From assembly GCA_009391835.1 (NCBI GenBank), contig QWJF01000012.1, positions 1 through 46,769 on the forward strand: a stretch of DNA of 46,769 nucleotides, in the 5' to 3' direction. The notes beneath the pieces were generated by a model that did no database searches, had not been told where the DNA came from, and saw only the letters and a list, made by a program, of their open reading frames with translations. Each line of letters opens with the position of its first letter. The stretch's first letter is position 1. Source of the DNA: Chloroflexota bacterium. GTDB lineage: Bacteria; Chloroflexota; Anaerolineae; Anaerolineales; UBA11579. Shown piece by piece: positions 1 to 46,769 of this stretch. A program made the position numbers and the translations under genes.

Positions 1-581
1 CGCAAGCCGGTGGTGAGAGTGCCAAGGCCGACGCCAATCAGCAGGCCACGCATACCGCCAACGGCCAGGACGCGGTTGATATAGGGCGTTAGCGAGCGAG
101 TGAAGACGGGCAGCTCCAGGCCAAATAAAGGCGCGCTGCCGAGGAGCACCAGGAAGAGAGTGATGATGAACAGGATGGAGGCAAAATCATTGCGGTGTTG
201 GACGAGGCGGGCGGCGGCGATGGTTAGGGTGATGGCCAGGACGGCCATCAAGCTGGTTTCAAGGGGTAGCTGAATATAGGAGAAGAGCCAATCAGCGATG
301 AGGCCCTGGCGACCCTGGAAGAGGGTGATGCCAAAGGTAACGAACATGGCGGCGAGCAACACGAAACTATAAATGGGCTTTTCGTTGTTGCGGACCCGGT
401 TGAAATGCACCTGGAAGAGGTTGGCCAGCCCAAGAAGCAGCGCCACTGCAGCTAACAAAATGGCCCAGGATAGGATCTCGCCGCGCAGGCTTGCCAACTG
501 GGGAGACAGCAGACTCACGAGGACAATGAGGCCGAAGGCCATCGCCACGGCTGTGGAGAACGGAGCTCGCAGGCGTGACAT
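1..581 (-). CDS. Polytopic membrane protein, C-terminus cut by window edge
   Basis: The reading frame begins with ATG at 581-579 and runs off the left edge without a stop, so only about the first 193 residues are visible. The translation starts MSRLRAPFSTAV and contains at least five strongly hydrophobic stretches separated by short polar loops, so it is an integral membrane protein. Its ATG shares one base with the TGA of the upstream gene (TGATG), which points to translational coupling with the DUF6754-type protein. I do not recognise a catalytic motif. The function is unknown. The conserved-looking trio of overlapping genes suggests that the three products act together in or at the membrane. 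Confidence 0.7.
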   Translation of the reverse strand, partial: MSRLRAPFSTAVAMAFGLIVLVSLLSPQLASLRGEILSWAILLAAVALLLGLANLFQVHFNRVRNNEKPIYSFVLLAAMFVTFGITLFQGRQGLIADWLFSYIQLPLETSLMAVLAITLTIAAARLVQHRNDFASILFIITLFLVLLGSAPLFGLELPVFTRSLTPYINRVLAVGGMRGLLIGVGLGTLTTGL

Positions 582-1321
582 CAAGGAGCCAATCCCAGCA
601 GGCCGCCAAAAGCAAGGCTAGCAATGACGAGGATAATGAGCCAGCGGAGCACGTCTTGTGCGTGGAGACTGGCGCGATGGGCGCGGCCTGCATCCAGGTA
701 AGCGCCAGCGGCGAAAAGTTCTTCACCCAGAAGCGGCTGCTCGGAACTGGCGAAGAGCAATGCCTGCCCAGCGAGGCCGTAACTGCCGGCAAGCGAGAAA
801 GCTCCCTTGCGCTGGCCCGCGGCGGTGATGAGGGCAGCCTCCTCGCCAAAGCTGCCCATCAGGGCGCTGGCAGAAACTGAACTATCCAAGATGAGAGGCA
901 TGGTGCCGGCGCCGTAGGAGAAAGGAGTAAGGCCCGTCACACGCGCCAGGCGATTGCTGAATTGTGTGTCAAGGCCTAGATCCCGATAGGTACGGCGCAA
1001 GGTGTCTTGCGAGAGGAGGGCGAGCACGCCATCGCCGGAGGTGGCGATGGGTGGCGCATCACTATCGGAGGCGATGCTGCTGATCTGACGGAGCAGTGTG
1101 AGGCCCGCCAGGGCGGCAGCGCTTTGTGGGCCAAAGATGCCTCCGCTGCCGAGTGAGACCTGAAGGCGGGATCCATCTTCAACGGAAAGTTCAATGGTTT
1201 TGCGAAGCTTGCTGAAAGCGGGGATGTCGCGCAGAGCACGCCTCCCGGGACGGCGCGCGAGTAGGGAAAAGACCAGGATAAGCAGAAAAGCGAAGAGAAT
1301 AAGGCTAGTTTCGAGATTCAT
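581..1321 (-). CDS. DUF6754-type membrane protein, function unknown
   Basis: The product has 246 residues. It has an N-terminal membrane segment (about residues 5-22), a cationic patch (ARRPGRRALRDIP), a soluble region rich in small residues, and a second hydrophobic segment at the C-terminus (about 227-244). The motifs RDIPAF, GPQSAAALAG, LTPFSYGAGTMP and GEELFAAGAYL match my memory of proteins annotated as DUF6754 in Anaerolineae; no enzymatic role is known to me. The start ATG overlaps the TGA of the preceding small gene by four bases (ATGA), and its own stop overlaps the next start, so three genes form one transcription and translation unit. The family name is from memory and was not checked by a profile search. 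Confidence 0.65.
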   Translation of the reverse strand: MNLETSLILFAFLLILVFSLLARRPGRRALRDIPAFSKLRKTIELSVEDGSRLQVSLGSGGIFGPQSAAALAGLTLLRQISSIASDSDAPPIATSGDGVLALLSQDTLRRTYRDLGLDTQFSNRLARVTGLTPFSYGAGTMPLILDSSVSASALMGSFGEEAALITAAGQRKGAFSLAGSYGLAGQALLFASSEQPLLGEELFAAGAYLDAGRAHRASLHAQDVLRWLIILVIASLAFGGLLGLAP

Positions 1322-1587
1322 GATCTTTGGCGGAGACGGGCAGCAAAGGCTGCGCCGGCCTCAGGATCCTCAAGAAGACGAGCGAGCGCGACGAGCTGCT
1401 CATCTGGGAGCCAGGTGCTGAGCATTGGTTGGCCCACATAGAGGAATTGGGCGAGGATCAAATTAAGCGCGCCGCCAACTTCTAGAAATGCAGCGGCCAA
1501 ACGCGCCAAGCCTAGCCGTTGCAATTGGCCGGCCAGGGGCTGCATTGAAGCGCGCTCAATCTGGCTGTTCTCTGGAGAGGAAAGCAC
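1318..1587 (-). CDS. Small conserved-looking protein upstream of DUF6754 gene
   Basis: This is an 89-residue protein that starts with GTG at 1587 and stops with TGA at 1320-1318, overlapping the next ATG by four bases. It is Leu/Ala-rich, with one hydrophobic central stretch (about residues 36-53) followed by a helical tail containing LARLLEDPEAGAAFAARL. I do not recognise a family. The tight overlap with the DUF6754-type gene is the main support that it is real and belongs to the same unit. It could be a small membrane-associated partner; the hydrophobic stretch is too interrupted to call a transmembrane helix with confidence. Confidence 0.55.
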   Translation of the reverse strand: MLSSPENSQIERASMQPLAGQLQRLGLARLAAAFLEVGGALNLILAQFLYVGQPMLSTWLPDEQLVALARLLEDPEAGAAFAARLRQRS

Positions 1588-1692
1588 AGTTGGATTCTAT
1601 ATGTGCGGCTGGCGAGGGTCAAGTCAGATAAAGGTCCTGTGGATTCCCTGGATTTGAACACGGATGCTGTGAACAACGATTAAGATATAGGC

Positions 1693-2580
1693 GTGAGCGA
1701 ATGGATTGACTTTGGGCCGCCCAAAAGGCGGGGCGCAGGGCTGCAGGGAGTCGCACTACTTTTGTTGGGTGCGGCGATTGGCTTGATGCTTACCATTGCC
1801 AGCCAGAGCCCGCCCGGGCTGCTGGCGGTGGGGCTGCTGGTCGTGTCGCTGCTGTTAAGTTTGGCGCTGCCGCTGCTCTTTTACCGGCTGTACGCGCTGC
1901 TGCAAGCGGGCTATTCGATTGGACGGGGCGGACTGAAATTACGCTGGGGATTGAGGCAGGTAACGCTGCCGCACGGACGCATCGTGGATGTGGCCCTAGA
2001 TAGCGAACTGGAGGCCAAACCGCGCTTGCCGCGCTGGCGCTGGCCGGGAAGTGTTGTCGGGGTCGTGGAAGATCCCGAATTGGGCAAGGTGGAGTATCTA
2101 GCGGCGCGCAGTGATGGGCTGGTGCTGGTGGGCACCCAGGAGCAAGTGTTTGTGCTCTCCCCCGAAGCGCCCGCTGAATTCCTGGCAGCGTATCGCAGGG
2201 AAGCAGAGCGGGGCAGCCTGCGGGATTTGAAATCGAGTTCTGTGCAGCCGAGTTTCGTGCTGGCCGAGGCCGACGTGCGGCGTTTGCTGCTGGGCGGGCT
2301 AGGCCTGGCGGTGGGCTTGTTGATCCTGGTGGCGGTGCTGGCGCCGGGGCGAGAGAGCGTGGCGCTGGGTTTTGATGCGCTCGGAGATCCCTTGGGCAGC
2401 GTGCCGGGGGCGCAGTTGTTCCTGCTGCCGGGATTGAATTTGGCGCTGTTCGTGGGCGGCTTTCTGGTCGGGCTGATCCTGTACCGCGAGGCTGGGCTGG
2501 GCTGGTTGGCGCGCGTTGTCTGGGGAGGAAGTATCGCAGCAGGCGTGTTGTTTTTGGGCGCGATCCTGTTTATTTTGTAG
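1693..2580 (+). CDS. Membrane protein with bacterial PH-like domain
   Basis: The product has 295 residues from a GTG start that reads MSEWIDFGPP. Two hydrophobic helices near the N-terminus (about 20-40 and 43-70) are followed by a beta-rich region (about 70-170) beginning YSIGRGGLKLRWGLRQVTLP. That pattern fits the bacterial PH family, in which a strand with L-R-W-G is typical. Three more hydrophobic segments follow at about 195-220, 245-265 and 272-295. The soluble domain would lie on one side of the membrane between helix pairs. Ligand and role are unknown. It is transcribed away from the minus-strand trio, so a divergent promoter should lie in 1588-1692. The PH assignment comes from fold-like sequence features only. 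Confidence 0.65.
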   Translation: MSEWIDFGPPKRRGAGLQGVALLLLGAAIGLMLTIASQSPPGLLAVGLLVVSLLLSLALPLLFYRLYALLQAGYSIGRGGLKLRWGLRQVTLPHGRIVDVALDSELEAKPRLPRWRWPGSVVGVVEDPELGKVEYLAARSDGLVLVGTQEQVFVLSPEAPAEFLAAYRREAERGSLRDLKSSSVQPSFVLAEADVRRLLLGGLGLAVGLLILVAVLAPGRESVALGFDALGDPLGSVPGAQLFLLPGLNLALFVGGFLVGLILYREAGLGWLARVVWGGSIAAGVLFLGAILFIL

Positions 2581-2638
2581 GGAATCCCCATGAAACTAGC
2601 TTTTCTCCACCGTTGTACACAAGTTATCCACAGGGTTG

Positions 2639-3475
2639 ATGATGACGGTTGAGTTTTCAGGGGTGAGGATGTTGATTGCCCTAGTTTTGGCCGCTTTGGT
2701 GGCGGGCGCAGCCTGGCGCTTTGGGGCGTTAGATCGCAGCGGCTGGCTGGCGGCGACCTTGTTGGGAGGCTGGGTGTATGGCATGGGGGGGCTGAGCTGG
2801 GCTGTACTGCTGCTGGCCTTTTTTGGCTCGGCAAGCTTGCTCTCGAGGCTGTTCGCCCGGCGCAAGGCAGGGGTGGCGGCACAGTTTGCTAAAGGGGGAC
2901 GGCGCGATTGGGCGCAGGTGGCGGCCAATGGAGGACTGGGGGCACTATTTCTAGGCGCCGCTGCGCTGGGCTGGATAGGGAAGAGCACCGCCTGGCTGGG
3001 CTATGCGGTGGGGCTGGCCACAGTGACGGCGGATACCTGGGCTACTGAAGTGGGCGTGTTGAGCCGGAAGAGGCCGCGGTTGATCACCACGTGGCGCAAG
3101 GTGCCGCCGGGCACCTCGGGAGGGCTCTCGCTGCTCGGCACAGGGGCCACGCTGCTGGGCGGCGGATTGATTGGGCTGCTGGCGGCCTGGATGCAAACTG
3201 ATATGAAGTCGGGATCTGTGTTTGGGCTGGTGGCGCTGGGCGGGTTGCTGGGTTCGCTGGCGGATTCATGGATGGGGGCTACGGTGCAGGCGAGCTATTA
3301 TTGCCCGACCTGCGAGAAGGAAACTGAGCGCCACCCACTGCACAGCTGTGGAACACAGACGGAATGGCGGAGAGGCTGGCGCTGGCTGAGCAATGATTGG
3401 GTCAACTTTTTGAGCGCCTTGATAGCGGCGGGGCTGGTGTTGGGTTTGGCTGCCTTGTTCGGGGGTGTGGGATAA
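2639..3475 (+). CDS. DUF92 membrane protein (phytol/phytyl-phosphate kinase-like family)
   Basis: This is a polytopic membrane protein of about 278 residues. The block SGWLAATLLGGWVYGMGGLSW near the start, then ADTWATEVGVLSRKRPRLITT, VPPGTSGGLSLLGT and LADSWMGATVQASYYC are typical of DUF92. A member of that family in plants and cyanobacteria (VTE6) phosphorylates phytyl phosphate; transfer of that activity to this protein is inference only. A Cys-rich loop (CPTCEKETERHPLHSCG) near the C-terminus could bind metal. Several starts are possible: TTG 2636, ATG 2639 or 2642, and ATG 2669, which has a GGGGTGAGG sequence just upstream. The stop lies 22 bases before the next gene's start, so the two are probably co-transcribed. 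Confidence 0.8.
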   Translation: MMTVEFSGVRMLIALVLAALVAGAAWRFGALDRSGWLAATLLGGWVYGMGGLSWAVLLLAFFGSASLLSRLFARRKAGVAAQFAKGGRRDWAQVAANGGLGALFLGAAALGWIGKSTAWLGYAVGLATVTADTWATEVGVLSRKRPRLITTWRKVPPGTSGGLSLLGTGATLLGGGLIGLLAAWMQTDMKSGSVFGLVALGGLLGSLADSWMGATVQASYYCPTCEKETERHPLHSCGTQTEWRRGWRWLSNDWVNFLSALIAAGLVLGLAALFGGVG

Positions 3476-3497
3476 TCGGTCGGCCGATGGAGATCAA

Positions 3498-4685
3498 ATG
3501 AGTAAATTCCGAGTGCCGATGTCGCAGCCGGATATCAGCGAAGGGGAGCGCGAGGCGATGTTGGGCGTGCTGGATACGCCGCGGCTGAGTATGGGCAAGT
3601 TTACGGATGCCTTTGAAGCCGACGCGCGCGCCTATACGGGCGCTAAGCACGCCGTGGCGGTCGCGTCGGGGACGGCGGGGCTGCACTTGTGCGTGCGGGC
3701 GGTCGGGATCGCTGCCGGCGACCTGGTGCTGACTACACCCTTTTCGTTTGTGGCCTCGAGCAACGTGATGTTGTATGAAAAAGCCGTGCCCGTCTTCGTG
3801 GATGCGGAAGCGGTCAGTGGCAATATTGATGTGGTGCAACTGGCCGAGGCGGCGGCAGATCTGAAGGCGGGTGGCGAGCGCGCCGCCCGGTGGCTGCCGC
3901 GTAAGGGGGCTGAAGGGGCCGGCCCGCTAAAGGCGATTTTGGCGGTAGATGTGTTTGGTCAGCCGGCGGATTATGAGGCCATCCAACGGATTGCCGATGA
4001 GCACGGGCTGGCGGTGATTGAAGATTCTTGCGAGGCGATCGGCGCTGAATATAAGGGCAGGAAGGCCGGATTACTGGGGGATATGGGCGTGTTCGCCTTT
4101 TATCCGAACAAACAGATGACTACCGGCGAAGGCGGCATGATCGTCACCGATGACGGCGCCGCGGCGGAGACCATGCGGGCGCTGCGCAATCAGGGGCGCG
4201 CTCCAGGGGACACCTGGCTGCAGCACGAATTCCTGGGCTACAACTACCGGCTACCGGAGATGAGCGCGGCGCTGGGGCAATTGCAGATGCGACGGCTGGA
4301 TGAATTGCTGGAGAAACGTGCTCAAGTGGCCGCCTGGTATGCAGAGCAGTTGGGGGGCCAGCCCATGATTGAACGGCCTGTGATCCTACCGGAGACAACG
4401 CGGATGAGCTGGTTCCTGTACGTGGTGCGCCTGGGGGTGGGGCTTGACCGCGACGGGGTGATCCGTGAGTTGGAGAGCCGCGGCATCCCCAGCCGCCCGT
4501 ATTTCGCGCCGATCCATTTGCAGCCTTACATGCGTGAACAATTTGGTTATCAGGCGGGTGATTTTGTGGTTGCCGAGGAGCTGGGCGGGCGCGGGCTGGC
4601 GCTGCCATTTTCGAGCGTGATGAGCGAGGATCAGGTCGCGCTGGTATGCAGGGATGTGTTGGAGGTCGTTAAAGCGGGATCGTAA
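3498..4685 (+). CDS. DegT/DnrJ/EryC1/StrS family PLP-dependent aminotransferase
   Basis: The product has 395 residues and is a sugar aminotransferase-type enzyme that would use pyridoxal phosphate to aminate a nucleotide-linked keto sugar or related substrate in the cytoplasm. The N-terminus MSKFRVPMSQPDIS, the phosphate-binding block ASGTAGLHLCVRAVG, VDVFGQPADYEAI, EDSCEAIGAEYKG and the PLP lysine in FYPNKQMTTGEGG (Lys205) are family signatures. The ATG at 3498 is preceded by GGAG at good spacing; an upstream in-frame GTG at 3465 would overlap the previous gene and is less likely. A roughly 20-residue Gly/Arg-rich insertion (about 117-135) precedes the cofactor region. The true substrate cannot be told from the sequence, because no sugar-nucleotide genes are adjacent. 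Confidence 0.92.
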   Translation: MSKFRVPMSQPDISEGEREAMLGVLDTPRLSMGKFTDAFEADARAYTGAKHAVAVASGTAGLHLCVRAVGIAAGDLVLTTPFSFVASSNVMLYEKAVPVFVDAEAVSGNIDVVQLAEAAADLKAGGERAARWLPRKGAEGAGPLKAILAVDVFGQPADYEAIQRIADEHGLAVIEDSCEAIGAEYKGRKAGLLGDMGVFAFYPNKQMTTGEGGMIVTDDGAAAETMRALRNQGRAPGDTWLQHEFLGYNYRLPEMSAALGQLQMRRLDELLEKRAQVAAWYAEQLGGQPMIERPVILPETTRMSWFLYVVRLGVGLDRDGVIRELESRGIPSRPYFAPIHLQPYMREQFGYQAGDFVVAEELGGRGLALPFSSVMSEDQVALVCRDVLEVVKAGS

Positions 4686-4710
4686 TTGACGAGGGGGAGT
4701 GGAATAGCAG

Positions 4711-5311
4711 TTATTTAATAATGCCGGAGACGTCCAGCGCGGAATAGACGAGAAGCAGGGAAAGCAGGGAGTTGACCAGGAGACGGATACGGGGGTTGCG
4801 CAGCTGGGTCTTGATGGCGCTGCCGAACAAAGTCCAGACTGAGATAGCGGTGAAGGCGGTGAGGGCAAGCAGCAGGGCGGCGAGCAGGAGTTGGGGCGCT
4901 TGATCAGTGATGGGGGCCAGGAAGGTGGAAAAAAAGGGTGAGCCCGAACACAATCAGCTTGGGGTTGAGTAATTGCAGCAGCAGACCATTGGTAAAACCC
5001 AGAGGTTTTGTTTCATGGTCGTCAAAGCCATAGCTGGCCTTGAATGTGGCGTAGGCGAGGTAGAGGATGTAGGCGGCGCCAACGTAGCGCAGGGTGGATT
5101 GAAGGCTGGGGAAGACGCTGAGTAGCGAAGCAGAGACCCAGGCGCTGACCAGAATCATAAAGAAGAAACCGATCACGATGCCGATCAGGTACTTGAACGT
5201 GGCGCGGTAACCGTGCAGAACGCCCATCGCGGCCGCGGAAATGTTGTTGGGTCCGGGCGTAAAGACGGAAATGACCACGAAGGTAATCAGCGGCAAAAGA
5301 TCAGTGGACAG
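4711..5311 (-). pseudogene. LysE-family amino-acid exporter, frameshifted
   Basis: Two overlapping frames together make one complete LysE/RhtB-type translocator of about 200 residues. The N-terminal part has the hallmark TPGPNN motif and three or four membrane helices; the C-terminal part (frame ending at 4711) has the last two. The frames join at a run of seven A on the plus strand (4929-4935). With six, the reading would continue LTLFSTFLAPIT as expected for the family. This is either a real disrupting mutation or a homopolymer sequencing error. The best start is CTG at 5311-5309, seven bases after AAGGAG (5324-5319), giving STDLLPLITFVVIS; TTG 5296 is the next choice. It lies 19 bases after pheT and probably belongs to that operon. 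Confidence 0.8.
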
Positions 5312-5330
5312 CCGAAATCTCCTTGCCTGG

Positions 5331-7874
5331 TCAGCCTTCTTTTCTCAATACGGCGCCCAGTTCCTGCGCCAGGCGGGTCTCAATCCGGGCGCGCACTTTG
5401 GCAACTTCGTCGTCCGTGAGGGTGCGCTCAGGGTGCAGATAGGTGAGCTTGAACGCGAGGCTCTTTTTGCCTTTGCCCACCTGCTCGCCGCGATAAATAT
5501 CGAAGAGCGCAACGGCGGATAGCAGTTGTCCACCGGTTTGGTAGATCATAGCTCGCACTTCCCCGGCGGGTAGATCCTCGGCGACAATAAAGGCCATATC
5601 TTCCAGCACCGGCGGATAGGCAGGCACCGCTTCTGAATCGAAGCGTTCCGGGATGGCATCCAAGAGCGCCTGCATGTTGAAGGTGGCGGCCAAAATGGGG
5701 CGATCAGGCACGTCGTATTGAGCCTGCACGAGCGGGTGCAGCTCGCCAAAAACGCCAAGCTGCTTCTCGCCGAGTAGCACTTTGGCGCACTTTCCTGGGT
5801 GGAAAGCGGGGTGCTCGGCGGGCGCATAGCGAACGCCTTCCACTTGCAGGCCCTCCAACATCTGTTCCACCATCCCTTTAATATCTCCGAAATCCATCTG
5901 GCCATCGCTGGCTGCCCCCCAATAGCTGGCGGCGCGCGGCCCGCTCAAGGCCAACACCAGGCGGCTGATCTCGTCTGGCAGCGGGCCGGCCTCCGAGACG
6001 TTGAAAATGGGGCCGATCTCGAAGAGCACGATGCGCTCGCGGATATTGACGTTGCGCTCGACTATCTCCAGGAGGCTGGCAAGCAGGCTCTTACGCAGCA
6101 CGGCACGTTCGGCGGAGATGGCATTCATCAGTGCCACGTTGGGCTTGCCCTCGGGCGCGGTGTCGGGTGGGAGGCGGCGGGCCTCCTGTTCGGGGGAGGT
6201 CATGCGGTAGGTGATGGCTTCCTGCAGCCCTAGATCTACCAGCACATCTTTGACGCGCTCCTCCAAATCCAGAGAGCGATTGCCGCGTTGTGGTGGTAGG
6301 GCATCGGCCATGCGCGTTTCGGGGATATTTTCGTAGCCGTAGATGCGGGCGATCTCTTCCATGATGTCGGCCTGGCCGACAACGCCCTCGCCGATATCCA
6401 GGCGATGGTCTGGCGAGCGGACGGTGAGCGTTTCGCCTTTGGCGTTGACTTCGAATTCGAGCTTCTCGAGAATGTCGCTGATTTGCTTGGCGGAGAGCTG
6501 GATGCCCAACCAGCGGTCCACATCGGCGGGCGTGATGACAACCTGAGCTGGCTCGGCTTTTAACGGGTACTCGTCGATGAGGCCCTCGGCGACTTTGCCG
6601 CCGGACCACTGGCGCATGAGTTCCAGGCCGCGGCTAACGCCGCGCGGCGCCATCTCGGGGTGCACACCGCGCGAGAAACGATAGGCCGCTTCGCTGGACA
6701 TGCGCTGGGCGTTCAGCGTGCGGCGGATGTTAATGAAGTCCCAAGCTGCGCCTTCGAGAAGCACATTTTTGGTGTCCTCAGTAACTTCGGATTCGAGTCC
6801 GCCCATCACGCCGCCGATGGAGAGCGAGCCGGCCGTATCGCAGACGAGGACGGTGAAATCATCCAGCTTGCGGGTTTCATCGTCCAGGGTGACGAGGGTT
6901 TCGCCCGATTTGGCGCGGCGGGTGATGATGGTGGGCACTTTGCCTTTTGCGCGTGCCACAAGCAAGTCGTAATCGAAGGCGTGCAGCGGCTCGCCGAGCT
7001 CAAGCATGGAGTAGTTGGTGGCGTCCACGATGTTGTTGATCGGGCGCATGCCCGCCAGGCGCAGGCGGCGCCGGATGGGCTCGGGGCTGGGGCCAACCTC
7101 GATAGCTTCGATGAGGCCGAGCACAAAGCGCGGGTTCAACTCCGGCTCCTTGATCTCGATGCGGGCCTTGCCCTGGATTGCCGGCCCTTCGGCTTTGACC
7201 TGGCTTGGCATGGGCTTGAGCTTGCGGGCGGTGAGAGCCGCGACTTCGCGGGCGATACCGTACATATTGGCATTGCGGGCAATGTTAGGGGTGATGGCGA
7301 TATCGAAGACGGCATCCCCGAGCACCTCGGCGAGCGGCGTGCCGGCCTCGGCTTTTTCATCCAGGAAGAGGATGCCCTCATGCTCTTCGGAGATGCCCAA
7401 CTCCTTTTCGGAGCAGACCATTGAATAGGATTCCACGCCGCGGATCTTGGCGCGCTTGAGCACGGTTTTGTGGAAACCGGATTGATGTCCATCGTAGATC
7501 TCGGCGCCTTCTTTGGCGTAGGCGACCTTGAGTGGCTTTTTCAACGCACCTTGGCCCTTGAACTCAAAGAGGTTGGTTGCGCCGGTGAGCACAGTGTGCT
7601 CTTGTTGGCCATCGAAGAGGCGGCAGAGGACGAGGCGGTCGGCATCCGGATGGGGGCCAACCTCGCGGATTACGCCGACGACCAGCAGCTCAGGATCCCA
7701 GGCCATGCCGCTGATCTTGGTTTGCTGGGGACCATCGGCGGCGGGCATGGGCAGGCCGACATAGTGGATCTGCTCCACTTCCAGGCCGGCCATCGTGAGG
7801 GTGTGGGCGAGATCGTCGAGGGGTAAACCCTTGAGATCGACGAAATCTTGGAGCCAGGAAATGGGTACTTTCAT
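5331..7874 (-). CDS. pheT: Phenylalanine--tRNA ligase beta subunit
   Basis: The product has 847 residues, the usual length for a bacterial PheT. It forms the alpha2-beta2 enzyme that charges tRNA-Phe. The N-terminus MKVPISWLQDFV is typical. An OB-fold tRNA-binding domain (about 60-180) follows, then the B3/B4 editing domain (about 215-400, with HAFDYDLL and the GGVMGG block), the B5 domain (about 420-490), the catalytic-like core (LRKSLLASLLEIVERN region) and the C-terminal ferredoxin-fold anticodon-binding domain ending with RTLTDDEVAKVRARI. It starts 10 bases after the pheS stop, so the two are one operon under the T-box leader. Nothing appears damaged. Confidence 0.98.
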   Translation of the reverse strand: MKVPISWLQDFVDLKGLPLDDLAHTLTMAGLEVEQIHYVGLPMPAADGPQQTKISGMAWDPELLVVGVIREVGPHPDADRLVLCRLFDGQQEHTVLTGATNLFEFKGQGALKKPLKVAYAKEGAEIYDGHQSGFHKTVLKRAKIRGVESYSMVCSEKELGISEEHEGILFLDEKAEAGTPLAEVLGDAVFDIAITPNIARNANMYGIAREVAALTARKLKPMPSQVKAEGPAIQGKARIEIKEPELNPRFVLGLIEAIEVGPSPEPIRRRLRLAGMRPINNIVDATNYSMLELGEPLHAFDYDLLVARAKGKVPTIITRRAKSGETLVTLDDETRKLDDFTVLVCDTAGSLSIGGVMGGLESEVTEDTKNVLLEGAAWDFINIRRTLNAQRMSSEAAYRFSRGVHPEMAPRGVSRGLELMRQWSGGKVAEGLIDEYPLKAEPAQVVITPADVDRWLGIQLSAKQISDILEKLEFEVNAKGETLTVRSPDHRLDIGEGVVGQADIMEEIARIYGYENIPETRMADALPPQRGNRSLDLEERVKDVLVDLGLQEAITYRMTSPEQEARRLPPDTAPEGKPNVALMNAISAERAVLRKSLLASLLEIVERNVNIRERIVLFEIGPIFNVSEAGPLPDEISRLVLALSGPRAASYWGAASDGQMDFGDIKGMVEQMLEGLQVEGVRYAPAEHPAFHPGKCAKVLLGEKQLGVFGELHPLVQAQYDVPDRPILAATFNMQALLDAIPERFDSEAVPAYPPVLEDMAFIVAEDLPAGEVRAMIYQTGGQLLSAVALFDIYRGEQVGKGKKSLAFKLTYLHPERTLTDDEVAKVRARIETRLAQELGAVLRKEG

Positions 7875-7884
7875 GTTTGCCTAC

Positions 7885-8940
7885 TTAGAACTGTTCGAGG
7901 AAGCGCAAATCATTGCGCCAGAAATAGCGAATATCTTCAATGCGGTAACGCAGCATCGTGAGGCGTTCGGGGCCCATACCAAAGGCGAAGCCGGAATAGA
8001 CTTCGGGGTCGTAGCCGCCGTTACGTAGCACGTTGGGGTGCACCATGCCGCTGCCTAGGATTTCGAGCCAGCCGGTTTGCTTGCAGACTGGGCAGCCTTC
8101 CCCGCCACAGACAAAGCACTCGACATCCATCTCGGCGCTGGGTTCAGTGAAGGGGAAGTGCGAGGCGCGGAAGCGGGTGCGCACATCGGGGTTGAAGAAG
8201 CGGCGTGCGAAATCGCTGAGCGTGCCCTTCAAATCGCCGAAGGTGATGCGTTTGCCCACGGCGAGGCCTTCCACTTGGGTGAACTGGATTTCGGAGCGGG
8301 CCGTGATCTGCTCGTAGCGATAGCACATGCCGGGCAGGATGATGCGCACGGGAGACGGGTTATCTGGATCGCGGGCCACGGCTTCGCGCATGGCGTGAAT
8401 CTGGCCGGGCGACGTGTGCGTGCGGAGCAGAAGGGGATTCTCATCGCTGCCGCCCTCCACATAGAAGGAATCCTGCATCTCGCGGGCGGGATGGTTGGGC
8501 GGGAAATTCAGCAGCTGGAAGTTGTATACGTCGGTTTCGACGTCGCGAGAACGATAGACCTGAAAGCCCATCTCGGCGAAGATGCGCCGGATCTCGCGCA
8601 TGGTTTGGGTGACGGGATGCAGGCGGCCGAGGGGCACGCGGCGGCCGGGCAAGGTGACGTCCACTTGCTCGGTTTCGAGCGATTGGGCAACGCGGCCGGC
8701 CTTGAGGGCCGTTTCCCTCTTGGCCAATGCACCTTCCAGGGCGACCTTGACCTGGTTGGCGGCCTGGCCAGCGGCGGGGCGCTCGTCTTTACCGAGGGCG
8801 CCCAAATTCTTGAAGGCCTGCATCACGGCTGAATTGCGACCGAGATGCTTCGTGCGCCAGGCCTGCAAATCCGCTTCGCTGGCGACCTTTTCAAGGGTGG
8901 CGAGGCCATCCTTTTCGATGCTTTTTAATTCATCCAGCAT
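7885..8940 (-). CDS. pheS: Phenylalanine--tRNA ligase alpha subunit
   Basis: The product has 351 residues. It is the catalytic class II synthetase subunit, which activates Phe and transfers it to tRNA-Phe. The start is ATG 8940 (MLDELKSIEKDG), which follows the T-box terminator. A longer frame to 9051 merely translates the leader RNA. An N-terminal coiled-coil tRNA-binding arm (about 1-95) is followed by LHPVTQTMREIRRIF, motif 2 (CYRYEQITARSEIQFTQVEG) and motif 3 (FGMGPERLTMLRY). A four-cysteine knuckle, CFVCGGEGCPVC, sits between motifs 2 and 3 and may bind zinc. pheS and pheT share one T-box leader, so expression should rise when uncharged tRNA-Phe accumulates. Confidence 0.98.
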   Translation of the reverse strand: MLDELKSIEKDGLATLEKVASEADLQAWRTKHLGRNSAVMQAFKNLGALGKDERPAAGQAANQVKVALEGALAKRETALKAGRVAQSLETEQVDVTLPGRRVPLGRLHPVTQTMREIRRIFAEMGFQVYRSRDVETDVYNFQLLNFPPNHPAREMQDSFYVEGGSDENPLLLRTHTSPGQIHAMREAVARDPDNPSPVRIILPGMCYRYEQITARSEIQFTQVEGLAVGKRITFGDLKGTLSDFARRFFNPDVRTRFRASHFPFTEPSAEMDVECFVCGGEGCPVCKQTGWLEILGSGMVHPNVLRNGGYDPEVYSGFAFGMGPERLTMLRYRIEDIRYFWRNDLRFLEQF

Positions 8941-9255
8941 TTTCTTGCTCCAAGCATGTTTGCTCCTTAAACAAAAACCCGTCCACTTCAAACTCAGAAG
9001 GGACGGGAATCTCCCGCGGTACCACCCAAATTGCCCGCATGTGCGAGCCACTCAGCCCAACAGCCGTAGAACTGGCGATTGGTCGCTCGGCTAACGCTGA
9101 GCCTGCGTCTCAGACTACTAAGCGGCCGTAAGGCGAGACCACCATTCCCCTGAGCAGCTCGGAAGCGAACTTCGGCCGATTTCCACTGGGCGAGGGTTGC
9201 AGTCTGTGCCCCGGCCTCCCTGGCAGCTTTCAGCGGCTTACTTTGCTCCGTCCAA
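8941..9255 (-). promoter_or_regulatory. T-box leader (tRNA-Phe-sensing) of the pheST operon
   Basis: Read on the minus strand, the untranslated leader contains the T-box core GGGTGGTACCGCGG (9027-9014), which pairs with the acceptor end of uncharged tRNA. A terminator hairpin follows immediately downstream. The roughly 300-base length fits a full T-box with Stem I, II and III. Several UUC (Phe) triplets occur in the 5' half, but I cannot decide by eye which one sits in the specifier loop. Knowledge of the family predicts read-through when tRNA-Phe is uncharged. This element fills most of the gene-free stretch 8941-9345. Confidence 0.92.
8972..9007 (-). terminator. T-box-controlled intrinsic terminator before pheS
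   Basis: On the minus strand, CCCGTCC... in 9007-9001 pairs with GGACGGG in 8984-8978, and the stem is followed by a run of T (TTTTTGTTT). The 5' arm lies next to the T-box core, so tRNA binding can form the competing antiterminator. The ribosome-binding sequence AAGGAG lies between this terminator and the pheS ATG. Confidence 0.88.
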
Positions 9256-9261
9256 GCCTTT

Positions 9262-9291
9262 TCTATACGGATTTGCCCTTATTATGCGCAA
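9262..9291 (-). promoter_or_regulatory. Candidate promoter of the T-box leader
   Basis: On the minus strand a TTGCGC -35-like box (9291-9286) and a TATAGA -10-like box (9267-9262) are 18 bases apart. They lie just upstream of where the structured leader begins. Both boxes match the housekeeping consensus only in part, so this is a placement by context. Confidence 0.5.
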
Positions 9292-9317
9292 TCTGGCACG
9301 AATGTCAAGCCGCTAAG

Positions 9318-9323
9318 TATAAT
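9318..9323 (+). promoter_or_regulatory. -10 box (TATAAT) that decides the start of the isomerase gene
   Basis: A perfect TATAAT spans 9318-9323. An ATG at 9322 overlaps it and so cannot be the translation start if this is the promoter. The next in-frame ATGs are 9337 and 9346. No good -35 box is visible at the normal distance, so promoter strength is uncertain. Confidence 0.5.
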
Positions 9324-9345
9324 GACCCCGTTTCCAATGCCGCCC

Positions 9346-10236
9346 ATGACTTCCCTCCGTCGCCTGCTCCCCCTCACGCTCGCCCTGCTGCTTTCAGCCT
9401 GCAATCTCGGCGCACAGCCCGGCGCGGCCACCCCGTCTCCGGCCGGGGATCTGCCCCAACCCCAGGAATCATCCCACACGCCAACCCGCGAGGCGGCCCG
9501 GGTGAACGGGGAAACCATTACCGCTGACTCATTTCAACGCAGCCTGGCCCTCTATGAAGCCGCTCAGACCGAAACTGGCACACTTCTGGCAACAGAAGAT
9601 GTAGCGCGCATCGTGCTGGACGATTTGATTGCCCGCCTTTTGCTGTCACAAAGTGCACGGGCGCAAAGTTTTACGGCGGATGCTAGCCTAGTGGCCGAAC
9701 GGCTGAATGCGCTGATCGAGGATGCCGGTGGACAGGACGCTTTCGACGAGTGGCTGACTACCTACAGTTATTCGGCGCAGGAATTCGAGCGAGAGCTGGC
9801 CCTTGAGATTGAAGCGGGCTGGATGCGCAACGAGATCACGTCCGCCGTGCCCACCAGCGCCGAACAGGTGGAGGCTCGCCAGGTGCTGCTCAGCGATCTG
9901 TTTTCGGCGGAACGTCTGCTCGGCCAGCTCGAGAACGGCACCTCGTTTGAAACGATCGTGGCCAACAACGATCCGCAGCGCCTGGGCTATCTTGGCTGGT
10001 TCCCGCGGGGATACCTGCTCCAGCCCGAAGTTGAAGCGGTGGCATTTACCCTTCAACCGGGTGAAAGCAGCCAGGTAGTTGAGACCCCGTTGGGCTTCCA
10101 CCTTGTCGAAGTCCTCAACCGGGACTCGGACCGCCCGCTGAACCCGCAAGCCCGCCTGGCCCTGCAGATTGCGGCGCTGGTGGATTGGATCAGCCAGCAA
10201 CGCGCACAAAGTGACATTCAAGTGTTTTTGCCCTGA
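9346..10236 (+). CDS. Peptidyl-prolyl isomerase lipoprotein, parvulin (PpiC/SurA) type
   Basis: The product has about 296 residues from ATG 9346. A signal peptide (RRLLPLTLALLLSAC) carries a lipobox with the lipidated Cys19. The exported protein would be anchored outside the cytoplasmic membrane and help fold secreted proteins. A SurA-N-like helical region (VNGETITADSFQRSLALYE onwards) is followed by a parvulin-like domain (about 175-270) with ARQVLLSD, GYLGWFPRGYLLQPEVE, AFTLQPGESSQVVETPLGFHLVEV. The longer frame from 9322 begins inside the probable -10 box. It is transcribed divergently from the pheS leader. The assignment rests on the domain order; catalytic activity of the parvulin domain is assumed. 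Confidence 0.85.
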   Translation: MTSLRRLLPLTLALLLSACNLGAQPGAATPSPAGDLPQPQESSHTPTREAARVNGETITADSFQRSLALYEAAQTETGTLLATEDVARIVLDDLIARLLLSQSARAQSFTADASLVAERLNALIEDAGGQDAFDEWLTTYSYSAQEFERELALEIEAGWMRNEITSAVPTSAEQVEARQVLLSDLFSAERLLGQLENGTSFETIVANNDPQRLGYLGWFPRGYLLQPEVEAVAFTLQPGESSQVVETPLGFHLVEVLNRDSDRPLNPQARLALQIAALVDWISQQRAQSDIQVFLP

Positions 10237-10284
10237 AAATTGCTTTCCTATACAATCAGGGCTGGATAGAGAAGGAAACAAATT

Positions 10285-10992
10285 ATGGATGAATTCGATT
10301 TCTTAGAAGAAAAAGCCCCCCGTAAGCGCTTTCGCCTGGGCGCGGCACTCATGAACTTGATTACGCTCGGGATCGTCACCGCCACACTGGCGGCCGGCGG
10401 TTTATTTACCTACATTTTCTATGATCCGTTCAGTGCATACAACCCCTTCCCGCCGGTGGCGGTGACCGAGGAACCGACAGCAACGGATGCGGCACCGCTC
10501 CCAACTGAGGAAGCCGAGGCTAGCCCGACAGCCACAGCTACGTCAACCCCCACGGCGGTGCCCAGCGCAACCACCATCCCGAGTGTGACGCCGACCTACG
10601 TGCCCGGCAGCCGCTACGGAATTCAGAACGGCAGCCCGGCCGCGCTGGACGGCTCGGTTTTCTATCCCAACCGGGGATGCAACTTTATGGCGGTTGCCGG
10701 GCAGGCCTTCGGGCTCAACGATGCGCCGATTGCGGGGCTTAGCGTGCAGGTAACCGGAACGCTGGGCAGCGCAACGGTGAACAAGATCGGCGTGACCGGG
10801 GCGGCCACCGCCTACGGCAACGGCAGCTACTATGAGATCGAACTGGCCAACGCCCCCATCGCCTCCGACGATACGCTTTCTATTGGGCTGGTGGATGGCG
10901 AAGGCAAGTCGATCTCGACTCCGCTGACCTTTGATACCAACGCCAGTTGTTCGCAGAACCTGATCCTGATCAACTTCAAAGCGCAACCTTAA
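10285..10992 (+). CDS. Membrane-anchored extracellular protein with Thr/Pro-rich linker
   Basis: The product has 235 residues. A short charged cytoplasmic N-terminus (MDEFDFLEEKAPRKRF) precedes one membrane helix (about 20-46). A low-complexity linker of Thr, Pro, Ala, Ser and Glu (about 60-108) and a C-terminal beta-type domain of about 120 residues follow. The C-terminal domain has two cysteines (GCNFMAVAGQAFG, ASCSQNLI) that could form a disulphide, and resembles a small immunoglobulin- or carboxypeptidase-regulatory-like fold. I do not recognise the family. A ribosome-binding AAGGAAAC precedes the ATG, and a TATACAAT element upstream may be its -10 box. The likely role is at the cell surface; the ligand is unknown. 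Confidence 0.75.
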   Translation: MDEFDFLEEKAPRKRFRLGAALMNLITLGIVTATLAAGGLFTYIFYDPFSAYNPFPPVAVTEEPTATDAAPLPTEEAEASPTATATSTPTAVPSATTIPSVTPTYVPGSRYGIQNGSPAALDGSVFYPNRGCNFMAVAGQAFGLNDAPIAGLSVQVTGTLGSATVNKIGVTGAATAYGNGSYYEIELANAPIASDDTLSIGLVDGEGKSISTPLTFDTNASCSQNLILINFKAQP

Positions 10993-11053
10993 CCCCAAAC
11001 ACCCAATTCCAAGACCCTCCCTAAGAAAGGGTCGAAAATAAACGTACGCAGCG

Positions 11054-11074
11054 GGGGGATTGTTATAATCCCCC
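11054..11074 (+). promoter_or_regulatory. -10 box overlapped by a perfect inverted repeat
   Basis: GGGGGATT (11054-11061) and AATCCCCC (11067-11074) form an 8-bp perfect inverted repeat with a 5-base spacer. A perfect TATAAT (11064-11069) overlaps the right arm. It sits about 50 bases before the membrane glycosyltransferase start. The arrangement looks like an operator over a promoter, although no regulator is known. Confidence 0.4.
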
Positions 11075-11122
11075 AATCTGCGCGCATGTGGCGCAAATTC
11101 GATTTGGGAGCCTTGCTACCTC

Positions 11123-12964
11123 ATGTTTGCATTAGGCATACTCGGTATTTTTCAAATGATCCTGCTGCCCGGGCTGTTGTTGATCCGGCTGTTTCCGTCC
11201 CGGCGCAGCGCGATCCACAACCTGGTGGCGGTCTTTACGCTGAGTTTGCTGGCCAACTATGTGGCTGTGCTAGTGCTCACAGCCTTGAAGCTGTATCTAC
11301 GGGGTGTGGTCTTTGGGATCTTCGTGGTGGAGCTGGTTTTGCTTTGGCGGCTCTATCGCGGCTGGTTTGCGCGGCCGCTGGGCAGCCTGGTGGCGGATGC
11401 GGCCGGGGCGCTGCGCAAGGGCGTGGATGGATTTTCCAAAGGGGCACGGGACTATTGGGCCATGACGCGGCGGGTGGCGGAAGGCAAGCCCAAGCCGGGC
11501 GAGGATGCTGGAGTGTTGTTGGCCGGAGCGCTGCGATTATTGTTCGGCGCGCTGGCGGTGGGCTGTATCCTGTGGATGGCTGTGCTGACCGTGCGCAATT
11601 TCGGCACGGTCTGGAATGCCTGGGACGCGTGGGCTTCCTGGGACCCCTGGGCGGTGGACTGGTTTTACAACAAGTATGCCGGCAACACCTGGGGATACCC
11701 GCAAGCGATCCCGATTAGCTGGTCCATCAGCTACCAATTCATCGGCACGGAAAGCATCAAGCTGTTTGCGAAAGCGATCATGCCACTGTTCACACTGCTG
11801 ACGTTGCTAATGCTTTTCGACCTGGGACTACGGCAGAAATCCTTTGGCTATTTCCTGGGTGTGGTCGTGACCTTCCTGGGGATCGTGCGCTTTTTGGCGC
11901 CCTATATCGGCGAGGGTTATGTGGATTTGCCGGTGGCCGCGATCACGTTTGCGGCGGTCTACAGCCTCTTGGTGGCGATGCAGACTGAAGACGAAGCAAC
12001 ATTGCGAGAGACGCTGGTGCTGGGATCGCTGTTCAGCGCCACCGCCGGGGTGGTCAAACAGCCTGGGTTTTACATCATGGCTTTCTATCCCGTGCTGGCC
12101 TATTTCCTGGTGCTGCGCCCGCGGGCGGAGAAAGTGCGAGACAAGATCACGCAGTTGCTGAAACCTTTGGCGTTGGGGCTGCTGATCGTGGTGCCCTGGT
12201 ATGTGTATACGGTCATCAAAATCCAGCAGGGCAACTACAGCTCGAACATCCAGTATGTGACCAATGATATTTATGAAGGGGCAACGCTGGCGCAACGTTT
12301 TGCGTCGGCCCTGAGTTCGCTGGATACCTTTATTCTGGTGTATTTCTTTGTGATCGCCGCGCTGCTGGTGATGAACCGGGCGCAACGTTGGCTGACGATC
12401 CTGGTTACCCTGCCCTATACGGCGCTGTGGGCTTTTTATCTGAGCTACGAGCATCGCAACCTGGCGATTGCCTTCCCGCTGGTGGGGATGGCAGCAGGCA
12501 TGGGTGCCCAGGGCCTGTTGGAGCGGCTGAATTTTGAGAGATTGCGCAATTGGGCGGCGCCGCTCCTCGTGCTTGCGGTGCTGGTGGGCGGCAGCCTGAT
12601 TTATACGGATGCCACCATTAACCGGGTGCAAATTGACCAACAGAAAGCCATTTTCCAACCCCAAGTGAACCGGCGGCTTTACGCCTATTTCGAAAACCGT
12701 GGCGGACCGGAAACAGTGATTTCCGATTACCCCGTGGGTTGGCTGCCGGGGCTGCGGGAGTATTGGGTGATCGACCGCTTCATGGATTATGAAGCCTATC
12801 GCGAGCGGCTACAACGGAACCCGGATGTGGGCCTGCTGTTAATCTCATCGGGGGCGAAGCCAGAGATCTATCAAGACGTGTTGGGGCGCATCGAAAGCGG
12901 GGAATACGATGTGCAGTTCACCGTGGGGGAGTACATGCTGCTGCGCATCCCGCTGCGGGAGTAG
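11123..12964 (+). CDS. Polytopic membrane glycosyltransferase-like protein (GT39 / GT-C fold)
   Basis: The product has 613 residues with about a dozen hydrophobic helices, interrupted by a polar stretch after helix 3 (about 95-140). After it, TVWNAWDAWASWDPWAVDWFYN carries the acidic loop between the first luminal helices expected of GT-C enzymes that use lipid-linked sugars. The C-terminal part (from about 505) is soluble and outside. Such enzymes move a sugar from a polyprenyl-phosphate donor to a protein or glycan at the outer face. The next gene is a GT2 of the dolichyl/polyprenyl-phosphate sugar synthase type, which would make the donor; this supports the assignment. The acceptor is unknown. 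Start ATG 11123. Confidence 0.75.
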   Translation: MFALGILGIFQMILLPGLLLIRLFPSRRSAIHNLVAVFTLSLLANYVAVLVLTALKLYLRGVVFGIFVVELVLLWRLYRGWFARPLGSLVADAAGALRKGVDGFSKGARDYWAMTRRVAEGKPKPGEDAGVLLAGALRLLFGALAVGCILWMAVLTVRNFGTVWNAWDAWASWDPWAVDWFYNKYAGNTWGYPQAIPISWSISYQFIGTESIKLFAKAIMPLFTLLTLLMLFDLGLRQKSFGYFLGVVVTFLGIVRFLAPYIGEGYVDLPVAAITFAAVYSLLVAMQTEDEATLRETLVLGSLFSATAGVVKQPGFYIMAFYPVLAYFLVLRPRAEKVRDKITQLLKPLALGLLIVVPWYVYTVIKIQQGNYSSNIQYVTNDIYEGATLAQRFASALSSLDTFILVYFFVIAALLVMNRAQRWLTILVTLPYTALWAFYLSYEHRNLAIAFPLVGMAAGMGAQGLLERLNFERLRNWAAPLLVLAVLVGGSLIYTDATINRVQIDQQKAIFQPQVNRRLYAYFENRGGPETVISDYPVGWLPGLREYWVIDRFMDYEAYRERLQRNPDVGLLLISSGAKPEIYQDVLGRIESGEYDVQFTVGEYMLLRIPLRE

Positions 12965-12969
12965 CTCGT

Positions 12970-13671
12970 TTGGTGATGGCTAAAAAAGAGCGGGGCGGTA
13001 CTTTCTTCGTCGTGCCAGCCTATAACGAAGGGCAGGTGATCGCCGAAACTGTGCGACCCTTGGTGGCCGCGGGCTATTCCGTGGTGGTGGTGGACGACGG
13101 TTCAAGCGACGACACGGCCACAAAATTGGCGGACGCTGGGGTGCATTATGTGCGGCACCCGCAGAATTTGGGCCAGGGAGCCGCGCTGCAGACAGGGGCG
13201 CGGTATGCGCTGGGGGAAGGGGCGGCCTACGTCGTGCACTTCGATGCCGACGGGCAACACAGCCTGGAGAGTATGGAGGGATTGCTGGACATGCTGATGG
13301 GCGGAGACGTGGACGTAGCGCTTGGATCTCGATTTTTACGCCGGGAGGATCGGGCGGCGGTGCCCCGGGCGCGCAGGCTGCTGCTGAAAGGGGCCGTGAT
13401 TGTTAACGGGTTGCTGACCGGCTTGTGGCTCAGCGACGCGCACAACGGGGCGCGAGCCATGACCCGTTGGGCGGCAGAGCAAATTGAGTTGAAGGAGAAT
13501 GGCTTCGCGCACGCCACCGAGATCCTGCAGCAAATCCATGCAAAGGGGCTGCGCTATGTGGAAGGCCCGACGCGAATCCACTATACTGAGTATTCGACGT
13601 TCAAAGGACAGAAAGCGACGGGTGCCATCAATATCTTGATCGATTTAATCCTGCGAAGGCTGCTGAAATGA
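12970..13671 (+). CDS. Glycosyltransferase family 2, polyprenyl-phosphate sugar synthase type
   Basis: The product has 233 residues. The GT-A motifs FFVVPAYNEGQVIAETV, VVVDDGSSDDTATKL and HFDADGQHSLESM (DXD-like metal site) are intact. The end has FKGQKATGAINILIDLILRRLL, typical of cytoplasmic enzymes that load a sugar from a nucleotide donor on to polyprenyl phosphate. GGGAG lies 8 bases before a TTG at 12970; GTG 12973 and ATG 12976 are alternative starts. It follows the membrane glycosyltransferase by only a few bases, and its stop overlaps the next ATG (ATGA). Donor and flippase steps for one surface-glycosylation pathway are therefore likely combined here (inference). Confidence 0.9.
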   Translation: MVMAKKERGGTFFVVPAYNEGQVIAETVRPLVAAGYSVVVVDDGSSDDTATKLADAGVHYVRHPQNLGQGAALQTGARYALGEGAAYVVHFDADGQHSLESMEGLLDMLMGGDVDVALGSRFLRREDRAAVPRARRLLLKGAVIVNGLLTGLWLSDAHNGARAMTRWAAEQIELKENGFAHATEILQQIHAKGLRYVEGPTRIHYTEYSTFKGQKATGAINILIDLILRRLLK

Positions 13672-13997
13672 CCCCGATTCAATTGCTGCTGCTGCTGATT
13701 GTGGCGGTAATTGTGCTGCTCTATTTCCGGCGGCTGCGCACGCGGCTCTTCGACCGGCTCTTCTTTTTGATGATTGGGGCCAGCGCCGGAGTGCTGGTAG
13801 CCAAGCCGGAATGGGCTACCGCGATAGCCAACGCGCTGGGTGTGGATCGCGGCGCGGATCTGGTGAACTACCTGGGGCTGCTGGGACTGGGATTTTTGTG
13901 GTTGGTGCTGTATACGCGCCAGCGGGAAATCGACGACCGGCTGACCGATTTGGCGCGCAAGATGGCGCTGCTTGAAGCCAAGAAACCGAAGAAGTAA
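13668..13997 (+). CDS. DUF2304 small membrane protein
   Basis: The product has 109 residues with three hydrophobic segments (about 4-20, 32-47, 64-83) and a charged C-terminal helix (TRQREIDDRLTDLARKMALLE). This layout and its overlap with a GT2 gene fit DUF2304, which is often found beside polyprenyl-phosphate glycosyltransferases. Its ATG overlaps the GT2 stop by four bases, so the two are co-translated. It may anchor the GT2 at the membrane or help move the lipid-linked sugar; this is inferred from context only. Confidence 0.8.
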   Translation: MTPIQLLLLLIVAVIVLLYFRRLRTRLFDRLFFLMIGASAGVLVAKPEWATAIANALGVDRGADLVNYLGLLGLGFLWLVLYTRQREIDDRLTDLARKMALLEAKKPKK

Positions 13998-14032
13998 TGC
14001 CTAATAAATGGGGGTGAATATGCTGGGGGCGA

Positions 14033-14995
14033 TTAATCCCGAGGCTGGTTATCCAGGATCGTTTCGACAGCATCCAGAACAGAGGCATCCAGCTTGTCCA
14101 CCGCGTCGGCGGCCGTGAGATTTTCTTCGAGCTGGCTAAGTTTCGTCGCGCCGGTGATAACGCTGCTGACTTCCTTACGGCGCAATACCCAGGCGATAGC
14201 AAGCTGGGCGGTGCTGATGCCCAGGTCGCCAGCGATCTCGGCCAGGCGGCGCACTTTGGCGAGTTTATCCTCGGTGATGCGATCTTTGATGAAGCCCATG
14301 TTTTCGAGCGAGGCGCGGCTGCCCTCAGGGATGCCATCGTTGTATTTGCCGGTGAGGATGCCCGAGGCGAGGGGGCTCCAGATGGTGAGGCCCAGGCCGT
14401 GGAGTTCGTTGAGGGCGCTGAGTTCCACCTCGACGCGGCGGCGGTGCAACATGTTGTATTGCGGCTGTTCCATTGTGGGCGGAATGAGGCCGTATTGGCG
14501 GGCGATGCCATGCGCTTCGGCAATTTGGGAAGCGCGCCATTCGGAGGTTCCCCAATAGAGAATTTTCCCCTGCTGGATGAAACTATTCATCGTGTAAACA
14601 ACTTCCTCGATGGGCGTCTCGGGATCATAGCGGTGGCAAAAGTAGAGATCGAGGTAGTCAAGGTCGAGGCGTTTCAGCGAACCGTGCAGGGCTTCGGTGA
14701 GATGCTTGCGCGAAAGGCCGCGCCCGTTGGGGCCGGGCAAGGTGGGCCAGAAAACTTTGCTGGAGATCACCAGCGAGGAGCGATGCAGATCCTTGATGGC
14801 TTTGCCCATCAGGGTTTCGGCTTCGCCTAAGGCGTAGGAATCCGAATTGTCGAAGAAGTTAACGCCGTGTTCGTGGGCGGCGTGGATAAGCTGGGTGGCG
14901 GTTTTCTGGCCGATCTGGTCGCCAAAGGTGACCCAGGCGCCGAAAGAGATTTCGCTTACTTTGAGGCCGGAGCGGCCCAGATGTCGATAGTTCAT
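14033..14995 (-). CDS. Aldo/keto reductase (voltage-gated K+ channel beta subunit-like group)
   Basis: The product has 320 residues, the normal length. It is an NADPH-dependent (beta/alpha)8 oxidoreductase. The catalytic tetrad is visible: Asp49, Tyr54 (FFDNSDSYALGEAE), Lys80 (VISSKVFW) and His121 (DLYFCHRYDPETP). The N-terminus MNYRHLGRSGLKVSEISFG and the cofactor region near the end (SSVITGATKLSQLEENL) are typical of the AKR6-like branch. No channel gene lies nearby, so it is most likely a free carbonyl-reducing enzyme. It is convergent with the DUF2304 gene, 35 bases away. The substrate is unknown. Confidence 0.93.
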   Translation of the reverse strand: MNYRHLGRSGLKVSEISFGAWVTFGDQIGQKTATQLIHAAHEHGVNFFDNSDSYALGEAETLMGKAIKDLHRSSLVISSKVFWPTLPGPNGRGLSRKHLTEALHGSLKRLDLDYLDLYFCHRYDPETPIEEVVYTMNSFIQQGKILYWGTSEWRASQIAEAHGIARQYGLIPPTMEQPQYNMLHRRRVEVELSALNELHGLGLTIWSPLASGILTGKYNDGIPEGSRASLENMGFIKDRITEDKLAKVRRLAEIAGDLGISTAQLAIAWVLRRKEVSSVITGATKLSQLEENLTAADAVDKLDASVLDAVETILDNQPRD

Positions 14996-15063
14996 GTCGG
15001 ATTCAGTAGTCCGGAGTGAGTGGTGTGAGTTGGGGGTCTGTAGCGCGGACTGAAATTCCCTAG

Positions 15064-16923
15064 TTAGTCAGTATTGTAATGCTCGATGACCTGCGCGGCC
15101 AGATCGTAGCGGGCGAAGGCGGGCATAAGGTAAACGCCCGCGGCCCATTCACGCACCTGGTCAATGAGTTCGATGGCGATGCGCACGCCCTCCTGTGGGG
15201 CATCCTCGCCGGCGGCTTCGAGGCGGGCGCGGATGCCTTCGGGGATATGGATGCCGGGGACTTCGTTGTGCAGAAAGGCCGCGTGGCGAGCGTTATTGAG
15301 CGGCAGGATGCCGGCCAGGATGGGCTGGCCTAAATCAGGGGCGTGCTGGTCGAGGAAGGCTTTGGCTTGCTCCGGGGAGTAGATCGGCTGGGTGAGGAAG
15401 AAATCGGTGCCGTTGGCCAGCTTGCGCTTGAGCACGCGCAGTTCGCGGGCGGGATCCTTGGGCTCAAGATTAAGCGCCGCCCCCACGTAGAATGCTGTGG
15501 GCTGGCCGATCTGCGAGCCGGAGTGGTCCAGGCCGACGTTGAAACCCTGCTTGATAAGCTTGATGAGGCCCGTGGGGGCCAGATCGTAATTGTCCATCGC
15601 TTCGGGGTAATCGCCGATGGCCGTGGGATCACCCATCACCACAAAGACATTGCGCACGCCGAGGGCGTGGGCGGCGAGCAAATCGCCCTGGATGCGCAAC
15701 AGGTTGCGGCCGCGGGTGGGGAAATGCAGGGTGGTTTCCAATTCCTGGGTACGGTTGACCAATTCACAGACGGCCCAGGGGCTCATGCGCATGCGCGCCA
15801 TTGGGCTATCGGCAATATTAATCACATCAGCCCCGGCTTCGGCGAGCAGCTGAGTGCCGAGCAGTAGCTTTTTGGTGGAGAGGCCACGCGGTGGGTGGAT
15901 TTCAACCGAGAATACGAAGCGGCCAGAGGCGAGCTTTTCGGCCAGGTGGGAGCCTCGTTCGGGATCCTCGCTTTCGACACTGCGCTCCAATACGCGGATC
16001 TGGCGGCCGTTGGTGTAATCCTCGGGAGCGGTGTTGGCGAGGGCGGCGTGCATAGCGGCGATGTGCTGCGGCGTTGTGCCACAGCAGCCGCCGATAATGG
16101 CCGCGCCTGCATGCCGGAAGGAGAGAGCGTAATCGCCGAAATAATCGGGGCCGGCGGGATACATAATGCGGCCGGAGACCTGCTCCGGCCAACCCGCGTT
16201 GGGCATCACGGAGTAGAGCGCCCCGGGAACAGCCGTGCGCATGCGGCTGAGGATGCGCAGGAGTTGGGAGGGGCCGCCGGAGCAATTGATGCCGATAACA
16301 TCCGCACCCGCCGCATGAATGCGTTGCGCGACCTGGGCGGGGGAATCCCCCAGCAGCGTGCGATCATCGCGGGTAAAGGTCATGGAGGCGAGCACCGGGA
16401 GATCGCTGATCTCTTTGGCAGCCAGCACGGCTTCACGCACCTCGTAGAGATCGGTCATCGTTTCGATGAGGATGAGATCGGGTTTCCCGGCCACGAGGCC
16501 GGCGATCTGTTCCTTGAAGGCGGCGCGGGCTTCTTCGAGCTGGACGCGGCCAAAGGGCGCCAGGCGCACGCCAAGCGGGCCGACATCGCCGGCAACGAGC
16601 ACTTCTTCAGGTGCATTGTCAGCGGCGGCGCGGGCGAGCTGGACGCCGACTTGATTGATTTCAGTGACCTGTTCTTCGAGGCCGTGCTCGGCAAGGCGGA
16701 AGCGGTTGGCCCCGAAGGTGTTGGACATGATCAGTTGGGCGCCGGCTTGGATATATTCGGCGTGGATATCGGCGACGAGTTCGGGGTTGGTGAGGTTAAG
16801 TTCGTCGAAGCAGTTGGTGAATTCGACGCCGCGGTCGTGGAGCACGGTGCCCATTGCGCCATCAGCGAGTATGGGGCCGGTGTTATCCGCGAGGCGGGTG
16901 AGGAAGGGAGAGGAGGCGGTCAT
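15064..16923 (-). CDS. Bifunctional homocysteine S-methyltransferase / methylenetetrahydrofolate reductase
   Basis: The product has 619 residues. The N-terminal half (about 1-300) is a Hcy-binding domain with the three zinc cysteines in NCSGGPSQLL and GGCCGTTPQHI. The C-terminal half (about 325-619) is an MTHFR-type flavin barrel starting FVFSVEIHPPRG, with DSPMARMRMSPW and FFLTQPIYSPEQAKAF. The reductase half would supply 5-methyl-THF to MetH. The methyltransferase half could use S-methylmethionine or another methyl donor, as in YitJ-type proteins. Its ATG overlaps the metH stop by four bases, placing it under the same SAM-I riboswitch. No residue loss is apparent. Confidence 0.94.
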   Translation of the reverse strand: MTASSPFLTRLADNTGPILADGAMGTVLHDRGVEFTNCFDELNLTNPELVADIHAEYIQAGAQLIMSNTFGANRFRLAEHGLEEQVTEINQVGVQLARAAADNAPEEVLVAGDVGPLGVRLAPFGRVQLEEARAAFKEQIAGLVAGKPDLILIETMTDLYEVREAVLAAKEISDLPVLASMTFTRDDRTLLGDSPAQVAQRIHAAGADVIGINCSGGPSQLLRILSRMRTAVPGALYSVMPNAGWPEQVSGRIMYPAGPDYFGDYALSFRHAGAAIIGGCCGTTPQHIAAMHAALANTAPEDYTNGRQIRVLERSVESEDPERGSHLAEKLASGRFVFSVEIHPPRGLSTKKLLLGTQLLAEAGADVINIADSPMARMRMSPWAVCELVNRTQELETTLHFPTRGRNLLRIQGDLLAAHALGVRNVFVVMGDPTAIGDYPEAMDNYDLAPTGLIKLIKQGFNVGLDHSGSQIGQPTAFYVGAALNLEPKDPARELRVLKRKLANGTDFFLTQPIYSPEQAKAFLDQHAPDLGQPILAGILPLNNARHAAFLHNEVPGIHIPEGIRARLEAAGEDAPQEGVRIAIELIDQVREWAAGVYLMPAFARYDLAAQVIEHYNTD

Positions 16924-19900
16924 GCCTTCATCAACTGTTCCACGCGGCTCTCGCCCACCGAATAGTATTTGGCTGCGGGGTGGTGGAGGATGATGGCGGC
17001 GGTGGATTGCTCGGGAACGAGCTGATAGGCGCTGGTAAGCGAAATGCCCAACTCCTTTTCTGCGGGCAGCAATTTGAAGACCTTGAGGTGGTCATCCAGA
17101 TCGGGGATGGCGGGATAGCCCCAGGAATAGCGCTTGCCCTGATTTTTGGCGAGGCCCAGTTCGCGGCGGATATGGCGATGCAGGTATTCGGCGGTGGCTT
17201 CGGCGGTTTGGACGGCGAGGCCGTGGGTGAAATACGCCTCTGTGTAATTGTCGGCGGATTGGATTTCTTCGAAGCGCTTGCTGGCCTCGGAGCCGACGGT
17301 GACAATCTGGAAGGCAACTGTATCCATGCGGCCGCTTTCAACGGAGACGAAGTAATCGGCGAGGCAAAGATGCTCACTGCTGGGCTGGCGCGGAAAGGTG
17401 AGGCGCTCAATAGCTTTGAGGCCGCTGCCGTTCTCGATAGAGGCAGGATCATAGATCACGAGGTCGTTGCCTTCGGATTGGGCGGGCCAGTAGCCGTAGA
17501 TGCCTTCCGGCTTGAGCCAGCCCGTTTCCTGGGCCTCCTTCTTCATGCGGGCAAGGCGCTTTTCGAACTCAGCTTTGAGATGCGTCCATTCGTCGCCGTG
17601 AGTGTTCTTGGCGCCCCATGAGAGGCGGAAGAGTTCGTTCTTGAACAGATTCTCAAAGACCAATTCAAGCGGCATCTCTTTCACCACATGCGCACCCCAT
17701 TTATTCGGGGCGGGAATGGTTTCGGCAGCCAGCACTTTGGAGACGCCATCCGTGGCGCGGGATTTTCGATCAGGGGCTTTGCGGCCCATCTCTTTGGAAG
17801 CCCGCGTAAAGGTAGTCTCGTAGAGGGCGGGGCGCTTTTCGTCGTCGGTAAGCTGGTTGACCACCTCGAGGCCTTCGAAGGCATCCGAGCAATAGAAAAC
17901 GCCGGGCTCGTAGCGATCACCCTCTTCGGTGTAGAGGATGCGCCAGCCGAAGCGACGGTTGATGGCCGCACCGCCCACCAAAACGGGATATTCGAGGCCG
18001 CGGCGGGCGAGCTCGTTGACGATGAGGGGCATTTGCTTGGAGGTACTGACCAGCAGGGCGCTGAGGCCGATGGCGGTGGCGCCGACTTCTTGGGCTTTGT
18101 TGATAATTGTTTCGGCGGGCACCTGCTTGCCGAGATCAAAGACGTCGTAGCCGTTGTTGCTCAGAATGGTTTTGACCAGGTTCTTGCCGATATCGTGAAC
18201 GTCGCCGTAGACGGTGGCGAGGACGATCTTGCCCTTGCTGACCCCTTCGAGCTTTTCGAGATAATTGTCGAGGTGGGAGACGGTCTTCTTCATCACCTCG
18301 GCGGATTGCAGCACGAAGGGCAGAATGAGTTCGCCTGCGCCGAATTTATCGCCAACTTCTTTCATGGCGGGCAGCAGGACATTGTTGAGAATATGGACGG
18401 CGGACTCATGGTTGCTGGGGAAGGCCTTGCGGCCGATCATCTCGTCGATGGCGTCTTCCACGCCATCTTTGTGGCGGTGGAGGATGCTCCAATGGAGCAT
18501 CTCTTCGGAAGTCATATCCTCGGTAGGATCGATTTGATCGTCTTCATCCACTGAGACATTTTCGTAGAACTGGATCACGCGCTGCAGCGCATCCGGGCGG
18601 CGGTAAAAGATGAGATCGTCCATCAGCTCGCGCTCGTTCTGCGGGATCTCAGCGTAGGGCTTGACCTTTGAGGCGTGCACGATGGCCATATCCAGCCCAG
18701 CCTCGACGCAATGATGGAGCATGAGGCTGTTGAGGACGTGGCGGGCCGCCGGGCTGAGGCCGAAGGACACGTTACTCACGCCCAGCGAGGTGAATACGCC
18801 CGGCAGTTTGGCCTTAATATCGCGGATGGCCTGAATGGTGGCGATGGCCGATTCGTTGAATTCGGGATCGCCGGTGGAAAGCGGGAAGGTCAGCACGTCG
18901 AAGACCAGATCTTGGGGGCGAAAGCCGAACTCGTTGATCGCGATATCGTGGATGCGGGTGGCAATTTCGAGCTTGCGATCAATGGTCTTGGCCATTCCGT
19001 CTTCGTCAATGGTGAGGATCAGGACGGCGGCATTGTGCTGGCGGGCCAACTTGAGCACGCGATCCATCTTCGGGCGGCCGGCTTCGAGGTGCGTGGAATT
19101 CAGCAGGGCGCGGCCGGGAGCCAGCTTGAGGGCCGCCTCCATGATTTCGGGCTCAGTGCTATCAATCACGAGGGGCACCTCAACGCCCAGCGCCAATTTC
19201 TTGACCACCTTTTCCATCAAGAATTGCTCATCCGGCCGCTCGGTGAGAGCCACGGAGATATCCAGGGCGTGAGCGCCGCCGCCGATCTGTTCGCGGGCCA
19301 TCTCGAGGATCGCATCCCAATCCTCATTCATGACGAGGCGCTTGAATTTACGCGAGCCAGTGGCATTGAGGCGCTCGCCGATGAGCAGGGGCGGTGGTTC
19401 CTGGGCCATCGTGATGGCCTGGATGGACGAGGATAGATAGGGCTGATCCGGCGCGGGGCGGGGCGGATGGGGCTGCCCGTGAACCTGATCAACGAGCAGC
19501 TTGAGATGGGCGGGAGTGGTGCCGCAACAGCCGCCGACAATGCTGACGTTGTGCTTATTAATAAATTCGACCATCGCCGTCGCGTAGGGTTCGGGCTCGA
19601 GCGGATAGACCTCCTGGCCGTCGACATTGAGAGGCAGGCCGGCGTTGGGGATGGCGGAGATGGGCAGATGGGTGTGTTCTCCCAGGAAGCTGATCGGCTG
19701 GCGCATATGCTCGGGGCCGGTGGAGCAGTTGGTGCCAATCACATCAATGGGCAGGCCCTCGAGAATGGTGAGCGCGGTTTGAATGTCGGTGCCCAGCAGC
19801 ATGCGGCCGGTGGTATCCAGCGTGATCTGCGCCTGGATGGGCAGCACTTCTCCGGTGGCTTCGAAGGCTAACTGGATGCCCTGAATGATGGCTTTGACTT

Positions 19901-20435
19901 CGAGAATATCCTGCGAGGTTTCAATGAGCAGCAGGTCCACACCGCCCTGGATCAGGCCCGTGGCCTGCTCGCGGAAGATATCCACAAGCTGGTCGTAGGT
20001 GATGTCGGAGAGGGTGGGGTCGTCGGCGGAGGGCAGCATGCCGCTGGGGCCGATGGAGCCAGCCACGAAGCGAGGGCGTTCGGGCGTACTGTATTCGTCC
20101 GCCAGGCGGCGGGCGAGCTGGGCGGCGGCCTGGTTGATCTCGATGGTGCGCTCGCCGATGCCATATTCGCCGAGAGTAAGCCGGTTGGCGCGGAAGGTGT
20201 TGGTTTCAATCACATCCACGCCCACATCCAGGAAGGAGCGATGCACCTTCTCAACCGCTTCCGGGTAGGAGATGGTGAGGTAGTCGATGCAGCCGTTGAA
20301 ATGCTCGCCGCCATACTGCTCGGCAGTCAGGTTCTGATTCTGTAGGCTGGTGCCCATCGCGCCGTCAAAGATCACGACGCGCGCGTCCACGGCGTTCAGA
20401 TAATCTCGGCGGGTAAAGTTGCGCGTGGTTGTCAG
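16920..20435 (-). CDS. metH: Cobalamin-dependent methionine synthase
   Basis: The product has about 1171 residues. It moves a methyl group from 5-methyl-THF via cobalamin to homocysteine. The domains in order are Hcy-binding (about 20-330; FDGAMGTSLQ, NCSTGPEHM, GGCCGTTPAH), pterin-binding (about 345-610; LLIGERLNATGSRKF), B12 cap, B12-binding with DVHDIGKN (the cobalt-ligating His), and the AdoMet activation domain (about 900-1171; ending with RYSWGYPAIPDLDDH). The obvious GTG at 20390 leaves AAGGAG (20447-20442) about 50 bases away. An in-frame CTG at 20435 sits six bases from that site and adds TTTRNFTRRDYLNA, which looks like the usual MetH N-terminus, so CTG is preferred. It is controlled by the upstream SAM-I riboswitch. 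Confidence 0.96.
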   Translation of the reverse strand: MTTTRNFTRRDYLNAVDARVVIFDGAMGTSLQNQNLTAEQYGGEHFNGCIDYLTISYPEAVEKVHRSFLDVGVDVIETNTFRANRLTLGEYGIGERTIEINQAAAQLARRLADEYSTPERPRFVAGSIGPSGMLPSADDPTLSDITYDQLVDIFREQATGLIQGGVDLLLIETSQDILEVKAIIQGIQLAFEATGEVLPIQAQITLDTTGRMLLGTDIQTALTILEGLPIDVIGTNCSTGPEHMRQPISFLGEHTHLPISAIPNAGLPLNVDGQEVYPLEPEPYATAMVEFINKHNVSIVGGCCGTTPAHLKLLVDQVHGQPHPPRPAPDQPYLSSSIQAITMAQEPPPLLIGERLNATGSRKFKRLVMNEDWDAILEMAREQIGGGAHALDISVALTERPDEQFLMEKVVKKLALGVEVPLVIDSTEPEIMEAALKLAPGRALLNSTHLEAGRPKMDRVLKLARQHNAAVLILTIDEDGMAKTIDRKLEIATRIHDIAINEFGFRPQDLVFDVLTFPLSTGDPEFNESAIATIQAIRDIKAKLPGVFTSLGVSNVSFGLSPAARHVLNSLMLHHCVEAGLDMAIVHASKVKPYAEIPQNERELMDDLIFYRRPDALQRVIQFYENVSVDEDDQIDPTEDMTSEEMLHWSILHRHKDGVEDAIDEMIGRKAFPSNHESAVHILNNVLLPAMKEVGDKFGAGELILPFVLQSAEVMKKTVSHLDNYLEKLEGVSKGKIVLATVYGDVHDIGKNLVKTILSNNGYDVFDLGKQVPAETIINKAQEVGATAIGLSALLVSTSKQMPLIVNELARRGLEYPVLVGGAAINRRFGWRILYTEEGDRYEPGVFYCSDAFEGLEVVNQLTDDEKRPALYETTFTRASKEMGRKAPDRKSRATDGVSKVLAAETIPAPNKWGAHVVKEMPLELVFENLFKNELFRLSWGAKNTHGDEWTHLKAEFEKRLARMKKEAQETGWLKPEGIYGYWPAQSEGNDLVIYDPASIENGSGLKAIERLTFPRQPSSEHLCLADYFVSVESGRMDTVAFQIVTVGSEASKRFEEIQSADNYTEAYFTHGLAVQTAEATAEYLHRHIRRELGLAKNQGKRYSWGYPAIPDLDDHLKVFKLLPAEKELGISLTSAYQLVPEQSTAAIILHHPAAKYYSVGESRVEQLMKA

Positions 20436-20453
20436 AGTCTGCTCCTTATAATC

Positions 20454-20483
20454 AAAATGCCTCTCATAGCGAGAGGCATTTTA
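20454..20483 (-). terminator. SAM-I riboswitch expression-platform terminator
   Basis: On the minus strand, AATGCCTCTC and GAGAGGCATT pair around a short CTAT loop and are followed by TTTTG. It lies between the SAM aptamer and the metH ribosome-binding site. When SAM is bound, this hairpin should form and stop transcription. Confidence 0.92.
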
Positions 20484-20497
20484 TTAATATCCAATGC

Positions 20498-20593
20498 CTC
20501 ATCTGCCAGATCGTTCTGCCGGAATTGGCACCTTCGCATTGTGCGAGGTTGCCGAGGTTTCAAAGGGCCGGTCCCTCCACCTCTCTGGATGAG
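20498..20593 (-). promoter_or_regulatory. SAM-I (S-box) riboswitch aptamer
   Basis: On the minus strand the core reads AGAGAGGTGGAGGGAC, then CGGCCCTTTGAAACCTCGGC and AACC (20586-20547), the conserved S-box signature. P1 is closed by CTCATC (20593-20588) with GATGAG (20503-20498). It precedes metH and the HMT-MTHFR gene, matching its known role of repressing methionine synthesis when SAM is high. It occupies most of the 289-base gap between metH and the next plus-strand gene. Confidence 0.95.
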
Positions 20594-20602
20594 TTGCGAA
20601 AA

Positions 20603-20631
20603 AGTATACCTTGTTGAATTTGGCGTGTCAA
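20603..20631 (-). promoter_or_regulatory. Strong promoter of the SAM-I/metH operon
   Basis: On the minus strand a perfect TTGACA (20631-20626) and TATACT (20608-20603) are spaced by exactly 17 bases. Transcription should start about 7 bases before the aptamer P1 stem. This is the best housekeeping promoter match in the window. Confidence 0.85.
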
Positions 20632-20724
20632 ACGGGATAGCTTTTGGTCATGGTGATAGTTTTTGATGCGGCGATTTGACCAGAATGGCAGAGTGACCCA
20701 GAATTATCAACAAGGAGATAAGCC

Positions 20725-21263
20725 ATGAAATCTATTTTGCGACTATGGATCCCGCTGGTCGGAGTGCTGACCCTGATGGTGGGGCTGCTGTATGCCAGCG
20801 TGCAACAGGTGCATCGAAGTGGTGCGGACGATCCACAAATTCAGATGGCTGAAGACGCAGCAAAGCGGCTGAACGCGCGGGAAAGCATCCAGGATATCGT
20901 ACCGGTTGGGGAGGTTGAGATTTCAGAGAGCCTCGCCCCCTTTCTGAATTTTTATGACGCGGATGGGCAAGCCGTGGCTGGCAACGGGCTGCTGCACGGT
21001 AGCTTGCCGGATTACCCATGGGCGCATTGCAAGCGGCGGGGGCCTACGGCGAGAACCGGGTGACCTGGGCGCCGGAAGACGGAGTGCGCATCGCTTCGGT
21101 GGTTGCGGCCTATGATGAGGGCTACGTGGTGGCGGGGCGTTCGCTGCGCGAAGTTGAGGCACGCGTAGCCCGATTGAACATGATCCTGCTGATGGGCTGG
21201 GGAGTGAGCCTGGCGGCCAGCCTTGTGCTGGCGTGGGCGAGCGGGGCTGTGTTTAAGGAGTAG
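20725..21263 (+). pseudogene. Small two-helix membrane protein, frameshifted
   Basis: Two frames join into one protein of about 179 residues. The first (from ATG 20725, preceded by AAGGAG) has an N-terminal membrane helix (RLWIPLVGVLTLMVGLLYAS) and an extracytoplasmic region ending LPDYP. The second (from about 21015) continues GALQAAGAYGENRVTW and ends with a second membrane helix (MILLMGWGVSLAASLVLAW). One extra base in the CCC at about 21013-21016 would restore the frame, so either the gene is broken or a base was lost in sequencing. The two-helix architecture with an external domain resembles a sensor without its output domain. No family is recognised. Confidence 0.6.
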
Positions 21264-21280
21264 CGAGCAGGAGTGGGGGC

Positions 21281-22105
21281 TTATTGGTTTGCGGACGCGA
21301 TGCGGCCCATGAGGTCGCCAATGGCGGCGACGACAGTATTCATGAATTCGGAGTCGAGGTCGGGGTCCGTTGGAGCGGCGAGAACCGTTTGATAGGCGTT
21401 GAGGGCCGCTTTGAGGTTTCCCTGCATTTCATACAGTTTGGCAAGGTTGAACCAGGCGAAGAGGTGGGTGGCTTGCTTGGCGACGGCCAGCTTCAAGTTT
21501 TCTTCAGCGCCGGGTAGATCGCCGAGCGCCATTTTGGCAGCCCCAATCACGAAATACGCATCGGGTTGCTCGGGATCAAGCTTAAGCACCTCTTCGGCTT
21601 TCATGACTGCGGCCTCATAGGCGCCGACTTTGAGCGAAACTTCTGCGCTGACCAGCGTAAGTTTGAGCTTACTGGGATCCATCTGGCTGCCCCCGAACGT
21701 GGTTTCAAAATCGGCGATGACCTGGGCGATGGCGTCCTCGGGGCCGGCGACATGGATCTCGATAAAGCGCGGGTCGTACCAGGAACGGGTGCACTCCATA
21801 TCAAGTGTGATATCGGAGGGCAAGCCAAAGGTAGTTAGCTTGATCTGATCCACGGCCTGGCCGCTGGCGCGCGGCTCCAGCTCAACGGTGTAGACGGTTT
21901 CAAAACCCTGGGTTTGGCTGCCCCAACGCTGGATGGTGTGCATCACATCCTGCATGCCTTCAGGGTCCTGCATACTGATGAGGGCTTTAGGCGGTTTGAA
22001 GGTGGGGTCGAGCAATTGGGCGGCGGCCAGGGCAAAATCCAGCAGGGCGACATGATCGCCATCGCGGCCGTGATAGGGCTGGAAACGGCGTGAGGCAGTG
22101 GCCAC
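21281..22105 (-). CDS. TPR-repeat protein with uncharacterised N-terminal domain
   Basis: The product has 274 residues. The first about 145 residues form an alpha/beta region with no family I recognise (AAQLLDPTFKPPKALISMQDP, then SDITLDMECTRSWYDPRFIE). The second half has at least two or three TPR units (VGAYEAAVMKAEEVLKLDP, PDAYFVIGAAKMALGDLPGAEENL, HLFAWFNLAKLYEMQGNLKAALNAY). The GTG start shares one base with the ribonuclease Z stop (TAGTG), so translation is coupled. TPRs suggest a protein-protein role; the link with RNA processing is guilt by position only. Confidence 0.75.
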   Translation of the reverse strand: MATASRRFQPYHGRDGDHVALLDFALAAAQLLDPTFKPPKALISMQDPEGMQDVMHTIQRWGSQTQGFETVYTVELEPRASGQAVDQIKLTTFGLPSDITLDMECTRSWYDPRFIEIHVAGPEDAIAQVIADFETTFGGSQMDPSKLKLTLVSAEVSLKVGAYEAAVMKAEEVLKLDPEQPDAYFVIGAAKMALGDLPGAEENLKLAVAKQATHLFAWFNLAKLYEMQGNLKAALNAYQTVLAAPTDPDLDSEFMNTVVAAIGDLMGRIASANQ

Positions 22106-23049
22106 TAGCGCTCGATTTTCAGCGTTTGGCCGCGTTTGATCTGGTAGATGTCGAAATCGCGTGCTACGGCGCTGTTGGGGAAAACGGCCTGGGCTTCGGC
22201 GATGACATCCGCTTCACGGTAGCGGCGGGAGATGTGGGTGAGGATGAGCTGGCCGACCCCGGCTTCGCGGGCCAATTCGGCTGCCTGCCCGGCGGTGAGG
22301 TGGGCGAACTGGCTGGCCATCTCGCGCTCGGGTTCCAGGTACGTAGCCTCAATGACCAGGGCATCCACGCCGCGAATATGGTCGAGGATGTCTTCGGTGC
22401 GGCCGGTATCGCCCACATGGGCATAGCGCGCGCCGGGCTCGGGCGCACCGAGCACCTCTTCGGGCTGGATGCTGCGCCCGTCGTCAAGGGTGATGGGCTG
22501 GCCCTGCACCAACTGGCGACGAATAGGGCCGACAGGAATGCCGAGGGCCGAGGCTTTTTCGGGCAGAAAGGGGCGCCGGGATTTCTCCTCGAAGAGGAAG
22601 CCAAAACAATCTGGGCCGCGATGGCTTACGGGGAAGGCGGTGATGGTGAAATCGTCGCCTTCAAGGATGGGGCCGGGTTCGAGCGGGGTGAGCGCGAGTT
22701 CAAGGTTGCTGCCCTTGCCTTTGGGCACCACGCGTACCCCATAGAGCAACGCGTCGATGCGTTCGAGGGCGAAGGCGCCGGCCAGAATTTCGATCTTTTC
22801 GAGGGTTTCCCAACGAGAAAAGGTGGAGAAAAGGCCGGCCAGGCCGAGGATGTGATCGAGGTGGCCGTGGGTGATGAGAATGTGGTTGAGGCGCTTGAAG
22901 CCCAGCCCGGATTTGAGAATCTGGCGCTGGGTGCCCTCGCCGCAGTCAATCAGAAAGCGGTGCTCGTTGTGTTTTAGAACGTGGGCGGAAAGGCCGCGAC
23001 GGAGTGATGGCGCAGAGGCAGACGTGCCCAGAAAGACCAATTCGAACAT
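22105..23049 (-). CDS. rnz: Ribonuclease Z (tRNA 3'-end endonuclease)
   Basis: The product has 314 residues, the short bacterial RNase Z form. It is a metallo-beta-lactamase-fold nuclease that removes 3' trailers from tRNA precursors. The N-terminus MFELVFLGTSASAPS, the zinc motif HGHLDH (61-66), GDTGRTEDILDHI and ATYLEPEREMASQFAHLT, followed by LILTHISRRY, are all present. AAAGGAAATTC precedes the ATG. The downstream TPR gene begins on its last base. The full ligand set indicates an active enzyme. Confidence 0.95.
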   Translation of the reverse strand: MFELVFLGTSASAPSLRRGLSAHVLKHNEHRFLIDCGEGTQRQILKSGLGFKRLNHILITHGHLDHILGLAGLFSTFSRWETLEKIEILAGAFALERIDALLYGVRVVPKGKGSNLELALTPLEPGPILEGDDFTITAFPVSHRGPDCFGFLFEEKSRRPFLPEKASALGIPVGPIRRQLVQGQPITLDDGRSIQPEEVLGAPEPGARYAHVGDTGRTEDILDHIRGVDALVIEATYLEPEREMASQFAHLTAGQAAELAREAGVGQLILTHISRRYREADVIAEAQAVFPNSAVARDFDIYQIKRGQTLKIER

Positions 23050-23198
23050 GAATTTCCTTTAATTTAAGGTCGGGCGAGAATTGTACCTTAGGGGGCAGCC
23101 GGGAAAGCGGCGTGGGGAGGCTTGTACTACAATCGAGAGCGACTTGGTTGCGATACTGAGCAAACAGTTACTGGAGATTGGTCAAAGAGAAGGATTAG

Positions 23199-25487
23199 AT
23201 GGCGGCACGCAAACGAAGTACCCGCAAGAGTAGTAGTAAAGGAAGACGCAGCACGCCCAAGCGGCGCGGCCCTTCCACCGCGCAACGCTTTCTGAGCGAA
23301 CTGACTCCTGAACGACGCGTCGATATTATCGGCGTGGTGATGGCGCTGGCGGGCGGGCTGACGGTGCTGACACTGGTGTCTGGCCAACCCGGCGGGCTGG
23401 GCGAAGCCTGGCTCAATTTCCTCAAACGCGGTTTTGGTTGGGGTGTGTATCTCCTGCCGCTGGGACTGTTGGTGCTGGGCTTATGGCTGGTGCTGCGCCA
23501 CGTGGAGCGCGTGCCGGCTTTGAACCTGCAGCGCATATTGGGGGGCTTGCTGGTGTATTGGAATTTGCTGGCCTGGCTGCACGTGGCCACCTTCCCGGAG
23601 AGCGCCGCCGCAGCGCGGACGCTGGCGGAACAGGGCCTGGGCGGCGGCAGCCTGGGCGCAGGCAGCATGCTCTGGCTGCGAGCCGGGTTGGGCACCGCCG
23701 GGATGGCGATCGCGCTGCTCACCTGGCTGCTGATCGGCTTGACGCTGATGCTGGACGTGTCGGTGGTGGGGTTGTTCGGCTGGCTGCAACCGCTTCTTTG
23801 GCGAATTCAGGATTGGTGGGCGGAATTGCGCGTGGATGGCTCGGGTGAGGATGAAGGGGTGATGTTCGAGCGGGCGGCGCTGGACGAGCAGGAATTCCAG
23901 CCGGTGCACCCCGAAGCGCCCGAGGCGGCCAAGACGCTGGTGGATGAAGATGGGCCGCTGCCGGAGATTGACGAGAATGGCGTGGGGGCGGACAAGCCCG
24001 CCTGGGCGCTGCCGGTATTGACCGAGATGCTGGACCTGGGCGCTGAATTAAGCTACGACCGCGACCTGAACAAACAACGCGCCACGCTGATCGAGGAAAC
24101 GCTGGCCTCATTTGGGGCGCCGGCGACAGTGGTGGAGATTAATCGCGGGCCGACGATCACGCAATTTGGCGTGGAGCCGGATTTTGTGGAAACCCGCAAC
24201 GGGCGCACGCGCGTCCGGGTGGCGAAAATCTCCTCGCTGGCCGACGATCTGGCGCTGGCATTGGCCGCCTCGCGTATCCGGGTGCAGGCCCCGGTGCCGG
24301 GCAAGGGCTATGTAGGCATCGAAGTACCTAACGAGGAGCAATCGGTGGTGGCGCTGCGCGATGTGATGGAGAGCGAGGCCTTCAAGCGGCTGCGCTCGCC
24401 GCTGCGTTTTGCGCTGGGCAAGGACGTGGCCGGGCAGGCGGTAGCCGCGGACCTGGCGGCGATGCCGCATCTGTTGATCGCAGGTGCAACGGGATCCGGC
24501 AAATCGGTGAGCGTGAACGCGTTGATCTGCGGGCTGCTGCTGAACAACACGCCCGAGACGCTGCGCATGCTGATGATTGACCCCAAGCGCGTGGAACTGA
24601 CCGGCTACAACGGGATCCCCCATTTGATGGCCCCGGTAATCGTGGAGATCGAGCGCGTGGTTGGCTTTTTACAGTGGGTGACGCACGAGATGGATAAGCG
24701 TTACCGGTGTTTTTCGAAAGTGGGCGCGCGCCACATCGTGGACTTCAACCAGCGCATGCAGCAGGAGGGCCAGGACAAATTGCCTTACCTGGTGGTGGTG
24801 ATTGATGAGCTGGCGGACCTGATGATGGTGGCGCCTGATCAAACCGAAAAGCTGATCACGCGCATGGCGCAACTGGCACGCGCTACTGGCATTCACCTGG
24901 TGATCTCCACGCAGCGCCCTTCGGTGGATGTGGTCACCGGCCTGATCAAGGCCAATTTCCCGGCGCGCATCGCCTTCGCCGTGGCCTCGGGCACGGATAG
25001 CCGCGTGATCCTGGATCAGGCGGGCGCCGAGCGGCTTTTGGGGCGCGGCGATATGCTCTTCCATGCGCCGGATGCGCCCAACGCGGTGCGGCTACAGGGT
25101 GTGTTTTTGGCGGAGAGTGAAATTTTCCGCATTGTGAATTATTGGCGCGGCTTTGCAGGAAGCGCCGACTCGAGCCAGATGGCCAACCAGGCGCGCCCCA
25201 GCGATGGGCCGCCTGCGGGCGTGCCGCTAAAGCAGATTCCCATCTGGGAGGAAGTCAAGGAGTTCCAGGAGCAGGAAGAGCTGGACGAGATGTTTGATGA
25301 GTGCGTGGATTTGGTGCGGCGGCGTGGGCGGGCATCCATCTCGATGCTGCAGCGGCGCCTGCGCATCGGCTATACGCGCGCGGCGCGCATCGTGGAGCAA
25401 ATGGAGCGGCGCGGCATCATTGGGCCGCCGCAGGGTGGCGCTCACCACCGCGAGATTTTGTATTACGGCGCCAAATCAGACGTTTAG
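23199..25487 (+). CDS. ftsK: FtsK/SpoIIIE-family DNA translocase
   Basis: The product has 762 residues. A very basic N-terminal tail (Arg/Lys/Ser-rich, residues 1-30) precedes four hydrophobic helices (about 45-190) and an acidic linker. The motor domain then has the Walker A motif GATGSGKS (about 428-435), Walker B VVVIDELADLMM (about 530) and STQRPSVDVVTGLIKANFP. The C-terminal winged-helix gamma domain (ASISMLQRRLRIGYTRAARIV) reads polar DNA motifs. It pumps chromosome DNA during division. The gene is divergent from rnz. Nothing is missing. Confidence 0.97.
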   Translation: MAARKRSTRKSSSKGRRSTPKRRGPSTAQRFLSELTPERRVDIIGVVMALAGGLTVLTLVSGQPGGLGEAWLNFLKRGFGWGVYLLPLGLLVLGLWLVLRHVERVPALNLQRILGGLLVYWNLLAWLHVATFPESAAAARTLAEQGLGGGSLGAGSMLWLRAGLGTAGMAIALLTWLLIGLTLMLDVSVVGLFGWLQPLLWRIQDWWAELRVDGSGEDEGVMFERAALDEQEFQPVHPEAPEAAKTLVDEDGPLPEIDENGVGADKPAWALPVLTEMLDLGAELSYDRDLNKQRATLIEETLASFGAPATVVEINRGPTITQFGVEPDFVETRNGRTRVRVAKISSLADDLALALAASRIRVQAPVPGKGYVGIEVPNEEQSVVALRDVMESEAFKRLRSPLRFALGKDVAGQAVAADLAAMPHLLIAGATGSGKSVSVNALICGLLLNNTPETLRMLMIDPKRVELTGYNGIPHLMAPVIVEIERVVGFLQWVTHEMDKRYRCFSKVGARHIVDFNQRMQQEGQDKLPYLVVVIDELADLMMVAPDQTEKLITRMAQLARATGIHLVISTQRPSVDVVTGLIKANFPARIAFAVASGTDSRVILDQAGAERLLGRGDMLFHAPDAPNAVRLQGVFLAESEIFRIVNYWRGFAGSADSSQMANQARPSDGPPAGVPLKQIPIWEEVKEFQEQEELDEMFDECVDLVRRRGRASISMLQRRLRIGYTRAARIVEQMERRGIIGPPQGGAHHREILYYGAKSDV

Positions 25488-25580
25488 TAAGAAGTTGAGT
25501 GAAGGCTTTTGAATATATTTAGCATACGAGCCAAGGTAGAAACATAAAGAACTCGGTCAGTAGTTGAAATAATTAGTGCG

Positions 25581-25656
25581 TTGGAATCTGTTTCCAATCT
25601 AGAAAAATCACAAAATAGGCTAAGCCTTTTCAAGGGTGTTATCATGAATTGATAAC
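25581..25656 (+). repeat. Two perfect inverted repeats upstream of the 457-aa orphan gene
   Basis: TTGGAA / TTCCAA (25581-25586 and 25592-25597) and GTTATCA / TGATAAC (25638-25644 and 25650-25656) are both perfect, and both have 5-base spacers. The second ends 26 bases before the GTG start. They look like operator sites for a dimeric regulator. No T-run follows either, so they are not terminators for ftsK. Confidence 0.5.
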
Positions 25657-25682
25657 ATTGCATTCAGAACAGGGAGACAATA

Positions 25683-27056
25683 GTGGCAAGACTTGACCCA
25701 TCACCTCCGATCGGTAGCATTTACTTTTCTCAAGGTCACTCTCTCAGATGGATGAAAAGTGGGCAGGCAGATCCAGAAGTCCTTTATCGCGAAATCCTTT
25801 CCCATGCCTTGTTTTTTGAGTGCATAATTTTTTCTGATTCCCACGCAATACAGAATTGGCTTTTAATGGAATTGCTTCCGGGTGGGGCTCATTCAGCGAT
25901 TTTTCCGGGTCTAGATAAGTTGTTCCAGCTCGGAGTAATCCGCTTGGCAAGGAGAATTGAAGGCTCGTTGGAGGAAACAACTTATAGCCAAATTGCAAGA
26001 CGAGTACCTGTTTTGGTTGGAGGGGAAATGAAAGAAATGTCAGAACAGTTTCTGCGTCATTCTGAAAGACTGATGCGATTAAGTGACGGAAACGAATTTT
26101 ATTATGATCCAAGAGAAATTCAACTGGCAGAATTGATTCTTCAAAATGTCCTTGACAGCAATTCCGTTTCAACGGCATATGGAATCAAATCAGCAAAAAC
26201 CAGAATGGAAATAGAAAAAACAGTACACAAGCTTCAGAGAACGAATGGAAGATTGCTTGCTTCTGAATTATTTAGGTTTCCGGAAAAACAGTCTGGTCCA
26301 TTGTCCAACGCCAAAAATAAAGAATTGGTGCAAATCTTAGCAACGTCAGCCCATTCTTGTGCTATGCCACTTACATTTGAATTAATGCCGACCATGTCTC
26401 CGCATTCGGATGATTTTCGAGGTGCAATAGCCTTGTACCAAAACTTCGTACCTCAAATACAGAAAATCCGAACAGATCAAGATGCTTTCAAGAAAGGGGC
26501 CCTTGACCCCTCAATTCTAATTCCTTCAGATGGAAAAGATTTAACAAAAATGGGAGTCGAACCTATTCTTAGACTTCGACAAACTAAAGAGTTCAGAAGA
26601 TTACAATTAGAAAGGAAAAAGCTTCTGGATTTTTATGATAGCAAGAACGCGGGTCAACTAGTTGTTCCAGAAGAAATGGAACAAGAAACAGCCTTTGGTA
26701 AAGCATTAGCAAACTATCTGGCGAGAATCTTGGAAGAATATAATCTGAAATGGCTTCCTGCCGAAAATCCAGAATCAGCGGTATTGAAGCGACTTATCTA
26801 CGAAACAGACAATAAAATTACTGAAATAATGACCGAAATTTCGACTGCTGGCACTTTATATGCAGGAGTTGCCAGTGTTTTGACGGTACTGGCAGCGTTC
26901 GGGGTAGTGCCGTTAGCTATGATGCTTGCCGGGGGAGGCATAGTTACTGCCGGTGTGCTAAACAGAAGAAGGGTGTTGAAACACTTGCGCTCAGACAGGA
27001 AAGATTTTAACAAAGCTTCGAGCCTCGTGAATATCTCAAAAAAACATACGTCATAA
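25683..27056 (+). CDS. Orphan 457-aa protein with C-terminal membrane hairpin, AT-rich
   Basis: I do not recognise this protein. From GTG 25683 (after AGGGAGAC) it has a mixed alpha/beta N-terminal part (GSIYFSQGHSLRWMKSG, then LLPGGAHSAIFPGLDKLF), long charged helices in the middle (AKTRMEIEKTVHKLQRTNG; LRQTKEFRRLQLERKKLLDF) and two adjacent hydrophobic helices near the end (about 390-425: TLYAGVASVLTVLAAFG, AMMLAGGGIVTAGVL) before a basic tail. The base composition is clearly AT-richer than ftsK and htrA on either side, so it was probably acquired. A single membrane-tailed gene between housekeeping genes is a layout seen among defence effectors, but no motif proves this. Confidence 0.75.
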   Translation: MARLDPSPPIGSIYFSQGHSLRWMKSGQADPEVLYREILSHALFFECIIFSDSHAIQNWLLMELLPGGAHSAIFPGLDKLFQLGVIRLARRIEGSLEETTYSQIARRVPVLVGGEMKEMSEQFLRHSERLMRLSDGNEFYYDPREIQLAELILQNVLDSNSVSTAYGIKSAKTRMEIEKTVHKLQRTNGRLLASELFRFPEKQSGPLSNAKNKELVQILATSAHSCAMPLTFELMPTMSPHSDDFRGAIALYQNFVPQIQKIRTDQDAFKKGALDPSILIPSDGKDLTKMGVEPILRLRQTKEFRRLQLERKKLLDFYDSKNAGQLVVPEEMEQETAFGKALANYLARILEEYNLKWLPAENPESAVLKRLIYETDNKITEIMTEISTAGTLYAGVASVLTVLAAFGVVPLAMMLAGGGIVTAGVLNRRRVLKHLRSDRKDFNKASSLVNISKKHTS

Positions 27057-27220
27057 GGACTTTTTTGCGAAAGGGATTTCTATTTATAGTGGAAGAAACG
27101 GGACAGAATCCTAACTAGGCTTCAACAATTGTAGCTACATGATTATGGCGCGTCGGCCGCCCTGCCGGAGGGGGAGTAGGGCTCGCAGCGTTGCGCGGAA
27201 AACTAAGTCTTAAATCGAAC

Positions 27221-27249
27221 GGGCCGCTCAAGTGAGCGGCCCGGTTTTT
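27221..27249 (+). terminator. Strong bidirectional intrinsic terminator
   Basis: GGGCCGCTCA (27221-27230) and TGAGCGGCCC (27233-27242) form a 10-bp stem with an AG loop, followed on the plus strand by GGTTTTTA. It terminates the orphan gene. On the minus strand it lies 24 bases beyond the htrA stop, with a weaker T-containing tail, so it may serve both. The rest of 27057-27265 holds nothing I can name. Confidence 0.85.
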
Positions 27250-27265
27250 ATAGGATGAACAAGGC

Positions 27266-28408
27266 TTAGGGGCGGGCGCCGAGCGTGAGATCCAGCGCGA
27301 ATTGTTCGCTGCCGCGCAGCACCTGCAGCTTGACCGTGACCCCCGGCTCCGTGTGTGTGAACAAATACGAGAGCATCTCGTTGAAATCGCGCAATTCTTC
27401 GCCATCTACGGCCAGGATCATGTCGCCGACCTTGAGGCCGGCGCGATCCGAAGGACCGTTGGCGATGACTGCGTTAACGTAGACCCCGACTGTTCTGGTC
27501 AGGCCCAGTTGATCGGCTTCTGCCAGGGTGAGGTTGGTTACGCTGCTGAGGCCGAGATATGGGTAGCTGTAGTGGCCGTCGGCGATCAGGGCGGGAACCA
27601 CGCGGCTGACGATGTTTGAGGAAACGGCGAAGCCGATTCCGGAGTTCAGGATTTCGCCGGTGCCGCCGGTATTGAAGGAGCGGATGGCGCGGTTCACGCC
27701 AATCACTTCGCCTTGCAGATTGAGCAGCGGGCCGCCCGAATTGCCGGGGTTGATCGCCGCGTCGGTTTGAATTAGATCGCCAGCGCTGAAGAATTGCCCA
27801 CCGGGGGATTCATTGAGGCCTTCCAGTGAGCGGCGGAGGCTGGAGACAATCCCGGTGCTCATGCTGCCGCTGAGGCCGAAGGGGTTTCCGATGGCGATAA
27901 CCGTCTGGCCAACCTGAAGCTGATCCGAATCACCTAAGGGGAGCGGCCTAAGCTGATTGTTTGTCGCGTCCACCTGAATGACAGCCAGATCTGAATCGGT
28001 ATCAATGCCAACGATTTCAGCGGTGGTTTTGTGGCCGGAGGCGAAAGAAACTTCAATATAGGTGGCGCCCTGCACGACGTGGTAGTTGGTCACAATGTGT
28101 CCCTGGGCATCAACTACAAAGCCCGATCCCTGTCCAGAGCCTTGTTCGCTGGCGACAAAGATAGACACCACGCCCGGGCTGACGGCTTCATACAGCGAGA
28201 TGAGCGCGTTCTGTTGGGAGACCAGATCGTTGGACACATTGACCAGGGAGTCCACGGATTGCAACGCGGGATCGGCCGATTCGGCGCTGGCCAACTGATT
28301 ATTCGTGATGGCGTCGAGGGCTTGCTGCACGGGCAGCGCGGCCTGGCAGGCCAGCGCAACAAGCACCAGCAGGCTCAGAATAAATAGAAGCGGACGATTT
28401 TTATGCAT
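27266..28408 (-). CDS. HtrA/DegP-type serine protease lipoprotein with PDZ domain
   Basis: The product has 380 residues from ATG 28408, which follows AAGGTGAACAGC. A signal peptide with lipobox VALAC puts the lipidated Cys at 21, so the protease is tethered outside the membrane. The trypsin-like domain (about 75-265) has the triad His110 (TNYHVV), Asp140 (TDSDLAVI) and Ser224 (GNSGGPLL). One PDZ domain follows (about 285-380; GVYVNAVIANGPSDRAGLKVGDMI). It would degrade or refold damaged exported proteins. It follows the DnaJ-like gene by 29 bases, forming a quality-control operon. Confidence 0.94.
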   Translation of the reverse strand: MHKNRPLLFILSLLVLVALACQAALPVQQALDAITNNQLASAESADPALQSVDSLVNVSNDLVSQQNALISLYEAVSPGVVSIFVASEQGSGQGSGFVVDAQGHIVTNYHVVQGATYIEVSFASGHKTTAEIVGIDTDSDLAVIQVDATNNQLRPLPLGDSDQLQVGQTVIAIGNPFGLSGSMSTGIVSSLRRSLEGLNESPGGQFFSAGDLIQTDAAINPGNSGGPLLNLQGEVIGVNRAIRSFNTGGTGEILNSGIGFAVSSNIVSRVVPALIADGHYSYPYLGLSSVTNLTLAEADQLGLTRTVGVYVNAVIANGPSDRAGLKVGDMILAVDGEELRDFNEMLSYLFTHTEPGVTVKLQVLRGSEQFALDLTLGARP

Positions 28409-28437
28409 GCTGTTCACCTTATGCTGAATATGCGGGG

Positions 28438-29361
28438 TCACTTTGAACGGCGGGCTTCAGCGGCGAGCTGTTCGAAGAGCTGCTTCTCCTCCGAGCTGAG
28501 TTTTTTCGGGACGTTGACCTTCGCTTTCGCGAAAAGGTCGCCGTGGCGTTTCGAGTCTTTCAGATGGGGCATGCCTTTGCCGCTTAATCGGAAGGACTGC
28601 CCGGGCTGGGTGCCGGCGGGGATCTTGAGCATCACCTCACCGTTGAGCGTGGGGACGCGCACCTCGCCACCGAGCACGGCGGTGTAGAGATCAATGGGCA
28701 ATTCGGCGTGCAGATCATCCCCCTTGCGGCTGAAGCGCGGATCGACGGCCACATCCAGCACGAGGTAGATATCACCCCGGTTGGGGCCGGCAGCCCGCAT
28801 ACGGACTTTTGTGCCTGTGCGAGCGCCGGCGGGTATCTTCACGTCCAGCTTTTTGCCATCCAGGTTGAGCTGGCGGGCGCTGCCGTGATAGGCCTCTTCC
28901 AGGCTGATCGTCACGGGTTGTTCATAGGCCTGGGGGGCGCTTCGCCTTGTGGCGCTTTGGCGGCCGCCGCCGGGGGCGCCACCGAAAATTTGCTCGAAGA
29001 AATCCGAAAAGCCGCCACTCCCACCGAAGAGATCGCCCAAATCGCCGCTGTACTCAACATTAACGCCGCCGGGTGCGCCAGCTGTTTGCCACTGGTTCCA
29101 ATCAAAGCCGCGGCCCTGCCCACCGCCGCGCTCCCATTGAGTATAGGCTTTGCCCAGCCGATCGTAATGGGCGCGTTTATCCGGATCGCTGAGCACCTGA
29201 TTGGCTTCGTTCAGATCCTTGAACTTGTCTTCGGCGGTTTTGTCATCCGGGTTGCGATCCGGATGATATTTGAGGGCCAGTTTACGGTAGGCGCGTTTGA
29301 TCTCTTCCGGCGTGGCGCCGCGCTTGATTCCCAAAATGTCGTAGTAGTCTTTGTAGTCCAT
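28438..29361 (-). CDS. DnaJ-family co-chaperone, CbpA type without zinc finger
   Basis: The product has 307 residues from ATG 29361 ([16 protein letters not shown]). The J domain (1-70) has the HPD motif in KYHPDRNP. A Gly/Phe-rich region (about 75-135; [21 protein letters not shown]) leads to a C-terminal substrate-binding domain ([52 protein letters not shown]). The four CxxCxGxG zinc repeats of full DnaJ are absent, as in CbpA. It stimulates a DnaK partner, which is not in this window. It is divergent from the histidine kinase gene across 160 bases. Confidence 0.93.
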
Positions 29362-29520
29362 AAAGTCCCAACGTATTTTATGTCTGTGCGGCGTGCACGG
29401 CAAGAGAGCGCCAGCTGATTTAATACTACTCTAACGGCGGCATAAGTGAATTGCACTAGACTCATTCGTGCTATTATTTGCTGACTATGCAAGCAAATTC
29501 GCGGCGTTTCAGGGCGATTC

Positions 29521-30963
29521 ATGGCGGGTAACAAAGCGCTGATTTTGGCATTGGCCGACAAGAAAGAGCGGCAACGGCTGGCCAAAAATGTGCTGGAGCC
29601 GGCGGGCTATCGCGTGCTGGAGGCGGAAAACGCAAAGGCCGCCCGGGCGCTGATGCACGATGAAGAACCGCCTTTGCTGCTACTGGGGGATAGCTTGCCG
29701 GATGGAGACCCTTTTGAACTTGCAGAAGAATTAAGAGCCACACACGTCAGCCTGCCGATTGTGATGCTGACCGAGGCGGACAACCTCGATCATGCCTTGC
29801 GAGCCATGCGTATCGGCGTGGTGGATTATCTGCGGGCGCCATTTGAAGCTACGGACGTGTTGGAATCGGTGGGGCGGGCCCTGCAGCACCGGCGCAATTG
29901 GCTCCAGTGGGTGAAGAAGGAAACCGGGCGGCTGACCGGCACATTGAATAAACGGCTGACGGAGCTTGAAGCTATCCTGAGGCAGGTAGACGATGGCGTG
30001 TTGGTGCTGGATGGGGCCAAGCGGGTGATGCTGGTCAACCAGGCGTTACGCTCGGCTTATGGATTGGATGATCGCGAGGTCTTGGGCGAGACGGTCGGGG
30101 ATTTGTTCAAGAACGACGAGATATTGCGGGCCGTGCTAGCTCAGGAAGTGCATGGCGAGCACACCGAGGTGCAGGGTCAGGATGGCAGGGTGTTCAGTTT
30201 GAATACCACCCGCGTGCCGGAAGTGGGCACGGTGGTAACACTGCATGATATTACTTACTTGAAAGAACTGGATCGAATGAAGGGCGATTTCGTGAACACA
30301 GTTTCGCACGATTTGCGTTCGCCCCTAACCGCCATCCTTGGCTATGTGGAACTCATCGAACGCGCCGGCGAGGTGAATGAGCAGCAGGCCCAATTTATTG
30401 AGCGGGTGAAAGTCAGCGTGCGCAGCACTACAGATTTAATCGGGGATCTACTGGATCTGGGCAGGATGGAAGTGGGCGTAGCGGATGACCGGGAGCGGCT
30501 GCAGATCGAGGAATTGGTGGCGGAGACGATCGAAGAGCAGCGCAACCAGGTGGCCAGTCGCGGGCAGACTTTGCGCTTGTCAAAGTCCAGCAAGCTTCCG
30601 GAGGTGATAGGCAGCCGAACGCAGCTTCGCCAGGTGATGGATAATTTGATCGGCAACGCGGTGAAATATACGCCAGAGCAGGGTGAGATCCGCGTGATGC
30701 TGCGCGAGGAAGACGGGCAGGTGATCGTGCACGTGGCAGACAACGGCCCCGGAATCCCGACCGAGGAGCAGAGCCAAATCTTCGAACGCTTTTACCGGGC
30801 GAGCAACGCGGGTGATGAGGTGCAGGGCACCGGGCTGGGCCTGGCCATCGTAAAGGCCGTGGTGGAAAACCACCGAGGGCGTATCTGGGTGGATTCGAAG
30901 CCGGGACAGGGCTCTATTTTTACTGTGGTGCTGCCAGTGGCAGAGGATAGTAAGCGGATTTGA
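29521..30963 (+). CDS. Histidine kinase with N-terminal degenerate receiver and PAS domain
   Basis: The product has 480 residues and no membrane helix, so the sensor is cytoplasmic. Residues 1-123 have a receiver fold by pattern, but the phosphoacceptor position holds Gly56 (LLGDSLPDGD), the switch lysine is Ala107 (YLRAPFE) and the N-terminal acidic pair is lacking. It cannot be phosphorylated in the normal way. A PAS domain follows (about 150-245), then HisKA with His263 in TVSHDLRSPLTAIL, and an ATPase domain with the N box (NLIGNAVKYTPEQ), G1 (VADNGPGIP) and G2 (GTGLGLAIV). No separate response regulator gene is adjacent. The kinase half looks fully active. Confidence 0.92.
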   Translation: MAGNKALILALADKKERQRLAKNVLEPAGYRVLEAENAKAARALMHDEEPPLLLLGDSLPDGDPFELAEELRATHVSLPIVMLTEADNLDHALRAMRIGVVDYLRAPFEATDVLESVGRALQHRRNWLQWVKKETGRLTGTLNKRLTELEAILRQVDDGVLVLDGAKRVMLVNQALRSAYGLDDREVLGETVGDLFKNDEILRAVLAQEVHGEHTEVQGQDGRVFSLNTTRVPEVGTVVTLHDITYLKELDRMKGDFVNTVSHDLRSPLTAILGYVELIERAGEVNEQQAQFIERVKVSVRSTTDLIGDLLDLGRMEVGVADDRERLQIEELVAETIEEQRNQVASRGQTLRLSKSSKLPEVIGSRTQLRQVMDNLIGNAVKYTPEQGEIRVMLREEDGQVIVHVADNGPGIPTEEQSQIFERFYRASNAGDEVQGTGLGLAIVKAVVENHRGRIWVDSKPGQGSIFTVVLPVAEDSKRI

Positions 30964-31050
30964 TAAGGCTTCATGGTTTAAGTAAAGGCTGGGGGAGTTG
31001 AAGCAAGATAGGCATTAGAGGTTTACCCTAGCGAAGCAAGGATCGACTAA

Positions 31051-32598
31051 ATGGGTAGGTTGTTAAAACCTAATCAACAACAGAAACTATTTCTTGTTCT
31101 CATGGGAATTGCAGGCACCATATTGGTGTTGCTGTCTACTAGCCCTTATGGAGCTGGCCTGACCTCCGACTCTGTACATTACATTTCTGCTGCAAGGAAC
31201 ATAATGTCTGGCGCGGGAAACCTCGATTACGCCGGATCACTTTTTGTAAGATGGCCGCCACTGTATCCTGTTGCTCTAGCGACAATTGGCAGTGCTTTTT
31301 GCATCGATCCACTTGAAGCCGCAAATTATCTGAACGCCGTTGTTTTTGGTCTCATCGTGTTTTTTGGGGGACTGTTGCTATTTGAATGGTTTCCTAATCC
31401 TCGTGCTTTTGCTTTTATAGGGACTTCAGCAATACTGTTTTCACCTCCCTTATTGGATGCTTCAATCATGGTATGGACGGAACCCCTTTTTATTCTATGG
31501 GTGCTTTTTAGCTTTTTATTTGCTGAGAAATATATAAACAAGGGAGAGTTAACGTCGTTAGTAATTTTGTCGTTAATGGTGGCTTTGGCTTTGCTAACCA
31601 GATTTGTTGGAGTGGCCCTATTTTTCTGGGGATTGATAATAATCCTTTCTAATCAGCGCGAAAATTTGAAACGCAAAAAGTGGCACGCTTTGTACTTTGC
31701 GGTAATAAGTTGGCTTCCAATTGCTTTTGTGTTGATCAACAATTACTTTGCCTCCAATAGCTTTGTCGGCAAACGCGGGGCCTCAAACTATTCCTTTATA
31801 CAAAACATTTCTTTTACGATTGACACCCTGAATTCCTGGCTGGTTCCTCCCCAAGTTGTAAATCACCCTGTAGCTATTTTGTTACTGCCCTCAATGATTA
31901 TTTTTCTTATTGTCTTCGGGCGGAAAATTAATTGGCGAGATATTGTCTCTCAAGCGCCACAAATCAATCTGGCAGTGTTATTTTCCACCCTCTATACGAT
32001 CTTACTGATCAGCTCATCCACCATCTTTGCCTATGACAAGATCAATAATCGGCTGCTCTCCCCCATATACGTTCCCATGATAATCATTGCGTTCTTCCCC
32101 TATCAGGTGCTCAAAGAATCAATGATGCGCAGAGACTCAAAAAAATGGATACGCACTTTTCTGATGACCATCCTTCTGCTTTGGTTTTTCTACCCTTTTG
32201 TTGGAACCGTTTACACGGCCTTATATTTCTATCAAAACGGGAGAGGATACGCGAGCCAAAAATGGCTGCAAAGCGAAACTATTCAATATCTTGATCATGC
32301 ATTGGCGACAGAAACCGCCTGCGCCATTTATTCGAATGCACCAGACGTGATCTATCTTCGTTCTCACAGTACAGCCCAATGGGTGCCGGCTAAAAGCCAA
32401 TACGATTTGGCGAGAAATATTGAGATTGCAAACAACCTGAGAGGGTCTCGGCCCTTGGAAGACATTTCTTGCCTGGTGTTATTTAATGAAATCGACCGCG
32501 ACTTTTTATTTACAGGGGAGGAGTTAGAAAATATTGTTGAATTTGAAACAATCGCTCAATTTTCTGATGGAGCCATTTATTCCATGAGCAAGAAATAA
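31051..32598 (+). CDS. Polytopic glycosyltransferase-like membrane protein, AT-rich
   Basis: The product has 515 residues with about ten hydrophobic helices. The loop after helix 1 has LTSDSVHYISAARNIM, where the Asp is in the position of the catalytic acid of GT39/GT-C proteins, and RWPPLYPVALATIG follows. The C-terminal part (from about 405) is soluble. It probably adds a sugar from a polyprenyl-phosphate donor outside the membrane. It is distinct from the GT-C protein at 11-13 kb. The base composition is AT-richer than its neighbours and no polyprenyl-phosphate synthase is adjacent, which suggests separate acquisition. Start ATG 31051 (MGRLLKPNQQQ). Confidence 0.72.
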   Translation: MGRLLKPNQQQKLFLVLMGIAGTILVLLSTSPYGAGLTSDSVHYISAARNIMSGAGNLDYAGSLFVRWPPLYPVALATIGSAFCIDPLEAANYLNAVVFGLIVFFGGLLLFEWFPNPRAFAFIGTSAILFSPPLLDASIMVWTEPLFILWVLFSFLFAEKYINKGELTSLVILSLMVALALLTRFVGVALFFWGLIIILSNQRENLKRKKWHALYFAVISWLPIAFVLINNYFASNSFVGKRGASNYSFIQNISFTIDTLNSWLVPPQVVNHPVAILLLPSMIIFLIVFGRKINWRDIVSQAPQINLAVLFSTLYTILLISSSTIFAYDKINNRLLSPIYVPMIIIAFFPYQVLKESMMRRDSKKWIRTFLMTILLLWFFYPFVGTVYTALYFYQNGRGYASQKWLQSETIQYLDHALATETACAIYSNAPDVIYLRSHSTAQWVPAKSQYDLARNIEIANNLRGSRPLEDISCLVLFNEIDRDFLFTGEELENIVEFETIAQFSDGAIYSMSKK

Positions 32599-32733
32599 TT
32601 TGACCTAGTATTTTCGAGAAACTTATTCAACCAAAATTGGAATCGCCCTCTTTCCGACACGCGCGAATTATAGAACAAATTATCGAATAGTGCTAAGATT
32701 TGCCCCTGAAACCAAAATATCTGAGGAGATGGA

Positions 32734-33375
32734 ATGGCTAATTCTCAACCCGATGGTTATCTGGCCACACCCGCAACGGGCGCGGACCCGGGAGTGCTGG
32801 CGCTGCACGCCTGGTGGGGGCTCAACGAAACGATGAAGGAAATCTGTGATCGGCTGGCGAAGGAAGGTTTCACTGCCTTTGCGCCGGATCTTTATGATGG
32901 CAAAGTGGCGGAGACCGTTGAAGATGCGCAGATCTATGCGCGGTCGATGGATGATGAGGCTACCCAGAAGCGACTGGCGGACGCGATCCAGTTTGTAAAG
33001 AAAAACGGGGAGCCTGGCGAGGATGGCATTGCAGTGATTGGCTATTCGCTGGGAGCGTATTATGCGCTTGAGCTGGCCAACTCAGCTGCAGAAGATATTG
33101 ATTCAGTGGTGCTGTTCTATGGAACCGGTCCGGAGGATCACAGCCAATCGCGGGCGCGCTATCTGGGACACTTTGCTGGGGATGATCCGTTTGAGCCTAA
33201 AGAAAGTGTGGATAGCCAGGAAGCGGGCTTGAAGGCGGCGGGCCGCCCGGTTACGTTTTACACGTACGCGGGGACAGGACACTGGATCTTTGAGCCGGAC
33301 CGCATAGATGCCTACAATGAAGAGGCGGCGGCGCTGGCTTGGGCGCGCACGCTTGATTTTTTGAAGGAGCTGTGA
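32734..33375 (+). CDS. Dienelactone hydrolase-family alpha/beta hydrolase
   Basis: The product has 213 residues. Residues VLALHAWWGLNETMKEICDRLA and FTAFAPDLYDGKVAETVEDA are typical of the dienelactone hydrolase family. The nucleophile is Ser105 in GYSLGAYY, where the classical enzyme has Cys. The acid is Asp150 or Asp151 (FAGDDPFE) and the base is His183 (GTGHWIFEP). The triad seems complete, so it is a hydrolase of unknown ester or lactone substrate. AGGAG precedes the ATG. A strong hairpin terminator lies 34 bases after the stop. Confidence 0.9.
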   Translation: MANSQPDGYLATPATGADPGVLALHAWWGLNETMKEICDRLAKEGFTAFAPDLYDGKVAETVEDAQIYARSMDDEATQKRLADAIQFVKKNGEPGEDGIAVIGYSLGAYYALELANSAAEDIDSVVLFYGTGPEDHSQSRARYLGHFAGDDPFEPKESVDSQEAGLKAAGRPVTFYTYAGTGHWIFEPDRIDAYNEEAAALAWARTLDFLKEL

Positions 33376-33385
33376 GGGGCGGAGC

Positions 33386-33802
33386 TTATAAAGAAGACAG
33401 GAACGAAATAATGAGGCCACTGGCCTCATTTTCGTTTTTATAAGACTGCACAATGAGGCCGGCGCGATGGTTGCCGGTGATCATTTTAGAGACGGTAACG
33501 CCCTCCCGGTAAAGGCAAAGCACCGGTTTGCTGTGTTCGAGGGCGTAGGCGATCTCGTAGCCCACGCCGTGGGAGGGGGTGCTGACTTCGGCGACCAGCG
33601 CATCGCAGGCTCGGATCCATTCCACATCGCGCTCATAGACGAACTCGGGGGTATGAACGTGCTCGGCCATGTGCACGGCGGGGCCCGCAATATCCGCGGT
33701 GGGGACTTCGTGGCCGTCGGCCTGGAGGGCGTTGACCAGGTGCGTGTATATGGATTCGTCGGCGCGGCCGCCCGTGATGGAACATGCAAAGTAGATATTC
33801 AT
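33386..33802 (-). CDS. DNPH1/Rcl-like 2'-deoxynucleoside 5'-phosphate N-hydrolase
   Basis: The product has 138 residues of the nucleoside 2-deoxyribosyltransferase fold. MNIYFACSITGGRADES, ERDVEWIRACDALVAEV, PSHGVGYEIAYAL and KPVLCLYRE closely match the Rcl/DNPH1 pattern. Glu83 in GVGYE is the expected nucleophile. DNPH1 cleaves the glycosidic bond of dNMPs, including hydroxymethyl-dUMP, and so removes abnormal nucleotides. The assignment over a plain deoxyribosyltransferase rests on the SIxGGR and GVGYE motifs. Its ATG overlaps the galE stop by four bases. A terminator-like hairpin lies inside its 3' end. Confidence 0.8.
   Translation of the reverse strand: MNIYFACSITGGRADESIYTHLVNALQADGHEVPTADIAGPAVHMAEHVHTPEFVYERDVEWIRACDALVAEVSTPSHGVGYEIAYALEHSKPVLCLYREGVTVSKMITGNHRAGLIVQSYKNENEASGLIISFLSSL
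33410..33439 (+). terminator. Intrinsic terminator inside the 3' end of the DNPH1-like gene
   Basis: AATGAGGCCA (33410-33419) and TGGCCTCATT (33421-33430) are perfectly complementary and are followed on the plus strand by TTCGTTTTTA. It should terminate the dienelactone hydrolase transcript. It lies within the coding sequence of the convergent DNPH1-like gene, where it encodes NEASGLI. On the minus strand it is followed only by an interrupted T-rich stretch (ATTTCGTTC). Confidence 0.75.
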
Positions 33803-34791
33803 TGAGGAGGCATCTCGCTTTCATAGCCGCGCGGCTGGGATAGGTGCCAGGCCCAGGCCGAGCTGATGATCTCCTTTAGGGAAGAGTGGGCGGGCTGCCA
33901 GCCGAGTTCGCGCTGGATTTTGGCCGAGGAGGCCACCAGGCGGGCGGGGTCGCCGGGGCGGCGAGGGCCGTCTTCGGCCGGGATGGCGTGGCCGGTAACA
34001 GCGCGGGCGGTTTCAATGATCTCGCGGATGGAAAAGCCGCCGCCGCTGCCGAGGTTGTAAATGAGCTGGTCCTGCTCGGCGAGGGCATCCAGGGCCAACG
34101 TGTGCGCCGAGACGAGATCGGCGAGGTGGATGTAATCCCGTATGCAAGTGCCATCCGGCGTCGGGTAATCGCTGCCGTTAATGGTGAGCTGCTCACGCTG
34201 GCCGAGGGCGACTTGCAGCGTAATAGGAATGAGATGGCTCTCGGGCTGGTGGGCCTCGCCGCGGGTGGGCAGCGCGCCGGAGGCGTTGAAATAGCGCAGG
34301 GCGGCATAATGCAGGCCGTGCGTCTGGCGATACCAATCCAGGGTGCGCTCAATCATTAGCTTGGTCTGGCCGTAAACGTTGGTGGGAGCGATTGCCGATT
34401 CTTCGGTGAGCGGCTCATCGCTGGTGCGATAAACCGCAGCGGTGGAAGAGAGCAGAAAGCGCCCGACGCCCGCCTGGTGGGCGGCTTCGATGAGGCGCAG
34501 GGAATTGGCCAGGTTGTTGTGGAAGTATTTGCCGGGATCGAGCATGCTCTCGCCCGCCTCAATGAAAGCCGCAAAATGCAGCAGAGCATCGAATTTGCGC
34601 GCAGCGAGGGCTTTGCCGAGGGCATCGCCATCCTCCAAATCGGCGTGGATGAATTCAGCGCCCGCGGGAATCGCCGCCCGGTGGCCGGTGACGAGCGAGT
34701 CGTAGATGGCGACATGGTGACCGACAGCGAGCAGGCTTTCAGCGACCGCCGAGCCGATATAGCCGGCCCCGCCGGTGAGGAAGATGTTCAC
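33799..34791 (-). CDS. galE: UDP-glucose 4-epimerase
   Basis: The product has 330 residues from GTG 34791 (MNIFLTGGAGYIGSAVAE). The longer frame to 34917 reads into the previous gene. The Rossmann motif GGAGYIG, the SSTAAVY serine strand, the catalytic pair Tyr-x-x-x-Lys in NVYGQTKLMIE, and GDGxxxRDYIHLADL-like residues (PDGTCIRDYIHLADL) are intact. GalE converts UDP-glucose and UDP-galactose using tightly bound NAD. It supplies galactose units for surface glycans, which fits the glycosyltransferases elsewhere in the window. GGAGG lies upstream of the GTG. It is followed directly by the DNPH1-like gene. Confidence 0.94.
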   Translation of the reverse strand: MNIFLTGGAGYIGSAVAESLLAVGHHVAIYDSLVTGHRAAIPAGAEFIHADLEDGDALGKALAARKFDALLHFAAFIEAGESMLDPGKYFHNNLANSLRLIEAAHQAGVGRFLLSSTAAVYRTSDEPLTEESAIAPTNVYGQTKLMIERTLDWYRQTHGLHYAALRYFNASGALPTRGEAHQPESHLIPITLQVALGQREQLTINGSDYPTPDGTCIRDYIHLADLVSAHTLALDALAEQDQLIYNLGSGGGFSIREIIETARAVTGHAIPAEDGPRRPGDPARLVASSAKIQRELGWQPAHSSLKEIISSAWAWHLSQPRGYESEMPPQ

Positions 34792-34819
34792 GGTTGGATA
34801 ACCTCCTGGGGCGCGTCGC

Positions 34820-36661
34820 TCAGGGACATAGTTCCGAATGACCCGCAGCGCAGAATTCGGTGCTGCCGCCGACCATTGTAAGCCAGACCTCAATATCCTT
34901 GATGGCGGACGGGTCAATGCTGAGCGGGTTGGCGGAGAGCAGGATCAGGTCGGCGAATTTGCCCGGAGCCAGGCTGCCCACCTGGTCCTCGCTAAACAGG
35001 GCATAGGCCGCGTTGATAGTCATTAGGGGCAGGGCTTCCTCGGCGGTGATGGCGTGGGCCGCGAGCCAATCGGGGGGCTCGCACACGGAACCATCCTCAG
35101 CCACCTGGGCGCGGGTAACCATGCCAAACAGTTCGAGCAGGGGGCTGAGGGGCACCACGTAGGGATCGTCGCCGTGCCAGGCCACAATCACTCCGGACGT
35201 CCCGTCAAGAAAATCACGCCAGTTTTCCAACCAGGACAAATTTTCGAAGCCGAAAAAGTTGCTGTAGGCGGCGCGCTCGTTTTCCTTGCAGGTCTCGTAG
35301 GCGCCAAAAATGGTCGCCACCGCACCAACTTCGGCGTAACGCGGCAGCAGATCGGGGCGGTGGAAAGCATTGTGTTCGATGCGTGGGCGCGATGCGGTTG
35401 GCTGGTCCGCAAATACGACGGCATAGGCGATCTGAACCTGCTCGATGGCGCGATCCCCCTGGGCGTGAATCGCCACCTGGTAGCCGAGCGCATCAATATC
35501 GGCGACCGCCGCGGTCAGCGCCTCCTGGCTGAACCAGAGATCGCCCTTGCCGCCGACCTGCGGGTAGTCAAAGCTGACCGCCGGCAGGCCGCAAACGCCG
35601 CCATCCGCAAAGAGCTTGACGCCGGCGATGCGCAGGCGCTCGCCAAATTCCTGGCCCCGCGGAAAAGCCTGATACCAGTCGCCGAGCGGCTCACCGCAGG
35701 GGTCGGTGTATTGCATATAGATGGAGGTGCGGATGCGCAAGACCCCGTTCTCGGCCAGGGGGATGATCTGCTCCATGAAGTCGGGGGTGGCCGACATTTC
35801 TGTGGTGCTGGTAAAGCCGTTCTCGAAGAGCACCTGCTGGGCGGCCTCGATGCCTAGCCCCGAATCTTTGAGGTAATGCGTGTGCGGGTCCACGAAGCCG
35901 GGCATCAGGGTGAGCCCCTGCAAATCGATGACCCGGGTGGCGGGCCCGGCCAGCGCCAGGATGTCCTCGTCGGAGCCCAGCTTGAGGATGAGGTCGTCGT
36001 GAATGGCGATGGCCGCGTAAGTGGGGAAGCCCAGCTGCATGCTTAGAACCTCCCCGTTGTGGAAGATGAGGGTCGCCTCGTCTGCCGCCGCAACGGGCTG
36101 AGGAGCCAGGGGGAAGCCCAGGATTTCGATCTCGCGCCAGGCCACCCATGAGGGGCTTTCAATGGTTTCGATGCGCAGGCAGGTATAGCCCTGCAAGGGC
36201 TGGGCCGGGCTGAATTCCAGCCACTGGCCATCCTCCGTGTTGCCTCGGAAGACGTGCAGCTCTTCGCGCCCACCCGCGGACTTGCAGCCCAGGATGCGGT
36301 GCACGGTGGAGCCAGCGGGCGATTGGCTGGGCAGCAGGCGAATTTCACTGATGGCGGCCGCAGCGCCCAAATCAATTTCAATCCATTGCGTGGGCGAATC
36401 GCCTGCGCTCCACCAGTTCTCAGCCGTGATCGTGGAAATGCCATCCACGGCTTGCTCGGCAGGAAAATCGGGCAGGGCTGCGGAGGCGCTGACCGGCGCG
36501 CGCAGGGCCAGGTTGCTGATCTCGGGTGCGGAAACGGGGCTATCTGTGGGCGCAGAGGGGCTCGCAGTGGACGTCGGCTCCACCGTGGGTGACGCCGCGG
36601 CTGGGGAGCAGGCCGCCAGCATCAAAGCCAGAAAAAGCCAAACGGGACGGCGGCCGCTCAC
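34820..36661 (-). CDS. Lipoprotein with F5/8-type C-like domain fused to amidohydrolase (YtcJ-like)
   Basis: The product has 613 residues. The signal peptide has a lipobox with Cys18 (MLAACSP) and is followed by a Ser/Thr/Pro linker. Residues about 48-185 look like a discoidin / F5/8-type C carbohydrate-binding domain (AVDGISTITAENWWSAG, TQWIEIDLGAAAAISEI). From about 195 an amidohydrolase-3 domain starts, with the metal motif DPHTHYL, YQVAIHAQGDRAIEQV, PRIEHNAFH and AWHGDDPYVVP. The protein ends with GSLAPGKFADLILLSANPL. It should hydrolyse an amide- or ester-linked compound outside the cell. The GTG start overlaps the helicase stop (GTGA). The fusion is unusual for this family. Confidence 0.82.
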   Translation of the reverse strand: MSGRRPVWLFLALMLAACSPAAASPTVEPTSTASPSAPTDSPVSAPEISNLALRAPVSASAALPDFPAEQAVDGISTITAENWWSAGDSPTQWIEIDLGAAAAISEIRLLPSQSPAGSTVHRILGCKSAGGREELHVFRGNTEDGQWLEFSPAQPLQGYTCLRIETIESPSWVAWREIEILGFPLAPQPVAAADEATLIFHNGEVLSMQLGFPTYAAIAIHDDLILKLGSDEDILALAGPATRVIDLQGLTLMPGFVDPHTHYLKDSGLGIEAAQQVLFENGFTSTTEMSATPDFMEQIIPLAENGVLRIRTSIYMQYTDPCGEPLGDWYQAFPRGQEFGERLRIAGVKLFADGGVCGLPAVSFDYPQVGGKGDLWFSQEALTAAVADIDALGYQVAIHAQGDRAIEQVQIAYAVVFADQPTASRPRIEHNAFHRPDLLPRYAEVGAVATIFGAYETCKENERAAYSNFFGFENLSWLENWRDFLDGTSGVIVAWHGDDPYVVPLSPLLELFGMVTRAQVAEDGSVCEPPDWLAAHAITAEEALPLMTINAAYALFSEDQVGSLAPGKFADLILLSANPLSIDPSAIKDIEVWLTMVGGSTEFCAAGHSELCP

Positions 36662-38832
36662 GATTCGATGACCTCCAATTTGGCGAAGGCGGCCACGACT
36701 TTCTTAAGGCCCACCTCCTGGAAGAAGATATCCACGACTTCATCATCGTCCTGGATGCGCGAGGAGAGCACCATGCCCTCGCCCCAGGTAGCGTGGCGCA
36801 CATTCATGCCGGGGCTGTATTGCTGCTCGATAGGCGCGGGTACCGAGTGGCCGGGCTGCTCCCAGAGATCGGGGCGCGCCGGGCTGCGCTGGCCGAGGCG
36901 GCTACCGCCTTCGATGAGTTCGTCGGGAAGGTCCTCGAGGAAACGCGAGGGATCCACCGGCTCGGAATAACCGTAGCTGTTGCGGAATTGGTCGTGGATC
37001 AGGATGAGCTGGTCTTTGGCGCGCGTCATGCCCACGTAGAGCAAGCGGCGCTCCTCGGCCATCTCCTCGGGATCATCCATAGAACGCGAATGGGGCAGGG
37101 TGCCATCGTCCAGCCCGGCGATGAACACCACGGGAAATTCGAGCCCTTTGGCCGTGTGCAGGGTCATCATCGTGGGCACCTCGGCGTTTTCGTCCACCTG
37201 GTCCTGGTCGGAGACGAGAGCGATGGATTCGAGGAACTCCACCAGAGTCTTGTCCTTGTTGTCGGCGGCCAGGCGGCGCAGCTCGAGCACATTTTCCCAG
37301 CGGTCCAGGCTGTCATCGTCGCCATCCGCTTGAATGTAGGATTGGTAATCCACATCCGCAAGCACGCGGTCCAGGAGCGTCAGCGGGTCGGCGGATAGGG
37401 CCAGCGTGTTCCATTGGGCCAGGTTGGCGCCGAAATCGGCGAGCGCCTGCAGCGTGAGCGTGGGCAGAGATTCGAAGCGCGCATCCTGGGGCGCGCGGCC
37501 CAGCTCGATGAGCAGCCCACCGGGCGAAAGCTCCAGATTTTTGGCCAGCGTGCGCAGTCGCGCCTGGGCCTTGACGCCGATGCGCCGGGTGGGCGTGTTA
37601 ATCGTGCGGTTCAGGCTGACTTCGTCGCCGGGGTTATAGGCCAGGCGCAGGTAGGCCAGCGCATCCTTGACTTCGCGGCGGCCGTAGAAGCGCTGCGCGC
37701 CGACCAGTTTGTAGGGCAGATTGGCGTAAAGGAAGGCTTCTTCGAGCAGGCGGGATTGGGCGTTGGTGCGATACATGATGGCGAAGTCGCCGGGCTTGGC
37801 GCGGCTTTCCGCTACGGTGGTGGCGATGGTATCCACGATGAAGCGGCCGGCGCCCTCTTCATTCAGGGCTTCGTGGAGCACGATCTTGGGGCCGGGGCCG
37901 CGCTCGGTGAAGAGTTCCTTGTGAGTGCGGTGCGGGTTGCGGTCAATGACTGCCATCGCCGCATCCAGGATACGCTGGGTGGAGCGGTAGTTTTGCTCGA
38001 GGAGGATCACCTGCGTATCAGGGTAATCCTTTTGAAAGCGCTCCACGTTGCGATAGTCTGCGCCGCGCCAGCGGTAGATGGATTGGTCGGTGTCGCCGAC
38101 AACGTAAATATTGCGGTGGAAGGAGGCCAGGTGCTTGAGCAGCGCATATTGCGCCTGGTTGGTGTCCTGGAATTCGTCAACCAGCACGTGCTCGAAGCGG
38201 CGGGCATATTTCTCGCGCACGTCGGTGCGGTCTTCGAGCAGCAGCGCGGTCCAGAGCAGCAGGTCGTCGAAATCGAGGGCGTTGCTGGCTAGCAGCAGCT
38301 GCTGGTAGCGCTGATAGACCTGGGCGACCACCTTCTCGCGGTAGGAATTCTTGGCGAGGTCTTCAGGGAATTGGAGCTCGTTTTTGGCGTTGGAGATGGC
38401 GGCGTGCACGGAGCGCGGGCGGTGGTATTTCTCGTCGATGTTGAGGTCTTTGAGGGCGGTTTTGACCAGGGCGTATTGGTCGTCGGCGTCGAAGATGATG
38501 AAGTTCTGGTTGAAGGGCAGGAATTCGGCTTCGATACGCAGGAGGCGGGCGCAGGTGGCGTGAAAAGTCCCTAAAGTGAGACCGCGCTGGCGGCCGCCGA
38601 GCAGCTTGTCCACGCGGGCGGCCATCTCTTTCGAGGCTTTGTTGGTGAAAGTGACCGCCAGGATGTTGTAGGGATCCACACCCAGTTCCTGGATCACGTA
38701 GGCCACGCGCTGGGTGAGCACGCGCGTTTTGCCGGAGCCGGGGCCGGCCAGCACGAGCACGGGGCCGAGGCCGGCGGTGAGGGCTTGCTGCTGTTGGGGG
38801 TTGAGGCCAGCGGCCAGGGGCGAGGAGGGCAT
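36658..38832 (-). CDS. pcrA: UvrD/PcrA/Rep-type ATP-dependent DNA helicase
   Basis: The product has 724 residues, the normal length for PcrA. This superfamily 1A 3'-5' helicase acts in repair and in clearing replication conflicts. The motifs are Q-motif (GLNPQQQQALTA), Walker A (GPGSGKT, 30-37), Ia (VTFTNKASKEM), DEFQDTN (motif II), GDTDQSIYRWRGA (motif III), QNYRST (motif IV), TMMTLHTAKGLEFPVVFIAG (V) and EERRLLYVGMTRAKDQL (VI). The C-terminal tail (about 675-724, NVRHATWGEGMVLS) matches the Tudor-like domain that binds RNA polymerase. It is first in a four-gene minus-strand operon. Confidence 0.97.
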   Translation of the reverse strand: MPSSPLAAGLNPQQQQALTAGLGPVLVLAGPGSGKTRVLTQRVAYVIQELGVDPYNILAVTFTNKASKEMAARVDKLLGGRQRGLTLGTFHATCARLLRIEAEFLPFNQNFIIFDADDQYALVKTALKDLNIDEKYHRPRSVHAAISNAKNELQFPEDLAKNSYREKVVAQVYQRYQQLLLASNALDFDDLLLWTALLLEDRTDVREKYARRFEHVLVDEFQDTNQAQYALLKHLASFHRNIYVVGDTDQSIYRWRGADYRNVERFQKDYPDTQVILLEQNYRSTQRILDAAMAVIDRNPHRTHKELFTERGPGPKIVLHEALNEEGAGRFIVDTIATTVAESRAKPGDFAIMYRTNAQSRLLEEAFLYANLPYKLVGAQRFYGRREVKDALAYLRLAYNPGDEVSLNRTINTPTRRIGVKAQARLRTLAKNLELSPGGLLIELGRAPQDARFESLPTLTLQALADFGANLAQWNTLALSADPLTLLDRVLADVDYQSYIQADGDDDSLDRWENVLELRRLAADNKDKTLVEFLESIALVSDQDQVDENAEVPTMMTLHTAKGLEFPVVFIAGLDDGTLPHSRSMDDPEEMAEERRLLYVGMTRAKDQLILIHDQFRNSYGYSEPVDPSRFLEDLPDELIEGGSRLGQRSPARPDLWEQPGHSVPAPIEQQYSPGMNVRHATWGEGMVLSSRIQDDDEVVDIFFQEVGLKKVVAAFAKLEVIES

Positions 38833-38967
38833 GGAAGGAATTGTACTAAAGCGTGGGCAGGGAATGCTGATTTTTGATTGTTGATGGCTGATTGGGAAGA
38901 GATTTAGCGCGGTAAATCAACTATGCAACCAATAGGTTCCCTCCTGCCATTCTTATCGGACTTGTGC

Positions 38968-38986
38968 GGATTGCAGGTTGCAATCC
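38968..38986 (+). repeat. Perfect inverted repeat (operator-like) before the acidic protein/PLD nuclease operon
   Basis: GGATTGCA (38968-38975) and TGCAATCC (38979-38986) are perfectly complementary with a GGT spacer. It ends three bases before the -35-like box, a normal place for an operator. No matching sequence was found upstream of the other islands. Confidence 0.6.
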
Positions 38987-38989
38987 TTG

Positions 38990-39018
38990 TTGATCGCCTG
39001 TTAAAAACAAAGTATATT
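38990..39018 (+). promoter_or_regulatory. Candidate promoter of the acidic protein/PLD nuclease operon
   Basis: TTGATC (38990-38995) and TATATT (39013-39018) are 17 bases apart and lie 15 bases before the ATG at 39033. The leader would be only about 8 bases. The upstream inverted repeat makes regulated expression likely. Confidence 0.6.
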
Positions 39019-39032
39019 CAGTAAATTACAAG

Positions 39033-39380
39033 ATGATTTGGGAGGGTGAAAAATTGGACTACGAAGAAACAAACAAGGCTGGTTTTCGTGAATTTGTTGA
39101 TAAGGAAGCCGACCTAACTGCCGGTTTTGCTAATCTTGATGAATTAGTTGAATTTGCCTTTGGTGAACTGGAATCTGCAGTTGCTGAGTTTGAGCGAGCT
39201 CGTGGCAAGAAATATGAAACACTTGAAGAATACCTTGATGATGAATACTTTCAAGGCTTTGTGTCGGATGAGTTTGATAATGTGCAAATCTATGCATCGG
39301 ATGATGAAATAGCTGAATGGGCTTTTGGAAGCAGGGAAGAAGCCGAAGATAAGTACAAGGAGGGGAAAAGTGGAAGTTAA
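39033..39380 (+). CDS. Very acidic 115-aa protein, coupled partner of PLD nuclease
   Basis: I do not recognise the family. By direct count it has 23 Glu and 11 Asp (34 of 115, about 30 percent) against 8 Lys and 4 Arg, for a net charge near -22. Aromatic residues (Phe, Tyr, Trp) are frequent. Segments such as FANLDELVEFAFGELESAV look helical. Highly acidic small proteins can mimic DNA and inhibit DNA-binding enzymes, and antitoxins are often encoded just before their toxin; both are inferences here. The TAA overlaps the nuclease GTG start by 11 bases. The AT-rich base composition matches the next gene. Confidence 0.7.
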   Translation: MIWEGEKLDYEETNKAGFREFVDKEADLTAGFANLDELVEFAFGELESAVAEFERARGKKYETLEEYLDDEYFQGFVSDEFDNVQIYASDDEIAEWAFGSREEAEDKYKEGKSGS

Positions 39381-40212
39381 ATTTGTTGACAATCAAAGCG
39401 AAAAACTTTCCGACCTTTTGATTGCGAATCTTGGGAAATCAGTCGATACTAGGATCGCAGTAGCCTTTGCCTCGCAAAGCGGGCTTAGAATGCTGGCCGA
39501 TGAAATCGATAACGCTCTGGCGGCCATTGCAAGTATTGAAATCTTAGTCGGACTTGATTACTCCACCACCGAAGCAAAAGCTCTTTGGGCTATGCAAAAA
39601 TGGTCCAAAGATTTTGAAAACTTCAACTTTTATTGTTTCCCAAGAAGGGGAAACGGCATATATCATCCTAAGATGTATTTGTTGCTTGCAGACAACGGTG
39701 CCACAATCGTTGTGGGTTCTTCGAACCTAACTGCTGCTGGCTTATCTCAAAATGCTGAAGCAAATATTCTTATCAAAGAAGGTTTGGACTCGGAAGTTGT
39801 TAGTGATGCACTAGCAAGCTATGTGAGATTAAAGTTCAGTAATCGATTTGCCCCAACGGACGAATATCTATCGATGTACGAGGAAGCGTCTCGTCAAAGG
39901 GTAAAGGCCGAAAAGCAGACAGACGAAAGCGCAAAACTATCCGCGTTAGAAAAGTCCATGCGGGAATTGGAATCAACAATACCCAGGCCAAGGGCTTCTA
40001 AAAAAGACCTTGTTGGATGGCTTGAAATGGTCTACGATTCTCTGCCTGACGGCAATTTTTCCACTACTCAAATGTATGAGTACGAAGAAGAGTTTAGCGC
40101 ACACTATCCTGAGAATAATAATGTAAGAGCTAAGATTAGGCAGCAATTACAATATCTCCGGGATATAGATTTGGTGGAGCATATATCAACAAATAATTGG
40201 CGAAAGCTTTAG
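39370..40212 (+). CDS. PLD-family nuclease fused to DpnI-C-like winged helix
   Basis: The product has 280 residues from GTG 39370, six bases after AAGGAGG. An ATG at 39325 is in frame but lies deep in the previous gene. The N-terminal domain (about 1-150) is of the phospholipase D type with a single motif: His99-x-Lys101 (YHPKMYLLLAD) and Gly-Ser-Ser-Asn 116-119. One motif implies a dimer with a shared active site, as in BfiI and Nuc. A helical linker (about 165-212) leads to residues about 213-280 (GWLEMVYDSLPDGNF; NNNVRAKIRQQLQYLRD), which match the DpnI/Dam-replacing-protein C-terminal winged helix that binds N6-methyladenine DNA. I infer a modification-dependent restriction nuclease. Confidence 0.85.
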   Translation: MEVKFVDNQSEKLSDLLIANLGKSVDTRIAVAFASQSGLRMLADEIDNALAAIASIEILVGLDYSTTEAKALWAMQKWSKDFENFNFYCFPRRGNGIYHPKMYLLLADNGATIVVGSSNLTAAGLSQNAEANILIKEGLDSEVVSDALASYVRLKFSNRFAPTDEYLSMYEEASRQRVKAEKQTDESAKLSALEKSMRELESTIPRPRASKKDLVGWLEMVYDSLPDGNFSTTQMYEYEEEFSAHYPENNNVRAKIRQQLQYLRDIDLVEHISTNNWRKL

Positions 40213-40269
40213 ATTACCTCCCCCTCCGCTATTCCCCCTCAGCCCCTTCCCAATCCCGCCCTCACCCGC

Positions 40270-40363
40270 TATAATATAGAAAATACGTTCTAGTATCCCT
40301 CGCCGTGGGACATCTGCCCGGCGTGAAGCAGCATTCGCGTGCCGCTTCCGTCGGCTTTTTTGT
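40270..40363 (+). ncRNA. Candidate ~80-nt small RNA or attenuated leader
   Basis: A perfect TATAAT (40270-40275) is followed from about 40282 by a short transcript region with a 5' hairpin (TCCC 40296-40299 / GGGA 40307-40310). A long terminal hairpin (40318-40354) with CTTTTTTG directly behind it ends the region. No ORF of note lies in it. It matches no RNA family I know. No good -35 box is visible. It may be an sRNA, or a transcription attenuator ahead of the lipoprotein gene at 40540. The rest of the gene-free stretch 40213-40539 is C-rich and holds nothing else I can name apart from the next promoter. Confidence 0.45.
40318..40362 (+). terminator. Long-stem intrinsic terminator
   Basis: CCGGCG (40318-40323) pairs with CGTCGG (40349-40354) with one G-U pair. 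GAAGC (40325-40329) pairs with GCTTC (40344-40348), and GCA (40331-40333) with TGC (40340-40342), around a TTCGCG loop. CTTTTTTG follows. It can also end the nuclease transcript upstream. Confidence 0.75.
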
Positions 40364-40525
40364 TTCCCCCTCCAAGGAACCGCGATGCCTTTCTCTCCCT
40401 CCCTTGCGCCAACCAACCATCGTCTGTCCACAAGCAGCCCAACCACACCCGCTGCTACTGGGGTGAATCTGGATTTATCTGGATGCAGCCCAAATTCCTC
40501 ACCACTAGCCCGCGGCCCGGCGTAC

Positions 40526-40531
40526 TATAAT
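40526..40531 (+). promoter_or_regulatory. -10 box giving a nearly leaderless lipoprotein mRNA
   Basis: A perfect TATAAT (40526-40531) ends eight bases before the ATG at 40540. With usual spacing, transcription would begin at or within two bases of the start codon. No Shine-Dalgarno sequence could then be present. No clear -35 box is seen. Confidence 0.5.
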
Positions 40532-40539
40532 TTGAGCCT

Positions 40540-41070
40540 ATGAAACCGCAATCCAAACTCTTGATGTTTGCGCTGGGGGTCGGGCTGCTGCTTGCGGGCT
40601 GCGGGCCGAGCGCCGCGGATGTATCGGGCACGGCCCAGGCGCTGGGGGCGACGATGATCGCCGAAACCCAGACGGCGCAGCCGACCGAAACGCCGCTGCC
40701 GAGCGCCACGGCGACAGCCGAACCGACAAAGACGCCCACACCGGCGGCGACCCACACCGCCACGCTGACAGCCACCGAGACGCCCGCGCTTGCCACCGAA
40801 AGCCCGACGGCCTGGATCAATCCGAGCCGCAGCTCGCGACTGCGCTTTGAGAACAACACCGGGGAGGAAATCTTCATCGTGCTGGATGGGCCCGTGTATG
40901 CGGAATACACTTTTACGGCCAGCTGGAATCTAGAGACCCAATGGGGCTCCTACCGCTATTTGGTGTGGACCGGTGGGCTGGGGCCACGCGTGGGCAACTT
41001 TACTGTCACGAATCCGGATAAGCACACGCTGGTAATCAACGACGACAAGATCATTTTCCTGATCCCGTGA
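40540..41070 (+). CDS. Lipoprotein with Thr/Pro-rich linker, function unknown
   Basis: The product has 176 residues. The signal peptide (KLLMFALGVGLLLAGC) puts the lipidated Cys at 21. Residues about 25-90 are a low-complexity linker of Thr, Ala, Pro and Glu, much like the linker at 10.4 kb. A C-terminal beta-type domain of about 80 residues follows (LRFENNTGEEIFIVLDG, NFTVTNPDKHTLVIND). I do not recognise the domain. The stop overlaps the GTG of the DNA polymerase III delta' gene, an odd partner, so shared expression does not imply shared function. Confidence 0.75.
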   Translation: MKPQSKLLMFALGVGLLLAGCGPSAADVSGTAQALGATMIAETQTAQPTETPLPSATATAEPTKTPTPAATHTATLTATETPALATESPTAWINPSRSSRLRFENNTGEEIFIVLDGPVYAEYTFTASWNLETQWGSYRYLVWTGGLGPRVGNFTVTNPDKHTLVINDDKIIFLIP

Positions 41071-42068
41071 TAGCCGAGAATTGGGGCCTGCTGGGGCACA
41101 CCTGGGCGGTGGAGCTGCTCAAGGGGCAGATCACTGGCGACGGGCTGCGGCACGCGTACCTGTTCACGGGGCCGAATGGCGTGGGGCGGCGCACGCTGGC
41201 GCTGCGGCTGGCGCAAGCGGTCAATTGTGAGAATCCGCCGAGCGCCGCCGAATTTTGCGGGGAGTGCCGGGCCTGCCGAGGCTTTGCCCAAATGGGGCAT
41301 CCCGATTTGCACCTGGTGCAGGTGGAAGAGGGCGACCGGGATATCAAGGTGGAGGCGGTGCGCGAGCTGAGCCGCATGCTGGCGCTGACGCCCTACGAAA
41401 GCCCCTATCAAATTGCCTTGTTATTGAACTTTGAACAAGCCAGCGTGCATGCGGCCAATGCGTTGCTGAAGACGCTGGAGGAACCTGCGGGACGGGTACT
41501 GCTGCTCTTGACGGCGGAGAGCGCCGAGGCGCTGCCCGAAACAATCGCCTCGCGCTGCGAGGAAATCCGCTTGCGGCCCGTGCCCGTGGAGGCGCTGGCG
41601 AAGGGGCTGGCCGAGGGTTGGGGCATTCCGGCAGAGCGGGCGCGACTGCTGGCCAGCCTGAGCGGGGGGCGGCCGGGCTACGCGCTGCAATTGCAGCAAG
41701 AGCCGGAGGCGCTGGCGCAGCGCACTGAGTGGTTGGATGAGGTGACCGGGCTGCTAAGCCAGGGACGGGTGGCGCGCTTTGCCTACGCCGAGGCGCTGAG
41801 CAAGGACCGCGATCAACTGCGCGAGGCGCTGTTGGTGTGGCTCTCGTTGTGGCGCGATGTGCTGCTGACGGTGGGGCAGGCAGAGGGGGCGCTGGCCAAC
41901 GTGGATCGGGCGGCGGAGGTGGCCGCGCTGGCCGGGCAACTGGATCTGGGGCGGGCGTGGCAGGTGGTGGCGGCGATTGAGGGCACGCTGGAGCTGCTGG
42001 GGACGAACGTGAACGCGCGGCTGGCCACTGAGGCCTTGCTGCTGAAAATGCCCCAAATTACAGCCTAA
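41067..42068 (+). CDS. holB: DNA polymerase III delta' subunit
   Basis: The product has 333 residues from a GTG that overlaps the previous TGA (GTGA). It is an AAA+ clamp-loader subunit. HAYLFTGPNGVGRRTLALRLAQ is the P-loop, with Arg where ATP-binding subunits have Lys, as is normal for non-hydrolysing delta'. A zinc module with four cysteines (CENPP; CGECRAC) follows. The sensor region NALLKTLEEPAGRVLLLLTAES and the SRC motif (ASRCEEIRLRPV) are present. DnaX/tau-gamma differs by a full Walker Lys and a longer C-terminus, so delta' is preferred. Confidence 0.9.
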   Translation: MIAENWGLLGHTWAVELLKGQITGDGLRHAYLFTGPNGVGRRTLALRLAQAVNCENPPSAAEFCGECRACRGFAQMGHPDLHLVQVEEGDRDIKVEAVRELSRMLALTPYESPYQIALLLNFEQASVHAANALLKTLEEPAGRVLLLLTAESAEALPETIASRCEEIRLRPVPVEALAKGLAEGWGIPAERARLLASLSGGRPGYALQLQQEPEALAQRTEWLDEVTGLLSQGRVARFAYAEALSKDRDQLREALLVWLSLWRDVLLTVGQAEGALANVDRAAEVAALAGQLDLGRAWQVVAAIEGTLELLGTNVNARLATEALLLKMPQITA

Positions 42069-42095
42069 ATCAGAATAATTGACCACCCTTCCTAT

Positions 42096-42138
42096 GCTAT
42101 ACTGAATTTTGAACAAGCCGCTGACGAAGTGGCTTGTT
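42096..42138 (+). promoter_or_regulatory. Extended -10 promoter and 5' hairpin of the GAF histidine kinase gene
   Basis: TGCTATACT (TG at 42095-42096, TATACT 42098-42103) is an extended -10 element. The predicted start at about 42110 falls on an 8-bp stem, AACAAGCC (42112-42119) with GGCTTGTT (42131-42138), so the mRNA would begin with a hairpin. The T content after the stem is too low for a clear terminator. Confidence 0.45.
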
Positions 42139-42172
42139 GCTTTATTCTCCGCCCTTAGGTCGCGAGTGCCCA

Positions 42173-44275
42173 TTGACTGAAAAAACAAAAATCGACACAT
42201 TACAGGATAGTGGTGATCGCCGCGATCCCCTGGAATTGCTGTATCACATCAGCCGGGAACTGGCCTTGGCGCTGGACTTGCGCACAGTGCTCGAGCGGGT
42301 TCTGAGGCTTTCGTTGGAAAATGTGGGCGGGAACAACGGGTCGATCATTGTGGTGGACGGCAATGGAAAGCCGGTTGATTCGGTCATTGTGTTGAAGGAT
42401 AAAGTGATCGAGGAGACCACGCAGCAATTGCAGTTCACGCTGGACCAAGGCTTGGCGGGCTGGGTGGCGAGCAACCTGCAGGCGGCGCTGGTGCGGGATA
42501 CGAGCCAGGACAAGCGCTGGCAAATGGCGCCCAACGGCCAGGCCACGCAGGATAAGCCCAAATCGGTGGTCAGCGCGCCGCTGCTGGTACGCGATGAGCT
42601 GGTGGGCGTGATGACGCTGACGCACCCAGAGCCCAACCACCTGGACGAAACCCATTTGGAATTGATTCAGACGGTGGCGGGGCAGGCGGCCATCGCGGTG
42701 CTGAATGCGCGGCTGTATGGCGAGAGCCAGCGGCAGGCTGGAGCGATGGCGGCGATTGCGGCCAGCGCGGCGGTGATCGGGGCCAGCCTGGATATTCAAA
42801 AGGTGCTGGATACGATTTTGGAGCAGACCACCACGGCGCTGAACGTGGAAGCGGTGTCGCTGGCGCTGGTGGATGACAGAAAGAAGAATATTGTCTTTCG
42901 GGCGGCGACTGGCTCGCAGAGCAAGAACATCCTGGGATTAAGCATTGCGATTGGGCAGGGAGTGGCTGGTTGGGTGGCTGAAAACGGTGAGAGCGTGATT
43001 GTTCCGGAGGCGCAGAAGGATAAGCGCTTTTACGCCAGCGTGGACCAGAATACGGGCTACCTGACGACGGCGATTGCCGCGGCGCCGATTCGTTCCAACG
43101 GCATGTTGATCGGAGTGCTTGAAGCGATTAACCCACAGGGAGGCAGCTTCGATGAGGCTGACCTGACGGTGATCGAAGGGATCGGCAATTTGGCCGGGAC
43201 CGCCATCGAGCACGCCCAATTGTTTGAACAGGTGGAAGTGGCGCAGCGCCGTTACCGGGAACTGTTTGAAGATAGCGTGGACCCGATTCTCATTACGGAT
43301 TGGGAAGGCCATATTAGCGAAACCAACCGGCAAGCTGAATTGTTAAGCGGTTTTGATGAAGACACGCTTAAGCAGATGAACATCCATACCCTGCACAAGC
43401 CGGATTGGAAGGTGCTGGGCAACGAGTTGGAAAATTTGAAATCGGGCGAGACAGTTTCCTACGAATCGAGCCTGATGGGGCGGGGCGGTAGCGAAATCTT
43501 TGTTGAGATTTATGCGCGCAGCATTGAGGTGGAAGGGCAAGAACTGGTGCAGTGGATTCTGCGGGATATCACCGAGCGCAAGAACCTGGATAACCTGCGT
43601 GAAGACCTGGCTTCCATGATTTACCATGACTTGCGTTCGCCGCTGGCCAACGTGGTTTCGGGGCTGGACGTGTTGGAGATGATGCTGCCGCTCGACGAGG
43701 ACCCAACCATCCGCTCTGTGCTAGATATTGCGATGCGCTCTACGGAGCGGGTGCAGCGATTGGCGAGTTCACTGCTGGACACTTCGCGGATGGAGGCGGG
43801 GCAGAGCATTGGTAAACCGGAACCGGTTGCCGTGACGGACCTGGTGAAGGAAGCGATCCATGCGATTTTGCCATCGGCACAAGCCAAGGAAGTGAAGCTG
43901 GAGACGGCGGTGGTGAAGGGGTTGCCAAAGGCGCTGGTGGACGCGGAGATGATTAAACGGGTGCTGATCAATTTGACTGAGAATGCAGTGAAATATTCCA
44001 AGGAAGGCATGACGATCACAATCGGCGCCAAGCGGGATGACAATTGGCTTGAGATGTGGGTGCAGGACCAGGGACGGGGCATCCCCAAAGAGGAGCAGGA
44101 ACGCATCTTCGAGAAATTTGCACGGGTGCAAGCAGGCGCTTCGGGCAATACCAAAGGGCTGGGGCTGGGACTTGCCTACTGCAAACTGGCCGTTGAGGGC
44201 CACGGCGGGCGCATCTGGGTCAAAAGCGAAAAAGACAAAGGATCGCGCTTTAGCTTTACTGTACCCGTTGCTTAG
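42173..44275 (+). CDS. Soluble histidine kinase, GAF-GAF-PAS-HisKA-ATPase
   Basis: The product has about 700 residues from TTG 42173 (LTEKTKIDTLQDS). A longer frame from TTG 42134 would start inside the leader hairpin. Two GAF domains (about 20-180 and 195-355; each with a GLAGWVA or GVAGWVAENGE motif) are followed by PAS (about 360-475; ELFEDSVDPILITDWEGHISETN), HisKA with His485 in IYHDLRSPLANV, and an ATPase domain with N (NLTENAVKYSKEG), G1 (QDQGRGIP) and G2 (GLGLGLAY) boxes. There is no membrane helix. GAF domains suggest a small-molecule, redox or light-related signal. No response regulator gene is adjacent. Confidence 0.93.
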   Translation: MTEKTKIDTLQDSGDRRDPLELLYHISRELALALDLRTVLERVLRLSLENVGGNNGSIIVVDGNGKPVDSVIVLKDKVIEETTQQLQFTLDQGLAGWVASNLQAALVRDTSQDKRWQMAPNGQATQDKPKSVVSAPLLVRDELVGVMTLTHPEPNHLDETHLELIQTVAGQAAIAVLNARLYGESQRQAGAMAAIAASAAVIGASLDIQKVLDTILEQTTTALNVEAVSLALVDDRKKNIVFRAATGSQSKNILGLSIAIGQGVAGWVAENGESVIVPEAQKDKRFYASVDQNTGYLTTAIAAAPIRSNGMLIGVLEAINPQGGSFDEADLTVIEGIGNLAGTAIEHAQLFEQVEVAQRRYRELFEDSVDPILITDWEGHISETNRQAELLSGFDEDTLKQMNIHTLHKPDWKVLGNELENLKSGETVSYESSLMGRGGSEIFVEIYARSIEVEGQELVQWILRDITERKNLDNLREDLASMIYHDLRSPLANVVSGLDVLEMMLPLDEDPTIRSVLDIAMRSTERVQRLASSLLDTSRMEAGQSIGKPEPVAVTDLVKEAIHAILPSAQAKEVKLETAVVKGLPKALVDAEMIKRVLINLTENAVKYSKEGMTITIGAKRDDNWLEMWVQDQGRGIPKEEQERIFEKFARVQAGASGNTKGLGLGLAYCKLAVEGHGGRIWVKSEKDKGSRFSFTVPVA

Positions 44276-44296
44276 ACCACCAATAATTTTGGAGTC

Positions 44297-45154
44297 ATGA
44301 AAAAAATCAAGGGCGACATTTATATCGAGAGCAGCTACGCCGGCGTGACGGTAGGCGCGGTGGTGGCTGAGCGTGGGGCGGTGCTGATTGATGCGCCGCT
44401 GAAGCCTGAGGATGGGCGAGCGTGGGTGAATGCGCTGAAGAAAAAGGGGGCGAAGGGCAGGCGGGTGTTGGTGAGTTTGGACTCGCATCCCGACCGCACA
44501 TTGGGGGCGCAAACGCTGAACAGCGAAGTAGTGACTCATGAAGAGAGCGCACGGCAGTATCGAAGGCGGGCCGCCGTTTTCAAATCACTGCGTCAGGAGA
44601 GCGGCGCGGAGTGGGAGGGGCTATCCGGGCTGAACGGCCTGCGCTGGGTGACACCGCGGGTGGTATTTACAGGGACGACGCAAATCCATATTGCCGAGCA
44701 AGAGGAATTGCGGGTTGAGGCACACGGCGGACCAAGCCCGGGGGCGAGTTGGGTGGTGCTGTCAAAGGCGAAGGTGGTGTTTGTTGGCGATTTGGTGGCC
44801 TACCAGCAACCACCCTTCCTGGCGCTGGCGGATATTGAGGCCTGGGTAGAGAGCCTTGACGCGCTGCTTTCGAAAGAATTCAAAGGCTACGCAATTGTGA
44901 CCGGGCGGGGCGGCGAGGTCAGGACAGCCACGGTGCGGGCGCAACGCGCTTTCCTGAAAGATGTCGAGGCCAGGCTGGCGCGAATGGGCAAGCGTAAGGC
45001 AGCGGCCAAAGAGGTGGAAAAGCTGGTTCCCAAACTGATGCAAAAATACCGCTACCCGGCCAAGCAAAAGGCCTTATATACGCAGCGACTTAAGCATGGT
45101 TTGCAGGCCTATTATGCGCGGCGCTACCAAGCAGGCACCAAGAGCAACGGGTAG
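44297..45154 (+). CDS. Metallo-beta-lactamase-fold protein with degenerate metal site
   Basis: The product has 285 residues. The overall pattern of the fold is present: GVTVGAVVAERGAVLIDAP, the loop at about 60-70, HGGPSPGASWVVL and VFVGDLVAYQQPP. The HxHxDH signature is replaced by DSHPDR, so two of four ligands have changed, and the late His region reads VTGRGG. It may bind one metal or none. The C-terminal 70 residues are basic and helical (RMGKRKAAAKEVEKLVPKLM). The role is unknown; it could be a hydrolase relic or a binding protein. It follows the histidine kinase by 21 bases and may be in the same transcript. Confidence 0.75.
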   Translation: MKKIKGDIYIESSYAGVTVGAVVAERGAVLIDAPLKPEDGRAWVNALKKKGAKGRRVLVSLDSHPDRTLGAQTLNSEVVTHEESARQYRRRAAVFKSLRQESGAEWEGLSGLNGLRWVTPRVVFTGTTQIHIAEQEELRVEAHGGPSPGASWVVLSKAKVVFVGDLVAYQQPPFLALADIEAWVESLDALLSKEFKGYAIVTGRGGEVRTATVRAQRAFLKDVEARLARMGKRKAAAKEVEKLVPKLMQKYRYPAKQKALYTQRLKHGLQAYYARRYQAGTKSNG

Positions 45155-45187
45155 CGCCCCTCTGATTTTCTGCTGGACCCCAATGGA

Positions 45188-45859
45188 ATGCAAATGAGCG
45201 AGCTAGCCGAACGAGCCCAGGCGGTGCATGAGCGCCTGCTTGACTTTTACGGGTATCCGACATGGCGCAATCCCCTAGAGCCACTAGATGAACTGGTTTC
45301 CACCATCCTTTCACAGAATACGAACGATATAAATCGGGACGTGGCCTTTAATGCGTTGAAGGCGGCTTTTCCTAGCTGGGAGGCGATGCGGGATGCGGAC
45401 GAGGAAGCGGTGGTGGAGGCGATCCGACCGGCGGGGTTGGCCAACCAGAAGGGGCCGCGTATCCAGGCCGTGCTGCGCGATATCACGGCGCAACGGGGTG
45501 ATCTATCGTTGGAATTTTTGAAGGATATGGATGCGGAAGCGGCCAGCGCATGGCTGCAAGGCTTCAATGGCGTGGGGCCGAAGACGGCGGCGATTGTGTT
45601 GCAATTTTCACTGGACAAGCCGGCCTTCGCGGTGGACACGCATGTTTACCGGGTGACGGGGCGGATTGGCTTGCGGCCCCCCAAAATGACGGCGGAAAAA
45701 GCGCACACCTTTCTTGAGGGTCTGCTGCCGCCGGAGACCTATTATGCGGCCCATCTGAATATCATCCGGCTGGGGCGGGAGATCTGCCAGGCGCGCACAC
45801 CGAACTGCGCGGAGTGCCCGCTGCAGGATTTGTGTGATTATTACTCGGCGAATTACTAA
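45188..45859 (+). CDS. nth: Endonuclease III-like DNA glycosylase/AP lyase
   Basis: The product has 223 residues. It removes oxidised pyrimidines and cuts abasic sites in base-excision repair. The helix-hairpin-helix LQGFNGVGPKTAAIVL carries the catalytic Lys132, and Asp150 in AVDTHVYRV is the second active-site residue. The iron-sulphur loop has Cys200, 207, 210 and 216 with the 6-2-5 spacing of the family. The start may be ATG 45188 or 45194. The family also includes MutY-like branches, but the catalytic Lys supports a bifunctional Nth-type enzyme. Confidence 0.92.
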   Translation: MQMSELAERAQAVHERLLDFYGYPTWRNPLEPLDELVSTILSQNTNDINRDVAFNALKAAFPSWEAMRDADEEAVVEAIRPAGLANQKGPRIQAVLRDITAQRGDLSLEFLKDMDAEAASAWLQGFNGVGPKTAAIVLQFSLDKPAFAVDTHVYRVTGRIGLRPPKMTAEKAHTFLEGLLPPETYYAAHLNIIRLGREICQARTPNCAECPLQDLCDYYSANY

Positions 45860-45865
45860 AATTCA

Positions 45866-45880
45866 CGAAGTCAAACTTCG
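45866..45880 (+). repeat. Inverted repeat between nth and the HipA-like gene
   Basis: CGAAGT (45866-45871) and ACTTCG (45875-45880) are perfectly complementary around CAA. There is no T-run behind it, so it is not a clear terminator. It lies about 60 bases before the HipA-like gene start and may be an operator. Confidence 0.35.
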
Positions 45881-45941
45881 ATAAGCCTTCTTAATGTAAA
45901 ATATGTAATGCCAATAAATCACGTCAGCGGGGGCATTGAAC

Positions 45942-46697
45942 GTGGCAGTTAACACCCCTACGCTTTTCGCATTGAGAATGTCTGAGGAACCGGAGTTAGC
46001 CGAAGGGACGACTTCGCCCCTAACAATTGCTTGTGCGCCAATAGATGCAATAACCGAGACTAGGGATTTCGTTGTTAAATTTAACACAAAGCTTGCCTAT
46101 TCAAAAAATGGTTTTGCCTTTGGCATTGCATCCGAGATAATTTGTGGGCATTTGGCGGAATTTTTTCAGTTGCCCAATCCGGAATTTGCGTTTATAGAAA
46201 TTAGCAATGCATTCAAGGCTTCTATAGCAGCCAACACAAGAATTCCCGCCCACATCCTTGAGATAATAAATCAAAATGTGCATGCAAACAACTTTGGCAG
46301 TCAGATAATTGAACTTGATACAACGTCACCATTATCCATTCAAATCTACAATCCCGCTCAACTAGAAGCTGCTTCTAATGTTTTTGCTTTTGATGCCTTA
46401 ATCTTCAATGCCGACCGAACACTACAGGCACCTAACATGTGGGCGATTGACGATGAATTTATCATGTATGATCATGAAAAGGCCTTCAACTTTTTGTTAT
46501 CAAATCAGGACCAGATTGAGGAACGATTCGAGTTTCGAACCCCCACGGGGACATCTTTTATGCATGAGCATATCTTCTATCCGGTTCTACGCAAAAGAGA
46601 CATTCCTTTTAATTTTTTTATAGGTGGAGTCAGACATTTAGTGCAACGAATGAAGGATAATTCGTTCGTATGCAAAACACAAAATACATGCGCCTAA
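45942..46697 (+). CDS. HipA-like kinase-fold protein (HipA_2 type), 3' end probably truncated
   Basis: The product has 251 residues from GTG 45942, eight bases after GGGGG; TTG 45936 is an alternative. Residues FVVKFNTKLAYS match the ATP-binding Lys strand, EIICGHLAEFFQLPNPEFAFIEI the following helix and strand, and DALIFNADRTLQAPNM then DEFIMYDHEKAF the catalytic and metal-binding Asp/Asn/Asp-His blocks of the HipA_2 group. HipA kinases phosphorylate targets such as GltX. No HipB-like antitoxin is adjacent. The AT-rich gene ends in a tail (CKTQNTCA) that overlaps the start of an IS30-type transposase in another frame, so its natural C-terminus may be lost. Confidence 0.7.
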   Translation: MAVNTPTLFALRMSEEPELAEGTTSPLTIACAPIDAITETRDFVVKFNTKLAYSKNGFAFGIASEIICGHLAEFFQLPNPEFAFIEISNAFKASIAANTRIPAHILEIINQNVHANNFGSQIIELDTTSPLSIQIYNPAQLEAASNVFAFDALIFNADRTLQAPNMWAIDDEFIMYDHEKAFNFLLSNQDQIEERFEFRTPTGTSFMHEHIFYPVLRKRDIPFNFFIGGVRHLVQRMKDNSFVCKTQNTCA

Positions 46698-46769
46698 GCA
46701 CCAGCGAGCGCGAGGAAGTGAGCCGTTCGCTGGCAGTGGGAATGACCCAGAGGGAGATCGCCAGGCTTA
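46670..46769 (+). mobile_element. IS30-family transposase, 5' end only
   Basis: From ATG 46670, or more likely ATG 46688 (MRLSTSEREEVSRSLAVG), the frame reads to the right edge with no stop. MRLSTSEREEVSRSLAVGM and TQREIARL match the N-terminal helix-turn-helix of IS30 transposases, which bind the IS ends. GC content rises relative to the HipA-like gene. The coding start lies inside the end of the HipA-like reading frame. The left inverted repeat of the element was not identified; an AACGAA/TTCGTT pair (46645-46666) is nearby. Confidence 0.7.

Follow-up and report, generated by a model that had tools for sequence, protein, structure and literature searches.

The 280-aa protein encoded by ORF B, a gene in a low-GC stretch of a Chloroflexota contig, very probably belongs to the described class of PLD-winged helix (PLD-wH) fusions, candidate enzymes for cutting foreign DNA that contains methylated adenine. 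This assignment is made because both domains are matched at the sequence level, the predicted fold is confident, the catalytic and reader residues are invariant among relatives, comparable fusions have been published from the same phylum, and no Dam gene was detected in the source genome. The fuller reading, in which ORF B is an m6A-guided, modification-dependent PLD-wH restriction endonuclease, its host lacks Dam-type GATC methylation, and the overlapping acidic gene upstream (ORF A) is a feature of this locus only, is considered likely.

Organization of the locus

Both genes are located on the forward strand of the window (the whole 46,769-nt stretch of DNA that was analysed), with the following features:

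38833-40539, strand not applicable: low-GC stretch holding only ORFs A and B, from composition and gene spacing
39033-39380, + strand: ORF A, orphan acidic protein of 115 aa (ATG start) or 108 aa (TTG start at 39054)
39357-39363, + strand: Shine-Dalgarno-like AAGGAGG within ORF A, read directly from the sequence
39370-40212, + strand: ORF B, PLD and DpnI_C protein, GTG start, 280 aa
ORF B regions: PLD nuclease domain (residues ~1-155), helical linker (~164-201) and DpnI_C winged helix (221-279)
39664-39726, + strand: PLD active-site segment, H99-P-K101 to G116-S-S-N119, from translation and alignment
40030-40206, + strand: DpnI_C-type winged helix, ORF B residues 221-279, from Pfam and alignments

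The GTG start of ORF B, which has AAGGAGG 6 nt upstream, overlaps the stop end of ORF A by 11 nt. For ORF A, the TTG at 39054, which has GGAGG ahead of it, is probably the start in preference to the ATG at 39033.

The GC content of 38833-40539 is 0.45 compared with ~0.6 in the flanks, where a uvrD-like gene is found on one side and lipoprotein and holB genes on the other. The starts of the uvrD-like gene and holB are separated by 2235 nt here versus 616-1312 nt in ten other members of the family, and at the three loci where the lipoprotein gene was recognisable its start lies 64-80 nt from uvrD, versus 1.7 kb here. Because the uvrD, lipoprotein and holB genes are closer together in the family genomes, the arrangement is most simply explained by gain of ORFs A and B at the present site, which would be in keeping with a mobile defence gene; no direct repeats stood out at the ends of the cassette.

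Low-GC stretches (~0.41) among genes of 0.6 GC also occur elsewhere in the window, at 25683-27056, which contains a 457-aa ORF without a Pfam match, and at 31051-32598, which contains a 515-aa ORF whose sole Pfam hit, to PMT_2, is weak. A HipA-like kinase gene (45936-46694; PF20613, 46 bits), over which GC falls toward the window end, adjoins an endonuclease III-like gene (45188-45859).

Domains, conserved residues and fold of ORF B

The preliminary description of this DNA had proposed a PLD nuclease joined to a C-terminal DpnI_C-like winged helix, and Pfam bears this out, with PLDc_2 at residues 43-138 (33 bits, E 7e-8, above the cut-off) and DpnI_C at residues 221-279 (66 bits, E 3.3e-18, cut-off 23). 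The active-site residues that it named, H99, K101 and GSSN at 116-119, are exact in the translation when numbered from the GTG. In a sequence search of the PDB, the C-terminus matched the DpnI winged helix (E 1.6e-6) and the N-terminus matched SauUSI (E 2.5e-5) and, weakly, BfiI (E 0.027); a phmmer alignment pairs the active-site segment with BfiI residues 102-143.

Across eight aligned sequences, H99, K101, S117, S118, N119 and E130 do not vary, and neither do K255 and R257 of the winged helix. The latter two correspond to K229 and R231 of DpnI in a pairwise alignment, where numbering of the crystallised DpnI chain was taken to run 3 ahead of the native protein, judging from chain lengths of 257 versus 254. 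An alanine variant of DpnI K229/R231 binds methylated DNA poorly (PMC4117772). An AlphaFold2 model of ORF B built with an eight-row alignment has a mean pLDDT of 90.4 and a pTM of 0.87, and the Foldseek and profile comparison against PLD nucleases and DpnI that had been suggested earlier agrees with the domain assignment: SauUSI ranks first (structure 7clg, TM 0.52 by query length), followed by NucT, the NgoAVII R subunit and BfiI, with DpnI at rank 31.

A reading in which ORF B is instead a DNA-binding toxin or regulator, its winged helix reading methylated DNA while nuclease activity is lost or incidental, is very unlikely. It draws on the observation that binding and cutting could not be told apart as the cause of PLD-wH toxicity (Helbrecht et al., 2024; PMC11037411), but the HxK, SSN and E residues of the nuclease domain are the same in all eight aligned sequences.

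Comparison with known systems

The combination of domains was earlier thought unfamiliar, but PLD-wH fusions were already published in 2024, when 27 were predicted and put forward as candidates for type IV restriction enzymes that depend on m6A (Helbrecht et al., 2024; PMC11037411). ORF B has the features of this class, namely an HxK PLD domain, a C-terminal DpnI_C domain and equivalents of K229/R231, and the suggestion that it is modification-dependent (type IV-like) is thus supported at the level of sequence. The two fusions that were tested, Aba4572I and CbaI, are both from Chloroflexota (PMC11037411) and, compared by domain order, resemble ORF B in having an N-terminal PLD domain and a C-terminal DpnI-like winged helix. 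The likeness extends to the shared phylum and to a class mostly without a neighbouring cognate methylase, although an acidic overlapping upstream gene such as that found here has not been described for them (PMC11037411). The toxicity of CbaI to Escherichia coli was greater in Dam+ than in Dam- cells, whereas Aba4572I behaved oddly in being toxic in Dam- cells too (PMC11037411). The behaviour of Aba4572I weighs against the preferred reading of ORF B, as does the fact that no PLD-wH protein has so far been purified or seen to cleave DNA in vitro (PMC11037411).

Other enzymes share one or other half of this architecture. DpnI (PF06044 and PF17726) has a C-terminal winged helix like that of ORF B (residues 215-280), in which the K229/R231 equivalents are retained, but its catalytic domain is of the PD-(D/E)XK type and is itself methyl-reading, where ORF B has a metal-independent PLD domain. 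SauUSI, a type IV enzyme directed at 5mC/5hmC and the best structural match, has an N-terminal single-HxK PLD nuclease and is modification-dependent, as is proposed for ORF B; in contrast to ORF B, it contains an SF2 ATPase and an SRA reader for 5-methylcytosine. BfiI and the NgoAVII R subunit likewise combine a PLD restriction nuclease with a C-terminal DNA-reading domain, but their B3 reader recognizes unmodified sequences and they have cognate methylases.

Host methylases and self-cutting

That no methyltransferase gene is near ORF B was correct for the tested families within the window's contig. Elsewhere, however, the source genome encodes three N6/N4 methylases. One of these is a CcrM-like adenine methylase with a RAMA domain (L034:1420-2508, contig C1 of the same genome), which scores 527 bits against the CcrM model and so falls below the equivalog cut-off of 830; its gene is found just after a YchF/OBG-like GTPase gene. 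The earlier argument that self-methylation is unlikely since no methylase lies nearby is therefore too simple. In the assembly (1.68 Mb, 83% complete), no D12 methylase scored over the cut-off and there were no matches to PF05869, PF02384 or PF07669, although at this level of completeness a Dam gene could be missed.

The window contains 270 GATC sites where 170 would be expected, such that Dam methylation would be self-harmful. GANTC is under-represented (93 versus 170 expected by base composition). In methylated GANTC the two modified adenines are separated by a base, and CcrM-like (GANTC-type) methylation should therefore not produce anything resembling the fully methylated ApT read by the DpnI winged helix.

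The methylases elsewhere in the genome also bear on the alternative that ORF B belongs to the conventional type II enzymes, cutting unmethylated DNA while one of these methylases protects the host. PLD-type type II enzymes exist, and at locus L004 an ORF B-related PLD protein with a different C-terminus, lacking DpnI_C (1495-2421), is directly followed by a predicted DNA methylase (2428-3027). The L004 genes look like a PLD-type restriction-modification pair, indicating that the PLD family of ORF B also works in ordinary restriction-modification. ORF B, however, has a winged helix of the DpnI_C family with conserved reader residues, its neighbours are the uvrD-like gene and the lipoprotein/holB pair rather than a cognate methylase, none of the tested methylase families is matched on the contig, and its relatives are mostly solo genes, which makes the type II reading quite improbable.

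Relatives of ORF B

Relatives were detected by alignment-based scans of genome contigs, a scan with the single ORF B protein having matched nothing. Ten further intact, full-length relatives were found, mostly in Chloroflexota (L020, L021, L022, L023, L024, L025, L026, L040, L041 and L042, of which L021, L022 and L025 are the same loci as L002, L039 and L003, respectively); the seven included in the alignment are ~38-41% identical to ORF B. A disrupted PLD-wH copy with a frame break (L043/L053; genome G513, contig C292) was also seen, while the copy in G550, of the same genus, is intact (L041). Scans of viral contigs with ORF A and with the ORF B alignment gave no matches.

The neighbourhoods of the relatives vary and include a PD-(D/E)XK fragment (L020), small unrelated genes (L023, L025 and L040) and metabolic genes (L041); some relatives are flanked by metabolic genes without obvious defence islands, which counts against the reading as a restriction enzyme. 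Small acidic or overlapping genes near L005, L023, L025 and L040 were considered as ORF A counterparts and rejected, as they do not resemble ORF A.

ORF A and its proposed coupling to ORF B

The preliminary description rightly noted that ORF B starts within the end of a gene for a very acidic protein: ORF A is 29.6% D/E, with a net charge of -22. Its length by itself is weak coding evidence: when the low-GC island was shuffled 2000 times, 184 of the shuffled sequences contained an open frame of 128 codons or more. ORF A is nevertheless probably a real coding gene, because against the codon usage of ORF B it scores +0.36 per codon when read in frame, while all five alternative frames score below zero. 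No homologues were found in 400 genomes of the phylum, 400 of the order and 24 of the family, or in phage, plasmid or viral collections, and ORF A matched no family, including antitoxin, immunity and DNA-mimic families. Near-threshold matches in G400, G442, G562 and G576 (E 0.01-0.05) were treated as chance, that in G400 overlapping a gene with a LOG-type-looking product; phrog_12475 matched weakly (E 0.014). A single-sequence AlphaFold model (pLDDT 52) is too poor for the fold to be judged.

The two genes had been presented as a two-gene module. A search of the genome neighbourhoods found no ORF A homologue adjoining any of the ten intact PLD-wH genes, and with ORF A itself lacking homologues, the coupling is on present data a property of a single locus; a two-gene system of ORFs A and B is not established. 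The preliminary description had itself named homologues lacking the acidic gene as a refuting outcome, and as far as the coupling is concerned this outcome was observed. Among its possible forms is a toxin-antitoxin-like or restriction-inhibitor pair, in which ORF A, as a DNA mimic, would bind the ORF B protein and keep its nuclease inactive until displaced by competition from incoming methylated DNA. The position of ORF A upstream with its 11-nt overlap, its charge, and the finding that solo PLD-wH proteins were toxic and not expressible in E. coli (PMC11037411) are consistent with such a pair. It is unlikely, however, given that the partner is not conserved among the ten relatives and that ORF A belongs to no DNA-mimic or antitoxin family that could be matched. 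The more specific proposal that ORF A is an inhibitor dedicated to the PLD nuclease and acting by DNA mimicry, an in trans counterpart of the acidic linker proposed to act in cis in BfiI, is about as unlikely or slightly more so.

Proposed mechanism and significance

In the preferred reading of ORF B as an m6A-guided PLD-wH endonuclease, the winged helix would bind DNA that is fully adenine-methylated in an ApT (GATC-like) context and bring the metal-independent PLD nuclease to the methylated site. By analogy with SauUSI, in which the HxK motifs of two protomers are combined, and with BfiI, which has one active site at the dimer interface, two ORF B subunits would be expected to form a single composite HxK active site. 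Incoming m6A-marked DNA would then be cut near the mark via a covalent histidine intermediate, in a role that is presumably phage defence. Self-cutting may be avoided by the absence of Dam-type GATC methylation in the host, a target being predicted for one of the three N6/N4 methylases. ORF A would be a co-transcribed, locus-specific acidic protein.

Apart from its acidic neighbour, the locus is an ordinary addition to the known PLD-wH class. Among the endonuclease families with winged-helix readers in the 2024 study, that class alone yielded no purified member (PMC11037411), and ORF B and its relatives provide more natural versions to try, one of which is encoded beside an acidic protein that might restrain its nuclease activity. 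If ORF A were indeed an inhibitor, the pair would constitute a two-component m6A-triggered nuclease, which might explain the toxicity of solo PLD-wH proteins.

What the first reader, a model, noticed from the sequence alone, without database searches (positions are those of the whole stretch)
45942..46769. HipA-like kinase gene running into an IS30-type element
The HipA_2-type gene keeps its nucleotide and metal-binding blocks but ends in a short tail encoded by sequence that also holds the start of an IS30 transposase. This suggests the IS inserted in the 3' part of the gene. No HipB-like gene is adjacent, so the protein may be an orphan kinase or a dead remnant.
Basis: partly seen in the sequence, partly recalled or inferred. 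Interest (0 to 1): 0.5.

Follow-up and report, generated by a model that had tools for sequence, protein, structure and literature searches.

The report
IS30-interrupted HipA–DUF3037 phage-defence pair
A jumping DNA element has landed near the end of a kinase gene that normally forms a two-gene, toxin-antitoxin-like phage-defence unit; the likely missing end and the partner gene were found on another piece of the same genome, so this is best read as a broken copy of a known system, not a lone kinase.

Summary
An IS30-type left end begins exactly at 46623, inside a HipA_2 kinase gene (45942–46622, 227 codons); the frame then runs 24 codons into the IS. The window is a whole contig (C4) that stops in the repeated IS. 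Comparing all 128 contig ends of the bin, I found the IS right end on contig C24. Beyond it lie 56 codons that fit the missing kinase 3' end (in frame if TA is the target duplication), whose stop overlaps the start of a 293-aa DUF3037 gene. Support for C4–C24: the piece is the best foreign-contig hit of a kinase profile among 1109 frames (13.2 bits, next 4.3); a DUF3037-like frame follows the kinase in 69 of 71 relatives (33 weak; two run off their contigs); in 12 of 29 relatives the flanking genes of C4 and C24 are direct neighbours. The pair matches PADLOC PDC-M66A/B, published as DS-6/HipAD. So 'orphan kinase' is wrong; 'IS in the 3' part, probably dead' is right: in a confident model of an intact relative the lost part is the last four helices. 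Most likely an acquired, AT-rich defence module with its toxin half switched off and its antitoxin-type gene intact. Ordinary, well resolved.

The parts
45942..46622 (+). 5' part of the HipA_2 (PDC-M66A / HipAD-type) kinase gene, 227 codons from GTG 45942 (TTG 45936 in the same frame also possible)
   Evidence: PF20613 E 3.7e-12; PDC-M66A E 7.7e-29, profile 12-215 of 270; K50 (46089), E65 (46134), D158 (46413), N165 (46434), D177 (46470) conserved
46621..46622 (.). left copy of the probable 2-bp target duplication TA; second copy at contig C24:148-149
   Evidence: sequence; weak by itself, as TA also ends the left flanks at C23 and C34
46623..46769 (+). left 147 bp of an IS30-type insertion sequence, cut by the contig end
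   Evidence: same sequence at the ends of C3, C23, C28 and (56-58 bp) C34, with different flanks
46623..46645 (+). left terminal inverted repeat; 18 of 23 bases match the right end at C24:125-147 (same bases at C47)
   Evidence: 1 of 93,492 window positions (both strands) reaches 18 of 23, necessarily the left end itself
46623..46697 (+). 24 IS-encoded codons and stop that end the truncated kinase frame
46672..46769 (+). start of the IS30-type transposase gene (open at the contig end)
   Evidence: HTH_38 partial, below cut-off; the C-terminal part at C24:3-137 matches NF033563 IS30 at E 0.009, below cut-off
45188..45859 (+). upstream neighbour, HhH-GPD DNA glycosylase gene; synteny marker, not part of the system

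Best explanation
The feature is the toxin half of a HipA-like kinase / DUF3037 two-gene defence module (PDC-M66, DS-6, HipAD), broken by an IS30-type element after codon 227. The rest of the gene (56 codons) and the intact DUF3037 gene lie on contig C24 behind the right IS end; the assembly broke in the repeated IS. Shown: the exact left IS boundary, a matching right end with a kinase-like 3' piece and DUF3037 behind it, and the flanking synteny. Known from papers on relatives: the kinase is needed for defence, and removing DUF3037 makes the module toxic, so DUF3037 appears to restrain the kinase. Inferred: the module was acquired horizontally between a glycosylase gene and a thiamine pyrophosphokinase gene; the insertion removes the last four helices of the kinase fold, leaves the catalytic residues in a shortened protein that is probably unfolded or inactive, and so switches defence off while the antitoxin-type gene stays intact.
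For: IS left end exact and repeated at contig ends. All 128 contig ends compared; right end with an 18/23 inverted repeat at C24 and C47. C24:150-317 (56 codons, frame kept if TA is duplicated), then DUF3037 at C24:317-1198 with ATGA overlap. DUF3037 PF11236 E 2.8e-12, the only match above cut-off in the genome; PDC-M66B E 1e-53; window piece PDC-M66A E 7.7e-29. With a profile of 31 uninterrupted kinases the C24 piece scores 13.2 bits; among 1109 frames from all contig ends the best one that is neither piece scores 4.3; its aligned columns begin where the window piece stops. A DUF3037-like frame lies within 1.2 kb downstream in 69 of 71 kinase relatives, 36 of them at E < 1e-12, 33 weaker, up to 2e-5; the other two run off their contigs. 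Separate searches with the window kinase and the C24 DUF3037 protein hit neighbouring genes in the same two plasmids (the kinase match in Hymenobacter is weak, E 0.06). In 12 of 29 relatives' loci the C4 glycosylase gene is followed by the C24 thiamine pyrophosphokinase gene, 182-289 bp apart in 10 of the 12. GC 0.41-0.42 on both sides against about 0.53-0.66 outside. Model of the intact relative L222 (pLDDT 94.0): the break falls at its residue 207, so most of helix 204-212 and helices 215-223, 234-246 and 248-259 are lost. Function of relatives: passages of PMC12548924 and PMC13092281.
Against: No read or contig spans the IS, so C4-C24 adjacency is inferred. The C24 kinase piece alone is a weak match (13.2 bits, E 0.0026; only 3.9 bits with a first, more mixed profile; no PADLOC hit and only Pfam noise). 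The 2-bp duplication does not discriminate, and C47's flank would also fit C4 with a 3-bp ATA. In 17 of 29 relatives' loci no pyrophosphokinase gene was seen within the 1.5-kb flank; all 12 positives are among the 18 loci of the window's own family. The kinase is divergent (23-36% identity over best segments) and lacks two tryptophans found in 93% of the aligned relatives, so it may have been decaying before the insertion. Neither expression nor activity was tested.
Confidence: 0.9

Rival explanations
1. The truncated 251-aa protein is still a working kinase, restrained by DUF3037 or freed from it, so the module still acts.
For: The catalytic and metal-binding residues lie before the break; the frame ends cleanly with a 24-aa tail.
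Against: The lost segment is part of the fold: in the model of L222 it makes four helices, and structural alignments to solved HipA-like kinases run through it, for example CtkA 3akk_D Z 16.6 to model residue 253 and HipT 8ezs_B Z 13.1 to residue 251. A freed active toxin would be expected to harm the cell.
Confidence: 0.08
2. C4 joins C47 or an unbinned contig and not C24; the C24 piece belongs to another kinase copy.
For: C47's flank starts ATA, like the last 3 bases of the C4 flank; the bin is only 83% complete.
Against: Only one PF20613 match and one DUF3037 match above cut-off in the own genome. C47 continues into a hairpin-like stretch (by eye) and an oppositely oriented gene. Synteny links the glycosylase of C4 to the pyrophosphokinase of C24.
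Confidence: 0.04
3. The IS boundary is an assembly chimera, or only part of the population carries it, and other cells have an uninterrupted gene.
For: The contig is part of a fragmented, 83% complete bin and ends in a repeat.
Against: The same IS sequence abuts different flanks at five contig ends, the right end is found with matching repeats, and C24 continues the frame. Mixed alleles cannot be excluded with the data held.
Confidence: 0.05

Closest known systems
HipAD / DS-6 (HipA-family kinase + DUF3037 protein; Science 2026, PMC13092281) and PADLOC PDC-M66
   Same: Same two gene families in the same order with overlapping stop and start; the proteins match the PDC-M66A and PDC-M66B models
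   Different: Kinase gene interrupted by an IS after codon 227; DS-6B is described with DUF3037 and DUF1829, whereas only DUF3037 was found here above cut-off; no function tested here
HipA/DUF3037 genes beside Retron-Sda1 (PLoS Biol 2025, PMC12548924)
   Same: Same gene pair; there the kinase is needed for defence and loss of DUF3037 is toxic
   Different: No retron genes were looked for here; the own copy is broken
HipBA and HipBST toxin-antitoxin kinases
   Same: HipA-type kinase fold: a model of an intact relative aligns to Shewanella HipA (4pu3_A Z 13.2, rmsd 3.8, 201 residues) and Legionella HipT (8ezs_B Z 13.1, rmsd 3.7, 199 residues)
   Different: Partner gene is DUF3037, not HipB or HipS; HipA_2 is the only Pfam family above cut-off in the window kinase
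IS30 family insertion sequences
   Same: HTH_38-like start, IS30-like transposase C-terminus, imperfect inverted repeats, probable 2-bp duplication
   Different: Only the two ends were seen; a search of the bin with the IS30 transposase model found only the C-terminal piece

Membership tests
HipAD / PDC-M66 | HipA-like kinase of the PDC-M66A family | tested here: met
   E 7.7e-29 over profile 12-215 of 270; the only other PADLOC match is HEC-01B at E 0.017
HipAD / PDC-M66 | DUF3037 protein of the PDC-M66B family encoded directly downstream | tested here: met
   E 1e-53; its start overlaps the stop of the kinase 3' piece on C24; the link from C4 to C24 is inferred
HipAD / PDC-M66 | uninterrupted kinase gene | tested here: not met
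   IS left end at 46623; right end at C24:147
HipAD / PDC-M66 | protects against phage; DUF3037 neutralises the kinase | not testable with these tools
   published for relatives only
HipBA | adjacent HipB helix-turn-helix antitoxin gene | tested here: not met
   the gene upstream is a DNA glycosylase, the gene downstream a DUF3037 protein
IS30 family | IS30-type transposase | tested here: inconclusive
   only the two ends were seen; HTH_38 24.3 bits at best and NF033563 15.7-16.5 bits, all below cut-off
IS30 family | imperfect terminal inverted repeats | tested here: met
   18 of 23 bases
IS30 family | short target duplication (2-3 bp, recalled) | tested here: inconclusive
   TA on both sides at C4/C24, but TA also fits two other left flanks and C47 is unresolved

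The most novel reading that the evidence does not exclude
The IS acts as a switch on a defence toxin: cells carrying the insertion keep the restraining DUF3037 gene, pay no toxicity cost, and coexist with cells that carry the uninterrupted module. The kept DUF3037 could also neutralise related kinases carried by phages or plasmids, as an orphan antitoxin.
Probability: 0.07. Interest if true: 0.45.

Novelty: new member of a known kind. Interest (0 to 1): 0.22.

Why it matters
It shows how a repeat-broken assembly can turn an interrupted two-gene defence system into a false 'orphan kinase', and that contig-end matching plus synteny can recover it. Biologically it looks like a costly toxin half being lost while the restraining gene remains intact.

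Tried and rejected
The DUF3037 protein alone found nothing in 399 other genomes of the phylum, although the 30 PF20613 loci fetched from that phylum all hold a DUF3037-like frame: single-sequence search is insensitive here. The IS DNA had only partial matches in 4 plasmids, covering 21-31% of it. Sequence searches of solved structures gave no HipA structure (best: E 0.49; E 0.02, an unrelated secreted-effector entry); the fold comparison did. Foldseek's own ranking listed CtkA, Fam20A and PI4KII first. C53's start looked like a right IS end but recurs only within C53. A second group of five contig ends belongs to a different, IS3-like element (family name recalled). Rfam found nothing at gathering thresholds in C24:1-2000. 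The promoter scan around the gene was near the shuffled expectation (3 against a mean of 1.6). Considered and rejected: HipBA member, orphan kinase, C4-C47 join, C24 piece as a chance frame.

Full report
What was checked. The window is the whole contig C4 (46,769 bp) of a 64-contig, 83% complete genome. The ORF at 45936/45942-46697 matches HipA_2 (PF20613, E 3.7e-12, residues 65-195, profile 39-163 of 240) and PADLOC PDC-M66A (E 7.7e-29). In an alignment with 26 relatives the invariant residues that fit a kinase active site are present (K50, E65, D158, N165, D177; their roles are recalled from kinase biology).

The IS boundary. The last 147 bp of the window (46623-46769) recur at the ends of contigs C3, C23 and C28, and the first 56-58 bp at the end of C34, each with a different flank; the shared sequence begins at GGTGGAGTCAGACA. 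This fixes the left end at 46623. The kinase frame continues for 24 codons into the IS and stops at 46697, overlapping the transposase start at 46672. All five left ends are at contig ends, so the assembler did not pass the repeat.

Finding the other side. Searching them for the inverted form of the left end gave two clear candidates, C24 and C47, with 18 of 23 bases matching, preceded by a frame that ends like an IS30 transposase (NF033563 positions 242-266 of 267, E 0.009, below its cut-off). Among contig ends there are five left ends and two right ends; the other right ends are presumably unbinned. A search of the bin with the IS30 transposase model found only this C-terminal piece, reported at C24, so the middle of the element was not seen.

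The missing gene end. Behind the IS on C24, positions 150-317 read 56 codons in the frame left by the window piece if TA (46621-46622 and C24:148-149) is the target duplication. The stop overlaps the ATG of a 293-aa ORF (ATGA) that matches DUF3037 (PF11236, E 2.8e-12) and PDC-M66B (E 1e-53). The 56-aa piece alone has no PADLOC match and only Pfam noise (E 0.13 or worse). I scored it with a profile of 31 kinases: 29 of the 71 loci plus two plasmid kinases. Dropped beforehand were 9 incomplete or unusual ones, 32 actinobacterial ones whose DUF3037 match is weak, and L246, which has an internal stop. The piece got 13.2 bits, E 0.0026. Among 1109 frames from all contig ends (which include both pieces themselves) the best other frame got 4.3 bits; in the alignment the piece begins where the window piece stops. 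A first, more mixed profile of 12 kinases gave it only 3.9 bits.

Independent support. (1) Separate tblastn searches with the window kinase piece and with the C24 DUF3037 protein both hit Hymenobacter NZ_CP043645 (kinase E 0.06, DUF3037 5e-26) and Pseudorhodobacter NZ_CP039965 (kinase 6e-4, DUF3037 1e-24), at neighbouring positions. (2) Of 71 kinase relatives, 69 have a DUF3037-like frame within 1.2 kb downstream: 36 at E < 1e-12, 33 weaker, the weakest 2e-5; L233 and L286 run off their contigs. The 30 PF20613 loci fetched from the window's phylum (of 81 matches in 80 of 400 genomes) also all hold a DUF3037-like frame. (3) Of 29 relatives' glycosylase loci examined (55 relatives had a match), 12 have the thiamine pyrophosphokinase gene of C24 next to the glycosylase gene of C4; all 12 are among the 18 loci of the window's own family. 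The gap is 182-289 bp in ten of them, 872 bp in L207 and 1063 bp in L201, where an unrelated 265-aa frame sits. In the other 17 no pyrophosphokinase gene was seen within the flank held. None of 100 relatives has a kinase match at E 0.001. (4) GC is 0.41-0.42 on both sides of the IS against about 0.53-0.66 in the neighbouring windows. (5) In the own genome PF20613 has one match and DUF3037 one above cut-off, on C24 (a second, C18, is at E 0.19). Together these place an AT-rich, probably acquired, two-gene module between two conserved genes.

What the break removes. The kinase of L222 (a Nitrospirae bacterium) was modelled with the 27-row alignment: mean pLDDT 94.0, pTM 0.92. The window piece ends at its residue 207, so most of helix 204-212 and helices 215-223, 234-246 and 248-259 are lost. 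Among the 1000 chains that Foldseek ranks highest, the best by VIA-align are CtkA (3akk_D, Z 16.6, rmsd 2.9, 210 residues) and PI4KII; Shewanella HipA (4pu3_A, Z 13.2, rmsd 3.8, 201 residues) and Legionella HipT (8ezs_B, Z 13.1, rmsd 3.7, 199 residues) are also listed, with alignments that run to model residues 251-257. The lost part is therefore part of the shared fold, which makes inactivation likely but does not prove it.

Function. Passages of PMC12548924 report that deleting the HipA kinase eliminates defence against phage Bas51, that deleting DUF3037 is toxic, and that the authors see a kinase toxin neutralised by DUF3037; PADLOC labels the pair PDC-M66 there. Passages of PMC13092281 describe the same kind of pair as DS-6, renamed HipAD, where mutating a predicted catalytic residue causes loss of defence; an Escherichia phage record annotates the two genes HipA toxin and HipD antitoxin. 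The main text of the 2021 HipA phylogeny (PMC8262856) has no occurrence of DUF3037 (passages). In the present genome the kinase lacks its last 56 residues, so defence is most likely lost; the DUF3037 gene is complete, but what drives its expression is unknown.

Verdict. It is an interrupted member of a published defence family. I searched the paper library for DUF3037 with HipA, HipAD, DUF3037 alone, HipA-like kinase, and IS/toxin-antitoxin terms; the system itself is in print, and by title no listed paper is about this locus.

Noticed in passing
C23 end (L147:2617-4113): Another copy of the same IS sits at the end of a 499-aa open frame with TPR repeats, so it probably interrupts that gene too.
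   Followed up: partly
contig ends C26e, C29e, C36s, C63s, C64s: Five contig ends share the right end of a different, IS3-like element (family recalled), a second repeat that breaks this assembly.
   Followed up: partly
L201 between glycosylase and pyrophosphokinase genes: In one relative the same intergenic site holds an unrelated 265-aa frame that looks by eye like a phosphotransferase-type kinase; the site may be a place where cargo genes come and go.
   Followed up: no
C24:1196-1427 (L145): The stretch before the pyrophosphokinase gene resembles a TPP riboswitch by eye, but Rfam gave no match at gathering threshold.
   Followed up: partly
L151-L180: In 27 of the 28 loci of the same phylum that the script could parse, a short frame (127-151 aa) that looks like DUF3037 starts near the kinase end, estimated overlap about 20 nt, unlike the 293-aa form here: two architectures of the pair.
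   Followed up: partly
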